This document shows positions 1-64,000 of a stretch of 64,000 bases of DNA, piece after piece; the stretch's first letter is position 1, and each line of letters begins with the position of its first letter. Location of the stretch: assembly GCF_001434475.1 (NCBI RefSeq), contig NZ_AZGF01000003.1, positions 62,001 through 126,000 of the forward strand, given 5' to 3'. Made by a program: the position numbers and the translations under genes. The DNA comes from Paucilactobacillus suebicus DSM 5007 = KCTC 3549 (GTDB taxonomy: Bacteria; Bacillota; Bacilli; Lactobacillales; Lactobacillaceae). Under the pieces are notes generated by a model, which made no database searches, was not told where the DNA came from, and was given only the letters and a program-made list of their open reading frames with translations.

Positions 1-418
<418 letters not shown>

Positions 419-521
419 TTATGTGTTATCAACCATTGTGCACTATTTACAGTTGTTTATCAAGAAAATTTACCAAGTCCCCTAGTTGAAAGCCGTTTAA
501 ATTAAAATTTAATGAGGGGGG

Positions 522-572
522 TTGCAAATTAGAACATTTGTTCGTATAATGTGTACACAAACAAATGTTCGG
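522..572 (+). promoter_or_regulatory. SOS-type promoter with two LexA boxes
   Basis: TTGCAA (522-527) and TATAAT (545-550) are separated by 17 bases, a near-consensus sigma-A promoter. AGAACATTTGTTCG (531-544) fills the spacer and CAAACAAATGTTCG (558-571) lies just downstream of the -10. Both match the Gram-positive LexA/DinR pattern CGAAC-N4-GTTCG with one mismatch each. LexA bound to either box would block RNA polymerase. This predicts DNA-damage induction of the gene starting at 586. Confidence 0.8.
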
Positions 573-585
573 GAGGATTTCAGTA

Positions 586-921
586 ATGCAAAATTATCAA
601 AGCACAATTAAAGTAGTCGGTGGGCACCTCAGACAGCAGTTTGATAAATTGTTGCTTGCAGAAAGCCCTCGTCCAAAGATTCAGCCGGTAACTATTAAAA
701 CTAAAATGCCACTTTTTCAAATCCAATATTTTGTTAAACAGGCAATTGAAAAGAAAATGAATGTTAAAATTCAAATGATTCCATTAACGGATGCAGGACA
801 AGTAGAAAACGCTAAGGGTGTTTTAAAAATAATTGCGCCAAATAAAATTATGCTAAAATCTAACAATAGTTTGAGATATGTGGTTTCTTACGATCAAATC
901 AGATTTATCGAGCAAGCATAG
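586..921 (+). CDS. YolD-like small protein, probably SOS-induced
   Basis: This 111-residue cytoplasmic protein starts at the ATG at 586, seven bases after GGGAGG; an ATG further upstream at 565 lies inside the second SOS box and has no ribosome site. The C-terminal third (about residues 78-111) has the pattern G-V-L-K-x-I-x-P-x-x-x-I-x-L, then a hydrophobic stretch ending in YDQIRFIE. This resembles YolD-like proteins, which often sit beside SOS-regulated Y-family polymerases (UmuC/YqjW). No polymerase gene follows here; a terminator and convergent recN do. The YolD assignment rests on remembered pattern and length only. SOS control, read from the promoter, is firmer than the family name. Confidence 0.6.
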   Translation: MQNYQSTIKVVGGHLRQQFDKLLLAESPRPKIQPVTIKTKMPLFQIQYFVKQAIEKKMNVKIQMIPLTDAGQVENAKGVLKIIAPNKIMLKSNNSLRYVVSYDQIRFIEQA

Positions 922-933
922 AAAAGTATATAA

Positions 934-967
934 AAAGAAGTCAGTTTTAACGCTGACTTCTTTTTTT
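934..967. terminator. Bidirectional terminator between the SOS gene and recN
   Basis: An 11-bp stem (AAAGAAGTCAG paired with CTGACTTCTTT) is followed by a run of T on the plus strand and, on the other strand, by T opposite the A-run at 934-937. It can stop transcription from both convergent genes. Confidence 0.85.
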
Positions 968-979
968 GAACATTATTTT

Positions 980-2665
980 CTATTTTTTCTGTGCCATATT
1001 AAGTAATTCTTGTGCGTGCTCAAGAGTTAGTTTAGTAACTTCGGCTCCAGATAACATTCTAGCGAGTTCATCGATCCGTTGTTTTTCGGTTAAAGGTGTG
1101 ACGGATGTTGTCGTTCTATTATGATGAACACTCTTTTTAATCAAGAAATGGTGGGCTGCAACTGCAGCCACTTGTGGCAGATGTGTAATGCAAAGAACTT
1201 GTGAAGAACTAGCGATTAATCTTATTTTTTCTGCAATTGCTTGGGCAACTCGTCCACTGACCCCGGTATCAACTTCATCAAAAATGATGCTGGTGATTCC
1301 CATGTTTTGCGCAAAAATCGTTTTTAAGGCGAGCATTACCCTGGATAATTCACCACCAGAAGCAATTTTAGCAAGTGGTCCGAGGCTTTCACCTGGATTG
1401 GTTTGAATGTAGAATTCAACTTGATCTAATCCATTCGGCAGAATATGGTCACTGTGTGAATTTAAAAATTTCACTTCAAAAATGGCCTTTGACATATAGA
1501 GCTCTTTAAGTTGCTGGTCAACGTCTTTTGATAATTTAAAGGCCGCTTTTTCACGCTTTTCGGTTAAAAGATGCCCAGTTTTTAACAAATTCGCTTCAGC
1601 TTGGGCTAGCTTTTCTTCAAGATTATCGTTATCGTCCTCTGCTATTTCCATTGATTTTAATTCCTGTTTTATTTTTTGATAGTAGTTAAGAATCTCATCG
1701 ACAGAATCACCATATTTATGCTCAAGATCTGCAATTAGAACTAGACGATTTTCTATCTCATTTAGGCGCTTTTCATCGAATTCTAAGGAGTCTAACTGGT
1801 TGGATGCTTCACTGGCAGCATCTTGAAGACCATAAAAAGCGTTTGAAATCGAATCAGTTAAATTTGCATACTGTTGATCGAACTCTGTAATTTCTTGCAA
1901 AGCACTCATTACATTTGCCACTGCGTCTAAAATTGAACCATTTTCATCGCCATTTAAAGTAGCATTTGTAAGTTCGAGTGCGTTATTGATTTGCTGGAAA
2001 TGATTCAAACGATCACGTTCTGTGCTTAGCTCTTCGTCCTCATTTGGTTTCAAATCGGCCGCTTCAATTTCCTGAACTTGAAAACGGAGCATATCTAAGC
2101 GTTGTGCCCACTGTTGCTCATTCGATTGTTTTTTTCCAAGTGCTGATTTAATTTTAACAAACTCATCGTACTGCTGCTGGTATTTGTCGATTAATTTTGA
2201 TACTTGCGGTTTAGCATATTCATCAAGCATTCCCAAGTGTTCTTCTGGTCTCAGAAGCCTCTGATGTTCATTTTGTCCCTGGATATCTACGAGCCATGAG
2301 CCAATTTTTCTTAAGGTGGCCGCATTGATTAACATGCCGTTCACCCGAATCATATTACGACCGCTACGATGAATTTCTCGTTGAATGATGATGGTATTAT
2401 CAACATGATCAATACCAAGTTGATCCAAAAGAACGATAAACGCCTCTGACTTGGGAATGCTAAATTGACCTTGAACGCTTAATTTATCTTCACCACGACG
2501 AATAAATTCTTGTGATCCGCGTCCCCCGGCCAACAGTCCCACGGCATCAATAATAATTGATTTACCCGCTCCCGTTTCACCAGTTAAGACAGTCATTTGA
2601 TTATTAAATTCAAGTGTCAAATGGTCAATAATTGCTAAATTATCAACGGTGAGTTCTTGAAGCAA
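980..2665 (-). CDS. recN: DNA repair protein RecN
   Basis: RecN is an SMC-like ATPase that acts early in double-strand break repair by recombination. The 561-residue product has Walker A GETGAGKS at residues 29-36, a long central coiled coil (about 150-370), the ABC signature in LAKIASGGELSRVMLALK, and Walker B in SIIFDEVDTGVSG near residue 470. Length matches the family. It is the last gene of the folD-xseA-xseB-ispA-tlyA-argR-recN block, 37 bases after argR, and ends at a shared terminator with the SOS gene. I saw no SOS box immediately in front of recN, so it is probably transcribed from argR or further upstream. Confidence 0.97.
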   Translation of the reverse strand: MLQELTVDNLAIIDHLTLEFNNQMTVLTGETGAGKSIIIDAVGLLAGGRGSQEFIRRGEDKLSVQGQFSIPKSEAFIVLLDQLGIDHVDNTIIIQREIHRSGRNMIRVNGMLINAATLRKIGSWLVDIQGQNEHQRLLRPEEHLGMLDEYAKPQVSKLIDKYQQQYDEFVKIKSALGKKQSNEQQWAQRLDMLRFQVQEIEAADLKPNEDEELSTERDRLNHFQQINNALELTNATLNGDENGSILDAVANVMSALQEITEFDQQYANLTDSISNAFYGLQDAASEASNQLDSLEFDEKRLNEIENRLVLIADLEHKYGDSVDEILNYYQKIKQELKSMEIAEDDNDNLEEKLAQAEANLLKTGHLLTEKREKAAFKLSKDVDQQLKELYMSKAIFEVKFLNSHSDHILPNGLDQVEFYIQTNPGESLGPLAKIASGGELSRVMLALKTIFAQNMGITSIIFDEVDTGVSGRVAQAIAEKIRLIASSSQVLCITHLPQVAAVAAHHFLIKKSVHHNRTTTSVTPLTEKQRIDELARMLSGAEVTKLTLEHAQELLNMAQKK

Positions 2666-2702
2666 TTCAATTTCTCCTTTCGCATTCGGTCATTGGTGTT
2701 AC

Positions 2703-3155
2703 CTATTCAACAAACTTTTGAATGATTTCTTTTACGTTTGTTGCGCCCTCATCGCTTCGGCAAATTACTAATACCGTCGAATCGTCTCCGAGTGTACAAA
2801 ATACATCTGAATAATTCATTTGCGACAGCAGTGTGGATAGCGCAGGTCCATTACCAGGTTGTACATGGAGTACGATAAATTTTTCCTGTTGGTCTAGTGA
2901 AATTAGTGCATCAACTAATGTCCTGGATAGTTTCTTTTGGGTATCTAGCTGTTTTTGTACTGGCAAGCTGTAGTGGTATCCGCCCCCCACACTTGGAACT
3001 TTTACTAGTTGCATTTCTTTAATGTCCCGAGAAATAGTTGCTTGTGTTACTGCGACACCCTGCTCGCCTAACATCCTAACAAAATCTTCCTGTCGTTCGA
3101 TGCTATTTTGAGTAATTAATTGTCGTATTTTTGTTTGCCGTTCACTTTTTCGCAT
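2703..3155 (-). CDS. argR: Arginine repressor ArgR/AhrC
   Basis: This 150-residue regulator has the N-terminal winged helix of the ArgR family, with TQATISRDIKEMQLVKV as the recognition region at about residues 37-53. Its C-terminal domain (about 80-150) forms the arginine-binding hexamer and contains QPGNGPALSTLLSQ and the GDDSTVLVICRS motif. It represses arginine biosynthesis genes and activates arginine catabolism when arginine is bound. It lies between tlyA and recN, the classic Firmicute arrangement. A dyad resembling ARG boxes covers its upstream region (3178-3212), which suggests autoregulation and a promoter of its own within the operon. Confidence 0.95.
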   Translation of the reverse strand: MRKSERQTKIRQLITQNSIERQEDFVRMLGEQGVAVTQATISRDIKEMQLVKVPSVGGGYHYSLPVQKQLDTQKKLSRTLVDALISLDQQEKFIVLHVQPGNGPALSTLLSQMNYSDVFCTLGDDSTVLVICRSDEGATNVKEIIQKFVE

Positions 3156-3177
3156 TATTACACCCCTTATTTTGTTT

Positions 3178-3212
3178 ATTTATACAATATATATTACTTT
3201 AATTGTATAAAT
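3178..3212 (-). promoter_or_regulatory. Putative ARG-box dyad upstream of argR
   Basis: ATTTATACAAT (3178-3188) and ATTGTATAAAT (3202-3212) form a perfect 11-bp inverted repeat 23 bases upstream of the argR start. Each arm resembles the A/T-rich half-sites of ARG boxes. Autorepression by ArgR is an inference from sequence and position. Confidence 0.5.
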
Positions 3213-3233
3213 AATAAAAGACCTAATAGAATT

Positions 3234-4049
3234 TTATTTGTTTAAACCACTGTATGCGTTAGATAATACCTGATCAATAGAAACGTTATCAAAGATGGTA
3301 CCTTGGCTATCAGTTAACTTTAAGTGAACTAAAAATTCAATGTTTCCTTGACCGCCTTTGATAGGAGAATAATCTAAACCAGTTACATTGAAATGACTGT
3401 CGCATGCAAAACCAAGTACATTTTCTAGTACTTGTCGATGAACCTTTTCATCTTTAATAATGCCATGTTTACCAACGTTTTCCTTACCAGCCTCAAATTG
3501 CGGCTTAATTAATGCAACAACATCACCGTCATGAATCAGGATTTGCGACAGTACAGGGAGGATTAATTTTAATGAAATAAATGATACATCAATTGAGGCA
3601 AATTCAGGCTGTCCATCCTTGAAATCATCTAGCTTACTGTAACGGAAATTGGTTTGTTCCATTACAATTACCCGTGGATCTTCTCTGAGTTGCCAAACTA
3701 GTTGGTTGGTGCCAACATCAAGCGCATAACTCAATTTTGCTCCATTTTGCAACATGACGTCTGTAAATCCACCGGTTGATGAACCGATATCCAAAACAAC
3801 TTTGTTCTTAACTGAAATATTAAATACGTCTAAGGCCTTTGCAAGTTTTAACCCGCCTCGACTGACGTAGGGCATTTTCTTTCCTTTTAGCCTCAGGGTT
3901 GTGGTCACAGGAATTTTTTCACCGGGTTTGTCTAGGCGTTCGCTATTCAGTCCCAGAACTTCACCTGCCATTACAGCACGCTTCGCCTGTTCTCGTGAAT
4001 CGAATAGTCCCTGACGAACTAATAAAATATCTACACGTTCTTTTTCCAT
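3234..4049 (-). CDS. tlyA: TlyA family rRNA methyltransferase / hemolysin
   Basis: The 271-residue protein begins with an S4 RNA-binding domain (MEKERVDILLVRQGLFDSREQAKRAVMAGEV, about residues 1-60). A FtsJ/RrmJ-type SAM-dependent methyltransferase domain follows, with DIGSSTGGFTD at residues 87-97 as motif I. Family members 2'-O-methylate 16S and 23S rRNA, and some were first described as hemolysins. It sits between ispA (15 bases upstream) and argR in the standard Firmicute order. Substrate in this organism is not visible from sequence. Confidence 0.9.
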   Translation of the reverse strand: MEKERVDILLVRQGLFDSREQAKRAVMAGEVLGLNSERLDKPGEKIPVTTTLRLKGKKMPYVSRGGLKLAKALDVFNISVKNKVVLDIGSSTGGFTDVMLQNGAKLSYALDVGTNQLVWQLREDPRVIVMEQTNFRYSKLDDFKDGQPEFASIDVSFISLKLILPVLSQILIHDGDVVALIKPQFEAGKENVGKHGIIKDEKVHRQVLENVLGFACDSHFNVTGLDYSPIKGGQGNIEFLVHLKLTDSQGTIFDNVSIDQVLSNAYSGLNK

Positions 4050-4064
4050 TAAAATTTTTTCCTC

Positions 4065-4946
4065 TTAAAATTTAAAATAATTCAGAAATTGATCATAAAT
4101 ATCAAATGATCGACCGGTCTGCTTGATCAATTCTTCTTTTGTACCAACAGCATCTCCAAGAGCTCGGCTCAGTGCTTTTTTAGTACCATCTATGCCAAGT
4201 AACTCGGGATACGTGTTTTTATGTTCATCATGATCTTTGTGTACCTGTTTTCCCATTTGTGCAGTGGTACCAATTACATCCATTAAATCGTCATATATTT
4301 GAAATGCTAAACCAAATATCTCTCCGAATTTTGCTAGCAGCTTAAGAGTGTTTTGATCAACATCTGCAATAATTCCACCAGCTATTGTTGCATATCTTAG
4401 TAATGCACCAGTTTTATTACTGTGAAGAACTTGTAACTGATTTATAGTTAATTGCTGATGTTCGCCGAGTATATCTGCGGCTTGTCCAGCAACCATTCCT
4501 GCAGGACCTGCAGCTTTCGAAAATTCTATAACTAATTGACGGACAATGTGATCATCCAATTGATTATCTGCAACCCACTGGAACGCAAGCGTTAAAAGAC
4601 CATCTCCAGCTAATGTCGCCATTCCTGCACCAAATTTAACGTGATTTGTTGCCACACCTCGACGTAAGTCATCGTTATCCATGGCAGGCAAATCGTCGTG
4701 AATCAACGAATAAGTGTGGAGTAGTTCAACAGCGCAGGCTGCCTTAATAACATCATCACTTAATTGATCGTTGAAAATTTGAAACGTTGCAAGTGTTAAA
4801 CTAGGCCGCAAACGTTTACCACCTGCCAATAATGAGTAGCTCATTGAGTCATTTAAAGTATCCTGACTAATATCATTAGATATATTAGCTACAAGATAGT
4901 TGTTAATTAAAGATTGAAGTGAATCAATATTATTAATGATTTTCAT
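4065..4946 (-). CDS. ispA: Polyprenyl (farnesyl) diphosphate synthase
   Basis: This trans-prenyltransferase condenses isopentenyl diphosphate with allylic diphosphates to make farnesyl diphosphate for undecaprenyl and quinone precursors. The first Asp-rich motif DDLPAMD is at residues 84-90, preceded by GGKRLRP, and the second motif lies in QIYDDLMD. I chose the ATG at 4946 (293 residues), which gives the usual N-terminus MKIINNIDSLQ and overlaps xseB by 14 bases. The ribosome site is poor there, because GAGG directly abuts the ATG, so an upstream start at 4976 remains possible. Coupling to xseB translation would explain this. Confidence 0.92.
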   Translation of the reverse strand: MKIINNIDSLQSLINNYLVANISNDISQDTLNDSMSYSLLAGGKRLRPSLTLATFQIFNDQLSDDVIKAACAVELLHTYSLIHDDLPAMDNDDLRRGVATNHVKFGAGMATLAGDGLLTLAFQWVADNQLDDHIVRQLVIEFSKAAGPAGMVAGQAADILGEHQQLTINQLQVLHSNKTGALLRYATIAGGIIADVDQNTLKLLAKFGEIFGLAFQIYDDLMDVIGTTAQMGKQVHKDHDEHKNTYPELLGIDGTKKALSRALGDAVGTKEELIKQTGRSFDIYDQFLNYFKF

Positions 4947-5169
4947 CCTCTTGCTTATTGTCAAACGGGACTTCATTACAGTCATCATCCATTAATTTAG
5001 TTAATGTTTTTTCTGCGTTATCTAGGGTAGATTGTAGTTGTTTGCTTAATTCAATTCCAGATTGGAATTGTTTTAAAGCTTCTTCCAAGGGAACATCGCC
5101 CTTTTCGAGTTGTTCAACAATTGTTTGTAACTGGGTTAATTGATTTTCAAAGCTTTGTTTGTCACTCAT
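4933..5169 (-). CDS. xseB: Exodeoxyribonuclease VII small subunit
   Basis: This 78-residue helical protein begins MSDKQSFENQLTQLQTIVEQ and carries the family core LEKGDVPLEEALKQFQSGIELSKQL. It binds the XseA large subunit to form exonuclease VII, which degrades single-stranded DNA to oligonucleotides. The ATG at 5169 overlaps the end of xseA by 8 bases, a typical coupled arrangement. Longer upstream starts would run through xseA and are not supported. Confidence 0.93.
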   Translation of the reverse strand: MSDKQSFENQLTQLQTIVEQLEKGDVPLEEALKQFQSGIELSKQLQSTLDNAEKTLTKLMDDDCNEVPFDNKQEDENH

Positions 5170-6511
5170 TTTCATGCTCCTCATTAATTGATTTAATTTC
5201 TGCACTGGCATTGCCGTCATTGAAGTGAAGATTAATATTACTACCAATTTTCAATTGTTTTACTCCACGAATTACATGGTCATCTTTAGTAACGTAAGTA
5301 TATCCACGACTCATAATTTTTAGCGGGCTGAGGAAGTCTAACGATTCAATTGTCGATGAAAACTCACGCTTACGGTTGTCCAATAAAAGTTGAATTCCCC
5401 GTTTTAAACGTTGTTCAACATTTACTTTTGATTGTTGAGCGGAATTAACCTGCTGTTGCAAAGCTTGGAAAGATAAACGGTTACGCATAACCGAAAGCGA
5501 CTGTTGCCAGTTACTGAACGATGCATTAATCTGTTGATTTAGACGCTGCTTCAATATGTCGACATTTTGGCTATATCCTTCATACAGACGTGTTGGCTGC
5601 TGGAAAATATAACTCTTTTGCAGTTTATCAAGTCGTTGTTGGTCTAATTTGATCAAATTGCGAATCGCCGCCATCAAACGTTGTCGTTGTTGTGTGATTT
5701 TTAAAATTTCATCAGTTAGTACCGGCACTGCTAATTCTGCTGCTGCCGTTGGTGTTGCTGCACGGACATCTGCTACTAAATCGGCAATTGTCGTATCAGT
5801 TTCATGTCCAACTGATGATATGACTGGCAAATTACTGTCTGAAATTGCTCGTGCCACGATTTCTTCGTTAAAAGGCCACAGATCTTCAATTGAACCGCCA
5901 CCACGACCAATAATTAATGTGTCGAACGAACCATCATCGTTAGCACGTTTAATTTGCTTAGCAATATCAGGCGCAGCTGCGTCGCCCTGAACTTGTGCCG
6001 GGAATAAAACCAACTGGACAATTGGAAATCGTCTTCTAGTGGTGGTGATGATATCTCTGATAACTGCACCACTTGGGCTGGTTACCACTGCAATTTTTTT
6101 AGGAAATTTGGGCAGTGGCTTTTTGAATTCATCAAACAGGCCTTCGCTGGCTAGTTTCTTTTTTAACTGCTCATATGCTTGATAAAGTGCCCCCACTCCA
6201 TCTGGTTGCATGGAATCAACATAGATTTGGTAACTGCCACTAGATTCATAAAGGCCAATTCTACCTGATACCAACACTTTCATTCCGTCTTCTGGTGTGA
6301 ATTTGACTTTCTGGAAGGCAGATTTAAACATAATTGCGCTGATCTTAGCATGATCATCTTTTAAACTAAAGTATTGATGAGCATTTGTACGTAACCTAAA
6401 ATTTGAAATTTCGCCGGTTAGGTAAACTCTACCAAGGTATGGGTCGACATCAAATTTACGCTTTATATATTTTGTAATTGTACTAATTGATAGATATTTG
6501 GAATTGTCCAT
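5162..6511 (-). CDS. xseA: Exodeoxyribonuclease VII large subunit
   Basis: The 449-residue product has an N-terminal OB-fold (about residues 10-100, LTGEISNFRLRTNAHQYFSLK). The catalytic domain follows, with TSPSGAVIRDIITT, RGGGSIEDLWPFNEE and SSVGHETDTTIADLVAD, all family hallmarks. A coiled-coil C-terminal half binds XseB copies. The ATG at 6511 has GGAG eight bases upstream inside the end of folD. Further in-frame starts would overlap folD more and lack such a site. It acts in DNA repair and processing of single strands. Confidence 0.96.
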   Translation of the reverse strand: MDNSKYLSISTITKYIKRKFDVDPYLGRVYLTGEISNFRLRTNAHQYFSLKDDHAKISAIMFKSAFQKVKFTPEDGMKVLVSGRIGLYESSGSYQIYVDSMQPDGVGALYQAYEQLKKKLASEGLFDEFKKPLPKFPKKIAVVTSPSGAVIRDIITTTRRRFPIVQLVLFPAQVQGDAAAPDIAKQIKRANDDGSFDTLIIGRGGGSIEDLWPFNEEIVARAISDSNLPVISSVGHETDTTIADLVADVRAATPTAAAELAVPVLTDEILKITQQRQRLMAAIRNLIKLDQQRLDKLQKSYIFQQPTRLYEGYSQNVDILKQRLNQQINASFSNWQQSLSVMRNRLSFQALQQQVNSAQQSKVNVEQRLKRGIQLLLDNRKREFSSTIESLDFLSPLKIMSRGYTYVTKDDHVIRGVKQLKIGSNINLHFNDGNASAEIKSINEEHENE

Positions 6512-6512
6512 T

Positions 6513-7364
6513 TTAATGGCTCCATTTTGCGAGTTCAACTGTCTGGCTCATTAACGTTGCAATAGTCATTGGCCCAACTCCGCCAGGCACTGGTGTAATG
6601 GCACCTGCCTTGTCAAAGATATCATCGTAATCGACGTCTCCGATCAGCTTACCTTCACTATTTTGCTCAATACCAACATCAATAACTGTTGCGCCAGGTT
6701 TAATATAGTCTGACTTAATTAAATGACCAATACCTGTTGCGGACACAATTATATCAGCATCACTGGTGATTTTTGCTAGATTTGTTGTATGACTGGTGGT
6801 AATGGTTACTGTGGCATCGGCGTTTAATAATAATGCGGCCATTGGTTTGCCAACTAAAATACTGCGGCCAACAATAACAGCTCGTTTACCAACAGTCGGG
6901 ATTTGGTACTCTTTTAAAATACGCATAATTCCTTTTGGAGTACATGCAACTGGATAATTGGATGCTTCATTTCCGTAAAGCCGCCCCAAATTTTCTGGAT
7001 GAAATCCGTCAACGTCTTTTTGAGGTGCAATTGCTTCCGTTACCTCAGATTGACTGATTTGTTTTGGTAATGGAGCTTGGACTAAAATTGCATTAATTGA
7101 ATCATCAACGTTAAGTTCATGAATTGCCTCAATTACCTCACTTTGAGATGCATCCATTGGGAATTTTTTTAGAACGGATGTCATTCCTAATTTGTCAGCT
7201 TTACGTTGCTTGCTTCTTGTGTACATTAAGCTTGCTGGATCTTCGCCAACTAATATCACAGCAATACCAGGCTTGACACCCCGATTAGTTAGAGCAACCA
7301 CTTCTTCTTTAGTTTTCTGGTTAATTTTTTTTGCCAATTCCTTGCCATTTAGAATAGTTGCCAT
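6513..7364 (-). CDS. folD: Methylenetetrahydrofolate dehydrogenase / cyclohydrolase
   Basis: FolD interconverts 5,10-methylene-THF, methenyl-THF and 10-formyl-THF, feeding purine and formyl-methionine synthesis. The 283-residue protein shows the catalytic lysine region YTRSKQRKADKLG near residues 48-60, QAPLPKQI, PQKDVDGFHPENLG, and the NADP-binding GRSILVGKPMAALLL. It ends with the signature PVPGGVGPMTIATLM. It is the first gene of the operon running to recN, and the stop codon lies two bases before the xseA start. Confidence 0.97.
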   Translation of the reverse strand: MATILNGKELAKKINQKTKEEVVALTNRGVKPGIAVILVGEDPASLMYTRSKQRKADKLGMTSVLKKFPMDASQSEVIEAIHELNVDDSINAILVQAPLPKQISQSEVTEAIAPQKDVDGFHPENLGRLYGNEASNYPVACTPKGIMRILKEYQIPTVGKRAVIVGRSILVGKPMAALLLNADATVTITTSHTTNLAKITSDADIIVSATGIGHLIKSDYIKPGATVIDVGIEQNSEGKLIGDVDYDDIFDKAGAITPVPGGVGPMTIATLMSQTVELAKWSH

Positions 7365-7446
7365 TGAATGTTCCCCCTGTTATTATCCGAAATTCATAAT
7401 GTTAATATTTTATCATAAACTAGCAATGCTTGTTTAGTTAGTCGAC

Positions 7447-7499
7447 CAAAAAAAGCTCAGTCATTCTGCGAATTTTCGCAATAAACAACTAAGCTTTTA
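7447..7499 (-). terminator. Terminator of the efp-asp23-nusB unit
   Basis: On the minus strand, AAAAGCTTAGT pairs with ACTGAGCTTTT around an inner TGCGAA/TTCGCA hairpin, and a T-run follows. It lies directly after the nusB stop and before folD. Confidence 0.8.
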
Positions 7500-7506
7500 A
7501 AATTTT

Positions 7507-7911
7507 TTAACTATTTTGTTTTTCGTAGTTTCCGAGGACACCATTAACAAATTTCTTTGATTTATCGTCACTAAACATCTTGGTAAGTTCCAACGCTTCG
7601 TTAATAGCAACAGCATCAGGAACATCATCAACAAATTTAATTTCGAATAAGGCAATTCTCAAAATAACTAAATCAGTTTTGGCTAGGCGTGACAATCGCC
7701 AATTCTTCGCTAAAAGTGATTCAATCGTCTCATCAATGTCATCTTGGTTTGCAACAACACCATCAACTAATTTAACCAAATAGTCTGGAACTTCTTGTGT
7801 TTCGCCAAGTACTTGCTCGTAAATCGCGTTAACGTCCGCACCCGAATTGGATGAAAGTGCAAACAACGTTTGAAAAGCACTTTGTCTAATTTGATGACGA
7901 TTCAAACTCAC
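7507..7911 (-). CDS. nusB: Transcription antitermination factor NusB
   Basis: The 134-residue all-helical protein has the NusB N-terminus (LNRHQIRQSAFQTLFAL) and C-terminal motifs RLAKTDLVILRIALFEI and AINEALELTKMFSDDKSKKFVNGVLG. NusB pairs with S10 (NusE) on boxA RNA and supports rRNA transcription. The start overlaps the end of the Asp23 gene by four bases (ATGA type), so the two are translationally coupled. The gene order efp-asp23-nusB is standard in Firmicutes. Confidence 0.96.
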   Translation of the reverse strand: MSLNRHQIRQSAFQTLFALSSNSGADVNAIYEQVLGETQEVPDYLVKLVDGVVANQDDIDETIESLLAKNWRLSRLAKTDLVILRIALFEIKFVDDVPDAVAINEALELTKMFSDDKSKKFVNGVLGNYEKQNS

Positions 7912-8348
7912 TGTTTTTCTCCATTCTCATCTTCAGATTCAGCAAAAATATCATTAGGATCAATTTGCTGTTCTTTCTTTTCGGTAATTACACCTTCGAT
8001 GTGAACATTGACTTCTTTAATCTTAAGGTTAGTCATCAAAGAAATTTGCTGCTTAACCTTATCTTGGATTTCTAAAGCCACTTTTGGAACAGATACTCCA
8101 TAGTTTAAGTAAACCGCGACGTCAACCGACAGCTCTTCTTCATCGTTAGTTAATTTGACACCACGACCATGATCTGGCCGGCCCAATAGTTCATTAACAC
8201 TATTAGCAATTGAACCGTGCATCCTAGATACACCATCAATCTGGCTTGCGGCAATTCCCGCAATAATTTCTAATACCCGTGGGGCGATTTGAATTGTCCC
8301 TAACTCTTGTTGATCATCATTTAAGACAATATTGGTTTCTTCAGCCAT
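7908..8348 (-). CDS. Asp23/Gls24 family envelope stress protein (YqhY type)
   Basis: This 146-residue protein matches the Asp23 (DUF322) family, with IAPRVLEIIAGIAASQIDGVSRMHGS near residues 21-46 and VDVAVYLNYGVSVPKVALEIQDKVKQQI near 74-101. It has no signal peptide or membrane segment. The YqhY branch is linked genetically with acetyl-CoA carboxylase and nusB in Bacillus; its biochemical role is not settled. It lies 28 bases downstream of efp and overlaps nusB. Confidence 0.9.
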   Translation of the reverse strand: MAEETNIVLNDDQQELGTIQIAPRVLEIIAGIAASQIDGVSRMHGSIANSVNELLGRPDHGRGVKLTNDEEELSVDVAVYLNYGVSVPKVALEIQDKVKQQISLMTNLKIKEVNVHIEGVITEKKEQQIDPNDIFAESEDENGEKQ

Positions 8349-8376
8349 CGGTACAGTCCTCCAGTCTCAATCACAA

Positions 8377-8937
8377 TTATGCTCGTGAAATGTATGTCCC
8401 ATCTGTAGTGTTGATGATTAATTCATCGTCAGCATTAACAAAGAACGGTACTTGGATAACCAAGCCTGTTTCCATTGTCGCTGGTTTTGATCCACCGGAC
8501 GCTGTATCACCCTTGATACCTGGTTCAGTTTCTGCGACTTTTAATGTAACTGTATTTGGTAATTCAACACCCAGTGTTTCGTTGCCAAACTGGGTAATGT
8601 TAACTTCCATGTTTTCTTTCAAATACTTAATTTCGTTCTTAATGTTTTCTGATGGTAATTCAATTTGTTCATAATTGTCGGTATCCATGAAAACATAGTT
8701 ATCACCATCGGCGTACAAAAATTGCATTGTACGACTAGTGATGTTTGCTTGTTCCATCTTAGCACCGGCGCGGAAAGTTTTTTCTTGAACGGCACCAGTG
8801 CGTAAGTTCTTCAACTTAGAACGTACAAAAGCGCCACCCTTACCAGGCTTAACATGCTGGAACTCGATAATACGCCAGATGGCGTTATCTACTTCAATTG
8901 TGAGACCATTTTTAAAATCTGCTGTAGAAATTGACAT
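8377..8937 (-). CDS. efp: Elongation factor P
   Basis: EF-P relieves ribosome stalling at polyproline stretches. The 186-residue sequence has all three domains. The loop [17 protein letters not shown] carries the exposed lysine (K33) that in Firmicutes can be modified with an aminopentanol group. The C-terminal signature begins near [25 protein letters not shown]. The start at 8937 follows a good AGGAGG site. It heads the efp-asp23-nusB unit. Confidence 0.97.
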
Positions 8938-9001
8938 AATTGCTTCCTCCTAGAATATATCTCTTTTATTTTGCAATAAATAATGTGAAATTGCAACCAA
9001 T

Positions 9002-10069
9002 CTACAAAATAATTAGATTATCTGGTGCGTTCGATATTTGCTGTGCTGCCCCATCTGTAATCAAAATATCATCTTCAACTCGAATTCCACCTTCACCGGG
9101 TAAATAAATTCCCGGTTCAACAGTCACGACTTGATTAGTTTTCAAAGTGTCCTTTGTGAGAGTACCATAACTAGTGGGAATTTCATGAACTTCTAAGCCG
9201 ATTCCATGGCCCATACCATGATTGAAATATTGCCCATAACCGGCATCATTAATAATATCTCGTCCAACTTTATCCAGTGACTTGCCGACTATTCCGTTTG
9301 ATGCCGCATTGATTACGGCTTCACGAGCCTGATACACAATTTGGTACAACTGGTTAAATTTAGCTGATTGATTTCCGAGCATAATTGTTCTGGTTAGATC
9401 GGCCGTATAGCCATCTACAAAGTATCCAAAATCAATAATAATCGGTTCACCGACCGTAATTTGTTTTTTAGTTGACAGCGCATGAGGTTTAGCAGCATTG
9501 GCACCACTAGCGACGATAGTATCAAACGAAGCTTTTGTAGCGCCGTTTCTTTTCATCCACCAATCTAGCATATTAGCAATATCGACTTCTGTCATACCTG
9601 GTTTAATGGTTTCACAAATATAGTCAAAACCTTTTTGATTCAATTCTGCCGCGTTTTTTAACTTCTTAATTTCAGACGGATCTTTGATTGATCGTTTGTC
9701 TTCAATAAAGTTATCTATCGGTACAATATCTGCATCAAATGTTTCATCAAGTAAATCGTAAATCTTATATGAAATATTTGATTCAATTCCAAGGACACTA
9801 ATATTTAGTTTATGACAAAGACGGTTTACTTCACCGTAATAGTCTCTAGTAATACACCCAACAGTTCCAGATATATTAGATTCAGTTACGGCTTCTTCGT
9901 ACCGATCATCGGTGATCAGGTACCCCTTTTGACTGTAAATCAGTAAGCAACCATCTCCCTGAATTAACTTAAAACCAGTAAGATAGTATATATTAACTGA
10001 GTCAGTAACCAAAAATGCATCTAAGTACGCACTTTCAATATCTTTTTGTAGATTTTCAACTCGTTGCAT
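9002..10069 (-). CDS. pepP: M24 family Xaa-Pro aminopeptidase
   Basis: The 355-residue protein has an N-terminal creatinase-like domain (about 1-125) and a C-terminal pita-bread domain. The metal ligands appear in order: DFGYFVDGYTADLTRT, HGMGHGIGLEVHE, EPGIYLPGEGG and RVEDDILIT. It releases N-terminal residues preceding proline. I chose the ATG at 10069 (MQRVENLQKDI); longer reading would run through rpmA. The ribosome site there is weak (GGTG). It follows rpmA closely and precedes efp, as in other lactobacilli. Paralogues in the family may be prolidases (PepQ). Confidence 0.88.
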   Translation of the reverse strand: MQRVENLQKDIESAYLDAFLVTDSVNIYYLTGFKLIQGDGCLLIYSQKGYLITDDRYEEAVTESNISGTVGCITRDYYGEVNRLCHKLNISVLGIESNISYKIYDLLDETFDADIVPIDNFIEDKRSIKDPSEIKKLKNAAELNQKGFDYICETIKPGMTEVDIANMLDWWMKRNGATKASFDTIVASGANAAKPHALSTKKQITVGEPIIIDFGYFVDGYTADLTRTIMLGNQSAKFNQLYQIVYQAREAVINAASNGIVGKSLDKVGRDIINDAGYGQYFNHGMGHGIGLEVHEIPTSYGTLTKDTLKTNQVVTVEPGIYLPGEGGIRVEDDILITDGAAQQISNAPDNLIIL

Positions 10070-10142
10070 CAAAGATTCACCACTTTTTTGCAAAATTAAG
10101 GACCGTAGCAAAACATTGGTTTTGCTACGGTCCTCATAATTT

Positions 10143-10427
10143 CTATTGGGCCACAGGGTAAACTGAAACCTTACGCTTGTCACGTCCAAGACGTTCGAAT
10201 TTAACGACGCCATCAACTTTGGCAAACAGGGTATCATCACTACCACGACCAACATTTTCACCTGGGTTAATGTGAGTACCGCGTTGACGATACAAAATTG
10301 ATCCTGCTGTTACAGTAGAGCCATCAGCTGCCTTTGTACCAAGACGACGACCAGCTGAGTCACGACCGTTGGCAGTAGATCCGCCCCCTTTATGGTGTGA
10401 GAAGAATTGTAGATCCATAATCATCAT
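10143..10427 (-). CDS. rpmA: Ribosomal protein L27 with cleavable N-terminus
   Basis: The 94-residue product begins [17 protein letters not shown]. Mature L27 starts at the S after LQFF, so the first nine residues are the Firmicute-specific extension removed by the protease Prp encoded just upstream. The rest has [17 protein letters not shown] and the RQRGT core that reaches the peptidyl-transferase centre. GGAGG lies seven bases before the start at 10427. The neighbouring prp and rplU genes make the processing assignment strong. Confidence 0.97.
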
Positions 10428-10450
10428 TCATTCACCTCCGAATAAAAAAG

Positions 10451-10777
10451 TTATTGAGTTTTTAGCTTTAAAGTTAAGTTTTTTGGATAGCTCTCTGCCA
10501 TATCGGCAATACCGTTGTAGAAAGTTTCCAAAAGAATTTGAGTATCATGCTGTGACGACAGTTTATCAACTTTCATCAAGCCACCATTATCTTCATCGAT
10601 AATAACTTGAGGATTGTCGTTTGCAATATCTTTTAAACCATTAATAATGGTAATTGATAATCCAGAAACCGCTGCACAGACTATATCTTGCCCGTATGGA
10701 CCAGATTCAGCATGTCCAGTAATCGAAAAACTACTGAAATTACTGTTCTGATCCTGAAAAAATATTGCCTTAATCAT
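10451..10777 (-). CDS. prp: Ribosomal-processing cysteine protease Prp
   Basis: This 108-residue cytoplasmic protease cleaves the N-terminal extension of L27. The catalytic pair His22 (in TGHAESGPYG) and Cys34 (in DIVCAAVS) sits at the same numbering as in the Staphylococcus aureus enzyme. It lies between rplU and rpmA, which keeps protease and substrate in one transcript. Without cleavage the L27 extension would block the peptidyl-transferase centre, so the gene is likely essential. Confidence 0.95.
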   Translation of the reverse strand: MIKAIFFQDQNSNFSSFSITGHAESGPYGQDIVCAAVSGLSITIINGLKDIANDNPQVIIDEDNGGLMKVDKLSSQHDTQILLETFYNGIADMAESYPKNLTLKLKTQ

Positions 10778-10791
10778 GGTATTTTCTCAAA

Positions 10792-11100
10792 TTAAGCGTT
10801 GATCGTGTCGATCATAACCTTGGTGTATGGTTGACGATGACCTTGCTTGCTGTGTTGATGCTTCTTTGGCTTGTACTTGAAAGTAACAACCTTACGTTCC
10901 TTGCCCTGCTTTTCAACAGTTCCTGAAACAGTTGCACCATCAACAGTTGGAGTACCAATCTTGGTTGAGTCACCACCAACGAAAACCACTTGGTCAAAAG
11001 TAACCTTTTCACCAGCATCTGCTGCAAGCTTTTCAACGTAGATAGCCTTACCAGCCTCTACCTTGTATTGCTTGCCGCCAGTTGCAATAATTGCATACAT
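10792..11100 (-). CDS. rplU: Ribosomal protein L21
   Basis: The 102-residue product starts [17 protein letters not shown] and ends with the family signature [21 protein letters not shown]. It binds 23S rRNA in the large subunit. I chose the ATG at 11100, which has GGAGGTG nine bases upstream; a longer start at 11148 lies in the leader and would not match the family. It is the first gene of rplU-prp-rpmA. Confidence 0.97.
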
Positions 11101-11152
11101 AATATTGTGCACCTCCCTAATATCTAAGACTCGCCGTACAAGTAGCATTATA
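11101..11152 (-). promoter_or_regulatory. Candidate promoter -10 and 5' leader of the rplU operon
   Basis: A TATAAT on the minus strand (11147-11152) lies 46 bases before the L21 start, but its expected -35 is poor. The transcript would carry a short leader rich in GGCGAG-type motifs. Many Firmicutes have a structured L21 leader here (the Rfam L21 leader class). I cannot fold it reliably by eye, so the assignment is tentative. Confidence 0.35.
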
Positions 11153-11475
11153 TGCTTTAGACTTGTTTGCGTGCGGTTGTAGTTGTAGGTTCACAAATAC
11201 AACAGACATATGTTATCAGAAACGACATCGTTCGTCAAACTATTATCAAAAATTATTTGCCGTTTGTTAATTAATAAGCGCTCTATCAGAACTTAATGCG
11301 GCACAATTATAAGTTACCTAGTTCAAGTTTTTGTCTTAACTATCCTGTTGACACCCAGTTTCGATCGATTTGTGAAAGTTTCTAATGAATCAGTACTTTT
11401 AAGGCACGCTACATAATAGTATACTTTTTACGTAATTGATATAAATTATCGTTTTATTTCGGGAGGAAAAATACG
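11153..11475. other. Intergenic stretch between the rplU promoter and the GIY-YIG gene
   Basis: About 320 AT-rich bases hold no ORF with a ribosome site and no RNA gene I recognise. TATACT near 11420-11425 could be the -10 of the downstream plus-strand gene, without a convincing -35. This is where the core L27/L21 block gives way to accessory genes. Confidence 0.4.
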
Positions 11476-12141
11476 ATGGCACAGGATAATGGATATGTTT
11501 ATGCACTAGAAAATAAATCATTCCCAGGATACATCAAAATTGGGCAGACAAGTAACTTGTCCAGACGGCTAGCAGAATTCAACGATACGGGTATCCCAGA
11601 TGGTAAACCGACATTGCTGTTATTTGCCGTTAAAATTCAAAACTACAAAAAAGCTGAACACTTGCTACATAAGGCACTGTCAGATAAACGTGAAAGTTCT
11701 TCGAAAGAATTTTTCAAAGCTACATATAATCAAACGAAGGAAGCGTTTGACCTGCTCACCTTTAATGACAATTTAGCTGAGTGGATTCGCCCAGAAAAGT
11801 ATAATTCTCAAATTACGGGCAAAGAGTATAAGGTTGTCCAAAGGAAAACTGGTTCTCGGCCAAATCGCACATTCAAATATTTGAGCATACCTGCAGGTGC
11901 GACACTTACTTTTAAGGAAGATCCTTCAATCAAGGTTACAGTATTGGATGGTAAAAACCATGTTCTTTGTAGATGTGGGCAAAAGCACACATTATCACGT
12001 GCAGCTATCTGCTGTTACGATTACTATCATCAGCTGCCTGAGGATCAGTGTGGGCATGACCGTAATGGATTTGCTTGGTTCAAGTATAATAATATTCTGG
12101 TATCAAATATGAAACCAATGGTTAATGAAGAACTTGGTTAA
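11476..12141 (+). CDS. GIY-YIG nuclease-like protein with DUF4357/RAMA-like C-terminus
   Basis: The 221-residue protein starts YVYALENKSFPGYIKIGQTSNLSRRL, a T5orf172/GIY-YIG-like core: YVYAL replaces the first GIY, and the second motif (YIK-IG) is followed by the conserved Arg region LSRRL. AEHLLHKAL carries the helix that often supplies the catalytic Glu, and an EFF motif follows. The C-terminus (about 135-215, LTFKEDPSIKVTV then SRAAICCY and WFKY) resembles the small beta domain (DUF4357/RAMA) seen in restriction-associated proteins. GGGAGG precedes the ATG. It is monocistronic between the rplU operon and an unknown gene. A defence or DNA-maintenance role is an inference. Confidence 0.65.
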   Translation: MAQDNGYVYALENKSFPGYIKIGQTSNLSRRLAEFNDTGIPDGKPTLLLFAVKIQNYKKAEHLLHKALSDKRESSSKEFFKATYNQTKEAFDLLTFNDNLAEWIRPEKYNSQITGKEYKVVQRKTGSRPNRTFKYLSIPAGATLTFKEDPSIKVTVLDGKNHVLCRCGQKHTLSRAAICCYDYYHQLPEDQCGHDRNGFAWFKYNNILVSNMKPMVNEELG

Positions 12142-12151
12142 ATATAAACTT

Positions 12152-12183
12152 AGGAGCGGTCAGAAAATTTTCTGGCCGCTCCT
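12152..12183. terminator. Inverted repeat between convergent genes
   Basis: AGGAGCGG-T-CAGAAAA pairs with TTTTCTG-G-CCGCTCCT almost perfectly over 16 bp with no loop to speak of. There is no T-run on the plus strand after it, so it is an atypical terminator or a cruciform between two convergent genes. Confidence 0.5.
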
Positions 12184-12198
12184 ATAGCTTATATTCAC

Positions 12199-12567
12199 TT
12201 AGTTTACAGATGAACTGGTAACTTCGAGATTATCTTCAATAAATTGTTGTTTCCAAGTATCCAAATTTTTTAATACCTGTTGTTTGTAATCATTTTTTTG
12301 TTGATCCGTCATCTCGTAGGTTGGAAACCAGCTGGTAAACTCATCTGTATACAATTGACACATCTGTTTGTCAAAAAGATAGCAAATTGCCAGATATCGT
12401 GCATTATGAGGCTTTTGTAAATAGTCCATTACTTGATCCGTTTTATCACTCAGCCTATCACAAACAGCTGTAATCTTTTTTGAATTATTAACGAGCTCAG
12501 GCACCGCTTTTTTAGCAATGTTTACATACTCGTTGATTTGTTTTATCAAATAATCCTTTGTATCCAT
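12199..12567 (-). CDS. Hypothetical helical protein (122 residues)
   Basis: I do not recognise this 122-residue protein. It is charged, predicted mostly helical, and has no signal peptide or membrane segment. Two cysteines and several aromatic residues cluster in the middle (ICYLFDKQMCQLYTDEFTSWFPTYE). AGGAGC lies seven bases before the ATG, and codon use looks like that of the neighbours, so it is likely a real gene. It stands alone, convergent with the GIY-YIG gene. Confidence 0.6.
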   Translation of the reverse strand: MDTKDYLIKQINEYVNIAKKAVPELVNNSKKITAVCDRLSDKTDQVMDYLQKPHNARYLAICYLFDKQMCQLYTDEFTSWFPTYEMTDQQKNDYKQQVLKNLDTWKQQFIEDNLEVTSSSVN

Positions 12568-12752
12568 CTTAGTTGCTCCTTATGCGTTGACACTGTGAAA
12601 TAACTATTTAATAAGAGAAACGTTGATTAAATTCTAGTCCTATTTGTGTGTTAAATCCAAAAAATATTTGCAAAAAGATGGTAATGGTTAAAGTGACTCA
12701 TATATGATTATTAATCAAACACAGTTTTCCGTATGTATCACAATAAATAGAA

Positions 12753-12781
12753 TTGACATTATGAACTATTATCAATATAAT
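12753..12781 (+). promoter_or_regulatory. Consensus promoter of tRNA-Arg
   Basis: TTGACA (12753-12758) and TATAAT (12776-12781) are both perfect consensus hexamers with an ideal 17-bp spacer, 11 bases before the tRNA. This is a strong constitutive-type sigma-A promoter. Confidence 0.92.
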
Positions 12782-12792
12782 GATTAAGGTTT

Positions 12793-12866
12793 GGAGCGCT
12801 AGCTCAGCTGGATAGAGCATTCGCCTTCTAAGCGAACGGTCGTGAGTTCGAACCTCACGCGCTTCA
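12793..12866 (+). tRNA. tRNA-Arg (anticodon UCU)
   Basis: The 74-base gene folds into a full cloverleaf. The acceptor arms are GGAGCGC and GCGCTTC with discriminator A. The D arm is GCTC/GAGC, the anticodon arm TTCGC-CTTCTAA-GCGAA gives anticodon TCT, and the T arm is GTGAG-TTCGAAC-CTCAC. CCA is not encoded. It reads AGA codons (and AGG by wobble). It is a single tRNA with its own consensus promoter and a strong terminator. Confidence 0.96.
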
Positions 12867-12883
12867 TAAATGGTACGTATGAG

Positions 12884-12924
12884 ATCCCTAGATGATGTTT
12901 AACAACACATCTAGGGATTTTTTT
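12884..12924 (+). terminator. Terminator of tRNA-Arg
   Basis: ATCCCTAGATG and CATCTAGGGAT form a perfect 11-bp stem around a 13-base loop, followed by seven T. Confidence 0.92.
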
Positions 12925-13073
12925 ATAATCAATCTTTGCAAGTTAGATGCGATTTTTTTTGCTGATACCTTAAAAACCTTAAACAAACGCTGTTAAATTG
13001 GCAATTATTCATAGTGATGAGCACTAGTAAAACATTTGTACAACAATTTTAATTTAAATGTCTTTTAATTTCC

Positions 13074-13103
13074 TTGACGTAGCGCTTACATTTAGATTAT
13101 ACT
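13074..13103 (+). promoter_or_regulatory. Promoter of the TetR gene
   Basis: TTGACG (13074-13079) and TATACT (13098-13103) are separated by 18 bases, about 50 bases upstream of the start codon. AGCGCT lies within the spacer and might be part of an autoregulatory operator, but I see no extended dyad. Confidence 0.65.
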
Positions 13104-13155
13104 CGACACAACATTAATATTTGACAATTTAGTTTGTTGTTTAGGGGTTGTGAAT

Positions 13156-13797
13156 ATGGCGAATAGTAAAACTGATCCAAGAGTTATCAAAACGCGAAAT
13201 AACCTAAAAAAAGCGTTAGTTCAGTTGATGAAACAATACAAAGTGGAAAATATCAGCGTTCAAAAGATCACCGAAAAGGCATCTATTACTCGCGGAACGT
13301 TCTATTTGCATTATAAGGACAAACAGGATTTTATTGAACGGTCATTGAGCGAAATTCTAGATGACTTCTTTGACGCAGTCATGATTGATGGTGCAAATTA
13401 TTTGCCATCGATTAATAGTGACGAGCGAATTCATGTGTTTTCTCAACAACGTGCATTTAAATATATTGAAAATGAAGCGGAAACATTTGATGTTCTAATC
13501 AATAATCAAGAAAACGAACCATTTTTCGATCGATTGAATGCTCGCCTCACAGACTATTTGCAAAAATTCCACACACAAATTGGAGACCAGTTCACCGACA
13601 TTGGTGTCCCAGTTAACCTTGAAATTTCGTTTATTGTATCCGCTGAATTAGGCCTGATTAAGAATTGGCTAAAAGATGGCATGATTTATACTCCTCGATA
13701 CATGACTCAAAGCATTGATAAAATTTTTGGACAAATCAAGTGTGATGGAGTTTTCTTTACTGATTTCTTTGTTGATGAAAGTAAAAGTGATTTTTGA
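13156..13797 (+). CDS. TetR/AcrR family transcriptional regulator
   Basis: The 213-residue protein has a TetR N-terminal DNA-binding domain, with VENISVQKITEKASITRGTFYLHYKDKQDFIERSL around residues 30-65. The C-terminal ligand domain (80-213) resembles the TetR_C group found in DhaS-like lactobacillar regulators. I chose the ATG at 13156, eight bases after AGGGG; a GTG at 13150 is too close to that site. The gene stands alone with its own promoter and terminator, so its target is not evident. Adjacent transporters on the plus strand are possible targets. Confidence 0.85.
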   Translation: MANSKTDPRVIKTRNNLKKALVQLMKQYKVENISVQKITEKASITRGTFYLHYKDKQDFIERSLSEILDDFFDAVMIDGANYLPSINSDERIHVFSQQRAFKYIENEAETFDVLINNQENEPFFDRLNARLTDYLQKFHTQIGDQFTDIGVPVNLEISFIVSAELGLIKNWLKDGMIYTPRYMTQSIDKIFGQIKCDGVFFTDFFVDESKSDF

Positions 13798-13812
13798 TAA
13801 AAAATAATAAAT

Positions 13813-13844
13813 GGAGCCGCAAAATTTTGCGACTCCTTTTTTTA
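13813..13844. terminator. Bidirectional terminator between TetR and UspA genes
   Basis: GGAGCCGCAAAA pairs with TTTTGCGACTCC (one mismatch), followed by seven T on the plus strand. The last bases overlap the stop region of the convergent UspA gene. Confidence 0.8.
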
Positions 13845-14291
13845 TTTAACAATTATGACATCACATTTAGCATTGTTCATAATATAGCTGGCAGTTGAAC
13901 CAATAAAAACTCGTTCCATCCGTGATTGACCTGTCGCCCCTATGACAATCGCATCAATGTTTTCGTCCTTCGGTAAGTTTTCAGCAAGCTCGAGTTTGTG
14001 ATCACCTGTATAAACCTTTGTCTTATAAGGTATACCGGCTTCTTTAACCTCTGCTACAAACTTATCCATTGTTGCCGATGCGTTTGCCATTAGATCATCG
14101 CGTAAATTTGGAGCCATTACATAATTACCCGTGTTACTGATTGCCATTGCAATTGCCCTGTTGTCCACCACTGTGACCAGTAATAGTGATGCGTCCAGTG
14201 CTTGTGCTAAATCAATTGCTCGGTGAAGTGCATTGAGAGCCTGATCAGATCCATCGATACCGACAAGGATCTTTTTATATCTGGTAACCAT
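13842..14291 (-). CDS. Universal stress protein UspA family
   Basis: The 149-residue cytoplasmic protein has the Usp fold. It starts YKKILVGIDGSDQALNALHRAI and carries the ATP-binding motif G-x2-G-x9-G-S in VIGATGQSRMERVFIGSTASYI near the C-terminus, so it is probably the ATP-binding type. Such proteins respond to stationary phase, acid and other stresses, and many exist per lactobacillar genome. The exact role is not visible. It is monocistronic and divergent from the cation ATPase gene. Confidence 0.9.
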   Translation of the reverse strand: MVTRYKKILVGIDGSDQALNALHRAIDLAQALDASLLLVTVVDNRAIAMAISNTGNYVMAPNLRDDLMANASATMDKFVAEVKEAGIPYKTKVYTGDHKLELAENLPKDENIDAIVIGATGQSRMERVFIGSTASYIMNNAKCDVIIVK

Positions 14292-14434
14292 AGATATATC
14301 CTCCTTTAAAAATGCGTGCGCCTAAACAACTTTGCTACAAAATTATTATAACGTTATTTTTTTATAGTAGTCAAAAGATATAGGTTATTGTTTTCGAGAT
14401 TGGTACGCGATACTAGCGCTTTACAATTTAACTA

Positions 14435-14443
14435 TGATATAAT
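14435..14443 (+). promoter_or_regulatory. Extended -10 promoter upstream of the cation ATPase
   Basis: TGATATAAT is an extended -10 element, about 110 bases before the ATPase start; no good -35 precedes it. The resulting leader of about 105 bases holds no metal riboswitch that I can identify. Confidence 0.5.
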
Positions 14444-14554
14444 TTTTATTACTGAAGATGGTACACAAATTAATGAAAAGGCTGTGATTAAATTGTCCGT
14501 GCTTAGCCCCCGCACACATACCTATTAAAAACACTAAGGAGCTAAAAATTAACT

Positions 14555-17281
14555 ATGATAGATGACGACCCACATATATGTAAAACGCCCAATAATTGGT
14601 GGAAATTAGATGCACAGCAACTTGCTAAAGATTATAGTACTGACATTGAAGCTGGTTTAACTAACGAAGAGGTAGATGATCGATTAAATCAGTATGGTCA
14701 TAATGAATTAAAAGTAAAAAAAACCTCCAATTTTATCTGCTTTATCAAGCAGTTTAATAACAGTATTATTTACATTTTGGCGGCGGCTGCAATTACAACG
14801 CTACTAATGCATCGTTATTCAGACTCAATTGTTATCGGGCTGGTAATCATTGTCAACGCAATCATTGGTTATGTGCAGGAAAAACAAGCTGATGATGCGC
14901 TAACCAAAATTAGCGAATTATTAATTTCTAAAAACTTCGTAATTCGTGATGGTGACAAGCTTGAGATTGATTCAAGAGATATCGTTATTGGTGATCTAGT
15001 TAATCTTGAAGCTGGTGACGCCGTACCAGCAGATATTCGATTGATTTCGGCAGATAATTTTACCGTCCAAGAATCGTCGTTAACTGGTGAATCGGTTGCT
15101 GTGGATAAGACTGAGGAGCCAATTCAATCAGATAAGCTGGCCATTACTGATCAACATAATATGGTGTTTGCGTCAACGATGGTCACTACTGGATCGGCCC
15201 TGGGTATCGTGGTTGCAACCGCGGGTGACACTCAAATCGGCCACATTCAACAGTCAGTTCGTGATGTAAAACAACAAGCAACTCCATTGATGAAAAATTT
15301 GAATAGTTTAGGTTTTGGTCTGTCTGTAGCTATTTTAATTGTAGCATTTGCCCTGTTCTTCCTTGGCTGGGTTACTCGCGTTTATAGCTTGCCAACTTTG
15401 TTAATTGCAATTGTGACAATGGTAGTTGGTTCAATGCCGGAAGGGTTACCTGCTAGTACTTCAGTGGTCCTTGCAATGGGAACACGGAAAATGACGAAGC
15501 AAAATGTGATTGTTAAAACACTCCCTGCCGTTGAAACCTTGGGTGCGGTTGACATTGTTAACACCGACAAGACTGGTACATTAACTAAAAATGAGATGAC
15601 GGTGACCGAAATTGTTACCCCATCAAATAACTACACTGTGACAGGTGTTGGTTATGGTGATGATGAGACTGGCAAAGTTGCCGGTGAATTACAGTTAGAT
15701 GGTAACTCATTTGATGCCCATAAAGACGAGGCACTTCAATGGCTAATTGATATTGCTGGTCAGACTACGGATGCTGAACTTCATCTAGAAGATGGAAGAT
15801 GGGAAATGACTGGTGAGCCAACCGATGGTGCACTCACAACGATGTACTACAAGTTAACTGGTAGCCATCCGGAGACGGAACCAATCGATTCACTGCCGTT
15901 TGATTCAGCGATTAGGTTCTCCGCACGATTGGTGGATTGGCATGGTAATAATGTTCTTATGCTTAAGGGATCCCCTGCTACAATTATGCAAAAGGCAACT
16001 GATAATGGTGTCAAGATTGACCAAGAGTATTGGGACCGAGAAATGAGTGCAATCACGAAGCAAGGAATGCGAGTTGTTGCTTTAGCTTATCAAGAGGTTG
16101 AACAAAATGTTCAGTCTATCGAGGACATCACCATTGGCGCCCAGATGCATTTCGTCGGAATGGTCGGTATGATTGATCCTCCTCGGACAGAAGTTAAGGA
16201 TTCAATTCGTCAACTTCGTCAGGCCGGTGTTAAGGTTAAAATGATTACTGGTGATCATCCAGACACGGCAGCGGCCATTGCTGAACAACTTGATCTTGAT
16301 GAGACGATAAAGTCAATTACTGGTCCAGAAATTGATGATATGTCGGACGAAGAATTGAAGGCACACATTGATCAGTACAATGTCTTTGCTAGAACCACGC
16401 CGCTCAACAAACTTAGAATTGTTAATGCTCAACAGGCTAATGGTCACGTAATTTCTATGACTGGTGACGGTGTAAATGATGCCCCCGCTCTTAAGCAAGC
16501 AGATATTGGTGTTGCGATGGGAACTAAGGGTACCGAAGTTGCCAAGCAGTCTGCAGATATGGTGCTAGTTAACGATCGCTTTACGGATATTGTTGCCGCG
16601 GTTCGTGAAGGTCGCCACGTTTTCGATAATATTAATAAGACAATTCGGTTTCTTTTACCAACCAGTTTTGCCGAAGGCATGATTGTTGTCTACAGTATTC
16701 TGATGGGACAAACGATGCCCCTTTACCCTACTCAATTGCTATGGATTAACATGGTATCGGCATTAACAATTCAGTTTGCGTTCATTTTTGAACCTCCAGA
16801 AAAAGGAATTATGTTACGCGGCCCTAGGGACGTTAAATCTGGGATTATGTCAAAAATGGATGTGGTTGAAGCCGTGTATGTTTCTCTGTTGATATCAGGG
16901 CTAGGAATGATTGCATACGATTTCTTCTCAAATATGGGGATGTCACATGTCGTCGGAAGTACGATGACGTTAAACATTATTATCTTTGGGAAGATATTCT
17001 ACCTGTTTAATATTCGTAACTCGTTTCCTGCAATTTCAAAGTACTTTTTCCAAAATAAGATGGCTTTTTATATCATCGGTATTTTGATAGTACTTCAGAT
17101 GGGAATCATATACTTACCGTTCATGCACAGCATATTCCACACAACAAGTATTGACCTAGTATATGGCTGGATTATCCCAATTATTGCGGGAATAATTGTG
17201 TTGTTTGTCACCGAATGTGTTAAGTTATTACGGATTCAGTATCGTAAAACCAGAGGAAAAAAATCACAGCAGTTTAACTAA
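14555..17281 (+). CDS. P2-type cation-transporting ATPase
   Basis: This 908-residue membrane pump follows the P-type plan. An N-terminal cation-ATPase domain (about 15-80) is followed by TM1-2, then the actuator motif TGES (177-180). TM4 contains P295-EGLP, and the phosphorylation site DKTGTLT has D338. A nucleotide domain and the hinge TGDGVNDAP (636-644) follow, with four to six C-terminal TM helices. PEGLP in TM4 and the overall order fit the P2A Ca2+/Na+ ATPase group (PacL/LMCA-like), not heavy-metal P1B pumps, because there is no CPC motif. The ion is therefore calcium or another non-heavy-metal cation by family. It is preceded by a long leader and followed by its own terminator and a potassium channel gene. 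Confidence 0.9.
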   Translation: MIDDDPHICKTPNNWWKLDAQQLAKDYSTDIEAGLTNEEVDDRLNQYGHNELKVKKTSNFICFIKQFNNSIIYILAAAAITTLLMHRYSDSIVIGLVIIVNAIIGYVQEKQADDALTKISELLISKNFVIRDGDKLEIDSRDIVIGDLVNLEAGDAVPADIRLISADNFTVQESSLTGESVAVDKTEEPIQSDKLAITDQHNMVFASTMVTTGSALGIVVATAGDTQIGHIQQSVRDVKQQATPLMKNLNSLGFGLSVAILIVAFALFFLGWVTRVYSLPTLLIAIVTMVVGSMPEGLPASTSVVLAMGTRKMTKQNVIVKTLPAVETLGAVDIVNTDKTGTLTKNEMTVTEIVTPSNNYTVTGVGYGDDETGKVAGELQLDGNSFDAHKDEALQWLIDIAGQTTDAELHLEDGRWEMTGEPTDGALTTMYYKLTGSHPETEPIDSLPFDSAIRFSARLVDWHGNNVLMLKGSPATIMQKATDNGVKIDQEYWDREMSAITKQGMRVVALAYQEVEQNVQSIEDITIGAQMHFVGMVGMIDPPRTEVKDSIRQLRQAGVKVKMITGDHPDTAAAIAEQLDLDETIKSITGPEIDDMSDEELKAHIDQYNVFARTTPLNKLRIVNAQQANGHVISMTGDGVNDAPALKQADIGVAMGTKGTEVAKQSADMVLVNDRFTDIVAAVREGRHVFDNINKTIRFLLPTSFAEGMIVVYSILMGQTMPLYPTQLLWINMVSALTIQFAFIFEPPEKGIMLRGPRDVKSGIMSKMDVVEAVYVSLLISGLGMIAYDFFSNMGMSHVVGSTMTLNIIIFGKIFYLFNIRNSFPAISKYFFQNKMAFYIIGILIVLQMGIIYLPFMHSIFHTTSIDLVYGWIIPIIAGIIVLFVTECVKLLRIQYRKTRGKKSQQFN

Positions 17282-17283
17282 TT

Positions 17284-17318
17284 AAAAGTAATTCCTTACA
17301 AAGAGGAATTACTTTTTT
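17284..17318 (+). terminator. Terminator of the cation ATPase gene
   Basis: AAAAGTAATTCC pairs with GGAATTACTTTT around an eight-base loop, followed by a T-run. Confidence 0.9.
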
Positions 17319-17380
17319 TACTGCAATAATTAAGTTATAATTTATATAAGCAATAATTAATGTGAAAGTGGTGATGTATT

Positions 17381-17794
17381 ATGAAACGTAAAATAGTTAA
17401 ATTTTTTAGAACTGATGGATTTATCTACTTAATTTACGTTTATATAATCGCGTTAATTGGCGCATCGATTACTTTTTCAATTGCTGAAAAAGTCAGTTTG
17501 CCGACCGCATTTTGGTGGGGCATCGTTACTACCACGACGGTCGGATATGGAGACATATCCCCTGCTACTCCGATCGGTAAAATAGCTGCCGTAGTTTTAA
17601 TGTTTGTAGGAATATCTTTTATTGGAATGCTTGCTAGTGCAATTACCACATACTTTGGCAGCAACAACTTGAACCAAAGTGAAAATGAAATTATCGATCA
17701 AATTGAAAATTTGAAGCAAGAAAATAAAAGACTAATGGTCAAAATTGATCAACTTAACGACAAGATATCGGACAGTTTAAAAAACAAATCTTAA
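17381..17794 (+). CDS. Two-TM potassium channel (KcsA-like)
   Basis: The 137-residue protein has TM1 (about 13-31), a pore helix (40-52), the potassium selectivity filter TVGYGD at 53-58, and TM2 (about 63-88). A highly charged C-terminal helix (about 100-137, NEIIDQIENLKQENKRL) looks like a tetrameric coiled coil. This is the KcsA layout without a voltage sensor or RCK domain. It lets K+ flow down its electrochemical gradient, so it affects membrane potential. It follows the cation ATPase by 100 bases behind a terminator and is separately expressed. Confidence 0.9.
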   Translation: MKRKIVKFFRTDGFIYLIYVYIIALIGASITFSIAEKVSLPTAFWWGIVTTTTVGYGDISPATPIGKIAAVVLMFVGISFIGMLASAITTYFGSNNLNQSENEIIDQIENLKQENKRLMVKIDQLNDKISDSLKNKS

Positions 17795-17841
17795 GCAATG
17801 GTAAAGCTTGTCCCATAGACTTCCTTAAGCTCTTGCATATT

Positions 17842-17866
17842 ATTACATTTATATTACCATTGTAAT
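17842..17866 (+). promoter_or_regulatory. Dyad resembling a cop box upstream of a membrane peptide
   Basis: ATTAC-CATT-GTAAT (17853-17866) is a perfect dyad. It differs by one base from the CopY operator ATTACA-NN-TGTAAT. A second partial site, TACA-TT-TATA, begins at 17845. Similar TACA-N2-TGTA sites are also used by BlaI/MecI-type repressors. No such repressor is encoded in this window. Confidence 0.4.
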
Positions 17867-17898
17867 GTAAAGTAAATTTTGTTTAGGAGGGATTATTT

Positions 17899-18030
17899 AT
17901 GGGTCCATTTTTAGTAATCGTTTTGTTATTATTGTTTGTAGCTGGATGGCAATTTTATTCAAATAATTCCGCAAAAAAACAAAGTGGTAAACACTTTGCC
18001 GACGAACCATTTCATGACCGCAAGGCATAA
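17899..18030 (+). CDS. Small single-pass membrane peptide (43 residues)
   Basis: The peptide has a hydrophobic N-terminal helix (about residues 3-16, PFLVIVLLLLFVAGW) and a short charged tail with two His (KHFADEPFHDRKA). A perfect AGGAGG sits eight bases before the ATG, and the frame closes with two consecutive stops. This supports real translation. I do not recognise a family. The upstream cop-box-like dyad and the His residues hint at metal or stress control, but this is inference. It stands between the potassium channel and the dUTPase cluster, with its own terminator. Confidence 0.6.
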   Translation: MGPFLVIVLLLLFVAGWQFYSNNSAKKQSGKHFADEPFHDRKA

Positions 18031-18058
18031 TAACAGCCATTTTTATAAGTTTATTCAA

Positions 18059-18088
18059 TTCGATCATCTTTGCATGATCGATTTTTTT
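18059..18088 (+). terminator. Terminator of the 43-residue peptide gene
   Basis: CGATCAT and ATGATCG form a 7-bp stem with a six-base loop followed by TTTTTTT. Confidence 0.8.
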
Positions 18089-18096
18089 GTTTTAAA

Positions 18097-18130
18097 AAAG
18101 ATGTTTAATTTTTTAGGTTAAACATCTTTT
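18097..18130. repeat. Hairpin of 13 bp, second of three in a row
   Basis: AAAAGATGTTTAA pairs perfectly with TTAAACATCTTTT around an eight-base loop. It may act as a terminator in either direction. Confidence 0.6.
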
Positions 18131-18148
18131 ATTTCTTAGTAAATTATT

Positions 18149-18191
18149 ACAAAATGACTCAAACAAGATTAACTGATTTGAGTCATTTTGT
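18149..18191 (-). terminator. Hairpin after the dUTPase cluster
   Basis: ACAAAATGACTCAAA pairs perfectly with TTTGAGTCATTTTGT over 15 bp, six bases after the stop of the minus-strand cluster. Its T-run is weak. Confidence 0.6.
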
Positions 18192-18196
18192 ATCTG

Positions 18197-18736
18197 TTAG
18201 TAATCGTTTGCTTGACGATCTTCGTTGATTTTGTATTTTTCAAAATACTCATTCATAATCTCATCTTCCGAGAACTTGAAGTCGACTAATCCCATTTTTA
18301 AAAATAGCCGCCATGCGTGACGCAAATCATCCTGACGATTGTCAAAGTAACTGTTATACAGCATGTGTTTAATTGCCAAGTATTCCTTGTTAAGTTCTGT
18401 TTCTTTTGATTCTTTGAGTTTTTCAATGCCCTCACGATCCAATACAACTTGGTGAGCCCATTGACGTTTGGCACTGTATAGTAGCATAAAATCCAGTGCG
18501 TCAACATATTCTGTTAATAATGTTTCTCGCTGTGTTTTACCTGGATCATTTTTCCCACGGTGCGTCTTCCAAACTTTAAACCATTCTGAGGTATTTGCAA
18601 TTTCTGCTAGTTCAACGTCTAAGGAAACAAACACATTTTCTAGGCTTTTCTTAGCTGACATGGCAATTTCACGGTCTTCAGCAATTTGATGATCTAAACG
18701 GATTGAATACTGTAGTAACTTTGTAATATCTAACAT
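18197..18736 (-). CDS. Dimeric-type dUTPase / MazG-like pyrophosphatase
   Basis: The 179-residue all-helical protein shows the dUTPase_2 pattern. ELAEIANTSEWFKVWKTH holds the metal-binding Glu residues and the FKVWK motif, and TLLTEYVDALDFMLL holds the E-Y-V-D-A-L motif; an NSYFD segment follows. This family hydrolyses dUTP (or related NTPs) to the monophosphate and pyrophosphate. It is better known from phages and Firmicutes that lack trimeric Dut. The ATG at 18736 has GGAG seven bases upstream; a TTG at 18739 is not needed. It is the last gene of a three-gene operon with two unrecognised proteins, 15 bases after the middle one. Confidence 0.8.
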   Translation of the reverse strand: MLDITKLLQYSIRLDHQIAEDREIAMSAKKSLENVFVSLDVELAEIANTSEWFKVWKTHRGKNDPGKTQRETLLTEYVDALDFMLLYSAKRQWAHQVVLDREGIEKLKESKETELNKEYLAIKHMLYNSYFDNRQDDLRHAWRLFLKMGLVDFKFSEDEIMNEYFEKYKINEDRQANDY

Positions 18737-18751
18737 CAAAAATCTCCTAAA

Positions 18752-19696
18752 CTAGTCTGCAAAGATTAACGGATCGGACTTAACTTCCAATTCATCTCGG
18801 TTATCTAGGTACCATTCACGAATTAACGGATAACGTACCAGTAAATCAAAGAATGATACCGCCTGGCGCTTGTCATCAACTTTAAAAGCCCAGTACTGAA
18901 TCTGTGATGAACTAGGTGTCACACCCAGCTCAAGTGCAGTGTCAGAGTCAAGCTGCAAGCGCGCACCTATACGATCAGATAGGTTAACTAACATGTAGTC
19001 CGTTTCTGCAGTGTTAACAAATAGCTTATCAATGATAGTTAGTTGCAGACCGGTGTTTTCCAAGTAGTACTCTGTATCATTGGAAGCTCCTAAGATACCG
19101 AAATCAACGCTGAAGCCGAAATCTTGTTTTAAGTAGTGAGTAAAGGCAATTAATGGATAGACTGCTTGCTCAATTACTTCTTCATCAACACCTTGGTTTT
19201 GGGCCAATTCAATGACAAACAAGTTAACCAGCGCCTTGTTGTTAAATCTGAGCATCCGTCTTTGCAAGTTAATATAAAACAGTTTTTGTTTAGTAATCTC
19301 TTCAACAAAAAAGGCGCCACCGTTCTCGCTACGTTCCAAGGAAAAACTAAACTTAGCCTGACCAAGGATTGGCATTAAAACGGAACTCAGATTTTTATTT
19401 CCAGCATCAAACGAAACTGATAATTCCTTACGATCATGCATTTCAAGTAAGCGACCCATAAACAGTAAGTAGTAATCCTGTGGTTTATATTGATGCTGAA
19501 ACTTGACGAACTCTGTGTCGACGCTCAGTTCAGCCAGCTGGGCCGCTGCATCGAGTAACTCTTCGTTATCCTGGGTGTCGACTAACTGATCAATTAACGT
19601 GACATATTTTTTGCCTAGTTCAAGGCCCTCTTTAACATTTGCGCTAAATGAATGCAGTTGCGAAGCCGTGGACATCGATTCTTCTTCACTAGTCAC
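18752..19696 (-). CDS. Unknown acidic protein, middle of the dUTPase cluster
   Basis: I do not recognise this 314-residue protein. It is acidic, soluble, mixed alpha/beta in appearance, and ends LEVKSDPLIFAD. It has no catalytic motif I can name and no signal or membrane segment. The first 60 residues look helical, and the middle contains alternating beta-like runs (FVVEEITKQKLFYINLQRRML and DYMLVNLSDRIGARLQL). The start is GTG at 19696, overlapping the upstream gene by eight bases and preceded by AGGTGG; an ATG at 19675 is an alternative. Tight coupling on both sides indicates a common function with the coiled-coil protein and the dUTPase. Confidence 0.6.
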   Translation of the reverse strand: MTSEEESMSTASQLHSFSANVKEGLELGKKYVTLIDQLVDTQDNEELLDAAAQLAELSVDTEFVKFQHQYKPQDYYLLFMGRLLEMHDRKELSVSFDAGNKNLSSVLMPILGQAKFSFSLERSENGGAFFVEEITKQKLFYINLQRRMLRFNNKALVNLFVIELAQNQGVDEEVIEQAVYPLIAFTHYLKQDFGFSVDFGILGASNDTEYYLENTGLQLTIIDKLFVNTAETDYMLVNLSDRIGARLQLDSDTALELGVTPSSSQIQYWAFKVDDKRQAVSFFDLLVRYPLIREWYLDNRDELEVKSDPLIFAD

Positions 19697-20570
19697 GATC
19701 TTCCACCTGCTTTCCGTTTGATAGTGTGTTCAGGTAGTCTGCATACAAATTACGGTTTGCCGATTCGAAATCATCAAAATTACCGAAAGTATCAATAATA
19801 CTCTTTTGTTCGTAACTCAAAATCGTATTCTCTTTTGATAGTGCAAGGACACGAGATTCATTGTCCTTGATTGTTTTAAGAGCGTCACGTGCCTGCTGGT
19901 CTTGGTCTTCTAGCTGACTTAATTGATCAACAAGATCCTGTCTTGCTTCTTTTTGTTTGCCAGATTCCCATGGCATGCCGGTTCTTGTTGACACATCTTT
20001 TAGCTGACCTTGCAGTTCATCCTTTTGATTCTCACGTTCTTTTTGATTGTCAATTAAGCTCTGCAGGTAGTCATTTTCTTTTGAAATTTCCTCAATTTTA
20101 CCGCTGTTAAATCGTTTATTTTCTTTAGCAAGTTGAAATGATTGAGTAAGCTTATCATATTCTGTTTGATTAAAAACGAAACGAATATTTAGAACATCAA
20201 GTTCGCCAAACTCACGACGATCCCACCAGTTACCAAAGTAAATCTTAAAATGACCGCGTTGATATTCCTCATAATAAAAGAACGGATAAGTTTTACCCAA
20301 GAACTTGATCATGTTTGCGCTAAGATAGTTGCTTAACTCATCGGACAGGTTATCAACTAAGTTAACGATTCCTAAGTCATTTTCTTCGTTTTCACGATGC
20401 TCAATTGCTGATGAATAACGTTGGTTATCCAGCAAAGAGAATATTTGTTGATCATCGTGATCCGCCACGGCTTGTTGTAATTTTTGTAAGTATGTAATCT
20501 TTATTGATATCTGTTCATCAATAATACTGTTGGCACTTTTTTGATCATCATGATCTACTTCATTTGTCAT
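19689..20570 (-). CDS. Unknown coiled-coil protein, first of the dUTPase cluster
   Basis: The 293-residue protein has a globular N-terminal part (about 1-130, with NWWDRREFGELDVLNIRFVF). A long charged coiled coil follows (about 135-260, NDYLQSLIDNQKERENQKDEL). Proteins of this kind are sometimes labelled SbcC-like only because of the coiled coil. There is no Walker A or B motif here, so it is not an SMC or SbcC ATPase. GGGGAG lies seven bases before the ATG at 20570. It overlaps the next gene and leads the three-gene operon. Confidence 0.6.
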   Translation of the reverse strand: MTNEVDHDDQKSANSIIDEQISIKITYLQKLQQAVADHDDQQIFSLLDNQRYSSAIEHRENEENDLGIVNLVDNLSDELSNYLSANMIKFLGKTYPFFYYEEYQRGHFKIYFGNWWDRREFGELDVLNIRFVFNQTEYDKLTQSFQLAKENKRFNSGKIEEISKENDYLQSLIDNQKERENQKDELQGQLKDVSTRTGMPWESGKQKEARQDLVDQLSQLEDQDQQARDALKTIKDNESRVLALSKENTILSYEQKSIIDTFGNFDDFESANRNLYADYLNTLSNGKQVEDRD

Positions 20571-20676
20571 AGTCATTCTCCCCATAAATCAGATTCATAC
20601 ATATATATTACCTAATTTTAACAATAGTTTAAAGTACTCACACCTGTAACATTAATTTTTTAATGAAATGATATAC

Positions 20677-20709
20677 TTTTGGTCTTGTTTTATTCTAACA
20701 AGACCAAAA
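20677..20709. repeat. Hairpin of 13 bp without T-run
   Basis: TTTTGGTCTTGTT pairs perfectly with AACAAGACCAAAA around a seven-base loop. No T-run follows on either strand, so it may be a leader structure of the coiled-coil gene or a cruciform. Confidence 0.55.
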
Positions 20710-20771
20710 AAATTGGTATAAAAGTCATTATTGTCTATAGGTGTGCCCAAATAAGTAATTTAGTGCTGTAA

Positions 20772-20792
20772 TTTATCTAGTCTAAACATGCA
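20772..20792 (+). repeat. Copy 1 of an intergenic motif (core TAGTCTAAAC)
   Basis: The motif around core TAGTCTAAAC (20778-20787) recurs at 23681-23690 with the same flanks (TAATTT before; R-TGCAA after), and the core recurs inverted at 25938-25947. Both plus-strand copies directly precede a very long hairpin. Confidence 0.6.
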
Positions 20793-20793
20793 A

Positions 20794-20847
20794 CAAAAAG
20801 TCTTCCAAGAGTAAATCCGAAAATGATTTACTCTTGGAAGACTTTTG
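20794..20847 (-). terminator. Long terminator of the aldo/keto reductase pair
   Basis: A stem of about 23 bp (CAAAAAGTCTTCCAAGAG... with its complement) closes a seven-base loop. On the minus strand it ends in a T-run, 37 bases after the last reductase gene. Confidence 0.85.
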
Positions 20848-20884
20848 TTTTGAAATTAAAACATCTTTTTACACCATTTTATGA

Positions 20885-21748
20885 TTAATCATTTGCATGA
20901 ACGTCAAACGCTGATAATAACATATTTGCGACCCCTGGTGCATCAGGATCATGCTGTCCTTTGCCTGTATCTAGCTCACGTAATTTATCAATTTCTTCTT
21001 GATTTAATTCGAAATCGAAAATGTTTAGATTACTCTTAATTCGATTCTCATGAACTGATTTGGGAAAAATAATAATCCCTTCCTGATTTTCGAATCGAAG
21101 GATGATTTGACCAGCATCTTTGTGGTACTTAACGGCCAAATCTTGAATCAACGGTTCAGTTAATAAGCTTTGATTACCCTGACCTAGAGGTGCCCATGCT
21201 TCTAACTTTACGTTGTCCTTTGTCATTATCTGGCGAATTTCATGTTGTTGAAAATATGGATTGAATTCTACTTGATTGACTGCAGGTTTAGTATCAAATT
21301 GTGGAACAAATTGATTCCAAATTTTAGGTGTCATGTTAGATACACCAATTGATTTAATTTTACCAGCTTGCTTAGCACTTTCCATGGCCTTCCAAGCGCC
21401 CAAGACATCCCCATAAGGTTGGTGAATTAAATATAGATCAATGTATTCGAGCCCTAACTTATTAAGAGAGCGATCAATTGCAGTTGAGGCTGCTTGTTCC
21501 CCATAGTCTTGAAGCCACAACTTGCTAGTAACCCAAATCTGGTCTCTTGGAATGTTACTATCTTTGATTGCTCGTCCAACCTCTGCTTCATTGAAATATG
21601 CAACCGCGGTATCAATGTGACGATATCCTAATTCTAAGGCTTTTTTAACTGCCTGATATGTTGAACCATCGTTAGGGATTTGAAATGTACCAAAACCAAT
21701 TGCTGGAATTTGATTACCATCATTTAATGTGATTGTTGGTGTTGTCAT
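20885..21748 (-). CDS. Aldo/keto reductase (AKR5-type), second of pair
   Basis: The 287-residue NADPH-dependent reductase has the AKR catalytic set. Asp and Tyr lie in DTAVAYFNEAEVG, Lys in WVTSKLW, and His in LYLIHQPYGD. A C-terminal NADPH loop follows in IIFPKSVHENRIKSNLNIFDF. It reduces aldehydes or ketones such as methylglyoxal or 2,5-diketogluconate-like substrates. It is about 13 bases after a close paralogue (21762-22631), and the two probably form one operon. A divergent LysR gene shares the promoter region. The substrate is not visible. Confidence 0.9.
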   Translation of the reverse strand: MTTPTITLNDGNQIPAIGFGTFQIPNDGSTYQAVKKALELGYRHIDTAVAYFNEAEVGRAIKDSNIPRDQIWVTSKLWLQDYGEQAASTAIDRSLNKLGLEYIDLYLIHQPYGDVLGAWKAMESAKQAGKIKSIGVSNMTPKIWNQFVPQFDTKPAVNQVEFNPYFQQHEIRQIMTKDNVKLEAWAPLGQGNQSLLTEPLIQDLAVKYHKDAGQIILRFENQEGIIIFPKSVHENRIKSNLNIFDFELNQEEIDKLRELDTGKGQHDPDAPGVANMLLSAFDVHAND

Positions 21749-21761
21749 TATGAATTTCTAC

Positions 21762-22631
21762 TTACTTTTTTAACTGCTTTAAACTTGAACCGAAAATTTG
21801 TTCAATGGTGATTGGATCTCGATGGTCAAAAAATTGGCTTTCATGTCTATCGAGTTCGGCGATTGTGTTCATTTCCGCATCTGACAGTTCAAAGTCAAAA
21901 ACGTTTAGATTTTCAACCATTCGGTTTCGATGCACGGACTTAGGAATAACCGTAATATTACGTTGAAGTAACCAGCGTAGGATGATATTGCCAGTTGATT
22001 TGCCATATTTATCGGCAATCTTTTGGATCTCCATATTTGAAAAAATACCATGCTTGCCTTCTGCAAAGGGTGCCCATGCTTCAACGCGAACATCTTCACT
22101 TTGATTGAAAGCAACTTCAGCCGTTTGTTGGTACCAGGGATTTACCTCGATTTGGTTAATGACCGGCTTGACGTCCATAGTTAGTTCTAGATTCTTTAAC
22201 TGGTCCGCATAAAAATTAGACACACCGATCGATCGAATCTTTCCGGCTTGCTGTGCTTCTTCGAGCGCACGCCAAGCGCCCATTGTGTCACCATATGGTT
22301 GATGAAGAAGGTAAAGATCCATATAATCGAGATTTAATTTTTGCAGGGAAGCGTCAATTCCCTTTTTGGCACGATCATAGGTGAAGTCAGATACCCATAG
22401 TTTAGATGTTAAAAAGATGTCATCCCTCTTAACACTACTATTATTAATTGCACGACCCACTGCTTCCTCATTTTGGTACGCACTGGCAGTATCGATTAAT
22501 CGGTACCCAGCTTCTAAAGCATTTGTTACAGCAACTTCGGCTTCTTGCAAATCAGGAACTTGGAAAACTCCAAATCCTAATTGTGGCATTGAATTACCAT
22601 CATTTAACTTGGTTTCTGGAATGTTTGTCAT
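21762..22631 (-). CDS. Aldo/keto reductase (AKR5-type), first of pair
   Basis: The 289-residue protein begins MTNIPETKLNDGNSMPQLGFG and has the AKR tetrad in DTASAYQNEEAVG, FLTSKLW and LYLLHQPYGD, plus the cofactor motif VIPKSVHRNRMVENLNVFDF. The ATG at 22631 follows GAGAGG; the longer reading at 22670 lacks a ribosome site. It is the first gene after the LysR-type operator dyad at 22711-22735. Control by the divergent LysR protein is therefore likely. The two reductases resemble each other over their whole length, which suggests tandem duplication. Confidence 0.9.
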   Translation of the reverse strand: MTNIPETKLNDGNSMPQLGFGVFQVPDLQEAEVAVTNALEAGYRLIDTASAYQNEEAVGRAINNSSVKRDDIFLTSKLWVSDFTYDRAKKGIDASLQKLNLDYMDLYLLHQPYGDTMGAWRALEEAQQAGKIRSIGVSNFYADQLKNLELTMDVKPVINQIEVNPWYQQTAEVAFNQSEDVRVEAWAPFAEGKHGIFSNMEIQKIADKYGKSTGNIILRWLLQRNITVIPKSVHRNRMVENLNVFDFELSDAEMNTIAELDRHESQFFDHRDPITIEQIFGSSLKQLKK

Positions 22632-22710
22632 TATGAAATACCTCTCTCCTTCAGTTATTGGTAACATCATACAATCGAATAGCCTACTTGAAAATTACTA
22701 TTGATGAATG

Positions 22711-22735
22711 CTAGTATACGCATAACGTATGCTAG
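22711..22735. promoter_or_regulatory. Operator dyad between AKR genes and LysR gene
   Basis: CTAGTATACG (22711-22720) and CGTATGCTAG (22726-22735) form a 10-bp inverted repeat with one mismatch and a five-base centre. It lies 12 bases before the LysR start and about 80 bases from the first reductase. Its T-N11-A style and position fit a LysR autoregulatory site. Confidence 0.65.
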
Positions 22736-22746
22736 GAGATGATGAT

Positions 22747-23607
22747 ATGATTGACGAGTACTTACTTCAAGAATTGGTAGCTTTTCAACAAACTGGGACA
22801 TTAGCAGCAACTGCGCATCAGTTAAACGTTACCCAACCAACAATTACTAGAGGAATGCAGAAACTGGAAAATGATCTTGGTGTAAAGTTATTCAAACGAT
22901 ATCCAAATCGAATTGAACTAACCCAAACTGGTCAATTAGCCGCTATAGAAGCAAATAAGCTTTTGAATGATAGTCAATTATTTGTAAAAAAAATTCGTAA
23001 TTTTGATCTCCGTCAACGAAACTATCGAATTGGATCATCAATTCCAGGGCCCTTGTTAGCGATGCAGAACCAAGAATTTTCTGAACCGGTCTCATTAGAA
23101 ACACAATTACAGCAAACTGATCACATTAGTGAATTATTGAATAACAATGAATTTTCAATTATTTTTTCGAATCAAGAATTACAAACAGATGAAATTGAAT
23201 CCTTGTACGTTGGTACGGAAAGCTTGGCCGTTAATATCGATAAATTTATGTACCAAGCTAATCAATCCACTGTCACTTTTAAAGAACTTCGCGGGCTTAG
23301 TTTCGTGGTACTGGGCGATATTGGACCCTGGCGTCAGGTTATTCAAGATGAAATTCCTGATGCTACTTTCATGTATCAAGCGCGGCAAAATGCAATGAAG
23401 CAATTAACTACCTATTCTAATTTTCCCTACTTCACTACGAACATCACTAACACTGATCTGGCTAATGATGAGACTGAAAATGATCGAATAATGATTCCAA
23501 TCAGTGATAGTGCTGCACACATGCCCATTTTTGCCAATTATTTAAAAACAAACAAAAGAAGTCTTAGATCACTCATCAACGAAATTCGTAGTATTTTACC
23601 CAACTAA
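22747..23607 (+). CDS. LysR family regulator of the AKR pair
   Basis: The 286-residue protein has an N-terminal winged HTH. LLQELVAFQQTGTLAATAHQLNVTQPTITRGMQKLENDLGVKLF has the usual LysR spacing. A weaker periplasmic-binding-like effector domain follows. The ATG at 22747 has AGGAG eight bases upstream, while the earlier ATG at 22729 overlaps the operator. It is divergent from the two aldo/keto reductases, so it probably controls them. The inducer is unknown. Confidence 0.88.
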   Translation: MIDEYLLQELVAFQQTGTLAATAHQLNVTQPTITRGMQKLENDLGVKLFKRYPNRIELTQTGQLAAIEANKLLNDSQLFVKKIRNFDLRQRNYRIGSSIPGPLLAMQNQEFSEPVSLETQLQQTDHISELLNNNEFSIIFSNQELQTDEIESLYVGTESLAVNIDKFMYQANQSTVTFKELRGLSFVVLGDIGPWRQVIQDEIPDATFMYQARQNAMKQLTTYSNFPYFTTNITNTDLANDETENDRIMIPISDSAAHMPIFANYLKTNKRSLRSLINEIRSILPN

Positions 23608-23680
23608 AAAGACTCGAACAAAAGTTACAATTGATCTATAAACAGTACTAAAACAGACTAATTTAATTATTTAATTTGGC

Positions 23681-23690
23681 TAGTCTAAAC
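23681..23690 (+). repeat. Copy 2 of the intergenic motif TAGTCTAAAC
   Basis: This is an exact copy of the 10-base core at 20778. The flanking bases also match (TAATTT upstream, GTGCAA downstream), and it is again placed directly before a very long hairpin. Confidence 0.6.
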
Positions 23691-23693
23691 GTG

Positions 23694-23798
23694 CAAAAAG
23701 CGATTGCTTCTGGCCACGTAGGCCCCCAAAGATTAAAATCAAAAATTCGGGATTTTAATCTTTGGGGGCCTACGTTCTGGAAGCAAAACGCCTTTTTT
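23694..23798. terminator. Giant bidirectional hairpin between LysR and ubiX genes
   Basis: The core is a perfect 24-bp stem (23717-23740 with 23751-23774) around a 10-base loop. Outer arms GCTTC/GAAGC and AAAAGCG/CGCCTTTT extend it. T-runs flank both ends, so it can stop transcription from both convergent genes. The stem is much longer than a typical terminator. Confidence 0.8.
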
Positions 23799-23809
23799 CG
23801 CTCTTTTTT

Positions 23810-24373
23810 CTAATCGCCGTCCCAACGTTTATCATAGTCATTTGTAATATGCAATGAATCTAGAATTTTCATTGTTTGATGATCAATAAGATCCTGAATT
23901 GATGCTGGATGATTATAAAATGCCGGAATTGGCGGAATAATTTGTGCGCCAATTTTTGCTAATTTAGTCAAGTTTTCAAGATGAATCACGCTTAACGGTG
24001 ATTCGCGAGGAACAATGATCAACTTGCGTTGTTCTTTGATTGTGACATCCGCTGCTCTGCCAATTAAGTTATCCGCAAACCCGTACGCGATGCCAGCAAC
24101 CGTCTTCATGCTTGCAGGTACGATGATCATTCCGTCATGTAAGAATGAACCACTGGCAATTTTGGCGCCCTGATCACTGTTACTGTACACATAATCGGCT
24201 AATTCACTGATCTCTTGGAAAGAATAGTCGGTTTCAAGAGCAAGATTTTTCTTTGCCCACGTGCTTAAAACCAGGTGTGTTTCAATATCTGGCATGTCGT
24301 GCATTTTTTTTAGCAGATCGATGGCATAAATTGTTCCTGACGCTCCTGTCACTCCAATCACAATTCGCTTCAT
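23810..24373 (-). CDS. lpdB: UbiX-family flavin prenyltransferase (LpdB-like)
   Basis: The 187-residue protein makes prenylated FMN, the cofactor of UbiD decarboxylases, from FMN and dimethylallyl phosphate. It begins MKRIVIGVTGASGTIYAIDLL, with GASG for FMN phosphate. KIASGSFLHDGMIIVPASMKTVAGIAYG and VPRESPLSVIHLENLTKLAKIGAQIIPPIPAFY are the family signatures. The ATG at 24373 has GGAGG nine bases upstream. It lies 21 bases after the gallate-decarboxylase-like gene, so the cofactor maker and user are co-transcribed. Confidence 0.9.
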   Translation of the reverse strand: MKRIVIGVTGASGTIYAIDLLKKMHDMPDIETHLVLSTWAKKNLALETDYSFQEISELADYVYSNSDQGAKIASGSFLHDGMIIVPASMKTVAGIAYGFADNLIGRAADVTIKEQRKLIIVPRESPLSVIHLENLTKLAKIGAQIIPPIPAFYNHPASIQDLIDHQTMKILDSLHITNDYDKRWDGD

Positions 24374-24394
24374 TGTCATAATCCTCCCTACCAA

Positions 24395-25870
24395 TTACTT
24401 CAAATATTTTTCCCAATCAGGGACTTCCATGAACTGAGCCCGCTCGAACTGATCTTTCATATCAAATGGGACTGTTCCATCGATCACTAGTTTTGATGAC
24501 ATACCACGAACCCGGATTGACTTTGGATCGTACTCTGGCCGTTCTGATGGATCCAGGGGATGATTTCTCATGCCGGATAAAATCATTAAATCTTGATCGG
24601 CTTGGAAACGGGTATTCATCGTCCAAATCACATCGTTCATATCAAATATATCCACGTCTTCGTCAACTAAAATAACCGTCTTTAATTCCTTGAATGCTGA
24701 AAATGCTAGTAACGCTGCTTGACGTTGAATACCTTCATCGGCCTCATTATCCTTATGAATTTGCATAATGGTCATCAACTTACCACCGCCTGCAGGTGGA
24801 TTATAAACGTTTTTAACTTTGCCTGGGATTGCACGGTCGACTAATTGTAGAATGCTGGCTTCAGTCGGAATACCCGCCATGCTGACATGCTCTTCACTTG
24901 GACCAATGACACTCTGCATGATTGGATCATTTTTTCGGTGAGTCACCGCGGTTACTTTAATCACTTGAAGTGCTGGATTAGCGTCTCCATCATACCCAGG
25001 AAATTCTGGCATTGCTTTACCAGTATGGGTATTAATGTCTTCTTGAATTCGTTCGTTAGGCATAATATATCCTTCAAGCGTATATTCAGAACGGGCGATG
25101 GCATTTTCATCAACGGTTAGTCCCTTAACTAAATCGACAGGTTGTTGACGAATGGCACCAGCAACACCTAGCTCGTTGTATCCGAATGGTGTTGTTGGTG
25201 GCTCAAATGTTGCACCAATGGTAACTGCCGGATCGAGCCCAATATTGATAGTAATTGGCATTGGTTTATTGGCCTTTTCGTATTCTTCGGCAAACGCACC
25301 AATATGACGACCACCTGGCATAATATAAATGCCAATCTTGTCTTTATCTTCTAACACCATTCTATGAATAGTGACGTCACTCTTTGACTTATCCAAACTG
25401 GATCCAAGTACTACCCCAATTGTGATGTATGGTCCAGCGTCTTGAGGTGTATTAGTTGGTGCTGCCACCAATTTACGGATATCAAAATCAGCATCTTCAG
25501 CTCGATGCACAACTTCATGGGCAGGTGCATCCTTTTCTTCGACCATTGTGGGCCAAACAGGATTTGAAACAGCATCGTTCAAGTATTTACCTAGTGTTTT
25601 ATAATCGGTGTGGAAAATTTTTCCAACTCTTTTACGACTAGCCATTAGCCCTGTTAAAACTCGGACGCCAGGAAATCCTTTGACATTATTAAACATCATC
25701 GCGGGACCTTCCTTAGTTGGCCGCTGCACGGTACCACCTGCACCGATATAGCGATAAACGCCGGATAATTCAGCAACGGGATCAATTTCTACATCGGTTT
25801 CGTGATACTGAGTATCATCGTTTTTGATTTCATCAAGTACTTCTCGTAGATCATATTTCTTTTCAGTCAT
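24395..25870 (-). CDS. lpdC: UbiD-family gallate/phenolic acid decarboxylase (LpdC-like)
   Basis: The 491-residue product has the prFMN-dependent UbiD fold. NTPQDAGPYITIGVVLG and HRMVLEDKDKIGIYIMPGGRHIG lie in the N-terminal half, and EGYIMPNERIQEDINTHTGKAMPEFPGYDGD holds the catalytic E-R-E region. RGMSSKLVIDGTVPFDMK ends the protein. As I remember it, the sequence closely resembles Lactiplantibacillus plantarum gallate decarboxylase LpdC, about 490 residues, which turns gallate or protocatechuate into pyrogallol or catechol. The ATG at 25870 has GGAGG eight bases upstream. It is paired with a UbiX-type gene and a divergent LysR. No small LpdD gene is next to it here. Confidence 0.9.
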   Translation of the reverse strand: MTEKKYDLREVLDEIKNDDTQYHETDVEIDPVAELSGVYRYIGAGGTVQRPTKEGPAMMFNNVKGFPGVRVLTGLMASRKRVGKIFHTDYKTLGKYLNDAVSNPVWPTMVEEKDAPAHEVVHRAEDADFDIRKLVAAPTNTPQDAGPYITIGVVLGSSLDKSKSDVTIHRMVLEDKDKIGIYIMPGGRHIGAFAEEYEKANKPMPITINIGLDPAVTIGATFEPPTTPFGYNELGVAGAIRQQPVDLVKGLTVDENAIARSEYTLEGYIMPNERIQEDINTHTGKAMPEFPGYDGDANPALQVIKVTAVTHRKNDPIMQSVIGPSEEHVSMAGIPTEASILQLVDRAIPGKVKNVYNPPAGGGKLMTIMQIHKDNEADEGIQRQAALLAFSAFKELKTVILVDEDVDIFDMNDVIWTMNTRFQADQDLMILSGMRNHPLDPSERPEYDPKSIRVRGMSSKLVIDGTVPFDMKDQFERAQFMEVPDWEKYLK

Positions 25871-25937
25871 AATCAAAACCTCCATTACTTGTTTACAATG
25901 GTTATTTTAAGTTATTTAGCCATTGCTAACAAATCGT

Positions 25938-25947
25938 GTTTAGACTA
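25938..25947 (-). repeat. Inverted copy of the motif TAGTCTAAAC
   Basis: GTTTAGACTA is the reverse complement of the core found at 20778 and 23681. Here it lies in the lpdC/LysR divergent promoter region, without a long hairpin. Confidence 0.45.
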
Positions 25948-25949
25948 AC

Positions 25950-25970
25950 ATTATTCCTAAATGGAATAAT
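25950..25970. promoter_or_regulatory. Perfect dyad in the lpdC/LysR intergenic region
   Basis: ATTATTCC-TAAAT-GGAATAAT has perfect 8-bp arms. It ends three bases before the LysR start and so could occlude translation or transcription of LysR. A second, looser repeat CAATGG/CCATTG lies at 25896-25925. The spacing fits LysR recognition (T-N11-A). Confidence 0.65.
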
Positions 25971-25973
25971 AAA

Positions 25974-26894
25974 ATGGAGATGACTAAGTTGACAATTGAC
26001 GATCTCAAAAGCTTTGTTAAATTGAACGAAGTAATGAATGTGTCCGATACTGCAATTCAATTATCGATGACGCAGTCTGCCCTTTCAAAAAGAATTCAGG
26101 CTATGGAAAAAGAACTCGGTTCACAGTTAATCTCAACTAAAAATAAACGCCACCTAGTAATTACAGAAAGTGGAGACGTCCTTTACCGGTATGCGCAGAC
26201 TATTTTGACACAGTTTGGTCTGATGGAAGACGAATTGGAGCAGTACCGTGAATTAAAAAAGGGAACTCTGCGAATTGGTAGTATTCCAGTGATGTCTCAG
26301 TTTGGACTGATGCAGATTATTGATGAATTTATGACAAAGTTTCCGCAAATAAATATTAGTCTTGAGGAAACCGAAGGAGAACAGTTACTTACTCAATTAA
26401 GATCCGATAATTTTGATTTAGGAATTATCAGAGACGTTCAATCTAACTTACTAAACCGCTCTCAATATGAATTTATTGATTTAGATACGGATGAATTGAA
26501 AGTAGTTTTGCCTGTGTCGCATTCTTTGGCAAAGGAAAAATCTTTGACGATTAATCAACTAGTTGATTCAGATATTGCTACCCTTCAACCAGGTTCCGGG
26601 ATCTATGAGATTGTTAATGAACTATTTAATGAAGCAGGCCACACCCCGAATATCAGATTTACATCTACCCATATTGAAACACTGATTAAAGTGGTGGCTA
26701 ATGCTAATCGTGCAACTTTTTTGTTTAATAACTCAATCAAGGATTTACCCCGTGATCAGTTTGTAATTTTACCATTTACCAAGCCAATCTATAGTAATCT
26801 ACAAGTCGTTTATCACCATGGCAACCTATCACAAGCCGGTAAGCGGTTCGTGGATTTTTTAATAAACTCCAAAACAAAAACGACCAGTGATTAG
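25974..26894 (+). CDS. LysR family regulator divergent from lpdC
   Basis: The protein of about 306 residues has the LysR HTH (LKSFVKLNEVMNVSDTAIQLSMTQSALSKRIQAMEKELGSQLI) and a two-lobed effector domain beginning near TLRIGSIPVMSQFGLMQII. Start choice is uncertain. The ATG at 25974 has no good site, while a TTG at 25989 has GGAG nine bases before it and yields a normal N-terminus. Its position back to back with lpdC makes it the likely sensor of gallate-type phenolic acids. Confidence 0.85.
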   Translation: MEMTKLTIDDLKSFVKLNEVMNVSDTAIQLSMTQSALSKRIQAMEKELGSQLISTKNKRHLVITESGDVLYRYAQTILTQFGLMEDELEQYRELKKGTLRIGSIPVMSQFGLMQIIDEFMTKFPQINISLEETEGEQLLTQLRSDNFDLGIIRDVQSNLLNRSQYEFIDLDTDELKVVLPVSHSLAKEKSLTINQLVDSDIATLQPGSGIYEIVNELFNEAGHTPNIRFTSTHIETLIKVVANANRATFLFNNSIKDLPRDQFVILPFTKPIYSNLQVVYHHGNLSQAGKRFVDFLINSKTKTTSD

Positions 26895-26911
26895 ACTGGC
26901 CGTTTCAATTA

Positions 26912-27916
26912 CTATTTTTTCTCGTCGATTAAAATTGTACCCGGATTAGGGTTTTGTTTAATGGCGCCAATAATTTCATGTGGCGTGTAAAGTTCCTCAA
27001 GATAAGCCACATCATCTTTGGTCAATGAAACATCAAGTGCCGCTACCGCATCATCAAGATGTTTAGCTTTAGTGGATCCGACAATTGGGGATGTAACCCC
27101 TTTTGCCCACTGCCAAGCAAGTGCAATCTGTGACATGTTGACATTGTACTTTTTGGCCACTTCGTTAACACGTTCAACAATTCCCAGATCCTGCTGTTCG
27201 GCTAAGTCGTACTTTCCCATCGCTACACGGTCGGTTTTGCTACGCATTGTATCAGTTTTCCAGCCTAAATGACTGAGGTGCCCTGCAGCAAGTGGACTGT
27301 ATGGCATTAAAGAAACATTCATTTGTTGACAGATTGGAATTAGTTCTCGTTCGTCTTCTCGGTACAACAAATTATAGTGGTTTTCCATTGTTTGGAACTG
27401 TGCCCAACCATTATCCTTAGCTGCCTGTTGCATATTATAGAATTGATAGCCGTACATTGCTGATGCACCAATTGCGCGAACTTTTCCAGATTTAACTAGG
27501 CCGTTCAAAGCCGCCATGGTTTCTTCAATCGGTGTGTCATAATCAAAACGATGGATGATATAAAGATCCAGATAATCTGTGCCTAACCGATTTAAAGTTC
27601 CCTCAATTTCTCTTTCAATGGCCTGTTTGGATAGCCTACCTTCATTGAAGTACACCTTAGATGCAATTACCACATCGTCACGTTTTACGTTATTTTTGAG
27701 TGCCTTGCCGAGGTACTCTTCGCTGGTGCCCTGTGAATATGTGTTGGCAGTATCGAAAAAATTAATATTTAGATCCAATGCGTGCTTAATGACCTTCTCA
27801 CTGTCTGAGTAGTTCAGGGACCAATCATGCATGGTCCCGGGTTCACCGAAGCTCATTACACCAACGCATATCTGTGAAACTTTAATATTAGCATTTCCTA
27901 GAGTAGCGTATTTCAT
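26912..27916 (-). CDS. Aldo/keto reductase (YajO/Tas type)
   Basis: This 334-residue oxidoreductase has the longer AKR layout. Catalytic residues lie in FFDTANTYSQGTSEEYLG, VVIASKVYF and LYIIHRFDYDTPIEETM, and the NADPH loop lies in SPIVGSTKAKHLDDAV. The ATG at 27916 has GAAGG seven bases upstream; a TTG at 27922 is an inferior start. It lies downstream of the cyclophilin-like gene (25-base gap), so it should fall under the MerR-type promoter at 28316-28346. Physiologically it probably reduces reactive aldehydes. Confidence 0.88.
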   Translation of the reverse strand: MKYATLGNANIKVSQICVGVMSFGEPGTMHDWSLNYSDSEKVIKHALDLNINFFDTANTYSQGTSEEYLGKALKNNVKRDDVVIASKVYFNEGRLSKQAIEREIEGTLNRLGTDYLDLYIIHRFDYDTPIEETMAALNGLVKSGKVRAIGASAMYGYQFYNMQQAAKDNGWAQFQTMENHYNLLYREDERELIPICQQMNVSLMPYSPLAAGHLSHLGWKTDTMRSKTDRVAMGKYDLAEQQDLGIVERVNEVAKKYNVNMSQIALAWQWAKGVTSPIVGSTKAKHLDDAVAALDVSLTKDDVAYLEELYTPHEIIGAIKQNPNPGTILIDEKK

Positions 27917-27940
27917 GTTCAAACCTTCTTTTTATAATTA

Positions 27941-28282
27941 TTAAAAAATATTTGCCTTAATCTGCTTGGTATTACCAAATTTTTCGGTTAAATCAGTTTC
28001 AAATTCACCTAAGTAAATCATTTTATAGGGTGCAATATTGGTGTTTGCTAATTGAAATGAAAGTACATTCCATTCTTGATAGTAGTATATTCCACCCAAA
28101 TGAACGTTAGACGTTTCTAATTCTTCGGACAAATCCAAATTTTGAGGAAGTTTTGCATAATATTCAATGTTCTCACGACGGGTTAATTCAACTTTCAATG
28201 GCAACATAGTTGTGAGAGAATCCATCGTTTTACTTGGCTGCATGTGCAATATAAATGGCAATTCTTCAATGCTAACTTTCAT
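27941..28282 (-). CDS. Cyclophilin-like fold protein
   Basis: The 113-residue protein has the small cyclophilin-like beta-barrel pattern. MDSLTTMLPLKVELTRRENIEYYAKLP is followed by GGIYYYQEWNVLSFQL and YKMIYLGEFETDL. Family members often lie next to oxidoreductases and are thought to bind small ligands; they are not proline isomerases in any proven sense. AGGAGG lies five bases before the ATG. It is the first gene of a two-gene unit with the aldo/keto reductase, under the 19-bp-spacer promoter at 28316-28346. Confidence 0.75.
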   Translation of the reverse strand: MKVSIEELPFILHMQPSKTMDSLTTMLPLKVELTRRENIEYYAKLPQNLDLSEELETSNVHLGGIYYYQEWNVLSFQLANTNIAPYKMIYLGEFETDLTEKFGNTKQIKANIF

Positions 28283-28315
28283 ATTGACCTCCTTAATAAT
28301 AACGTTTACAGATAT

Positions 28316-28346
28316 AGTGTAACCCTTTTAGTGCACTTTAATGCAA
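28316..28346 (-). promoter_or_regulatory. MerR/AdhR-type promoter of the cyclophilin-like/AKR unit
   Basis: On the minus strand the -35 is TTGCAT (28341-28346) and the -10 is TACACT (28316-28321), with a 19-bp spacer. The spacer is filled by a dyad close to CTTAAAG-N4-CTTTAAG (28324-28343). A 19-bp spacer with a central dyad is the hallmark of MerR-family activation. Confidence 0.75.
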
Positions 28347-28436
28347 GTACTTAAATTTAGTGGTTTTTAATTTAAGAAAACTAGGGTTAATTCGTAGAGC
28401 AGAATGGTAATACTTAATAAAGTGCGCGCAGATTTC

Positions 28437-28467
28437 TTGCATTACTGTTGCTATAAACCTTTATAAT
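28437..28467 (+). promoter_or_regulatory. Promoter of the tautomerase gene
   Basis: TTGCAT (28437-28442) and TATAAT (28462-28467) are separated by 19 bases, 43 bases before the start codon. The spacer length is the same as in the MerR-type promoters nearby, but I see no CTTAAAG-type dyad in it. Confidence 0.5.
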
Positions 28468-28509
28468 ATGTTTAGTAGTAAATTAATTTTTATCAAGGAG
28501 GCCGAAAAT

Positions 28510-28902
28510 ATGCCGCTATTACAATTTAATTTAGTAAAAAATGCTTGGACAAAACCACAGGTAAAGGAAATTTTGGATATTGCATATGATGTTACTCTCT
28601 CAGCATTTAATGCTCCCAATGGCGATCGTTATCAAACAGTTAGTTATTTTGATTCAGATGACCTGATAATGAAAGATACTGGACTGGGTTTTCAACGAAC
28701 TGATAAAAGAATTCTGCTAAATATCAGAACACGCCCACGTACCAATGACGAAAAAATAAAATTTTACCAGCAATTTTTAGCAATCTTACAAGAAAAAATG
28801 GGACTCGATCCGCATGACCTTATGGTAGATATGGTGGAAAATGGGGATGCTGATTGGAGCTTTGCTGATGGAAAGCCCCAGTTTTTAACTGGAGATTTAT
28901 AA
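28510..28902 (+). CDS. Tautomerase-superfamily protein (MIF/4-OT-like)
   Basis: The 130-residue protein starts MPLLQFNLVKN. Pro-1 after Met removal is the catalytic base of the tautomerase superfamily. Basic and acidic partners appear in NGDRYQTVSYFDSDDLIM and RILLNIRTRPRT. The length fits the single-chain cis-CaaD-like/Tautomerase_2 group, not the 60-residue 4-OT. The ATG at 28510 follows AGGAGG by eight bases; a longer start at 28468 would bury Pro-1. It stands divergent from the cyclophilin-like gene, inside a cluster of aldehyde-handling oxidoreductases. Confidence 0.78.
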   Translation: MPLLQFNLVKNAWTKPQVKEILDIAYDVTLSAFNAPNGDRYQTVSYFDSDDLIMKDTGLGFQRTDKRILLNIRTRPRTNDEKIKFYQQFLAILQEKMGLDPHDLMVDMVENGDADWSFADGKPQFLTGDL

Positions 28903-28904
28903 AA

Positions 28905-28955
28905 AAATAAGTGTATCCATTGATGAAATAATCTTTGGATGCACTTATTTTTTAT
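28905..28955 (+). terminator. Terminator of the tautomerase gene
   Basis: AAATAAGTGTATCCA pairs with TTGGATGCACTTATTT (one mismatch) around a longer loop, followed by a T-run. Confidence 0.8.
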
Positions 28956-28987
28956 TTGTTCGATATGACCAGAAAGCTTTTGTTTCG

Positions 28988-29542
28988 TTAGATATTTTTG
29001 ATTACTTTTGCTGGTGTTCCAACAGCAATACTGTTAGCAGGAATGTTTTTTGTTACCACAGCCCCAGTACCAATAATGGCATTTTCGCCAATTGTGACAC
29101 CTGGTAAGATACTAACTCGTGCCCCAATCCAAGCATTTTTCTTAATAGTGATTTCACCAGTCTTAATAACACGAATATTTTTAGGCTCATGATTGACACT
29201 AAAGATCCCAACTCCTGGTCCCATCATGACTCCATCTTCAATATTAATGGTACCAACTGACATCATGGTTAAATTATGATTTGCGTAAACATTTTTGCCT
29301 AAATTAACATTATTACCGCAGTCAATGAACATTGGTGGTGTGAAATACGTGCCGTCATGAATTTGATGATTCAACAACTCATTCTCCAATTTCACCAGTT
29401 TGTTTTTTTCGGCTGGATCGGTTGTATTAATCAGATGACAAAGATGGTCACTGCGATCAATCTCACCATGAACTTCTTTTTGATAGTTTTTGTTACGAAT
29501 GTCATATGATTTACCATTTCTAAAATCTTCAAAAACACTCAT
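28988..29542 (-). CDS. Hexapeptide-repeat O-acetyltransferase (Maa/LacA type)
   Basis: The 184-residue protein carries the N-terminal Mac domain (about 1-55) and left-handed beta-helix repeats such as INIEDGVMMGPGVGIFSV and ARVSILPGVTIGENAIIGTGAVVTKNIP. SVNHEP holds the catalytic His. It acetylates maltose, galactosides or similar sugars from acetyl-CoA. It lies 41 bases after the alcohol dehydrogenase gene and is probably in the same transcript. Confidence 0.9.
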   Translation of the reverse strand: MSVFEDFRNGKSYDIRNKNYQKEVHGEIDRSDHLCHLINTTDPAEKNKLVKLENELLNHQIHDGTYFTPPMFIDCGNNVNLGKNVYANHNLTMMSVGTINIEDGVMMGPGVGIFSVNHEPKNIRVIKTGEITIKKNAWIGARVSILPGVTIGENAIIGTGAVVTKNIPANSIAVGTPAKVIKNI

Positions 29543-29583
29543 TATTCCCCTTTCATGAATCCTCAGATGAGCATATAAATTAT

Positions 29584-30621
29584 TTAATCATTGACGATTA
29601 AATATGACTTGATCGCCTGACGTTGGTCCATTGCATCATATGCTGCTTGAACATCATCTAGCTTGAATTCTTTGGTGAATACCTTTCCTGGATTGATTTT
29701 TCCATCTAAAACAGCTTGCAGTAAAACTTCTTTGTCGTAAGTTGTAACGGAAGCAATGCCCCCACGCAAACCAATGTTTTTCCAGAATAAATTATTGGTA
29801 TTCATAGATGCTTTTTGCGGTACACCCACACGACCAACTACTGCCCCAGGGCGGCCAACTTTAACTGCTGTATCTACAGATTGTTCCGTACCAACACACT
29901 CAAGCACTGCGTCTGCACCAGTACCGGTTAATTCCATGACCTTGTCAATCGCTTCATCGCCACGTTCTTCGACAATATCAGTTGCTCCAAATTCCCGAGC
30001 CAATTTTTGACGATCTTCATGACGGCTCATTGCAATGATCCGTTTAGCACCGCGAAGTTTGGCTGCAATAACGCCACATAGCCCAACGGCACCGTCACCC
30101 ATTACGACCACGGTATCACCTTCTGAAACTTCTGCAGATACCGCCGCATGATAACCAGTGGCCATGACATCTGCAAGCGTAACAAATGACTTTAATTGGC
30201 TTTCGCTGTAGTCACTAGGTTGACCTGGAATTTTAACGAGTGCCCAGTTAGCGTTAGTGAATCGTAAATACTCACCCTGATACCCGCCATTACCCCCGTT
30301 TTCTTGATTGAGACAATTACCATCAAACCCAGCTAAACAAGCAGCACAGTGACCACATCCATGCGTAAATGGTGCGATAACGAAGTCGCCAGGTTCAAAG
30401 TTACTAACTTCATTTCCAACTTCTTCAACGATTCCGATTGCTTCGTGGCCGACAAGACTATTCCTAGTTCTTTCTGCAATTCCTCTAAACCACCATAAAT
30501 CAGACCCACAAACACTAGCCCTTACGATTTTGATAATTGCATCCGTTGGCTTTTGAATATCTGGTCTTGACACCTCATGAATTTCAACCTTGCCTGGTTC
30601 GATAAACGCTGTTGCTTTCAT
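29584..30621 (-). CDS. Zinc-dependent alcohol dehydrogenase, MDR family
   Basis: The 345-residue enzyme shows catalytic Zn ligands C38 (in VCGSD), H59 and E60 (GHE). The structural Zn Cys cluster is C89, C92, C95 and C103. The cofactor site VVMGDGAVGLCGVIAA is followed by SRHEDRQKLAREFGA, a sequence that favours NADP. The closest functional group is the secondary-alcohol or threonine-dehydrogenase-like class. Its promoter has the perfect AdhR-type dyad CTTAAAG-N4-CTTTAAG in a 19-bp spacer, so an aldehyde-induced role is likely. It leads an apparent operon with the acetyltransferase. Confidence 0.88.
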   Translation of the reverse strand: MKATAFIEPGKVEIHEVSRPDIQKPTDAIIKIVRASVCGSDLWWFRGIAERTRNSLVGHEAIGIVEEVGNEVSNFEPGDFVIAPFTHGCGHCAACLAGFDGNCLNQENGGNGGYQGEYLRFTNANWALVKIPGQPSDYSESQLKSFVTLADVMATGYHAAVSAEVSEGDTVVVMGDGAVGLCGVIAAKLRGAKRIIAMSRHEDRQKLAREFGATDIVEERGDEAIDKVMELTGTGADAVLECVGTEQSVDTAVKVGRPGAVVGRVGVPQKASMNTNNLFWKNIGLRGGIASVTTYDKEVLLQAVLDGKINPGKVFTKEFKLDDVQAAYDAMDQRQAIKSYLIVND

Positions 30622-30667
30622 TATGAATTCCTCCTTGTGAAATATAACTTCTAAACTTTATGTTGCT

Positions 30668-30698
30668 AATATAGACCTTAAAGTACACTTTAAGGCAA
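30668..30698 (-). promoter_or_regulatory. MerR/AdhR-type promoter of the alcohol dehydrogenase
   Basis: On the minus strand TTGCCT (30693-30698) and TATATT (30668-30673) are 19 bases apart. The spacer contains a dyad with perfect 9-bp arms (CCTTAAAGT / ACTTTAAGG, 30676-30695). Its inner part is exactly CTTAAAG-N4-CTTTAAG, the AdhR box form described for Bacillus subtilis. Confidence 0.85.
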
Positions 30699-30715
30699 TA
30701 CCTAAATTTAATTTT

Positions 30716-31084
30716 TTAATACGGTTTAGCGGTAATGTACAAAATTTTCCATTGATCGACATTTTTTTCGAGATGCAATGTTAATTCAAGCGACCAAGTA
30801 TTTCTTAAGCCGTGAATGTCGGCATCAACACGACTTTGACCAACTAACACCGCACTATTGTGAGTTAATTCAATTATGTCAACATGTTCTTCTGTGGATG
30901 AATAGTAATTCATACCACCTGTTTCAATTTCATCTAACCACTTCACTTTGTTTTGTTTCATGCCACTCATATGAGCAAGATAAAAGTTATCATCTAAAAG
31001 ATTACCAAGTTTAACGATGTTGCCATCAACCATATATTCATTGTGTTGGCGATATATGTTAATGATTTCTTCTCTATTAGTCAT
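30716..31084 (-). CDS. NTF2-like (SnoaL/DUF4440) protein
   Basis: The 122-residue protein has the NTF2-like cone fold pattern. A helical start (MTNREEIINIYRQHNEYMVDGNIVKLGNLL) is followed by FYLAHMSGMKQNKVKWLDEI and three beta strands ending WKILYITAKPY. Such proteins can be small enzymes or binding proteins; no catalytic set stands out. It has its own MerR-type promoter at 31114-31144, divergent from the SDR gene, so it belongs to the same probable regulon. Confidence 0.75.
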   Translation of the reverse strand: MTNREEIINIYRQHNEYMVDGNIVKLGNLLDDNFYLAHMSGMKQNKVKWLDEIETGGMNYYSSTEEHVDIIELTHNSAVLVGQSRVDADIHGLRNTWSLELTLHLEKNVDQWKILYITAKPY

Positions 31085-31113
31085 GTTTCACCTCATTAAT
31101 TTTTTTCACGATT

Positions 31114-31144
31114 AGTGTATGCCCTTGAAGTAACATTAAGGCAA
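31114..31144 (-). promoter_or_regulatory. MerR/AdhR-type promoter of the NTF2-like gene
   Basis: TTGCCT (31139-31144, minus strand) and TACACT (31114-31119) have a 19-bp spacer. A dyad of the CCTT-N-AAG type spans 31123-31141. The -10 is the same hexamer as in the promoter at 28316. Confidence 0.75.
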
Positions 31145-31172
31145 GGCATTTCAAAAAATTTTAATTTACCCC

Positions 31173-31203
31173 TTGCCTTCAAGCTACTTCAAGGTTGTAA
31201 ACT
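31173..31203 (+). promoter_or_regulatory. MerR/AdhR-type promoter of the SDR gene
   Basis: TTGCCT (31173-31178) and TAAACT (31198-31203) have a 19-bp spacer that contains CCTTCAAG and CTTCAAGG (31176-31194). It faces the divergent copy at 31114-31144, and the two operator regions are inverted relatives of each other. Confidence 0.75.
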
Positions 31204-31238
31204 GCATTTGAAAAATTATTTTATCTTAGGAGATTATT

Positions 31239-32081
31239 ATGACAAGTAAAAAAACATGGTTAATTACTGGTGTTAGTAGTGGATTCGGATATGAGTTGAC
31301 AAAACAACTGTTAAAAAAAGGTGACATAGTTGTCGGTACTGTTAGAAAACTAGATGGTGTAAAAGACTTTACTGATCAGTATCCAGACACTTTTTTTAGC
31401 AAAATATTGGATGTTACAGATACTCCATCAATTCATAAGGTTGTAAATGAAGTATTTACTAAATTTAAAATTGATGTTCTTGTAAACAATGCTGGCTATG
31501 GTTTGTTCGGTGCAGCTGAAGAATTAAGTGATGAGCAAGTTGATCGTATTTTAAATACAGATCTAGTTGGCTCAATTCAAATGATTCGTTCATCACTGCC
31601 ACATTTCCGTGAACAGAAACACGGCCGCATTATTCAAATTTCTTCATATGGTGGTCAAGTTGCATATCCTGGCAATTCAATGTACCACGCAGCCAAATTT
31701 GGGATCGAAGGATTTGTAGAATCAGTGGCTCAGGAAGTGGCATCGTTCAATATTGGTGTAACAATTGTAGAACCAGGTGGTGCTCGTACCGAGTTCCGTT
31801 ATGGTAGTGCTCAAGTTGCAGATGAATTACCAGCATACGATGGTAATCCAGCTCATGATTTCAAGAAAATGCTTGATCCCGCTAATGGTTTAGCACCTGG
31901 TGATCCAGCACGAATGGCTGCACGAATTATTGAAAGTGCGGATAAGAATCCTGCCCCATTGAGAATGGTCCTTGGTTCAGAAGCTTTAAAGAACACTATT
32001 AATACACTGGAAAAGAGAATTAATGACTATAAGAGTCAGACGGATTTAGCGGCTTCAACAGACTTCCCTACAGGCGAATAG
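31239..32081 (+). CDS. Short-chain dehydrogenase/reductase (classical SDR)
   Basis: The 280-residue enzyme has the cofactor motif TGVSSGFG (about 8-15), VNNAGYGLFG, and the catalytic Ser in ISSYGGQVAYPGNS followed by YHAAK. This is the classical S-Y-K triad. GTVRKLDG after the second strand favours NADP(H). It resembles oxidoreductases that are common beside MerR-type regulators in lactobacilli. Its promoter has the 19-bp MerR spacer. A short hairpin (32096-32116, GAACATTT/AAATGTTC) follows without a good T-run. Confidence 0.9.
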   Translation: MTSKKTWLITGVSSGFGYELTKQLLKKGDIVVGTVRKLDGVKDFTDQYPDTFFSKILDVTDTPSIHKVVNEVFTKFKIDVLVNNAGYGLFGAAEELSDEQVDRILNTDLVGSIQMIRSSLPHFREQKHGRIIQISSYGGQVAYPGNSMYHAAKFGIEGFVESVAQEVASFNIGVTIVEPGGARTEFRYGSAQVADELPAYDGNPAHDFKKMLDPANGLAPGDPARMAARIIESADKNPAPLRMVLGSEALKNTINTLEKRINDYKSQTDLAASTDFPTGE

Positions 32082-32146
32082 TTGGAAATAAAAAAGAACA
32101 TTTAAATAAAATGTTCCCTTCGCTGATTCACTGTAAATTTTTATAA

Positions 32147-32413
32147 GAAGAAGGTACAGAAATATATTTACATCGAAAGATTGATGTTGAACCTTTTTTT
32201 AGTAGAATGAAGGCATTACTTGGTGTGCGACGAACTCATTTATGACGACAACAGTCCATGAAAAATGAGCCGGGTATATTATTAATTACCATGAACCTAA
32301 CGAAATTGAGTACATTATTAAATAATAATACTGAAGAACTGCTCAATCATAACTTTTCTGATGCAAAAAATATGTTTCTAAAAAAGCAGAATCAAAATTA
32401 TCTTTCAAGATAA
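32147..32413 (+). pseudogene. C-terminal remnant of a DDE transposase (IS1182/IS5-like)
   Basis: One frame reads EEGTEIYLHRKIDVEPFFSR, then MKALLGVRRTHL, an in-frame TGA (32243-32245), then RQQSMKNEPGILLITMNLTK and a tail to the stop at 32411. Catalytic Glu in the VEPFF-S-MK motif, then the R-x-RR pattern and the N-L terminus are typical of the last part of IS1182/IS5-type transposases. The 5' part of the gene and the left end of the element are missing. It is a decayed fragment next to the complete IS30 element. Confidence 0.7.
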
Positions 32414-32429
32414 GTTTGATTCTGCTTTT
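32382..32429 (+). terminator. Hairpin after the transposase remnant
   Basis: AAAAGCAGAATCAAA and TTTGATTCTGCTTTT form a perfect 15-bp stem. It overlaps the remnant's stop codon and was probably its terminator. Confidence 0.7.
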
Positions 32430-32446
32430 CAATTATTCAGTGACTA

Positions 32447-33660
32447 ATTTTTTCCCCGAATTGTCAAACCAAGTGCAACAAATAGACCTATTTCAAAAAA
32501 TTGGTATAGTTAGTCAGCTAACTCGGGAACAATGTCCGCAGGACATTTATAGTCCAAGCACCTTCTTGGACGGTGATTAAGTGTATATTGAACTTCTTGA
32601 ATATCAATAATGGAAAAATCTTTGAATGATTTTCCTTTAGGAAAGAATTCTCGAAGTAAGCCATTAGTGTTTTCATTGGTGCCACGCTCCCAAGGTGAAT
32701 AAAGGTGAGCAAAATAGACATCTGTTCCAGAAACATTATCCAGCAATGCAAACTCACTACCATTGTCGAACGTTATTGTGCTGAAGTGTTGAGATCCATA
32801 GTTATCAATGACAGACTGAAGTGCCTTTCGACAAGTATCAGCGTGATAATTTGAGATCTTCACTATTATTTCTAATCGACTTGAGCGTTCCGTCAAAGTC
32901 ATTAGTGCAGGTTCAGTGTCGACACGCTTTGCCTTAATTAAATCACCCTCCCAATGTCCAAACTCAACTCGTTTTTCAACGCTGGCTGGATGCAATTCGA
33001 TTGATTTACCCAGTATTTTTTTATTGATTCTGTTATGGCGCTTACCAGCATGTTTTACACGACGGCGTAGTTTAATTGGTAGATCTTGATTTCTCAATGA
33101 AAAAAGGTTGCACTCAATATATCTGTACACCGTTGGTGTTGAAGGGCATGGGTAACTCGGATAATTCTGTCTAAACCAATGTACAAATGTATCAACACTG
33201 TGTAAACTCGGCTTTGATCTAAGTGCTTTAGTGAGTAACTCAATAAAGAATCCACATTTGGCAAATAGTCCTTTCCAAACACAATGTGAACGATGTTCAC
33301 GATAAACGGCTTCACCAGTATCTGCAAAATAGGTTGTATAAGCACAATGTCGCTGAGAATCTATCTGTGTTGTTGTGCCTCGTTTCAGTTCACGATATAC
33401 AGTACTTGCATTACGTCCGATTAAATCTGCAATTTTATGAACTGGAACACCGAGTTTATAAAATGATTCAATTTGCCCACGCTCATATGATTGTAGTTGT
33501 TGGTAGTGCCTGTGAGTAGTATTCTTAGATTGGGTCATGAAGAGATTCCTTTCTTACTTTGTTTAGTCGCTTATAAGAATAGGTCTTCATGGCCTTTTTA
33601 TCTAGACTAAATGGTCTAGTTGGTTAATGTTGCACTTCGATTTTAAATCGGGGAAAAAAT
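32447..33660 (-). mobile_element. IS30-family insertion sequence
   Basis: The transposase gene is bracketed by imperfect terminal inverted repeats of about 33 bp. Left and right ends share ATTTTTTCCCCGA (13 of 13) at the tips and AAGTGCAACA (10 of 10) at the inner side, with a diverged middle. The length is about 1.21 kb. I see no clear target duplication. It sits between a transposase remnant and the glnA terminator. Confidence 0.85.
32510..33538 (-). CDS. IS30-family transposase
   Basis: The 342-residue transposase has an N-terminal HTH (YERGQIESFYKLGVPVHKIADLIGRNASTVYRELKRG) and the DDE catalytic core. The first Asp is in FGHWEGDLIKAKR, the second in ITFDNGSEFA, and the Glu in ERGTNENTNGLLREFFPKG. 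This order and N-E-N-x-N-G are typical of IS30. The frame is intact from ATG to stop. The element therefore may still be active. Confidence 0.93.
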   Translation of the reverse strand: MTQSKNTTHRHYQQLQSYERGQIESFYKLGVPVHKIADLIGRNASTVYRELKRGTTTQIDSQRHCAYTTYFADTGEAVYREHRSHCVWKGLFAKCGFFIELLTKALRSKPSLHSVDTFVHWFRQNYPSYPCPSTPTVYRYIECNLFSLRNQDLPIKLRRRVKHAGKRHNRINKKILGKSIELHPASVEKRVEFGHWEGDLIKAKRVDTEPALMTLTERSSRLEIIVKISNYHADTCRKALQSVIDNYGSQHFSTITFDNGSEFALLDNVSGTDVYFAHLYSPWERGTNENTNGLLREFFPKGKSFKDFSIIDIQEVQYTLNHRPRRCLDYKCPADIVPELAD

Positions 33661-33668
33661 CAGCAGTC

Positions 33669-33701
33669 AAAAAAGGCCTACCATTTTCGGTAAGCCTTTT
33701 T
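33669..33701 (-). terminator. Terminator of the glnRA operon
   Basis: AAAAAGGCCTTACC-type stem: AAAAGGC and GCCTTTT arms enclose TACC/GGTA around a short loop. A T-run follows on the minus strand, 30 bases after glnA. Confidence 0.85.
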
Positions 33702-33731
33702 GCTATAATATCTTAATTATAAGTCAGTAAA

Positions 33732-35072
33732 TTAGTACTTCTCAACGTACTGATCGCGTTCCCATTCACTAACCTGTTGACGATAAGCGTCCCATTCAAG
33801 GTTCTTAGCCTCCATAAAACTCTTGTATAAATGATCGCCCATCGAGTGCTTAAGTACTTCGTCCGTCTCAAGATACTTAAGAGCATTGTGAAGTGTTGAT
33901 GGCAAACTGATAATATTGTTATCTTCACGTTCTGTTTCATCCATCCGGTAAATATTACGATCAACACTATCGTTTGGCTGAATATCTGCCTTGACACCGT
34001 CTAAGCCTGCTTCAAGTACAGCAGCAATTGCCAAGTATGGATTAGCTGAAGGATCAACTGAACGTAATTCTAGACGTGTTGAAACGCCACGAGCATTTGG
34101 TACTCGAATTAATGGTGAACGGTTTGAGCCAGACCAAGCAACGTATACTGGTGCTTCAAAGCCAGGAACCAATCGTTTGTACGAGTTAACGATTGGGTTG
34201 GTGATAGCTGTAAAGTTACGTGCATGCTTCAATAATCCACCTAAGAAGTTATAAGCGGTATGTGACAAATCAAGGTCTCCGCCATCTTCGTAGAATGTAT
34301 TACCATCTTTATTGAAAAGTGACATGTTGATATGCATACCGGAACCATTGATACCTGATAATGGTTTTGGCATGAATGTTGCGAATAAACCATACTTACG
34401 AGCGACAGTCTTAACAACTAACTTGAACGTTTGAATGTTATCTGCGGCTTCCAGTGCATTTGCATACTTAAAATCAATTTCGTGTTGACCTGGAGCAACT
34501 TCGTGGTGAGCAGCTTCAATTTCAAAGCCCATATTTTCAAGCTCTAGCACGATATCGCGGCGGCAATTTTCGCCTAAGTCCATTGGCGCCATATCGAAGT
34601 AACTGCCTTGGTCATTTAATTTTGTTGTTGGTTTACCAGCTTCGTCCATCTTAAAGAGGAAGAATTCTGGTTCAGGTCCGATGTTAAAATCAGTGAAGCC
34701 TGCAGACTTCATGTCATCAAGTACACGAATCAAGTTATTACGTGGGTCACCAGCGAATGGCTTACGATCAGCCGTGTAAACTTCGCAAATTACACGAGCA
34801 ACTTTGCCGTGTTCTGCACCCCATGGAAATACAAGCCATGTTGACATGTCTGGATAAAGGTACATATCACTTTCTTCAATTCGAACGAATCCATCGATTG
34901 ATGATCCATCAAACATAATTTTGTTAGCCAAAAGTTTGTCTAATTGACTGATTGGAATCTCAACGTTCTTGATAGTGCCAAACAGATCGGTAAACATCAA
35001 TCTGAGAAAACGTACATTTTCATCCTTAATTAACTGTCGAACCTCATCGTCTGTATATACATGCTTAGCCAT
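33732..35072 (-). CDS. glnA: Glutamine synthetase, type I
   Basis: The 446-residue enzyme makes glutamine from glutamate, ammonia and ATP. It has [23 protein letters not shown] (about residues 52-75), the metal and substrate motifs in [18 protein letters not shown], and [29 protein letters not shown] lies in the C-terminal half. No adenylylation segment is visible, which is consistent with the GSI-alpha class regulated by feedback and GlnR. It lies 46 bases after glnR in the glnRA operon. Confidence 0.97.
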
Positions 35073-35118
35073 ATAAATACCTTACCTTTCTTATACCCAA
35101 CAACATTAAAATGTTTTT

Positions 35119-35499
35119 TTATCGGAGCTTGGGACTAGTTGGAGACATACCTTGCAGTCCGCCAGCACGGAGAATTTCATCATGAAGAATTTCGCGAACA
35201 TCATCGTCTGTTAGTGTCTTACTTTGTTGTTCTTTGCGGTGTTCTTGATCCAGTTGCTTCTGCATAAAGATTTCTCGAATGCCGGCCATATTAAGACCCT
35301 CATCAAGATAATCTTTAATTTCCAGTAAACGATCAACGTCGTTTAGTGAGTACAGTCGGCGATTACCATCACTGCGCTCAGGCTTAATCAACTCCTGAGT
35401 TTCATAATAGCGAATCTGCCTTGCAGTTAAGTTGGTCAATTTCATCACAGTACCAATTGGCAAGACTGCTAATGAACGTCTGAGTTCCTTTTCCTTCAT
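35119..35499 (-). CDS. glnR: Nitrogen regulator GlnR (MerR family)
   Basis: The 126-residue repressor has a MerR-type HTH (LPIGTVMKLTNLTARQIRYYETQELIKPERSDGNRRLYSLNDVDRL). Its short C-terminal tail (residues 85-126) senses feedback-inhibited glutamine synthetase. It represses glnRA when nitrogen is plentiful. A perfect GlnR box lies upstream at 35566-35582. The gene leads the glnRA operon, the usual Firmicute arrangement. Confidence 0.95.
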   Translation of the reverse strand: MKEKELRRSLAVLPIGTVMKLTNLTARQIRYYETQELIKPERSDGNRRLYSLNDVDRLLEIKDYLDEGLNMAGIREIFMQKQLDQEHRKEQQSKTLTDDDVREILHDEILRAGGLQGMSPTSPKLR

Positions 35500-35544
35500 G
35501 AATCAACCCTCCTTCCTGATTACGTAAAAAGCATAACAGCGAAA

Positions 35545-35582
35545 ATTATAAAAGTCAATGTTTCATGTCATGTTTTCTAACA
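35545..35582 (-). promoter_or_regulatory. glnR promoter with GlnR/TnrA box
   Basis: On the minus strand TGTTA-GAAAACA-TGACA (35566-35582) fits TGTNA-N7-TNACA exactly. The -10 TATAAT is at 35545-35550, so the box overlaps the expected -35 region. This predicts autorepression of glnRA. Confidence 0.9.
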
Positions 35583-35596
35583 TATAACTAAATGAC

Positions 35597-36520
35597 TTAC
35601 TTTCGTAACCATTCGGTAGCTATTTGGTTAATTTCGGTAACTGAATTAGTATGTTCTACTAAATTAAACCAAGTGACATCCATTTTATTACGGAACCAGG
35701 TTAATTGACGTTTAGCATAGTGACGCGAATCTTGCTTGATTTTTTCAACAGCAGTTTGAAAATCACACTTCTGATCAAAATAATCGAATAGTTCACGATA
35801 CCCAATTCCTTTACCTGACTGAAAATTAACTCCATTTTGATCGTAGAGCCATCGTGCTTCTTGTTGAAGACCTTCATCTAACATTTGATTAACGCGTTGA
35901 TTTATACGGTTATAAAGCAGTTTTCGATCAGTATTCAGGCCTATTAGCTTAAATTCATTAGTACTATGTTTTTGTATTTGATCGGAAAAAAGATGGCCAG
36001 TTTTTTCAATCACTTCTAGTGCTCTAATTACCCTTCTATCATTATTAACTGGGATTCCAACTGCAGCTTTGTGATCAAGATCATTTAAATGGTCCCAAAG
36101 TTGCTGCTTACCGTTTAAGTCTGCAAATGCATGCCATTTAGCTCTAATTGCTTCGGATTCTGAATCAAATTGATCATTTCCAAGTGCAAGATTTTCTACT
36201 AATGATTGGACATAAAATCCCGTTCCACCAACAACAATGGGCTGTTTCCCCCGAGCAACAATATCATCTATTGTCTTATTAGCAAGGGATTGAAAGTCAG
36301 AAACAGAAAACCGTTCATTAATCTCTCTGATATTGATTAAATGATGTGTTATTCCTTGCATTTCCTTCGGCAATATTTTTGCAGTTCCAATATCCAGATG
36401 CTTGTATACTTGCATTGAATCACCTGAAATAATTTCTCCATTCAACTCTTTTGCCATTTTCAAAGATAATTCAGTTTTGCCAACTGCCGTTGGGCCGACA
36501 ATCGCTAGTACTTTAGTCAA
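35597..36520 (-). CDS. miaA: tRNA dimethylallyltransferase
   Basis: MiaA adds a dimethylallyl group to A37 of tRNAs that read codons starting with U. The 307-residue protein has the P-loop GPTAVGKTELSLKMAK (9-24), ISGDSMQVYKHLDIGTAK, VGGTGFYVQSL and DRRVIRALE. The end of the coding region includes YAKRQLTWFRNK. The gene lies between glnR and the DUF3042 gene; its stop is followed by the GlnR box. Confidence 0.96.
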   Translation of the reverse strand: MTKVLAIVGPTAVGKTELSLKMAKELNGEIISGDSMQVYKHLDIGTAKILPKEMQGITHHLINIREINERFSVSDFQSLANKTIDDIVARGKQPIVVGGTGFYVQSLVENLALGNDQFDSESEAIRAKWHAFADLNGKQQLWDHLNDLDHKAAVGIPVNNDRRVIRALEVIEKTGHLFSDQIQKHSTNEFKLIGLNTDRKLLYNRINQRVNQMLDEGLQQEARWLYDQNGVNFQSGKGIGYRELFDYFDQKCDFQTAVEKIKQDSRHYAKRQLTWFRNKMDVTWFNLVEHTNSVTEINQIATEWLRK

Positions 36521-36603
36521 TTTATCAAACTCCTTTTGTGAATGACTGGTAAATGTGATCGTTTTCTTGCATAATAGGGTAAATAAGAATTGGGGGTATG
36601 ATC

Positions 36604-36780
36604 ATGAAACAATTTGCAAAGGGCTTTGTAATTGGAACGGCTGCCACAGTTGGTGCCGTTATTGGCGGTATTGCAACATTCCGCAAGCACGTGGTTAAGC
36701 CAATTGAGGAAGAAGAAACAAGATTTGAGGAAAATCGTAAAGCGGCTGTCAGAAAAGGTCGTTCTGCACACAACAAATAA
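36604..36780 (+). CDS. DUF3042 small membrane protein
   Basis: The 58-residue protein starts MKQFAKGFVIGTAATVGAVIGGIATFRKHVVKPIEEEE. It has a single hydrophobic helix (about 7-27) with Gly-rich packing, then a strongly charged tail (RFEENRKAAVRKGRSAHNK). This matches the lactobacillar DUF3042 family found beside miaA. The ATG at 36604 has GGGGG seven bases upstream; an ATG at 36598 is too close. Function is unknown. Confidence 0.8.
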   Translation: MKQFAKGFVIGTAATVGAVIGGIATFRKHVVKPIEEEETRFEENRKAAVRKGRSAHNK

Positions 36781-36810
36781 TTTATTTCCGTTTCATGAAG
36801 TTATGTATGA

Positions 36811-36851
36811 AAGAAGACAGGTTACCTTATTAGGTTGCGTGTCTTCTTTTT
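36811..36851 (+). terminator. Terminator of the DUF3042 gene
   Basis: AAGAAGACA and TGTCTTCTT form a 9-bp stem with a T-run. Confidence 0.85.
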
Positions 36852-36871
36852 GATTTTCATTAACAAAATTA

Positions 36872-36902
36872 AGGAGGCTAGAAATTACTTTCTCAGCCTC
36901 CT
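36872..36902 (-). terminator. Hairpin after the rhodanese gene
   Basis: AGGAGGCT and AGCCTCCT pair around a 15-base loop, 15 bases after the stop of the minus-strand operon. The T-run is short. Confidence 0.6.
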
Positions 36903-36916
36903 ATTTTGATTGTAAA

Positions 36917-37330
36917 TTAATATTTCTTCGTCTTTGTTTTACCACTCCAACGAGCGTAGCCATTTTTTAGAATGGAGATATCCTTATACCCTTGCTTACC
37001 AAGAGTTGATGCTGCACGTGTACTCAAAGTCATGCCTTGATCGTAAAGATAAACTGGAAGGTCTTTTCGGATCTCCACATATCGCTGTTTCAACATGCTA
37101 TAAGGTACGCTACGTGCACCAAGAATATGTCCCTTGTCAAAGTCAGTCTTTTCACGCAAATCGATGACCTGAGCTTTCCTCATACCGTCTTCAAATACAT
37201 CTTCTTCAAGAACTTTAGCGAACCTCTTCCGACGGATGGACTGTGTAATCGTGCTCCCGATCCAAATAACAATAACAATTAATAATATAACATCGACCGC
37301 GATCAATGCTTTGCTAACTCCAACTACCAA
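36917..37330 (-). CDS. Membrane-anchored rhodanese-like protein
   Basis: The 137-residue protein has an N-terminal TM segment (about 10-30, AVDVILLIVIVIWIGSTI) and a cytoplasmic rhodanese domain. Domain motifs are VIDLREKTDFDKGHILGARSVPY and ISILKNGYARWSG. The active loop reads LYDQGMTLSTR, so Asp occupies the position of the catalytic Cys. It is therefore probably not a sulfurtransferase, as in many Firmicute homologues of this locus. The best start is TTG at 37330, eight bases after GGAGG; the longer TTG at 37345 overlaps that site. It follows glk by 23 bases. Confidence 0.85.
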   Translation of the reverse strand: MVVGVSKALIAVDVILLIVIVIWIGSTITQSIRRKRFAKVLEEDVFEDGMRKAQVIDLREKTDFDKGHILGARSVPYSMLKQRYVEIRKDLPVYLYDQGMTLSTRAASTLGKQGYKDISILKNGYARWSGKTKTKKY

Positions 37331-37353
37331 ATCAAATTCCTCCAAAAATCAAA

Positions 37354-38322
37354 TTACTCAAATCTTTGAGCCAACGAAGCAGCTCCGATGACGCCAGCGT
37401 CATTTCCGAGTTCAGCTAACTTTAATGATGTAGAATCGCGAACAGTTGCAAATGCGTATTCCTGGAATGATGTGTTAACACGATCAAGTAGGAATTTACC
37501 TGCTGCAGATACGCCTCCGCCAATTACAACAAACTCTGGATTTAAGATATTACTAATATTAGCACATGCGAGCCCAAGATAGTGTGCCACTTTATCGACA
37601 ACTTCATTTGCTAAGAAGTCATCTTCTTTTTCAGCCAAATCAAAAACAATTTTTGAAGTAATTTCCTGTCCATCGTCAATCATTGCTTTTAATTTGCTGT
37701 CACCGGCGTATTGTTCAGCTGCGTCCGTTGCTAAGTGCACAACGCCAGTTGCTGCAGCGTACTGTTCAAGACAACCATGATTACCACAAGTACATAGATA
37801 GCCCCCGGGCTGAACAATCATGTGGCCAATTTCACCGCCGGCACCGTTAATTCCGTGAACTAATTGTCCGTTAGAAATTACTCCACCACCAACACCAGTA
37901 CCAAGTGTCACAAAGACAACCTCATTACCGTTATTGCCAGCACCCTTCCATCGTTCACCAAGTGCAGCAACGTTTGCATCATTATCAACCGCCGCTTTTA
38001 ATCCTGTACCTGTTTCCAGTTGTTCAATAATTGGTTGCGAGGTCTTCCAGTTAAGGTTAAATGCACCCGTAACAGTTCCTTTGTGAAGATTGACTGTGCC
38101 GGGTGTTCCAATACCGATACCGACAAATTGATCCCGAGACATCTTATACAAATCTATGTGGTGATTGATTGATTCGACAATGCTAGGAACAATATGTTGT
38201 CCATCATCCAAAATATTGGTCCTAAAAGCCCATTTTTGTTGAACTTCACCATTTTCAGTCAAAATTGCAAACTTAATTGTCGTGCCGCCTAAATCAACAC
38301 CGATTAACTTTTTACTACTCAT
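37354..38322 (-). CDS. glk: ROK-family glucokinase
   Basis: The 322-residue enzyme phosphorylates glucose to glucose 6-phosphate. It has the ATP motif LIGVDLGGTTIKFAIL (about 5-20), DNDANVAALGE with the catalytic Asp, and the ROK zinc motif CTCGNHGCLEQYAAATG (near 170). The ATG at 38322 has GGAGG seven bases upstream and overlaps the yqgQ stop by one base (TGATG). It lies in the pbpA-rpmG-yqgN-gluP-yqgQ-glcK order known from Bacillus. Confidence 0.95.
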   Translation of the reverse strand: MSSKKLIGVDLGGTTIKFAILTENGEVQQKWAFRTNILDDGQHIVPSIVESINHHIDLYKMSRDQFVGIGIGTPGTVNLHKGTVTGAFNLNWKTSQPIIEQLETGTGLKAAVDNDANVAALGERWKGAGNNGNEVVFVTLGTGVGGGVISNGQLVHGINGAGGEIGHMIVQPGGYLCTCGNHGCLEQYAAATGVVHLATDAAEQYAGDSKLKAMIDDGQEITSKIVFDLAEKEDDFLANEVVDKVAHYLGLACANISNILNPEFVVIGGGVSAAGKFLLDRVNTSFQEYAFATVRDSTSLKLAELGNDAGVIGAASLAQRFE

Positions 38323-38549
38323 CACACGTCCTCCTTGAGACCATTCCTTGTTTCTAATTGTTCTTCCAAATGGTGTTCATGGCGCAAAACAAGTTTTGCC
38401 TTTAAATAATCATCATGTGATACGACACCTGATTTAAACAAGTTATCTAGTTCAAGTGCCATCAGCTCAATATCCCACTTACGTTTGCCAACATAGACGT
38501 AAACTCCGAATTCTTTGAGCAACTGTTGAACATCATATAACGTTTTCAT
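38322..38549 (-). CDS. yqgQ: YqgQ family protein (DUF910)
   Basis: The 75-residue protein has the YqgQ core (LYDVQQLLKEFGVYVYVGKRKWDIELMALELDNL), which forms a small helical fold. Function is unknown. It is coupled to glk by a one-base overlap and follows the rhomboid gene by 12 bases. Position and pattern make the name safe. Confidence 0.9.
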   Translation of the reverse strand: MKTLYDVQQLLKEFGVYVYVGKRKWDIELMALELDNLFKSGVVSHDDYLKAKLVLRHEHHLEEQLETRNGLKEDV

Positions 38550-38561
38550 TAGTCAATCACC

Positions 38562-39233
38562 TCAGATCGTTCCCATACCCATTTGGTAAAACATAACAAC
38601 TATTACAAGCAATATGATGCCACTTAGAAAACGCTTTATCAAGTTGATTTTACCAATTTGTGGAGTTCCTACAACATATCCCATCAAAAAGCCACCAACT
38701 AATCCACCTAAATGACCATATATATCGATACCAGGCATAAATAGATCGAATACTAAATTAATTGCCACAAATGTCAAAAATTGACGGCTGAGAAGCCGAA
38801 TATACGGATTATGGTGAAATGATTCACCCAGCATTAGAAATGCCCCAAACAAGCCAAAAATGGCCGTGCTGGCTCCAGCAGAAAGTGAATTAGGCAAGAA
38901 CACGAAGCTGGCCAAATTTCCAGTGAGTGCACTGACAAAATAGATTGACAAAAACCGTGCGTGACCAAACATGTTTTCAATTTGAGTGCCAATGTAATAC
39001 ACAGTTACGGAATTAACAACCAAATGCATGAGGCCAATATGAAGAAAAACTGGTGTAATTAATCGCCACCATTGTCCTTCTTGAATCAGTGTGCCAACCT
39101 TTGCGCCAAACTCGATTAAAATCTGTGTATTAGTTGATCCTCCGGCAACCGTCATTAATATAAATACGATTACTTGTATCAAAACAATTGCCTGAGTGCA
39201 AAATGCCTGTTGCTTTAAATTATTCCAACTCAT
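38562..39233 (-). CDS. gluP: Rhomboid family intramembrane serine protease
   Basis: The 223-residue membrane protein has at least six TM segments. The catalytic Ser is S122 in SAGASTAIFGLFG, and the catalytic His is H174 in DIYGHLGGLVGGFLMG. The ER/WR motif WWRLITPVFLHIGLMHLVVN lies before TM2. It cleaves TM substrates within the membrane. The ATG at 39233 has GGGAG six bases upstream and overlaps the cyclo-ligase gene by 14 bases. It lacks the long TPR tail of Bacillus GluP. Confidence 0.92.
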   Translation of the reverse strand: MSWNNLKQQAFCTQAIVLIQVIVFILMTVAGGSTNTQILIEFGAKVGTLIQEGQWWRLITPVFLHIGLMHLVVNSVTVYYIGTQIENMFGHARFLSIYFVSALTGNLASFVFLPNSLSAGASTAIFGLFGAFLMLGESFHHNPYIRLLSRQFLTFVAINLVFDLFMPGIDIYGHLGGLVGGFLMGYVVGTPQIGKINLIKRFLSGIILLVIVVMFYQMGMGTI

Positions 39234-39783
39234 TGTTTTCTCCCTCAGCAATTATTAAATGACCAATTCTAACATCAAATTCATCAACAGGCCAAGTGAT
39301 TTTACCCTGAATCTGTGCAGACAAGACCAGACTAACTGTGTTACCACCATATTTTGACAGGTATCGGTCATAGTAACCAGCACCAAATCCGAGTCGACTA
39401 TGATCACTTGCAAATGAAACCCCTGGGACAATGATCAAGTCTATTTGCTCCTGATTATATATCTGTCCATTGACAGGTTCATCAATGCCAAATTTTTGCT
39501 TGAATTTAGTGTCGTCATCTAACAATACAAATTCCATTTGTCTGTGTGGCAATGTTCTCGGAATAACAATTTTTTTGTTTGATTCAATCGCTTGTTGGAT
39601 GATTGGCGCCGTATTTACTTCAATCGATTGGCTTTTAGTAACTGCAATTATCTTTGCTGATTGCCATTCCGCAGAATTAAACAGGTGTGCATACATTGAT
39701 TGCTCTTGACGTTCCTTTTCGTGAGCATTCATTGCGGACATTTCGCCAATGTAGTGTTTTCGAGCCTGTGTTTTGTCGTTAAT
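39220..39783 (-). CDS. 5-formyltetrahydrofolate cyclo-ligase, probable ATT start
   Basis: This enzyme turns 5-formyl-THF into methenyl-THF with ATP. The core shows SIEVNTAPIIQQAI, GVSFASDHSRLGFGAGYYDRYL with the Gly-rich ATP loop, and QGKITWPVDEFDVRIGHLI. The first ATG (39741) would start at MSAMNAHEKER and remove the Lys/Arg segment that binds ATP. In the same frame the sequence upstream reads INDKTQARKHYIGE, which fits the family N-terminus. It begins at ATT (39783), nine bases after AGAGG, and no ATG, GTG or TTG is available between the stop and 39741. The 187-residue product is normal length. Confidence 0.85.
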   Translation of the reverse strand: MNDKTQARKHYIGEMSAMNAHEKERQEQSMYAHLFNSAEWQSAKIIAVTKSQSIEVNTAPIIQQAIESNKKIVIPRTLPHRQMEFVLLDDDTKFKQKFGIDEPVNGQIYNQEQIDLIIVPGVSFASDHSRLGFGAGYYDRYLSKYGGNTVSLVLSAQIQGKITWPVDEFDVRIGHLIIAEGENNELE

Positions 39784-39895
39784 TGCAGTTCGCCTCTATT
39801 CAAAATTTTGTGTAATAGATACAAAAAGAGTAGCAACAAAGAATCTTGTTACTACCCTTTAATACATAACCTGGCACAAGACCATTATATGTTAA

Positions 39896-40045
39896 TTATT
39901 TTGTTTCACGATGTAAAGTAACCTTGTGATCCCGTGGGCAGTACTTCTTTAATTCAATACGGTCGGGATTGTTACGACGGTTCTTACTTGATAAGTAATT
40001 CCGTTCATGGCATTCAGTACATTCTAATGTGATGTGTACGCGCAT
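39896..40045 (-). CDS. rpmG: Ribosomal protein L33
   Basis: The 49-residue protein reads [20 protein letters not shown] at its start and ends VTLHRETK. It has CTEC and YCPR, the partial zinc-ribbon form of B. subtilis RpmGA. GGAGG lies eight bases before the ATG at 40045. It lies between the PBP and cyclo-ligase genes, the standard place. The gene is too short to be found by long-ORF searches. Confidence 0.95.
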
Positions 40046-40167
40046 GGCTGAAACCTCCAAACTTTTTTAATCGGGTGGAACCCTAACTCGTATAACTATA
40101 TCATTAATTAACCCTTTTGGCTAGTGATTTATGACAGTTTGTTAAGTAAAGTTCCTTGACATGCTTG

Positions 40168-42231
40168 TTAATTATTTTTTGCTTCTACATACTTCCAGAA
40201 AGCCTGATAGACATCGTGTCCCACGGTAACAGCAATAGATGAACTATTAGTATCCGCACCTGGTACTGCAATTGCTACTACAACCTTTGGATTCTTATAA
40301 GGTCCAAACATAATCAAACTATGAGTTAAGGTCGATGTTGTGCCGGCAAATGTTTCGGCAGTACCTGTCTTAGCAGCAACGGCTGGACTCAGATCTTCTA
40401 GTGCTGAACCAGTCTTGTATGGACTAGATCCATGCACAACCATGTACATTCCTTGACGAACAACGTTCCAGTCTGATTGATTGGCGTTAATGGTATTCAA
40501 AACAGTTGGTTGAGTGGTAGATTCAACCGGTCCAAGCGAACCGTTCTTGTTAGTTCCACGAATCTCTTTAACAATGTAAGGCTTCATCCGGTAACCACCA
40601 TTGGCAATGGTGGAAGCATATTGTGCTAATTGCATAACTGTATAACTATCATAGTTACCATACGATAAATCGAGTGCTTTACCAATGACATTGGTTGGGC
40701 CAGTATACCCTGTTGTTTCTCCGGGAAGATCAATACCTGTTTTAACTCCCAATCCAAATTGGTTAAACACATTTCTCAGCTTAGTAAATATGCTCTTCTT
40801 CATTGTTAACGCAGCGCCAGATGAATACGTGAAGTTACCCTCTTTCATCGCAAGTTGCATCATATACGAGTTAGAAGAAACTTCCAATGCTTCTTCAGCA
40901 GTGATAGCAACCTTACCACTCGTGTTCCACCATGAACTCTTACTTGGAGTTCCTGCGATCTTAATTGGTTGATCATAAAGTGTGTTATTTGATGGGGTAA
41001 TTACACCCTTCATCAACGCACCCATCACGGTTGCACCTTTAACGACAGATCCCATAACGATTGAATGGTTAATTGATCCAATCTGGTCATTTGTAATCTT
41101 ACCTGTCGAAGTATTACGATCCAGGCCACCCATAGCGTAGATTGCACCAGTATTAGGATTCATAACAACGATGTAGGCACCTGTTGAGTGAGACTTACTA
41201 CCATAAGCTTCATAATCTGACTTAAGGATACTCTGAACCTTGTTTTGGAATTTAGAGTTAATTGTTAGAACAAGGTTGTCACCCTTTTTACCTTCATACT
41301 TAGTAACAGCCTTTTGAACTGAGTTTGAATTGCCACTTGACGATACTTCAGTTTCTTTTTTGGTCCCTGCCAATGTTGACTGATACTCTTGTTCTAAGTA
41401 ACTGATACCAACACTATCGTTACGAGAATAGCCTTCTGATAACAGTTCATTAACAGAATCACTAGGTAAACCAGTTTTAGAGTTTGATACTGTACCTGTT
41501 AGAGACGCGATCGCCTTACCTTGTGGGTAATTTCGTGTCCAACTAGTCCCAACCTTAATACCAGTCATCTGATTCAAATGTTCGCCAACCTCAGCGATTT
41601 CTTTACTAGTTACGCCAGTTTCTTTGATATAAGTAGTTTCAAGAGACGTCGTGCTACTCATATCTGCATAAATCATTGCCTTAATTTTTTGACGAGACGT
41701 TAACTTAATGAATCCAGGATGGTTTTCTAGATATTTGATCTCTTCATTTGATTGTTTCGACTCTGACATTCCTTTATGTCCTGGAATTTGAGCCAACACC
41801 TTCTTTTGATGAGATGTGGGAACTAAATAATAATCAATCTTATTACGTTTAGTAAGAGTAGATACCGATAAATTCAGATATTTGCCCAGGATATTTGCCG
41901 TTCTGTAAATTTCGGCTGAGGTATCAGTAGATCCTCGAGTGTAAGTAATTGCCTGATGGGCTGCATTACCAACCAGTACTTTTCCAGTGGAGTCATAAAT
42001 CATTCCACGTTGAACGTTTGTGGTTTCAGTACTTGTATCGGAGTCGCTAACATCGGCTTTGTACGTGTCACCATTGAGAACCTGCAGGTAAAATAGTCTT
42101 CCAATCAGAAGTAATAGTAATATACCGACAGTCCACATTAAAAAGTTTAAACGGAATGGTATTTGGGACTGTGCTGTCTTTTTCTTTGATCGCGGTTTGA
42201 ATCTGTTTTTGACACGAGTTGATAGTTTCAA
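40168..42231 (-). CDS. Class B penicillin-binding protein (PbpA/PBP2-like)
   Basis: The 687-residue peptidoglycan transpeptidase has a cytoplasmic N-terminus, one TM anchor (about 30-50), and a dimerisation domain starting RGMIYDSTGKVLVGN. The transpeptidase domain has SxxK at S395 (GSVVKGAT), SxN near 455 (SSNSYM) and KTGTAE at 621. Such enzymes cross-link wall during elongation. It sits next to rpmG as pbpA does in B. subtilis. No PASTA domains are present, so it is not PBP2x. Confidence 0.92.
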   Translation of the reverse strand: MKLSTRVKNRFKPRSKKKTAQSQIPFRLNFLMWTVGILLLLLIGRLFYLQVLNGDTYKADVSDSDTSTETTNVQRGMIYDSTGKVLVGNAAHQAITYTRGSTDTSAEIYRTANILGKYLNLSVSTLTKRNKIDYYLVPTSHQKKVLAQIPGHKGMSESKQSNEEIKYLENHPGFIKLTSRQKIKAMIYADMSSTTSLETTYIKETGVTSKEIAEVGEHLNQMTGIKVGTSWTRNYPQGKAIASLTGTVSNSKTGLPSDSVNELLSEGYSRNDSVGISYLEQEYQSTLAGTKKETEVSSSGNSNSVQKAVTKYEGKKGDNLVLTINSKFQNKVQSILKSDYEAYGSKSHSTGAYIVVMNPNTGAIYAMGGLDRNTSTGKITNDQIGSINHSIVMGSVVKGATVMGALMKGVITPSNNTLYDQPIKIAGTPSKSSWWNTSGKVAITAEEALEVSSNSYMMQLAMKEGNFTYSSGAALTMKKSIFTKLRNVFNQFGLGVKTGIDLPGETTGYTGPTNVIGKALDLSYGNYDSYTVMQLAQYASTIANGGYRMKPYIVKEIRGTNKNGSLGPVESTTQPTVLNTINANQSDWNVVRQGMYMVVHGSSPYKTGSALEDLSPAVAAKTGTAETFAGTTSTLTHSLIMFGPYKNPKVVVAIAVPGADTNSSSIAVTVGHDVYQAFWKYVEAKNN

Positions 42232-42421
42232 AATACTAAATGCTCCTTAAAAAATATGTATACGTATGTGTATCTGCGTATTCTCACGAGATCCATTTTA
42301 TCAAAAATTCATAAAACAAACCAACTTACTATGTTATTCTAAACGAAGTAACGAAAAATCAACAGCGGTTTTGTGTAATTTTAACTTTTTTAGTAATTAT
42401 TTTTGATGTGAGGTTAGATAA

Positions 42422-45067
42422 TTGGATTTTATTAAAAGATTTATTCGTCAAAATTGGATCATGCTATGCGCTTTTATCATTCCGGTAGCACTAATGGGTG
42501 GATATTTTGCATACCGATCCATGGCACCATTTGGTTCAAGTAGTATATTAACCGTTGATCTTGGTCAGCAATACATTGATTTCTATTCATATTTTAGATC
42601 AACGGTATTAAGTCATCCTGACACGTTCTTTTACTCATTTTCAAAAGATCTGGGTGGTGACATGGTTGGAATTTTTTCCTACTACCTAATGAGCCCCCTG
42701 AATTTAATTATCCTATTTTTCCCTGGTAAGACATTATCAGTTGGTGTTTTGGTCATTACGTTAATGAAATATGGGTTAGCAGGTTACAGTTTTGCATGGC
42801 TTTTACAAAAGACTAAATTGCAGGCAGGGTTTAGAATCCTCGCATTCTCAACATCGTATGCAATGATGGGATGGATTATCGCTAATCAATTAAATGTTAT
42901 CTGGTTGGACGTTTTATATCTATTACCACCTGTTATTTGGGGGTTAATTAAATTAGTAAATGAAAACAAACCCTGGGTTTACATTATTTGGTTTTCGATA
43001 CTATTGGTAATTAACTACTACATGGCTTGGATGGTTGCTATTTTTACGATCTTATTTATGATTTGGCAACTAAATGATCGTTCTTTGGGATTTAAAACCA
43101 GTTTCAAAAGATTTTTAAAGTACATTGGTAGTTCTGTCTTATCCGTGCTGTTTGCTTGTGCTTTACTGCTACCAACACTTTATGCGTTGATGCAGAGTAA
43201 AGGAACCTATACCGAAACAGCAGTTAAATTTAAGTTTGAATACTTCCCCTTCAAAATGCTTGGTAAACTAATTACCGGATCATTTAATTTTAAAGAAATG
43301 CCTAGTGGTCAACCGAATATTTTTGTTGGCATGCTAATGTTGATGGCATTCTTGCTTTATTTTGTGGATCGCAGGTTTCATTGGCGTCCTCGATTAGCAT
43401 CATTTGCAATTACATTATTTATTCTTTTATCATTTTGTTTACAACCGCTAGACTTGCTCTGGCATGCTGGTCAATTTCCAGTATGGTACCCATACCGATT
43501 TTCCTTTGTATTTTCGTTTTGGGTTCTTTGGATGGCAGCCCATGTGTTAACTCCTAACTTCCGCATTGGATGGAAAAAAGTGATTCCGTTAGCAATTATT
43601 ATCATCGCCATCCATATCTATTTGAAGCTGAATATGTCGTCATTTTCTTACATCACGGATAGTCAACTATTAATTAGTATTGGTTTTAGTTTTGTTGGAA
43701 TTGTTTGGCTGTGTATTCCACGCTACTATTCTCCATTCCTGTATGATGGATTATTTGTCATGCTAGCAACATTCGAAATGGCAACGAATGCATACACTTC
43801 GCTTAACAACATTAGTTATGTGAGCCAATCTGATTTTGGTGATTATACAACCGAACTTGATAAGGCAGTTAATAAAATTAAAAAAAGTGATAGCGGCTTC
43901 TATCGAATTGGCAAAACATTTATGCGGACGAAAGATGATACGATGCAGGCCGATTACGATGGTGGGTCACATTTTGGATCAACACTAGAACCAAGTATTC
44001 CCTCGTTCTACGGTTCGATTGGTGAACCCGATGGTGATGGTTTTGTGGCATATACAAATGGCACACAGGTTACTGATTCGTTGTTAGGTATGAAGTATTT
44101 TATGACTGCTCGACCAACCACATCCATCCTCGGCCAGACAACATCTTCTATTTTACCGGCAACGTCGAACAAGCCAGATTTGAATCGGGAAAATATTAAG
44201 AGCGAAGATTCACTGACACAGACATATCGAAATAAGAACGCCCTGTCAATCGCTTTTGCTGCTTCAGATAAAATTAAATCGCTAAAATCAAATACTTCTG
44301 ATCCTGTTGCTTGGCAATCAAAAATTTATCAAGCATTGGCTGGTGACAAATCAAACAAATCACTGTTCGAAGTACAGAACTTTGATCATGTAACATTTAA
44401 CAATGTTCAAACATCTAAAAAAATAACTGGGACTGTCTTCAGTAAGCAAAATCTGCTGGAACCGGCGTACGTTAAATTAACTTTTGTACCCAAAACCAAT
44501 GAATCGTACTATTTGACCTTTGGCGCTAATCTAACGAGTGACGTGGCTTCTTATTATCTGAATGGTAAAAAGCTCACACAGTACCCGACATTTAGGAATA
44601 CAGTGATTATTAACGTTGCTTCCAAGCAAAAAGGTAAACCAGTAACAATTACATTCAAAATGAAACAGCAAACAATGTGGTTACAAAATGTTAGCTTGTA
44701 CAAGTTGGATCAGAGCCACTTTGACAAGTTAAAAACAACATTGAAGAGTTCTCCTTTAAAAATTAATTATCATAGTAATACAAAAATAACTGGAACAATT
44801 GATGTAAAAAAGCAACATCAATTATTGATGACAACGATTCCCTATTCAAAGGGATGGCATGTTAAAGTTGATGGGAAAAATGTTAAAACTACTAAAGTTA
44901 TTAATACCTTCCTGTCTGTGCCAATTTCCAAGGGACACCATAAAGTCGAACTATATTACAGGTCTCCATGGTTGATCGCTGGTATTATTGTTTCGGTAGT
45001 TTCAATTGGCTCGGCGATTATCTTCACCCTGTATCAACATAAACGTCGAACAAAAAATAGAGGCTAA
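42422..45067 (+). CDS. YfhO-family membrane protein
   Basis: The 881-residue protein has an N-terminal region of about 12 TM segments (about 10-430), starting IMLCAFIIPVALMGGYFAYRS and including DLGQQYIDFYSYFRS, typical of YfhO. A large extracellular part (about 450-855) and a final TM (about 850-870) follow. YfhO-type proteins help glycosylate lipoteichoic acid or other wall polymers. The start is TTG at 42422, eight bases after GAGG. It is divergent from the PBP gene and ends at a strong terminator. Confidence 0.88.
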   Translation: MDFIKRFIRQNWIMLCAFIIPVALMGGYFAYRSMAPFGSSSILTVDLGQQYIDFYSYFRSTVLSHPDTFFYSFSKDLGGDMVGIFSYYLMSPLNLIILFFPGKTLSVGVLVITLMKYGLAGYSFAWLLQKTKLQAGFRILAFSTSYAMMGWIIANQLNVIWLDVLYLLPPVIWGLIKLVNENKPWVYIIWFSILLVINYYMAWMVAIFTILFMIWQLNDRSLGFKTSFKRFLKYIGSSVLSVLFACALLLPTLYALMQSKGTYTETAVKFKFEYFPFKMLGKLITGSFNFKEMPSGQPNIFVGMLMLMAFLLYFVDRRFHWRPRLASFAITLFILLSFCLQPLDLLWHAGQFPVWYPYRFSFVFSFWVLWMAAHVLTPNFRIGWKKVIPLAIIIIAIHIYLKLNMSSFSYITDSQLLISIGFSFVGIVWLCIPRYYSPFLYDGLFVMLATFEMATNAYTSLNNISYVSQSDFGDYTTELDKAVNKIKKSDSGFYRIGKTFMRTKDDTMQADYDGGSHFGSTLEPSIPSFYGSIGEPDGDGFVAYTNGTQVTDSLLGMKYFMTARPTTSILGQTTSSILPATSNKPDLNRENIKSEDSLTQTYRNKNALSIAFAASDKIKSLKSNTSDPVAWQSKIYQALAGDKSNKSLFEVQNFDHVTFNNVQTSKKITGTVFSKQNLLEPAYVKLTFVPKTNESYYLTFGANLTSDVASYYLNGKKLTQYPTFRNTVIINVASKQKGKPVTITFKMKQQTMWLQNVSLYKLDQSHFDKLKTTLKSSPLKINYHSNTKITGTIDVKKQHQLLMTTIPYSKGWHVKVDGKNVKTTKVINTFLSVPISKGHHKVELYYRSPWLIAGIIVSVVSIGSAIIFTLYQHKRRTKNRG

Positions 45068-45083
45068 CGGCCTTATAATATTG

Positions 45084-45120
45084 TAAAAGGGCACGAACTT
45101 AAATTGTTCGTGCCCTTTTA
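45084..45120. terminator. Terminator after the YfhO gene
   Basis: TAAAAGGGCACGAAC and GTTCGTGCCCTTTTA form a perfect 15-bp stem with a seven-base loop. It can serve both convergent genes. Confidence 0.9.
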
Positions 45121-45134
45121 GATTCAAAAATAAC

Positions 45135-45446
45135 CTATTTGTCTAACTCACCGTTACTGATGTATTCATATTTGGGACCATCAGTTTTTTCATCATACTC
45201 GATTGTTAAGTCATAGCCTCTAAAAAACCATTCATCAAGTTCGTCTACAAAATAGTGTACTCCGTCTTTAACTTCATCGACAACTGGATTTGTCGGATGA
45301 TCATCACGCACCATGCCAAGTGAAAATCCGTCATGGACAGGTGTTTTGCCGTATACCTTGCCAAAAAATCTAACACCCATTCCAGAATTAAGTCCCATTT
45401 CATTTTGAAACCATTGGCTTGCTGAATCGGTAACATTAATAACCAT
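45135..45446 (-). CDS. HesB/YneR-like protein without cysteines
   Basis: The 103-residue protein has the HesB/IscA-like fold pattern (INVTDSASQWFQNEMGLNSGMGVRFFGKVYG, then FVDELDEWFFRGYDLTIEYD). It has no cysteine, so it cannot ligate Fe-S clusters as IscA does. This matches the lactobacillar YneR-like branch. Function is unknown. It is monocistronic between the YfhO and greA terminators. Confidence 0.8.
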   Translation of the reverse strand: MVINVTDSASQWFQNEMGLNSGMGVRFFGKVYGKTPVHDGFSLGMVRDDHPTNPVVDEVKDGVHYFVDELDEWFFRGYDLTIEYDEKTDGPKYEYISNGELDK

Positions 45447-45555
45447 TTCTAATCTCCCCTTAGCAAATATTGTATGCGCTTACCACGCCGCAGCTTAATA
45501 ATACCATGAACAAAATAAAATGCCACAAATCGATTTAGCTGAGAATTATTGAAAA

Positions 45556-45589
45556 TAAAAAAACTAGTTAAGCAGGTGCCTAACTAGTT
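45556..45589 (-). terminator. Terminator of greA
   Basis: AACTAGTTA and TAACTAGTT pair around a 10-base loop, with seven T on the minus strand, 15 bases after greA. Confidence 0.9.
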
Positions 45590-45604
45590 CCACTAAATTC
45601 ATTG

Positions 45605-46081
45605 TTATTCAACAGATAAAATCTTAACCTTCATTGATCCGGCTGGAAGTTGAATATCAACTTCCTCATTAACCTTATGGCCCAATAGACCAGCAGCAAT
45701 TGGAGATTCATTAGATATCTTACCATTCATTGGATCAGATTCTGATTGACCAACAATTGTGTATGTTTCAGGCTCTTCATCAGGTAATTCTTTGAAAGTT
45801 ACTTGACGGCCAAGTGATACTTCATCCTTCGCAACAGCATCATTATCAATGATTTCAACGTTATGAAGCATTGTTTCAACTGTACTGATACGACCCTCAA
45901 CAAAAGCTTGTTCGTCCTTTGCTGACTCGTATTCGGAATTTTCTGAAAGATCTCCATAACTACGAGCAATCTTAATTCTATTGATAACCTCTGGACGAGT
46001 TTTTGCTTTTAGTTCTTCTAATTCTTTTTCTAGTTTTTCTTTACCCTCAATGGTCATTGGGTAAGTTTTGTCTTCTGACAT
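45605..46081 (-). CDS. greA: Transcription elongation factor GreA
   Basis: The 158-residue factor rescues backtracked RNA polymerase. A coiled-coil N-terminal half (about 1-80) holds [21 protein letters not shown], the acidic tip motif that works in the secondary channel. The C-terminal FKBP-like domain ends with [21 protein letters not shown]. The ATG at 46081 follows AAGGTGG; an upstream start at 46120 is not supported. About 190 bases of gene-free DNA separate it from udk. Confidence 0.96.
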
Positions 46082-46274
46082 TCTGCCACCTTCTACAATC
46101 AAAATAAATTTAACAGTCAAAACATTACCACGTAAGGGCTTGCATGTAAAGAATAATTTTAATTATCCTAATATTTTGTCTAAAAGTAGTACATTAAACT
46201 GTTTAAGAACAGATAGATTGTACCAGATTATCGTGTATCTGTTTACCATTTTTGCTAATTTTCGACTAAATTTT

Positions 46275-46913
46275 TTATTGATGCTTTGTCAAAATATCAC
46301 GCACCTTGGTTGTCAGTAAGTCGATTGCAACCGTATTTTGACCTCCCTCAGGCACGATAATATCCGCATACCGTTTTGTAGGTTCAATAAATTGGTGATA
46401 CATTGGTTTGACTGTGGCTAGGTATTGATCGATGACTGACTGTAATGAACGGCCACGTTCGAGCATGTCTCGTTGAATTCTACGAATAATTCTAATGTCA
46501 TCATCTGTGTCGACAAAGACTTTAATGTCCATCAAGTCTCTTAAACGAGGATCATCTAAAATTAAAATTCCTTCTAAGATGATTACATCCTTAGGCTCAG
46601 TATGAATTGTTTCACTTGAACGGGTGAATTCAGCGTAATTGTAAACTGGTTTTTCAATCGGTTGATTTTTCAATAATTTTGTTAAGTCACTAATTAATAG
46701 ATCGGTATCAAAGGCAAGTGGATGATCATAGTTAACGGCTTTGCGTTCTTCCATAGTCATTTCAGCCTGATCATTATAGTAAGTGTCCTGTTGCATGATC
46801 ATAATAGATTTTCCGGCTAATTCATGGTAAATTGCTTCACTAACTGTAGTTTTACCACTACCGGAACCACCAGTAACACCAATAATAATTGGTCGATTTA
46901 TGTTGTTGTTCAA
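46275..46913 (-). CDS. udk: Uridine kinase
   Basis: The 212-residue enzyme phosphorylates uridine and cytidine with ATP or GTP. It has the P-loop [17 protein letters not shown] (13-29), [25 protein letters not shown] and [27 protein letters not shown]. The start is TTG at 46913, nine bases after GGGAG. It lies 17 bases after mltG, so the two are probably co-transcribed. Confidence 0.95.
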
Positions 46914-46930
46914 CTTTTTAAGCTCCCTAC

Positions 46931-48028
46931 TTAGTCGTTATCTTTAGCTAATTTTTTGGTGATTTTTTGATGTTGTGCGTATGTCTTTGAATAGTAAATC
47001 TTACCAGTCTTGGTATTTGCGATAAAGTACAAATAACCTTTGCTTCTGTCGGTTGGATTCAAAACAGCCTTTATAGAACTGATGCTTGGACTATTGAATG
47101 GACCAGGACCATAACCTTTATTGATATATAGGTTATATGGTGAATCAACTTTCAAATCCTTATATGTTAAATTCTTCTTATGAGTATTTAGTGCATACAT
47201 AACAGATATATCAGACTGAAGTGGCATGTTCTTATCAATTCTGTTAAAGAAAACACCAGCTATTTTACCACGATCAGACGTTGTCACACCTTCACGTTCA
47301 ACTAATGAAGCCAACGTGAGCACTTCTTGGACACTTAAATGCTTTTTAGTCATTGTTGAATAGTATGGCTTTAAAGAAGTATTTTCCGCTGCTACCATTT
47401 GGTTAACTAATGATTTAAGGCTTTTCAGATTTGATACGTCATATGTTGCAGGATACAAGTAGCCTTCAAGTCGGTATCTGACGTTTTTAGCTGTCATTGT
47501 TGAATCTAATAGTTGTGGGTATTCATTGGCAAGCTTATTAAGATAGGATTCGTTCTTCATCAATGTTAGAAACTGTTTTGAACTATATTTTGTTTGTTGC
47601 TGAACGGTTTTTGCAATTTCATCAATTGTTTCACCCTCTTGAACTAATACTTTACCTTTTTCCCCAATTAACGATGTTGAGCTGCCGCCCTTTTCAAGCT
47701 CAGAAACAACTTTTGTCAAACTCATAGATGGTTTTAAAACATAGTATCCAGCGTTAAAAGATGTTTTATTATGAGTTTTGATATAGTAGTCAAATACCCA
47801 TGAACTCTTGATTACCTTTTTGTTTTGAAGAATCTTACCGATTTTTTCGTTCGATGATCCAAGCGGTATTTTAACCTGTACTGACGTATTATCTGAGGAA
47901 TTCACAGCTTTCATTGATGAATTGATATATACCTTTGTGCCGACTAGACCAAGTGCTAGCACAACAATAATGGTTATCGCAATCCACCAATATCTTTTTT
48001 TGTGTCCTCGTTGTTTTTTTTTATCCAA
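46931..48028 (-). CDS. mltG: Endolytic transglycosylase MltG
   Basis: The protein of about 365 residues has a cytoplasmic Lys-rich start, one TM segment (about 15-35), a LysM-like region and the YceG catalytic domain. The catalytic Glu is in [26 protein letters not shown], and [26 protein letters not shown] is the second signature. It cuts nascent glycan strands during elongation. The start is ambiguous: TTG at 48028 has GGGTGG eight bases before it, while GTG at 48040 overlaps that site. Confidence 0.92.
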
Positions 48029-48130
48029 TTTTTCTACCACCCTATTTTTTTAATCCAATCCATTATACTAAAAAATGGTGGGTTATCTACGTTGAAGTTC
48101 AAAAATTACAAACTATAACTAATCCTTAAT

Positions 48131-48165
48131 AAAAAAATCAGCGCAAAAGTTGCGACTGATTTTTT
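48131..48165 (-). terminator. Terminator of pheST
   Basis: AAAAAATCAG and CTGATTTTTT arms enclose a GCAA/TTGC stem, four bases after the pheT stop. A T-run follows on the minus strand. Confidence 0.85.
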
Positions 48166-48168
48166 AAT

Positions 48169-50583
48169 CTAGCGGATTTCAGTATCAAATTCGGCGGTTA
48201 GGTAACTAACAACTTTATCAAATGATTCGTTAACTTGGTCTTCTGTTAAGGTACCATTTTTATCTTGATAAGTAAGTGTGTATGCTAACGATTTCTTGTG
48301 TGCTGGTAGATGAGCTCCCTGATAAACATCAAATAGATGAACATCTACCAAGTAGGAGCCACCCTTCTTGTTAATTGCAGCTGTTATATCACTATTCAAC
48401 GTATTATCGTCCAACAACAATGCAATATCACGCTTAATTGAAGGATACTTACTAATTTCGTCATAGTGACGACCTTGCTTTGGAGCTTCAATGATTGCTT
48501 CAAGATTAAGCTCGAAAACATATGTTTCAGGAATTTTGTATTCCTTCGCAATTTGTGGATGAACTTGGCCAATGAATCCAATTAATTGATCGTCAAGCTT
48601 GATATTGGCTGTCCGTCCTGGGTGTAACTCAGCACGTTCATTTGACGGAACAAAAGTAACTGTGCCCGATAATGACATATTTTCCAAATAACGTTCAACA
48701 ATCCCTTTTAAATCGTAGAAATCAACAGAGTGGTTTTCTTGATGCCAATTATTATTGAGAAGCTGTCCGGTCATTGCACCAGCGATATGTTCTTGTTCTA
48801 AAGGACGAATGCCATCATTGTCAGTTGTAAAGATTCTGCCCTGTTCATACAGACGAACATCCTTTTGTTTTCTAGCAATGTTGTAAGCAATATCGTTGAG
48901 AAGACCACTGATAAGGCTCATACGAGTCGCAATGTGATCTTGACTCATTGGATAATCGAGCAGCATTGGTGTTCCGTGATTTTCAATCTGGAATTGTTCC
49001 GCTTTATCATTGGTAGTCAAAGAATAGCTGATTGCCTGGTTAAGTCCTTCACCCTCTAGCACATGACGACTTGATCTGATCAAATTTTGACGAAGACTTA
49101 AGGCGCCAATATTACTTGTTTGCTCAGGTAATGTTGAAGGTAAGTTGTCATAACCGTAAATTCTTGCAATTTCTTCAAGCAAGTCAGCTTCTATGCTGAC
49201 GTCCCACCGACGAGCTGGTACAGTGACCGTGATCGTATCACCGTCAACATTGTAATCAAATGCAAGCCGATCAAATATGTTGGTGACGTCTTCCATCTTC
49301 ATTTGTGTACCAAGGACATGATTGATCCTTGCAAGTTTCATTTCAACTTTTGGCTCGTTAATTGCAGCTTCGCTTCCAGTCACAATTCCAGTGGCAACTG
49401 TACCATTACCAAGTTCCGCAATTAACTCAGCTGCTTCGTTTAATGCAGTTTCAACTGTTTCAGGATTAATGCCGCGTTCAAATCTTGTTGACGATTCACT
49501 ATGCAGGTCATGACGACGAGCCTGCTTTCTTATTAAAGTTGGATTAAAAATTGCAGCTTCCAATGCAACATTTTTCGTTTCATTACTGATTGCGGTATCT
49601 AAACCACCCATAGTTCCAGCCAACGCAGCAGGTTTATCCCCCGCAGTCACAACGACATCCTGTTCATTAAGCTTTCTTTCATCTTCGTCCAGTGTTGTAA
49701 ATGCTTCGTCTTTCTTAGCAAATCTTACCTTAATTTCTTTTTCCGGAAGTTTGTCGTAATCAAAACTGTGTAATGGTTGGCCATACTTAAGCAAAATGTA
49801 GTTTGTAACATCAACTACGTTATTAATTGGGCGAATACCAGCATTCCAAAGACGGATTTGCATCCACATTGGGCTGTCTTTAATTTCAATGTTATTGATT
49901 ACACGCAATTTATATGTTGGAGCTAAGTTAGTGTCGTCAATTTGAACCTTGATTAAATCAGCAGTACTTGTCGTTGAGTTTTCCTTAACATTAAGTGTTT
50001 TGAAGTGAGACTTCAGTCCATAGAAAGCGGCGATATCATTTACATTACCAAGCATGCTGAACATATCACCACGGTTGGGAGTGATGTCTGTATCAATAAT
50101 TGTATCATCCATTCCTAAATATGGAAAAACAGACTCACCAGGCTTAGCATCATCTGGTAAGAACCAAATTCCTTCATCGTACGCCTTAGGTGCGATTTTT
50201 TCACTGAAACCAATTTCTTGAAGTGCACACAACATACCTTCAGAAATTTCTCCACGCATTTTACTACGTTTGATTTTAATATTGTTACCGATACGTGCAC
50301 CGGGAAGAGCGACAATAACGTTTTTTCCTGCCACAACGTTCGGAGCACCACAGACAATTTGGACTGTCTCTTCACCGTTATCAACTTGGCACAGAGTTAG
50401 GTGATCAGAGTCTGGGTGTGGCTCAACGCTTTCAATATGGCCAACAACTAATTTCTTTAAGCCGTCACTTGGTGAGTACACATCATTAATATCCACTGAC
50501 GTTCTGGCAATTTTTTCGGCCAAATCAGTTGGATTAATATCAATGTCTAAATATTCTTGTAACCATTTGTATGAAACTTTCAT
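48169..50583 (-). CDS. pheT: Phenylalanyl-tRNA synthetase beta subunit
   Basis: The 804-residue subunit has the tRNA-binding OB domain (about 40-150, VVGHIESVEPHPDSDHLTLCQVDNG), the B3/B4 editing domain (LRKQARRHDLHSESSTRFERG), the B5 domain, the catalytic-like core, and a C-terminal anticodon-binding ferredoxin fold (YDEISKYPSIKRDIALLL). With PheS it forms the alpha2-beta2 enzyme that charges tRNA-Phe. It follows pheS by 10 bases under the T-box leader. Confidence 0.97.
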   Translation of the reverse strand: MKVSYKWLQEYLDIDINPTDLAEKIARTSVDINDVYSPSDGLKKLVVGHIESVEPHPDSDHLTLCQVDNGEETVQIVCGAPNVVAGKNVIVALPGARIGNNIKIKRSKMRGEISEGMLCALQEIGFSEKIAPKAYDEGIWFLPDDAKPGESVFPYLGMDDTIIDTDITPNRGDMFSMLGNVNDIAAFYGLKSHFKTLNVKENSTTSTADLIKVQIDDTNLAPTYKLRVINNIEIKDSPMWMQIRLWNAGIRPINNVVDVTNYILLKYGQPLHSFDYDKLPEKEIKVRFAKKDEAFTTLDEDERKLNEQDVVVTAGDKPAALAGTMGGLDTAISNETKNVALEAAIFNPTLIRKQARRHDLHSESSTRFERGINPETVETALNEAAELIAELGNGTVATGIVTGSEAAINEPKVEMKLARINHVLGTQMKMEDVTNIFDRLAFDYNVDGDTITVTVPARRWDVSIEADLLEEIARIYGYDNLPSTLPEQTSNIGALSLRQNLIRSSRHVLEGEGLNQAISYSLTTNDKAEQFQIENHGTPMLLDYPMSQDHIATRMSLISGLLNDIAYNIARKQKDVRLYEQGRIFTTDNDGIRPLEQEHIAGAMTGQLLNNNWHQENHSVDFYDLKGIVERYLENMSLSGTVTFVPSNERAELHPGRTANIKLDDQLIGFIGQVHPQIAKEYKIPETYVFELNLEAIIEAPKQGRHYDEISKYPSIKRDIALLLDDNTLNSDITAAINKKGGSYLVDVHLFDVYQGAHLPAHKKSLAYTLTYQDKNGTLTEDQVNESFDKVVSYLTAEFDTEIR

Positions 50584-50593
50584 AATTTATTGA

Positions 50594-51640
50594 TTATCCT
50601 TTCTGGTCAAATTGCGTTAAGAAGCGAACATCGTTTTGATAAAAATCGCGGATATCTTCTACGCCATATTTCAACATTGCAAAACGATCTGGTCCAAGCC
50701 CGAATGCAAATCCACCATATACTTCGGGATCAATTCCTGCCATTTTCAAAACATTTGGATGAGTCATACCAGCTCCCAATACTTCGATCCAACCGGTGTG
50801 TTTACAAATTGCACATCCCTTACCAAGACAATTGAAGCATGTGATATCAGCTTCAACAGATGGTTCAGTAAATGGAAAGTAGCTTGGGCGCAAGCGAACT
50901 TGTAATTCATCACCAAATAATTCTTGAGCAACAACTTCAAGGGTTCCCTTCAGGTCAGCCATTGTTATGTGCTTACCGATGACCATACCTTCAACTTGAT
51001 GAAATTGGTGGCTGTGTGTAGCATCATCGGTATCACGACGGTAAACTTTACCTGGTGAGATCATCTTTAAAGGACCTTTGCTGAAGTCGTGTTTTTCAAG
51101 CATTCTAGCCTGCATAGGTGAAGTTTGTGTTCTCATTAGAACTTCTGGTGTCACGTAGAATGTATCTTGCATATCGCGAGCTGGATGATCCTTTGGCAGG
51201 TTCAACATTTCAAAGTTATAGTGATCTTCTTCGACTTCATCACCGACTGCAACTTCATAACCCATACCAACAAACAAATCAACGAGCTCATCAATAATTT
51301 GCTGAATAACATGCGGTTGTCCTTGGGCAACTTCACTACCTGGTAAAGTAACATCAATTGTTTCCTGTTCCAACTGCGCATTGATTTTTGCAAATTCAAG
51401 TTCTTCTCGGCGCTTATCGATTGCTTTTGTTAGATCATCTCTAATTTCATTTGCAAATTGTCCAATTTTTGGACGTTCATCAGCACTTAATTCACGCATG
51501 CCACGTAACGCTTCCTTAATTGGACCTTTTTTTCCAAGCAATCTTACTCTAATGTCGTTAATTCTATCTAGATCTTCACTGTTATCGACGTCTTTTAGGC
51601 CCTGCTGGCGTAACTCGTCTAATTTTTCTCTTAACCCCAT
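50594..51640 (-). CDS. pheS: Phenylalanyl-tRNA synthetase alpha subunit
   Basis: The 348-residue catalytic subunit has a coiled-coil N-terminus for tRNA and class II motifs. These include [50 protein letters not shown] and [29 protein letters not shown]. It activates phenylalanine. It leads the pheST operon, controlled by the T-box leader just upstream. Confidence 0.97.
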
Positions 51641-51649
51641 TGTCTTCTC

Positions 51650-51885
51650 CTTTTTTGATCAAAATAAAAAGCCTCATCCCAAAAGGGACGAAGCTTCGCG
51701 GTACCACCCTAGTTTGCAGATAATCTGCACACTCAAAAAACTTTTTAACGGCTGTCGACCGGACACAATTGTGTCAACTTCGGAAGTGAAATTCAGATAA
51801 AACAACTAATTACCGTTCTCAGTCAGTGCCGGTAACTTCCTTTTAGTTTTCTTACCCTACTAGTTTCCATCAACATCTTTATTTG
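51650..51885 (-). promoter_or_regulatory. T-box leader of pheST
   Basis: The minus-strand leader contains the T-box antiterminator core AGGGTGGTACCGCG (51697-51710) and a competing terminator (AAGCTTCGTCCC with GGGATGAGGCTT, 51666-51696, then T-run). The stem I specifier is probably UUC (51788-51790, in GAATTTCAC), fitting phenylalanine. Uncharged tRNA-Phe would favour readthrough into pheS. Stem I extends to about 51885. Confidence 0.9.
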
Positions 51886-51926
51886 TACGTTAATTATTCT
51901 AATTAATATTCAAGCACAGGTCAAGA

Positions 51927-52262
51927 CTAATTTTCACTAAACCACTTGTCGCCCCACTGATGTGCGGCTTCCATGACAGGCGCAAGTTCTTGCCCCTTGT
52001 CCGTAAGTGAATAGTCAACTCTGCTGGTGTCATCATACGTATTACGAGTGACGATACCACAATGCTCGAGCTCCTTAAGTCTTTCAACTAGAACACGATC
52101 ACTACATTTTGAAACGCTGGCCACAAGATCCTTAAATCTCACTGACCCCTCGTTTAACAGAACTTCAATGATTAACCCATTCCACTTTTTACCCAGAATT
52201 GAAAATGTTTTTTCAAATTTTGGACAAAGCGTAAAATTTTCTACAGATTCCTTAACTGCCAC
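51927..52262 (-). CDS. HxlR-type transcriptional regulator
   Basis: The 111-residue winged-helix protein has the HxlR pattern FEKTFSILGKKWNGLIIEVLLNEGSVRFKDLVASVSKCSDRVLVERLKELEHCGIV and a short C-terminal helix. It has a Cys (CPKFEKTF) near the N-terminus, typical of HxlR redox or aldehyde sensors, plus two more in the core. The best start is GTG at 52262, eight bases after GGGAGG. It follows the HD-domain gene by 33 bases, so they may form one unit. Confidence 0.85.
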   Translation of the reverse strand: MAVKESVENFTLCPKFEKTFSILGKKWNGLIIEVLLNEGSVRFKDLVASVSKCSDRVLVERLKELEHCGIVTRNTYDDTSRVDYSLTDKGQELAPVMEAAHQWGDKWFSEN

Positions 52263-52295
52263 AAAGGCCACCTCCCTCAAGCAACATTTTTTAAA

Positions 52296-52796
52296 TTAGT
52301 TTGCACGTACGCCAATTCTTTGCATCCAATCGTCAACTCTTGCACGAAGTGGTGAGAAGAATTCATGTTCGGCCTCGTAATCATCGACCAAAGAAACCAA
52401 CAAGCTTTCTTTATACTTTGGTAGAGCAAGTGTTGCTCCAAACATATGCTTTAAAATAATGTCTTTTTCCATATCATTTAATGGTGTAATTTTTTCCGCG
52501 TTCCTTAATGCCACTCGAGGATGAATGAAGGCATGAGAACCGAGGTTAAATTTCGTTGTGCGCCAGTCATAGTAAAACAAATCGTGTAATAGGCCGGCAC
52601 GAGCGACACTTCGATAATCCAAATGCATTTTTTTAGCAAGTTCGTAACTATCAAATGAAACAGCAATTGAATGGTCTAGCCGATTCGAATGATGATGCTG
52701 AGTATACTGTGATAGTTTTTGAACGGCAGGATTACGCAGTAAATCTGAAACAATTTCAACATATTCCTGATCTTCTTGCCAAATATTTTTTTTCAT
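52296..52796 (-). CDS. HD-domain hydrolase
   Basis: The 166-residue protein has the HD metal set. HHHSNRLDHSIAVSF is followed by RAGLLHDLFYYDW, which holds the HD dyad, and then HAFIHPRVAL and DMEKDIILKHMFG. It is likely a phosphohydrolase for a nucleotide or similar substrate, which is not visible. AGGGG lies six bases before the ATG. It is co-oriented with the HxlR gene. Confidence 0.82.
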   Translation of the reverse strand: MKKNIWQEDQEYVEIVSDLLRNPAVQKLSQYTQHHHSNRLDHSIAVSFDSYELAKKMHLDYRSVARAGLLHDLFYYDWRTTKFNLGSHAFIHPRVALRNAEKITPLNDMEKDIILKHMFGATLALPKYKESLLVSLVDDYEAEHEFFSPLRARVDDWMQRIGVRAN

Positions 52797-52887
52797 ACAG
52801 AGCCCCTTTTCTTAATTCTGTCAACATGATACACGCATTTGCAGAAAAAGCAAAGCTTTTAGCTCTTTAATGGCTGATTTTTAATAA

Positions 52888-53664
52888 TCATTTGATGTTT
52901 TGATTTAACTGAAACATTAAAATTCCTGCTGAAACGGCTACGTTAAGTGATTCGGCTCGACCATTCATCGGGATATACAAATTAGAAGTCGTTTGAGATA
53001 AGATATTGTCACTTAGACCGTTGCCCTCATTACCCATTACCAGAGCAAAGCTACCTGCAGGAGCCACATCACGAAAGTTCTTAGCTTCAGGATTTAACTG
53101 AGTGCCATAAATTGGAAAATGTTGTTTTTTAAATAATTCTATCCATTCATCTAAATTACCATGGCGTAGTGTTAGGTGAAATTGGCTACCCTGCATGGAG
53201 CGCACAACTTTTGGCGAATATAGATCAGCTGTTTTACTTCCTGCAACGACTCCTGTGAACCCCGCAGCATCAGCAGTTCTAACCATAGTACCAATGTTGC
53301 CAGGATCCTGAACTTGATCCAAGAACAACCATGCTCCTCTGCTTGATTCCGGTATATCAAACTGATCAGTTGGTAATTCTACTTCTGCAGCAATACCTTG
53401 TGGTGTAACAGTGTCTGTAATGGCACGCATTATTTCATCAGTAACCTCATAAATAGGAAAATCACGTGTTACAATATCATCATGTTCCTCAAGCTGATCA
53501 GATGTGATGATCAGTGATTTAACGTTAACATTGGCGGTTAGTGCTTCATTAATAAGGTGCCAGCCATCTAATAGGTAGGTACCTGTTTTTTTTCGTTGCT
53601 TCCGTGTTAACAATTTTTTCCAGTCTTTAACGTGCTGGTTATGCAAAGATATAATTTTTTCCAA
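52888..53664 (-). CDS. TrmH/SpoU family RNA methyltransferase
   Basis: The 258-residue protein has an N-terminal SpoU substrate-binding domain (KKLLTRKQRKKTGTYLLDGWHLINEALTANV) and the SpoU knot. Motifs are LDQVQDPGNIGTMVRTADAAGFTGVV, FALVMGNEGNGLSDNIL and IPMNGRAESLNVAVSAGILMFQL. It adds a 2'-O-methyl group to rRNA or tRNA. The best start is TTG at 53664, nine bases after GGAG; the longer ATG at 53688 is weaker. It is divergent from acyP. Confidence 0.9.
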   Translation of the reverse strand: MEKIISLHNQHVKDWKKLLTRKQRKKTGTYLLDGWHLINEALTANVNVKSLIITSDQLEEHDDIVTRDFPIYEVTDEIMRAITDTVTPQGIAAEVELPTDQFDIPESSRGAWLFLDQVQDPGNIGTMVRTADAAGFTGVVAGSKTADLYSPKVVRSMQGSQFHLTLRHGNLDEWIELFKKQHFPIYGTQLNPEAKNFRDVAPAGSFALVMGNEGNGLSDNILSQTTSNLYIPMNGRAESLNVAVSAGILMFQLNQNIK

Positions 53665-53729
53665 TATAATCAACTCCAGTATCCTCAATTATATATCATA
53701 TTAAACTTGGTAGAAAGGCAATATAAAAA

Positions 53730-53999
53730 ATGAAATCGGTTCAGATCAATGTTCAAGGTATTGTTCAAGGCGTCGGATTTAGGTGGTCGGTTAGCAAAGA
53801 AGCTAGAGACTTAGCAATTGTTGGATTAATCAGCAATTTAAGTGATGGAACTGTGTATATTGAAGCACAAGGCTCTGCGGAGCATATTGACCAACTCATT
53901 GATTTCATTAAAAAAGGTCCGACTCCTTTTGCAAAGATATATCACATGGATGTAAACACCCAGCAGATTAAAAAATACAAACGATTTTATATAAAATAA
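53730..53999 (+). CDS. acyP: Acylphosphatase
   Basis: The 89-residue enzyme hydrolyses acyl phosphates. It has the catalytic Arg in VQGVGFRWSVSKEA and the Asn in GLISNLSDGTVYIEAQG. Length is normal. It lies directly upstream of yidC on the same strand, a pairing common in lactobacilli. Confidence 0.95.
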   Translation: MKSVQINVQGIVQGVGFRWSVSKEARDLAIVGLISNLSDGTVYIEAQGSAEHIDQLIDFIKKGPTPFAKIYHMDVNTQQIKKYKRFYIK

Positions 54000-54116
54000 A
54001 ACGGCATCACTACTAGGTAACTGGATAATTGTTAGAAAAGTTAGTGGCATTTATCGTTTAAGTACGGTATAGTGTTAAGCGTTTATGAAAATGAGTTAAA
54101 GGAATTGGTTAATTTA

Positions 54117-55076
54117 ATGAAAAATAAGAAACTTTCGGTCATATCTGTTCTTACAGTTGCTGCATTACTCCTCAGCGGATGTGTTAGAACTAAGAACGGT
54201 AAACCATATGGAATGATTTATGATTACTTGGCAAAACCCACTCAGCATTTGATGGAGTGGATTTCCAACTTTTTCGGTGGTAATTATGGTTGGGCAATCA
54301 TCATCATTGTCTTTATTGTGAGAATGGTATTGTTGCCAGTTATGATTAGTCAAATGAAAAAATCAACCATTCAGCAAGAAAAGATGAGTATGGTTGGTCC
54401 ACAAATGCGTGAAATTCAAGCTCGTCAGAAAAAAGCAAAGACTCCCGAGGAACAGGCAGCTGTCAGTCAAGAAATGATGGCACTGTATCGCGAAAATGGC
54501 ATCAGTATGACTGGCGGCATTGGGTGCCTGCCATTACTGATCCAAATGCCTGTGTTTGCAGCTTTATATGCTGCAATTCGTTATTCACCGGAACTGTCGA
54601 GTGCCTCATTTATGGGAATTAAACTTGGTAGTCCAAGTATCTTACTAGCGGTATTATCGTTTATCGCGTATTTGGTTCAAGCGTGGCTATCACTTGTTGG
54701 GCTACCAGAAGATCAGAAGAAACAAATGCGGTTCACAATGCTTCTCAGTCCCGTGATGATTCTGTTCTTTACCATGTCGTCGTCTGCTGGACTTGGCCTT
54801 TACTTCTTTATTGGTGGTCTTTTTGCAATTATCCAAACCATTATCATCAATATGTACCGTCCAAGAATTAGACATAACATTGAAAAAGAGTTAAAGAAAA
54901 ACCCACCTAAGAAAATTGTCAAGCCAACTCCCGTACCTGTTGTAGCCGAAGAAACAAAGCCAACAGGAACTAAAGACAGCATTGAACAACTTAAAAATAC
55001 TACTGATAACGAACAAGATAAAAATACGAAACCAAAGAAAAATCGTAACCAGGGTAAACAACATCATAAATCATAA
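54117..55076 (+). CDS. yidC: Membrane protein insertase YidC (Oxa1 family)
   Basis: The 319-residue protein is a lipoprotein insertase. Its signal peptide ends with the lipobox LLSGC (about 19-23). Five TM segments follow, with GWAIIIIVFIVRMVLLPVM and GGIGCLPLLIQMPVFAALYAAI carrying the conserved Arg and hydrophilic groove. A basic tail (about 265-319) binds ribosomes. I chose the ATG at 54117, which gives the proper signal sequence; an ATG at 54072 adds 15 residues. It acts with or without SecYEG. Confidence 0.95.
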   Translation: MKNKKLSVISVLTVAALLLSGCVRTKNGKPYGMIYDYLAKPTQHLMEWISNFFGGNYGWAIIIIVFIVRMVLLPVMISQMKKSTIQQEKMSMVGPQMREIQARQKKAKTPEEQAAVSQEMMALYRENGISMTGGIGCLPLLIQMPVFAALYAAIRYSPELSSASFMGIKLGSPSILLAVLSFIAYLVQAWLSLVGLPEDQKKQMRFTMLLSPVMILFFTMSSSAGLGLYFFIGGLFAIIQTIIINMYRPRIRHNIEKELKKNPPKKIVKPTPVPVVAEETKPTGTKDSIEQLKNTTDNEQDKNTKPKKNRNQGKQHHKS

Positions 55077-55239
55077 TTCACAAAAAATTTGAGTCTACAT
55101 TAATGACGTTATAGTAATCAATGTCAAAAGTGTAGGCCCTATTTTTTTGCTCAGATGATTTAGCTCTAGATAGTGCCTTGATGCTACCTTAATTACTTTG
55201 TTTGAGTTGATGATAAAAAAATGAACAACAAGTTACAAA

Positions 55240-55277
55240 AACAGGGGTTCAAGCATTTGATTGCTTGAATCCCTGTT
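55240..55277 (-). terminator. Terminator of arlRS
   Basis: AACAGGGGTTCAAGCA pairs with TGCTTGAATCCCTGTT (one mismatch) around a six-base loop, four bases after the kinase stop. A T-run follows on the minus strand. Confidence 0.85.
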
Positions 55278-55280
55278 AAA

Positions 55281-56771
55281 TTAATCATCAAGACTTTGGA
55301 CGTCTTCTTTAATTACCGGTAAAGTAACCTTGAATAAGGATCCATATCCCGCCGAACTTTCTAGTGCAATGTCACCGTGGTAGCCCTCAATCAGCCTCTT
55401 AGCAATTGATAATCCTAGACCATTGCCACCTTTTTTCCGACTTCTAGCCTTATCTACTCTGTAAAAACGATTGAACACTTTATCCATGTTATCTTGTGAA
55501 ATACCTTCACCAAAATCTTGTACACCAATCTCAACATTATTGAGTGTTCTAGAAAGTGATAAATGAATTTCTTTCCTAGTTGTCGAGTACTTAACGGCAT
55601 TATCGCAAAGAATGATTAATATTTGCTCCAGATGGTCGCGATAAATCTTTGCAATCGTGGGTTCTTTTAAATCATCATCAATTGTAAAAACAAAATCTGG
55701 ATGTATCATTTTAAAATTATTATAGACTTGGTGGACTACCTCACCAACATCAGTCTTTTCATCTCTGAAGTTAATTTCAACTTGCTCTGCCCGACTCAAA
55801 TCCAGCATTTCCTGGACAAGATCCTGCATTCGTTTTGTTTCCTTTAAAGAAGCATCAAGTGATTCACTAAGAATCTTTGGGTCATCCTTTCCCCACCGAT
55901 TAAGCATCTCCATGTGCCCTTGAATAATGGCCACAGGTGTCCTTAGTTCATGTGAAACATCTTCCACAAACTGTGACTGCTGCTCAATATAGCGTTGCAT
56001 TCTATCAAGCATTTCATTAAACATGTTGCCTAAATCAGATAATTCATCATTCCGATGCATTTTTGGAACTCTATGATTATCTGTTGGGTCATCGCGAATC
56101 CTGCTGACCGTATCATGAATCTCATCAATTGGACGCAATAGAAAGTACGACAATACATATCCAAGCAACCCACTAGCAATAACGACCAGTACTAAAACAA
56201 GCATTGAAATCATTAATAACCTGTCGGCTACTTGATAATATCCTCTTAGACTACTAGTAACCTGAATATATCCAGTTAATTTGTTAGTTTTATTTTGATA
56301 AACTGGAATTCTTCCGACAATGCTCTTACGAGAATTTGTTTTAACTAAACTAACAGTTTTCTTACTTGTCTTTTGGAAAGTACGAGACTTGTTACTTCCA
56401 GCAGTAGTAAATATTTGTTGTCCACTGGGGTCGTAAACTGTAATTGATAAATCAGAAACACTGAGTCCGTTAATAACGCCTTCAGTTGTGTTAGATTTTT
56501 CGGTTCGGTCAGCAAGCCCATCGCTAGCTCTAATTAACTGCTGTACATGCTTATTGGTAAGCTTACTGTCACTACTAGCAAGACGTTTTTCAACAGAAAC
56601 GAGTGATCGATTAACAGAACTTTGTTCACGCTTCAAAAGGTCACTTGTAAAAGATTGAAACAGTACAAAAGTCAACAATGCAAATATAAGTAACGCACCC
56701 AAAGCAGTCCCCAGTGCCCATTTTACTTTTAGTGACATTCTGTATTCAGATGTACTTTTTTTCAAACTCAT
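55281..56771 (-). CDS. arlS: Sensor histidine kinase (ArlS-like)
   Basis: The 496-residue kinase has TM1 (about 17-40), an extracellular domain (about 40-185), TM2 (about 188-212) and HAMP (about 213-265). HisKA follows with phospho-His in FVEDVSHELRTPVAIIQGHM, then HATPase_c with NAVKYS, DFGEGIS and GGNGLGLSIAKRLIEG. It phosphorylates the response regulator encoded just upstream (23-base gap). The layout and partner match staphylococcal ArlS. The signal is unknown. Confidence 0.88.
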   Translation of the reverse strand: MSLKKSTSEYRMSLKVKWALGTALGALLIFALLTFVLFQSFTSDLLKREQSSVNRSLVSVEKRLASSDSKLTNKHVQQLIRASDGLADRTEKSNTTEGVINGLSVSDLSITVYDPSGQQIFTTAGSNKSRTFQKTSKKTVSLVKTNSRKSIVGRIPVYQNKTNKLTGYIQVTSSLRGYYQVADRLLMISMLVLVLVVIASGLLGYVLSYFLLRPIDEIHDTVSRIRDDPTDNHRVPKMHRNDELSDLGNMFNEMLDRMQRYIEQQSQFVEDVSHELRTPVAIIQGHMEMLNRWGKDDPKILSESLDASLKETKRMQDLVQEMLDLSRAEQVEINFRDEKTDVGEVVHQVYNNFKMIHPDFVFTIDDDLKEPTIAKIYRDHLEQILIILCDNAVKYSTTRKEIHLSLSRTLNNVEIGVQDFGEGISQDNMDKVFNRFYRVDKARSRKKGGNGLGLSIAKRLIEGYHGDIALESSAGYGSLFKVTLPVIKEDVQSLDD

Positions 56772-56794
56772 GGCAGACTACTCCATTTTAAATA

Positions 56795-57481
56795 TTATGA
56801 CCTAATTACGTATCCTGTACCACGGACGGTCTGAATATAACTTCTTTCTCCAGAACGGTCAATTTTATTTCTCAAGTAACGGATGTAAACATCAACAACG
56901 TTAGTTTCTACTTGTGATTCATATCCCCAAACACGTTTAAGTAGAACGTCACGTGACATTACTACATTGACGTTTTCCATCAAAATGAGAAGAAGCTCAT
57001 ATTCACGTTTTGTGAGATTAATAATTTCTTTGCCTCGTCTGACAACTCTATTTTCTTTTTCAATAGTAAGATCACGGTAAGTAACCGTAGTCTTTGGTGT
57101 TTCATTACCGCCACCTTCAATGTGAATGCGACGTAACAAAGCCCGTACACGAGCAAGCAATTCTTCAATTGCAAATGGTTTAACAATGTAATCATCCGCA
57201 CCATGATCTAAGCCAGATACGCGATCAATAACTGAATCACGTGCTGTCATCATGACAATTGGTGTACTTTTAACTTCACGAACTCGACGTGCAACTTCGA
57301 TACCATTTAGTTCTGGCAACATTAAATCTAGTAAAATTACATCGAAATCTTGCTCCAAAGCAGCATCCAATCCTGCTCTACCATCAAGTTCAACATCTGT
57401 TTCGTAGCCTTCGTGTTGAAGTTCTAGTTCAACAAAACGGGCTAAGTTTTCTTCATCTTCAATTATTAAAATTCTGCTCAT
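56795..57481 (-). CDS. arlR: OmpR-type response regulator (ArlR-like)
   Basis: The 228-residue regulator has a receiver domain (1-120) with D52 as phospho-acceptor, the conserved acidic pair near residue 10, and K in DDYIVKPF. A winged-helix output domain (about 130-228, VETNVVDVYIRYLRNKIDRSGERSYIQTVRGTGYVIR) follows. The sequence is close to S. aureus ArlR as I remember it. It is transcribed with its kinase and is divergent from adhP. Confidence 0.9.
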   Translation of the reverse strand: MSRILIIEDEENLARFVELELQHEGYETDVELDGRAGLDAALEQDFDVILLDLMLPELNGIEVARRVREVKSTPIVMMTARDSVIDRVSGLDHGADDYIVKPFAIEELLARVRALLRRIHIEGGGNETPKTTVTYRDLTIEKENRVVRRGKEIINLTKREYELLLILMENVNVVMSRDVLLKRVWGYESQVETNVVDVYIRYLRNKIDRSGERSYIQTVRGTGYVIRS

Positions 57482-57830
57482 GAGTCTTTCACTCCTACTA
57501 TTATTTCTCTAATTCTTGCGTCACACATTTTTTACATACATTAAATATTTTATCATAATTACTTAATCAAATATAGCGAATACCACATGTTTTCATTATT
57601 TGCATCACTTTTTGATGGCGTACATACAAATTTAATTTTTATTAAATTACTATGTGAATTTAATATGTTATTGTAGAAGCCCTTGTATCAAGGAGTTATC
57701 AGAAAGAAAACGGTTAATATTTTTGCCAATGTGTATAGTTTCACTTGAAATACATGCAAAAATTTGCTAAGCTCAAACTGTAATATATCGAAAGCGATAT
57801 AAATTCTATTTCTGAAAGAGGTTAAAAAGT
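57482..57830. other. Long divergent promoter region of arlR and adhP
   Basis: The 349 AT-rich bases hold no gene. TATATCG-AAAG-CGATATA (57784-57801) is a perfect dyad 29 bases before adhP and fits six of eight conserved cre positions at 57789-57802. A second cre-like site, AGAAAACGGTTAAT, is at 57705-57718, and TTTCACTTGAAA at 57739-57750 is a short dyad. CcpA control of adhP is plausible but unproven. Confidence 0.5.
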
Positions 57831-58847
57831 ATGAAAGCTGCTATTGTACGTGACCCAGTTGACGGATATGTTGATATTGTTGAAAAGGAATTACGCCCAC
57901 TAGAACATGGTGAAGCTCTTGTCGATGTTGAATATTGTGGCCTTTGCCACACTGATTTACACGTTGCTGCCGGTGATTTTGGTAAAGTTCCTGGCCGTGT
58001 TATTGGACACGAAGGTGTTGGCCGTGTAAGTAAGGTTGGACCTGGTGTTACAAACTTAAAAATTGGTGATCGTGTATCAATCGCTTGGTTCTTTGGTGGA
58101 TGTGGCCACTGTGAATACTGCTTAACCGGTCGTGAAACACTTTGCCGCAACGTTCGCAATGCTGGATTTACTGTTGATGGCGCTATGGCTCAACAATGTA
58201 TCGTTGATGCAAATTACGCTGTTAAAGTTCCAGATGGCTTAGACCCTGTTGAAGCTAGTTCAATTACTTGTGCCGGTGTCACAATGTACAAGGCATTGAA
58301 AGTTGGTAACACAAAGCCTGGTGACTGGGTTTCAGTTGTTGGCTGTGGTGGTTTAGGTAACTTAGCTATTCAATATGCTAAGAACGTCTTTGGTGCTCAC
58401 GTCGTTGCGGTTGATGGTAACCCTGACAAATTGGCTGCAGCTGAAAAATTAGGTGCCGATGTTTTGATCAACCGTCATGATGACAATGTTGCAGAACAAA
58501 TTCAAGAAAAGGTCGGCGGAGTTAACAATGCCCAAGTAACTGCGGTTACTGCTAGCGCATTTACTGCAGCCGTTGATTCACTTCGTCCAGACGGACGCCT
58601 AGTTGCTGTTGCCCTTCCTCAAGGTGACATGGAACTTAACATTGCTAAAACAGTTCTTGATGGTATTCAAGTAGCTGGTTCACTTGTTGGGACTCGTCAA
58701 GACCTTGCTGAAGCATTCCAATTTGGTGCTGAAGGAAAAGTTCACCCTATCGTTCACACTCGTAAGTTAAGCGAAGTTAACGATATCATTAACGAAATGA
58801 AAGCAGGAAAGATTGTTGGCCGTGAAGTTGTCGACATGTCTAAATAA
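57831..58847 (+). CDS. adhP: Zinc-dependent alcohol dehydrogenase AdhP
   Basis: The 338-residue enzyme interconverts ethanol and acetaldehyde with NAD. Catalytic Zn ligands are C39 (GLCHTD), H60 (GHE) and C147, and the structural Zn ligands are C91, C94, C97 and C105. [16 protein letters not shown] binds the cofactor. Codons are strongly biased (GGT, CGT, GCT), unlike the neighbours, which suggests high expression. A dyad with a cre-like centre precedes it, and a strong terminator follows. Confidence 0.95.
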
Positions 58848-58861
58848 GACCTACTAAAATG

Positions 58862-58898
58862 AAAAGGATCTAGTCGTTTGACTAGATCCTTTTTTTTG
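58862..58898 (+). terminator. Terminator of adhP
   Basis: AAAAGGATCTAGTC pairs perfectly with GACTAGATCCTTTT, with a four-base loop and eight T. Confidence 0.95.
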
Positions 58899-58914
58899 CT
58901 AAAATTTACAAATT

Positions 58915-58956
58915 AAAAAGCATCATTCAGGTCCGGCGCCATGAATGATGCTTTTT
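58915..58956 (-). terminator. Terminator of yceD-rpmF
   Basis: AAAAAGCATCATTCA and TGAATGATGCTTTTT form a perfect 15-bp stem around a 12-base loop, with a T-run on the minus strand after rpmF. Confidence 0.9.
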
Positions 58957-58972
58957 ATATTTCTAATTGTTA

Positions 58973-59152
58973 TTACTTGCTAGTATTAACAACTTGCTTA
59001 CCGTCATAGTAACCACAACTTGGGCATACCATGTGTGATTTACGTAACTCACCACAGTTTGGGCAAGGGGTCAAACCAGGAACACTAAGTTTGATGTGAC
59101 CACGACGCATATCACGTTTTGTTCTTGAAGTTTTACGCTTTGGGACAGCCAT
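58973..59152 (-). CDS. rpmF: Ribosomal protein L32
   Basis: The 59-residue protein begins [19 protein letters not shown] and carries two zinc-ribbon pairs, CPNC and CPSC ([18 protein letters not shown]), so it is the zinc-binding C+ form. An AGGTGG-type ribosome site precedes the ATG at 59152. It follows yceD by 46 bases, the usual pair. It is missed by long-ORF searches because of its length. Confidence 0.96.
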
Positions 59153-59198
59153 TATGCCACCTCCTTATCATGATTTTGTCCACTAATATAACAGTCCG

Positions 59199-59759
59199 CT
59201 AATCATCATTGTTACTATCCTGATCAGGAAATAATTCTTTTAATTTAGCGAGACGTGGATCAACTTTTTTAGATTCTGTCTCGTTAGCAACATATTCCTC
59301 TTCAGAAATGACTTCCCACCCATTACCAGCAGGAAATTCATTACTTTGTTGCTCCTCTTTAGACAGAACTTGCATTGGAATTTGTAAAACAATATTTTCA
59401 GCGACAGCTTCATCGAGATCAATCATTTTATCATCATCCAACACGATAACCGTATCTGAATCTTCATACTTTTTAACGTGTTCAGCATCACCTAAGTAAA
59501 ACTCGGTGTACTTAAACGAAAGTGGAAGATCCACCGGCCGTAGCGAACGCGATGACGGAACTGTAATGGTGGTTTCAACTTTTAACGTAACCATTACATC
59601 ACCTTTGTCATAACTAAGATATCCTGAGATTTTAACAGGTTTAACTGCCAGAATGTCCTCAGGAAAGCGTTCGGTAAGTAATGCACTCAAATCCAGAGTA
59701 CTATCCAACTGAAGTGGTTCATCCTGATATCTTTGCAGTTCATTTAATGACCATTTCAT
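59199..59759 (-). CDS. yceD: YceD family protein (DUF177)
   Basis: The 186-residue acidic protein has the DUF177 pattern (MKWSLNELQRYQDEPLQLDSTLDLSALLTERFPEDILAVKPVKISGYL shortened: start MKWSLNELQRYQ, later SRSLRPVDLPLSFKYTEFY and VDPRLAKLKELF at the end). It is linked to 23S rRNA accumulation and to fatty acid or ribosome genes. AGGAGG precedes the ATG at 59759. It pairs with rpmF. Confidence 0.88.
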   Translation of the reverse strand: MKWSLNELQRYQDEPLQLDSTLDLSALLTERFPEDILAVKPVKISGYLSYDKGDVMVTLKVETTITVPSSRSLRPVDLPLSFKYTEFYLGDAEHVKKYEDSDTVIVLDDDKMIDLDEAVAENIVLQIPMQVLSKEEQQSNEFPAGNGWEVISEEEYVANETESKKVDPRLAKLKELFPDQDSNNDD

Positions 59760-59833
59760 GGTACTTCCTCCTAATGCAACACGTTTCATTATACGTGAGC
59801 GTATTTTGATTGTCAATGTTTTTTCCTTGACAC

Positions 59834-60973
59834 CTACAATAATATTATTGGCTTGCGTTTCATATCTTGTTGCTCAGAGTGATTAATCATTTGGTACATT
59901 TTGCCAGCCCTAAAATCAAGTTGTGCAACACCAACTTTTTGATCTCGACTCAAACGTGTGAATGCCTGCATATGCAACTTTTTCCTGATTTCATGTAGGT
60001 ACTGCTGACCACGTCTATTAAAGCCTAATATGCGAATATATGGAGTCTGATAATGTTCTGACATTTCACCATCCGTAATATGAAGTAAAGCATAGAGGCT
60101 AACACGAATCAACCTTGAATAAGTGTACCTTTTTGTTTTTAACTCACGAATAAATTCATCAAACGATGATGCGTTTTCAGCTACGCTCTTCATACGATAC
60201 TCTAAACCTTCAGCCATTTGGTAGATTCCACAAAGCTCTGACACCGGTGACTGAATTAAAGTGTACCTCAAATATGGATATAAATTTTCCCAAGTACCCA
60301 ATTTTTTTATATTCAGTAAATCTTTTTTGGTTATATCAGGAACAGAGTTAACAAAATCAAAAGACCCATTAGCAATGCTGCTTCTAATTGAACTGGCGCT
60401 AGAGAAACGGCCGCTAATCTCTAAATCGTGGTACTTATTGCCAATTCTTTTAATTGGCAATAAGTTGGCGCTTGCATGAATTGATTTTTTTGCTTTAAAG
60501 TAGCTGAATGCCAAAATGTCATTGGGATCGGTCAACTCGATCCCCGTGTTTTGTTTTAATTGTTCATTAAAAGCAGTTGCAAACGTTTCGTTATAGAGCT
60601 CAAACTGATTTTTATCAAAATTTTTTTCTGATCTAACTAATCTTTCAAAGTTCCAATCAGAATGTTCTGCACCAAAGACAATATCAGATACTTTCAGAGC
60701 ATCCAAAATTGTAAGCGCACCTTGTGCAAATAAATGTGAAGGCTGTACTGAAAACGCAAGCGGCAACTCCACAACGACATCAATACCGTTGTGTAACGCT
60801 TCATTTGCACGATGCCACTTGTCTAATATAGTGGGTTCTCCACGTTGAGTGAAATTACCGCTCATGGCTGCAATTGTTACATCTGCATTGGTATTCTTTT
60901 TGGCTTCTTCAATGTGATATTGATGACCATTATGAAACGGATTGTATTCAGCAATTATTCCAACAGCCTTCAC
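59834..60973 (-). CDS. tmcAL: tRNA(Met) cytidine acetate ligase TmcAL
   Basis: The 379-residue enzyme acetylates C34 of elongator tRNA-Met using acetate and ATP. It has the nucleotidyltransferase motif NPFHNGH (H14 and H17, about 11-17), AAMSGNFTQRGEPTILDKWHRA, and FGAEHSDW. A C-terminal helical tRNA-binding region (about 230-379) follows. It is the last gene of the yqeH-yhbY-nadD-yqeK-rsfS-methyltransferase-tmcAL block. Confidence 0.93.
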   Translation of the reverse strand: MKAVGIIAEYNPFHNGHQYHIEEAKKNTNADVTIAAMSGNFTQRGEPTILDKWHRANEALHNGIDVVVELPLAFSVQPSHLFAQGALTILDALKVSDIVFGAEHSDWNFERLVRSEKNFDKNQFELYNETFATAFNEQLKQNTGIELTDPNDILAFSYFKAKKSIHASANLLPIKRIGNKYHDLEISGRFSSASSIRSSIANGSFDFVNSVPDITKKDLLNIKKLGTWENLYPYLRYTLIQSPVSELCGIYQMAEGLEYRMKSVAENASSFDEFIRELKTKRYTYSRLIRVSLYALLHITDGEMSEHYQTPYIRILGFNRRGQQYLHEIRKKLHMQAFTRLSRDQKVGVAQLDFRAGKMYQMINHSEQQDMKRKPIILL

Positions 60974-61008
60974 AGATATTCACCCACTAACTTTAGTTAA
61001 TCAAATAG

Positions 61009-61743
61009 TTATTGCGCAATAAAAAACCACCTAGTTGTGTCATCTTTTACTTCAGATTTACCAAAATCCGAATACACTTGAATCTTAGTGAATCCGGAAT
61101 CTTTTAAAGCATCTAGGTAAGTATTTAACTTATAAGTGCGTTCAAAGTGTTCCTCACTGACACGTGAGTAAAAACCGTCTTCAACTTCATTAAAGAAAGT
61201 AAGTTCATGGATAACCCCATGTTCCACATCTTCATCACCGAAGCTTTGCCACAAAAACGCTCGGCTTTTGTCGTCAGACTCATAATTGTACATGTATCCA
61301 GGGTACACTTCATCGGTTTGATATGGTGAAATAACATCAAACAGAAACTTACCATTAATATTTAAATGATTTTTTACCTCGCCAAAGGTTTGCTTGATTT
61401 CATCAATATCTTCTAAATAGCAAAGAGAATCTGCAAAACACGTAATTAGAGAGAAAGTTTCTAATTCACTAAGATCCATCATGTTCGCTTCAACCAGTTT
61501 GATATCTTGCCTAGATTCTCTAGCATGTACGTCTGCAATACTTAACATTTCCGGCGATAAGTCAGCAACAGTCACGTCATGTCCTTGTTTAGACAACAGG
61601 ACTGCTAATCTACCCGCACCACCAGCTAGATCTAACACTTTTTCTTGATCGTTTGCTTCACGTTGTACAAATTTAGCCCAATCCAGATACATTTGTGAAT
61701 CAAATAATTGATCATAAAGTTGAGCAAATGTAGCGTAAATCAT
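61009..61743 (-). CDS. SAM-dependent methyltransferase (YqeM type)
   Basis: The 244-residue class I methyltransferase has DLAGGAGRLAVLLSK (motif I, about 39-53), VTVADLSPEMLSIA and VEANMMDLSEL. A later segment reads FLFDVISPYQTDEVYPG. The substrate is unknown. The ATG at 61743 overlaps the rsfS stop by four bases (ATGA), so the genes are coupled. It corresponds to YqeM in the Bacillus order. Confidence 0.9.
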   Translation of the reverse strand: MIYATFAQLYDQLFDSQMYLDWAKFVQREANDQEKVLDLAGGAGRLAVLLSKQGHDVTVADLSPEMLSIADVHARESRQDIKLVEANMMDLSELETFSLITCFADSLCYLEDIDEIKQTFGEVKNHLNINGKFLFDVISPYQTDEVYPGYMYNYESDDKSRAFLWQSFGDEDVEHGVIHELTFFNEVEDGFYSRVSEEHFERTYKLNTYLDALKDSGFTKIQVYSDFGKSEVKDDTTRWFFIAQ

Positions 61744-62096
61744 GCCCCAACCCACTGATTAACATCGACCATCGGAGCTTGAGACCATAACTTTTCTAAA
61801 TTATAAAATTGACGTTGGTCTTTTTGGAAGACATGAACAATCACATCCCCTAAGTCGACCAATATCCAACTGGCGGTTTGCTTTCCTTCAATTCGTTTGA
61901 TTTCCACGTTAGTTTTGTGAGCTTGTTCAACAATTGCTTCAGAAATTGCTTGAACTTGACGCTTGGAATTAGCATCCATAATCACAAAATAATCTGCCAT
62001 GTAGCTCACTTTCGATACATCCAATGCTACAATATCTTCTGCTCTTTTACTATCAGCCGCTTTGACAGCTAATTCTAAGATTTCTTTACTTTCCAT
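61740..62096 (-). CDS. rsfS: Ribosome silencing factor RsfS
   Basis: The 118-residue protein has the family pattern DIVALDVSKVSYMADYFVIMDANSKRQVQAISEAI and WILVDLGDVIVHVFQKDQRQFYNLEKLW. It binds L14 and blocks subunit joining in starvation. It lies 10 bases after yqeK and overlaps the methyltransferase gene. Confidence 0.96.
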   Translation of the reverse strand: MESKEILELAVKAADSKRAEDIVALDVSKVSYMADYFVIMDANSKRQVQAISEAIVEQAHKTNVEIKRIEGKQTASWILVDLGDVIVHVFQKDQRQFYNLEKLWSQAPMVDVNQWVGA

Positions 62097-62106
62097 CCTT
62101 GCCTCC

Positions 62107-62703
62107 TTATTTGGCTACCCATGCATTATAAGTTTCAATCGTTTTTGGATAAATTGAACGATTATTTTCAATTAGATACTCCAAAGTTTGTTTAGTTTGA
62201 AACACAACTCCCGACGAAAGGTTTTGATTTGTTAATAACCGAGCCTGTTCTACGCCATCGAAATCTCGACCTGGTTCAATATAGTCGGCCATATAGATAA
62301 TTTGTTCCAATGTAGTCATAATTGCTGCACCAGTAGTATGATGTCGAACTGCATTTAAAATATCCTCGTCCCAAATACCCAGCTCAGTTTTAATCAATTC
62401 TGCCCCAACAATCCCATGCCAAATTGCGTTTCCGTAGTTAAGAAGATCCTGGTCCATTTTTTTATCTTTAATTGTTTTAATAAAGTCTTCGTCTGGTCGT
62501 TGTTTGGCGTAATCATGTACTAGTGCAGCTATGCTAGCTTTTTCAACTGAAACATTATATTTATTAGCCAAAGCAATTGCCGTTTTTTCGACTCTAAGCA
62601 CGTGTTTGAACCTTGAATCTGACAAAGTTTCACGTAGCTTATGAACCAGATCGTCTCTAGTTAAATCAATTAAGTGCTTTTGATAAATTAATTTGTTACT
62701 CAA
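62107..62703 (-). CDS. yqeK: HD-domain phosphohydrolase YqeK
   Basis: The 198-residue protein has the HD metal site. SRFKHVLRVEKTAIALA supplies the first His, ALVHDYAKQRP the HD dyad, and IWHGIVGAEL and AVRHHTTG the rest. YqeK enzymes hydrolyse diadenosine tetraphosphate to ADP. It overlaps nadD by eight bases and precedes rsfS. Confidence 0.93.
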   Translation of the reverse strand: MSNKLIYQKHLIDLTRDDLVHKLRETLSDSRFKHVLRVEKTAIALANKYNVSVEKASIAALVHDYAKQRPDEDFIKTIKDKKMDQDLLNYGNAIWHGIVGAELIKTELGIWDEDILNAVRHHTTGAAIMTTLEQIIYMADYIEPGRDFDGVEQARLLTNQNLSSGVVFQTKQTLEYLIENNRSIYPKTIETYNAWVAK

Positions 62704-63325
62704 GATATAAATGATGCTCCTTTATATATTCAATAACTTTGTCAGGTACAAAATATTTAACAGATTGGCCCGTTTTTATTCTGTTTCGGATACCAGTCGA
62801 ACTAATATCAATTAACGGAACATCTACCCAAATCACAGGGTATTTACTGTCAGTTTCAAATCCTCTTCTCTGAACTCCGACAAACGTTACGAGTTTTGAT
62901 AATTCATCGATGCGGTGCCATTTTGGCAAATACTGAACCATATCACCGCCGATAATAAAGTAATAATCAACTTCTGGATGCGCTTTTTTTAGTTTAACGA
63001 CTGTATCATAAGTATAACTAACTCCACCCCTATTGATTTCACTCATTTCAACACCAAACAATGGATTATCTTCAATTGCTAGTTTGATCATATCTACACG
63101 CATTTGTGGATCAATTGCAGTTTTTGTATCAACGTGAGGAGGGATTGCATCTGGTAAAAAGTTAACTTTATCAAGCCCAAGAGTTGTTCCAACTTGATCC
63201 GCAACTATTAAATGGCTAGTGTGAACAGGATTAAATGTACCACCGTACAACCCAATCCGTTTACGATGACCATTTTCCTGAGTTTGGACCTTAATTTCGG
63301 TTACAGTATTAGATTGAGTTTCCAT
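62696..63325 (-). CDS. nadD: Nicotinate-nucleotide adenylyltransferase
   Basis: The 209-residue enzyme makes deamido-NAD from nicotinate mononucleotide and ATP. It has IGLYGGTFNPVHTSHLIVADQV with the T/HxGH-like nucleotidyl motif, DYYFIIGGDMVQYLPKWHRIDEL, and the C-terminal DISSTGIRNRIKTGQSVKYFVPDKV. It starts at 63325 about ten bases after AGGAAG. The first 25 residues, before the core, are longer than usual. Confidence 0.95.
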   Translation of the reverse strand: METQSNTVTEIKVQTQENGHRKRIGLYGGTFNPVHTSHLIVADQVGTTLGLDKVNFLPDAIPPHVDTKTAIDPQMRVDMIKLAIEDNPLFGVEMSEINRGGVSYTYDTVVKLKKAHPEVDYYFIIGGDMVQYLPKWHRIDELSKLVTFVGVQRRGFETDSKYPVIWVDVPLIDISSTGIRNRIKTGQSVKYFVPDKVIEYIKEHHLYLE

Positions 63326-63339
63326 TTTCAAAACACTTC

Positions 63340-63651
63340 CTAAATATCACTAACCTGATTTGATAAATTACGGTATGATTCAATATTTGAAACTTTGAAT
63401 AGTACTAAAACGCGCCCAATTACTTGAACAACTTGAATATTGGTATTACTTTCAATAAACTCTTTGACTTCATCAGTTGTGACGTCTGAGTTCTGAAGAA
63501 TGCTAACCTTGATTAACTCACGTTTGTCGAGAGCACCATCTAACTGAGACAACCAGTTCTCAGATAATCCTTCTTTGCCCACACTAAATAGTGGCTTAAA
63601 ATGGTGTGCTTGAGCTCTTAAAAATCTTTTTTGTTTACCGCGTAAATTCAT
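63340..63651 (-). CDS. yhbY: RNA-binding protein YhbY (CRM domain)
   Basis: The 103-residue protein has the CRM fold. LRGKQKRFLRAQAHHFKPLFSVGKEGLSENWLSQLDGALDKRELIKVSIL carries the basic RNA-binding face and the GxxG-like loop. It associates with pre-50S ribosomes. The ATG at 63651 follows GAGG; a start four residues earlier is weaker. It lies between yqeH and nadD. Confidence 0.93.
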   Translation of the reverse strand: MNLRGKQKRFLRAQAHHFKPLFSVGKEGLSENWLSQLDGALDKRELIKVSILQNSDVTTDEVKEFIESNTNIQVVQVIGRVLVLFKVSNIESYRNLSNQVSDI

Positions 63652-63665
63652 TATTTTCCTCAATT

Positions 63666-64000
63666 CTAAATCATTGCTCGTCTAACAATTACTGAAACAC
63701 CTTTTGGCGCCCATCCTGCAATGGTTGTATTTCCTGGTACCGTTATCCAACCAAGGCCTTCAATCACAAGGTCACTCTTTTGTTCAAGATGAAATTCATG
63801 GCGTTCCAATTCTGGAAAATCATTTAATTCATTCTCACCTGGCGGCGTTAACAAACCACCAACATGTTTATCGTAGAATGCATCCGCATTTTCCAGTTTT
63901 GTTCTATGAAGGTTTAAATTGTTATCAAAGTATGCAACAATTCCATTTCTATCTCCTCGAACATAATCGAAGCGTGCAACTCCACCAAGAAAGATTGTTT
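63666..64000 (-). CDS. yqeH: Ribosome biogenesis GTPase YqeH, C-terminal part (cut by right edge)
   Basis: The reverse strand encodes the last 111 residues of YqeH, reading TIFLGGVARFDYVRGDRNGIVAY at the edge and ending VSVIVRRAMI. The C-terminal domain of the circularly permuted GTPase follows its G domain, which lies outside. YqeH helps assemble the 30S subunit. The position before yhbY fits the family order exactly, and no start codon lies in the window. Confidence 0.88.
   Translation of the reverse strand, partial: TIFLGGVARFDYVRGDRNGIVAYFDNNLNLHRTKLENADAFYDKHVGGLLTPPGENELNDFPELERHEFHLEQKSDLVIEGLGWITVPGNTTIAGWAPKGVSVIVRRAMI

Follow-up and report, generated by a model that had tools for sequence, protein, structure and literature searches.

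Four promoters of Paucilactobacillus suebicus point to a detoxification regulon spread across Lactobacillaceae, probably run by one cysteine-free MerR-type regulator that apparently reads two operator spacings

The window analyzed here is a 64,000-nucleotide stretch of the Paucilactobacillus suebicus DSM 5007 genome that contains four putative promoter/operators, P1 to P4. P1 (TTGCATTAAAGTGCACTAAAAGGGTTACACT; 28316–28346, minus strand) precedes the genes for a cyclophilin-like protein (Cyclophil_like2, PF18050; 27941–28282, minus strand) and an aldo/keto reductase (PF00248; 26912–27922, minus strand). P2 (TTGCCTTAAAGTGTACTTTAAGGTCTATATT; 30668–30698, minus strand) lies before the genes for a zinc-type alcohol dehydrogenase (Zn-ADH; 29584–30621, minus strand) and a hexapeptide-repeat acetyltransferase (28988–29542, minus strand). 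P3 (TTGCCTTAATGTTACTTCAAGGGCATACACT; 31114–31144, minus strand) is followed by a gene for an NTF2-like protein (DUF4440; 30716–31084, minus strand), and P4 (TTGCCTTCAAGCTACTTCAAGGTTGTAAACT; 31173–31203, plus strand) by one for a short-chain dehydrogenase/reductase (SDR; 31239–32081, plus strand). A preliminary description of this DNA had made the same gene assignments, which hold, and had placed the four promoters at these coordinates. Their anatomy is also as described: P1 to P4 share TTGC at –35, a 19 bp spacer and a CTT.AAG dyad inside this spacer, together with a –10 element of the type TA...T. P1 is the weakest match to the motif (two mismatches); P3 and P4 have one mismatch each and P2 has none.

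The dyads come in two forms. As had been stated for the alcohol dehydrogenase promoter, P2 contains an exact copy of CTTAAAG-N4-CTTTAAG (30677–30694, no mismatches). This sequence is reportedly the box of AdhR, a MerR-family regulator from Bacillus subtilis. P1 shows the same even form, with four bases between the heptamers, in a degenerate version. In the odd form, found in P3 and P4, three bases separate the heptamers and the dyad is one base shorter. The preliminary description, which called all four promoters AdhR-type, did not distinguish these two forms; its assignment to an AdhR-like kind of promoter is supported.

The full promoter motif at up to two mismatches matched the window four times, compared to two matches in total over 200 dinucleotide shuffles. 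The CTTAAAG-N4-CTTTAAG box alone at up to three mismatches was not enriched in the window (5 matches vs 4.98 expected from shuffling). Loose genome scans without the –35 element produced 31 matches for the even core with a mis-spaced –10 (reversed control: 30) and 30 matches for the odd form (reversed control: 21). Because these scans hardly exceeded their controls, we restricted the follow-up to better matches. The genome-wide search for the motif that the preliminary description had proposed then returned ten promoters at up to two mismatches, six of them even and four odd, and no match to the reversed patterns. The genome's other sites lie in front of genes such as those for an MFS pump, an NAD(P)H-binding protein and a second Zn-ADH that is encoded outside the window. 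Several candidates were discarded along the way. An even motif with the –10 shifted by one base (3 of 151 genomes) and a mis-spaced motif (no matches) were replaced by correctly spaced versions, and a weak odd match (L077, C22) revealed no site above background. The gshF promoter (C45; even, TTGACT type) could not be retained as a sure member, because its outer bases differ (ACTT..AAGT).

The sole MerR-type gene in the window is GlnR-like (MerR_1 gene at about 35266–35460), and a MerR-type regulon with a regulator encoded outside the window had been proposed. A search for MerR genes in the genome, which contains 13 MerR_1 genes, supports this proposal. Two of the conditions named earlier as refuting, no enrichment of the motif elsewhere and no MerR regulator in the genome, do not apply. 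At C11:41210–41611, outside the window, we found a gene for a MerR protein of 134 residues (C11 MerR) in an operon with the order flavodoxin, NAD(P)H-binding protein, MerR and with an even site in front. The protein starts with a MerR winged helix-turn-helix domain (C11:41210–41413; PF13411, 56.3 bits vs a cut-off of 21.6). Its nearest NCBIfam model is NmlR, to which residues 1–116 align at model positions 1–116 with 111.3 bits, below the cut-off of 175. Cysteine is absent from all 48 orthologs of C11 MerR (two of them partial) and from all 56 sequences of a wider set that also includes partial ones. Position 52 of C11 MerR is glutamine, and QMR is conserved in at least 95% of 53 aligned sequences. 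The absence of cysteine, Gln52 and the low NmlR score do not support AdhR proper as the regulator, to which the preliminary description had pointed. No homologs of padC or padR occur in 55 named loci around the regulator gene, and the idea that such neighbors hold the key to the signal was abandoned. MerR genes of L. plantarum are reportedly induced by butanol; from the accessible part of that report (PMC7911632), none could be matched to a C11 ortholog.

In other Lactobacillaceae, both site forms and the gene families of the window recur around C11 MerR orthologs. In 57 loci around MerR orthologs, the even form matched 86 times and the odd form 39 times at up to three mismatches, with a few matches counted in both forms, and the reversed patterns gave none. 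Around 48 orthologs, at up to one mismatch and with both strands counted, half-sites were separated by one base (N1) in 54 cases and by two bases (N2) in 114 cases, while spacings N0 and N3–N8 gave no match. Of the sites around orthologs, 77 of 79 even ones and 37 of 41 odd ones keep the –35 and –10 elements 19 bp apart. The even form is widespread and was found in 102 of 151 genomes. Of the 16 genomes with an ortholog of at least 70% identity, 15 have odd sites, compared with 13 of the 135 others (Fisher p = 3e-12, a value that overstates independence among related genomes). In 113 sequences, partly selected for holding sites, 180 of 185 sites (up to two mismatches) are located within 260 bp of an ORF start, and 160 of those within 60 bp. 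The sequences selected in this way covered every odd site (30 in total) of the 15 ortholog genomes besides the window's, 20 chosen even sites, and 10 of the 13 genomes that have odd sites but no close ortholog.

The promoter of the regulator gene itself also occurs in both forms. Of 48 rows, 32 show the even form and 13 the odd form, and a site directly upstream of the regulator gene (within 102 bp) is even in seven and odd in three. On a quick tree, in which many forks lack support and some terminal branches are long (that of the window's row included), at least four switches between the forms can be placed. Between the groups with an even or odd site directly upstream and the genome's own regulator, 51 of the initial 70 residues agree. 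As a point against one reader of both forms, a single residue (position 9) does separate these small even and odd groups.

The same gene families are found behind either site form. Tallies of these families are not independent, since some contigs are present both as a G-numbered record and as a named one, and only identical proteins were removed. The cyclophilin-like protein has seven homologs elsewhere (397 genomes searched), five of them with odd sites in the locus and two without any site. NTF2-like homologs follow odd sites in L. brevis (L183/L184), G190, G097 and G068; no site was found in the locus of four of nine homologs at 56–61% identity and of 16 of 20 at 37–44%. In G190, a MerR ortholog lies beside an odd site followed by NTF2, acetyltransferase and cyclophilin-like genes, the last with an in-frame stop. 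These comparisons support the earlier inclusion of cyclophilin-like and NTF2-like genes in the regulon. The tautomerase gene, mentioned there only as a neighbor, is preceded by no site of either form (P1 to P4 are the window's only matches at up to two mismatches). In 31 of 55 loci, a Zn-ADH homolog (71–87% identity) is found no more than about 5 kb away from the MerR ortholog. Two Pediococcus loci have an acetyltransferase gene (79% identity) next to the MerR ortholog, and further acetyltransferase genes stand behind odd sites in G190 and G281. An SDR gene (72–78% identity) adjoins the MerR ortholog in L081, L082 and L083, with an odd site before it in L082 and L083. Because the aldo/keto reductase has no close homolog beside MerR orthologs in the named loci (one at 24% identity), its membership depends on P1.

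Judged from sequence comparison, membership of P1 to P4 in a detoxification regulon that is spread across Lactobacillaceae is well supported. This regulon is probably run by one regulator without the usual sensing cysteine, and this regulator apparently recognizes its DNA site at two different spacings. We consider it likely that P1 to P4 are targets of a single MerR-family activator, C11 MerR, which would bind and activate at both half-site spacings. MerR proteins in general sit as dimers in an over-long spacer and distort the DNA upon signal binding. The C11 MerR dimer would occupy the 19 bp spacer, and signal binding would distort the DNA and so make the –35 and –10 elements usable for RNA polymerase. 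Its half-sites could be 1 bp apart (CCTTNAAGT-N-ACTTNAAGG) or 2 bp apart (CCTTNAAGT-NN-ACTTNAAGG), with the –35/–10 spacer held at 19 bp. The signal would be sensed without a reactive thiol. The regulon would combine small oxidoreductases with accessory ligand-binding proteins and an efflux pump, and most likely serves to clear reactive carbonyl, phenolic or similar compounds from plant fermentations; we infer that the signal is of this nature. With somewhat less conviction, we also favor the view that one cysteine-less MerR activator reads N1 and N2 at a constant 19 bp spacer and that lactobacilli repeatedly swapped the geometry at orthologous genes, perhaps tuning induction strength across a large detoxification regulon. 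Among the literature matches listed we found no published description of the C11 regulator or of a MerR protein with two half-site spacings, which is weak evidence of absence. If one MerR dimer acts at both half-site distances (1 bp and 2 bp), the notion of a fixed site length per regulator needs revising, and motif searches with one spacing would overlook some members of such regulons; in this genome, 4 of the 10 candidate promoters would be lost. C11 MerR would also provide a defined regulator and target set for the handling of reactive small molecules by plant-fermentation lactobacilli, among them cider, beer and olive species, and a common context for cyclophilin-like, NTF2-like and NAD(P)H-binding proteins.

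A division of labor between C11 MerR on the even sites and a second MerR protein of the genome on the odd ones appears unlikely to us. SoxR, CueR, CadR and other MerR-type activators also use a 19–20 bp spacer with the dyad inside (excerpt of PMC9909328), and in the metal-sensing groups the half-site distance is treated as fixed, with one site length (21 bp or 22 bp) for each regulator (excerpt of PMC5045206), unlike the two lengths around one regulator family described here. The genome has enough MerR_1 genes for a second reader: operator scans at four of them (L001, L003, L005, L008) found none, so these remain candidates, although three others (L004, L006, L009) adjoin different operators. 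Moreover, an odd site lies 1.7 kb from a MerR gene of only 27% identity in G003, and a different MerR gene adjoins an odd-site operon in G281, given which related MerRs may read the odd box. Two readers are nevertheless at odds with the odd sites 66–78 bp upstream of C11-gene orthologs themselves in three species (L079, L123, L124), with the way odd sites track this ortholog, and with the use of either form by the same gene families.

Still less probable is a true AdhR/NmlR regulon with cysteine-based sensing of formaldehyde or methylglyoxal. The box at P2, NmlR as the nearest model, and Zn-ADH among the targets are consistent with such a system. A carboxymuconolactone decarboxylase (CMD) gene also stands behind an even-type site in Furfurilactobacillus-type genomes (G092, G061), and the targets of B. 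subtilis AdhR (YraB) include an alcohol dehydrogenase and the CMD gene yraC (excerpt of PMC11577753). However, the sensing cysteine of this clade (Cys52/54) is described as absolutely conserved, and AdhR needs its Cys52 (excerpt of PMC4776306), whereas C11 MerR has Gln52 and shares with its orthologs the lack of any cysteine. NmlR of Haemophilus, Neisseria and Streptococcus differs in the same way, and C11 MerR stays below its curated cut-off. Odd-form sites and NTF2-like, cyclophilin-like or MFS targets are not named for AdhR in the accessible parts of the AdhR literature. Chance resemblance or ordinary sigma-70 promoters would fit the chance-level counts of the AT-rich box alone and of the loose even-form scans, but this reading is contradicted by the shuffled windows, the empty reversed controls and the position of sites just before genes in relatives, and we give it almost no weight.

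The best solved-structure match to C11 MerR is a Listeria MerR regulator (PDB 3gp4; 4.4e-31 over residues 1–132), for which we know of no role. Listeria relatives (L126–L129, L131) are also free of cysteine and have even-type sites upstream (L131 only at three mismatches), but their identity to C11 MerR is 44–48%. Plasmid p3 of Lactiplantibacillus pentosus KW1 from olives carries another cysteine-less MerR (63% identity) in a cassette with genes for an NAD(P)H-binding protein, AKR, cupin, CMD, SDR, NAD(P)H oxidoreductase and MFS protein. Unlike the window, this cassette has no odd sites, and its even-type sites are of the TTGACT type (0–4 mismatches). TTGACT-type sites also precede cupin genes in G149, G125 and G071, which suggests that another MerR may own this class of sites.

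The four promoters of the preliminary description all lie where it had placed them, in a window that corresponds to C23:62001-126000 (contig C23) of a 2.65 Mb genome in 81 contigs. Downstream of P1 (28316-28346, minus strand; TTGCAT-19-TACACT) lie the genes for a cyclophilin-like protein and an aldo/keto reductase, of P2 (30668-30698, minus; TTGCCT-19-TATATT) those for a Zn-alcohol dehydrogenase (Zn-ADH) and an acetyltransferase, of P3 (31114-31144, minus; TTGCCT-19-TACACT) an NTF2-like gene, and of P4 (31173-31203, plus; TTGCCT-19-TAAACT) an SDR gene. P1 (degenerate) and P2 carry CTT.AAGT-NN-ACTT.AAG, with N4 between the heptamers (even form); P3 and P4 carry CTT.AAGT-N-ACTT.AAG, with N3 (odd form). 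In both forms the left half-site overlaps the -35 element, and the -10 element is kept 19 bp away. At ≤2 mismatches the two motifs give exactly four matches in the window, versus two in total over 200 dinucleotide shuffles. The AdhR box alone is not enriched in the window at ≤3 mismatches, and a loose scan of the genome likewise showed no enrichment of the even core. A tautomerase gene (Tautomerase_2, 28468-28902), mentioned in the preliminary description as a neighbour, lies between the P1 and P2 units without an even or odd site upstream, and its membership is not supported. An IS30-type transposase gene (HTH_38, rve; 32510-33538) lies just past the SDR gene.

A genome-wide scan, a check that the preliminary description had proposed, gave six even and four odd sites at ≤2 mismatches, the four window promoters included, and none of either form in reversed-pattern controls. 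Besides P1 and P2, even sites precede a flavodoxin–NAD(P)H-binding protein–MerR operon on C11, a Na+/H+ antiporter gene on C15, a gshF-like gene (glutathione synthesis) on C45 (L076:4924-4954; a perfect site of the TTGACT type), and a second Zn-ADH gene at C23:13194. This last locus (L162, C23:11694-14724), with a hexapeptide acetyltransferase gene near the Zn-ADH gene, is a paralogous P2 unit with altered gene order. Besides P3 and P4, odd sites precede an MFS pump gene on C11 and an NAD(P)H-binding protein gene on C15. A literature search of incomplete coverage, hence weak evidence of absence, recognized no report of this regulon; the available main text of a Lactobacillales regulon reconstruction (PMC3616900) mentions NmlR and contains neither AdhR nor aldehyde.

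Among the 13 MerR_1 genes of this genome, one at C11:41210-41611 fits as the regulator that had been sought outside the window. This candidate of 134 aa is the nearest of the genome's MerR proteins to the NmlR/AdhR models, and its gene lies within the C11 operon with the even site in front. Three further MerR genes (L004, L006, L009) adjoin operators of different sequence, and an operator scan around four others (L001, L003, L005, L008) found none. According to PMC4776306, one cysteine (Cys52 in B. subtilis) is conserved without exception in the NmlR/AdhR clade and is required for the response. In contrast, none of 48 orthologs of the C11 protein (two of them partial) contains any cysteine, and the C11 protein itself, whose residues 1-116 align with positions 1-116 of the NmlR model, has Gln52 in this position and scores below the NmlR cut-off. 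On these features we do not class it as AdhR proper, as had been supposed, but its mode of action may be AdhR-like. A phenolic acid decarboxylase gene (PF05870) and a PadR-like gene directly follow the C11 gene (L074:15663-16866); no homologs of either were found in 55 named ortholog loci.

A scan with the C11 protein gave 57 named loci, mostly from Levilactobacillus, Secundilactobacillus, Lactiplantibacillus, Pediococcus, and Furfurilactobacillus, which at ≤3 mismatches hold 86 even and 39 odd sites (a few counted as both) and no reversed patterns. When half-site spacings of 0 to 8 were compared in 48 ortholog loci (L078-L125), only 1 and 2 were enriched, with 54 and 114 strand-hits at ≤1 mismatch (remaining spacings: none) and 66 and 148 at ≤2 mismatches (others: 2-8; reversed-half control: 0-30). 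The promoter spacer in these loci is 19 bp at 77 of 79 even and 37 of 41 odd sites. Site length is taken as fixed for each metal-sensing MerR group in PMC5045206, whereas two lengths occur around the MerR orthologs here. Across 113 chosen sequences, an ORF starts within 260 bp of 180 of 185 sites (≤2 mismatches), and within 60 bp for 160 of those 180. Because these sequences were chosen partly for holding sites and only identical proteins were removed, the following odd/even tallies of distinct proteins are not independent: NAD(P)H-binding protein 28/23, MFS 12/13, flavodoxin 4/20, MerR itself 3/7, Zn-ADH 1/19, and AKR 3/2, with SDR (8), Fe-ADH (3), and NTF2-like (2) odd only and cupin (3) and CMD (2) even only.

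Up to about 5 kb from the ortholog in 55 loci, Zn-ADH occurs in 31 (71-87% identity), NTF2-like in seven (two Pediococcus loci at 55-56%, the others lower), SDR in three (L081, L082, L083; 72-78%), and the acetyltransferase in two Pediococcus loci (79%); in L082 and L083, an odd site precedes the tblastn match to SDR by 67-68 bp. Neither a cyclophilin-like homolog nor a close aldo/keto reductase homolog was found in this range. Few genomes have the cyclophilin-like protein (8 of 397, this one included), and odd sites occur at five of the seven other loci, directly before the gene in L229 and L230 and heading an operon that includes it in L226, L227, and L228. In genome G190, the MerR ortholog is followed by a divergent odd site (3 mismatches), the NTF2, acetyltransferase, and cyclophilin-like genes (the last interrupted by an in-frame stop), another odd site, and an NAD(P)H-binding protein gene; families split over three window promoters thus share one operon beside the regulator there. 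The first ~30 residues of an NTF2-like ORF in genome G097 (L236:1498-1953) resemble the start of the gene that in L227 precedes the cyclophilin-like one, a pattern that would fit a fusion of two regulon genes after a deletion.

As to whether one regulator serves both forms, odd sites occur in 15 of 16 genomes with an ortholog of ≥70% identity versus 13 of 135 others (p 3e-12), and at a ≥63% cut in 17 of 25 versus 11 of 126 (p 1e-9), although independence is overstated in both tests since the genomes are related. Of 48 entries, 32 have an even and 13 an odd site as the nearest one upstream of the ortholog itself, with at least four switches of form on a quick tree that has many unsupported forks and some long end branches; quick trees of the MFS and NAD(P)H-binding genes give at least three switches each. 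The orthologs with a site directly upstream (seven even, three odd) and the C11 protein share 51 of the first 70 residues, and residue 9 alone separates the even from the odd group. Counting against an exclusive tie to this MerR, 102 of 151 genomes have even sites, and 13 genomes without a close ortholog have odd ones; in G003, an odd site lies near a MerR of 27% identity, and in G281, a different MerR gene adjoins an odd-site operon.

For the MerR family it is established (PMC9909328) that a dimer binds within an over-long spacer and that, upon the signal, distortion of the DNA realigns -35 and -10. By analogy, the window promoters would be activated in the same way. The predicted target set comprises oxidoreductases, an efflux pump, and small ligand-binding folds, to which relatives add CMD and cupin. 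A related cassette on the mobilizable L. pentosus plasmid p3 from olives (L263, NZ_CP099554.1), flanked by transposase genes, encodes NAD(P)H-binding protein, AKR, cupin, CMD, SDR, NAD(P)H oxidoreductase, a Cys-less MerR, and MFS. Many host species live in fermentation habitats. Together, target set, olive cassette, and habitats suggest that the signal is to be sought among carbonyls, phenolics, or comparable compounds, which would be sensed without a thiol. Next to the regulon, at 23810-26894, lie UbiX-like (Flavoprotein) and UbiD-family genes with an adjoining LysR-type gene (Pfam), a putative decarboxylase unit of the hydroxybenzoate/gallate type.
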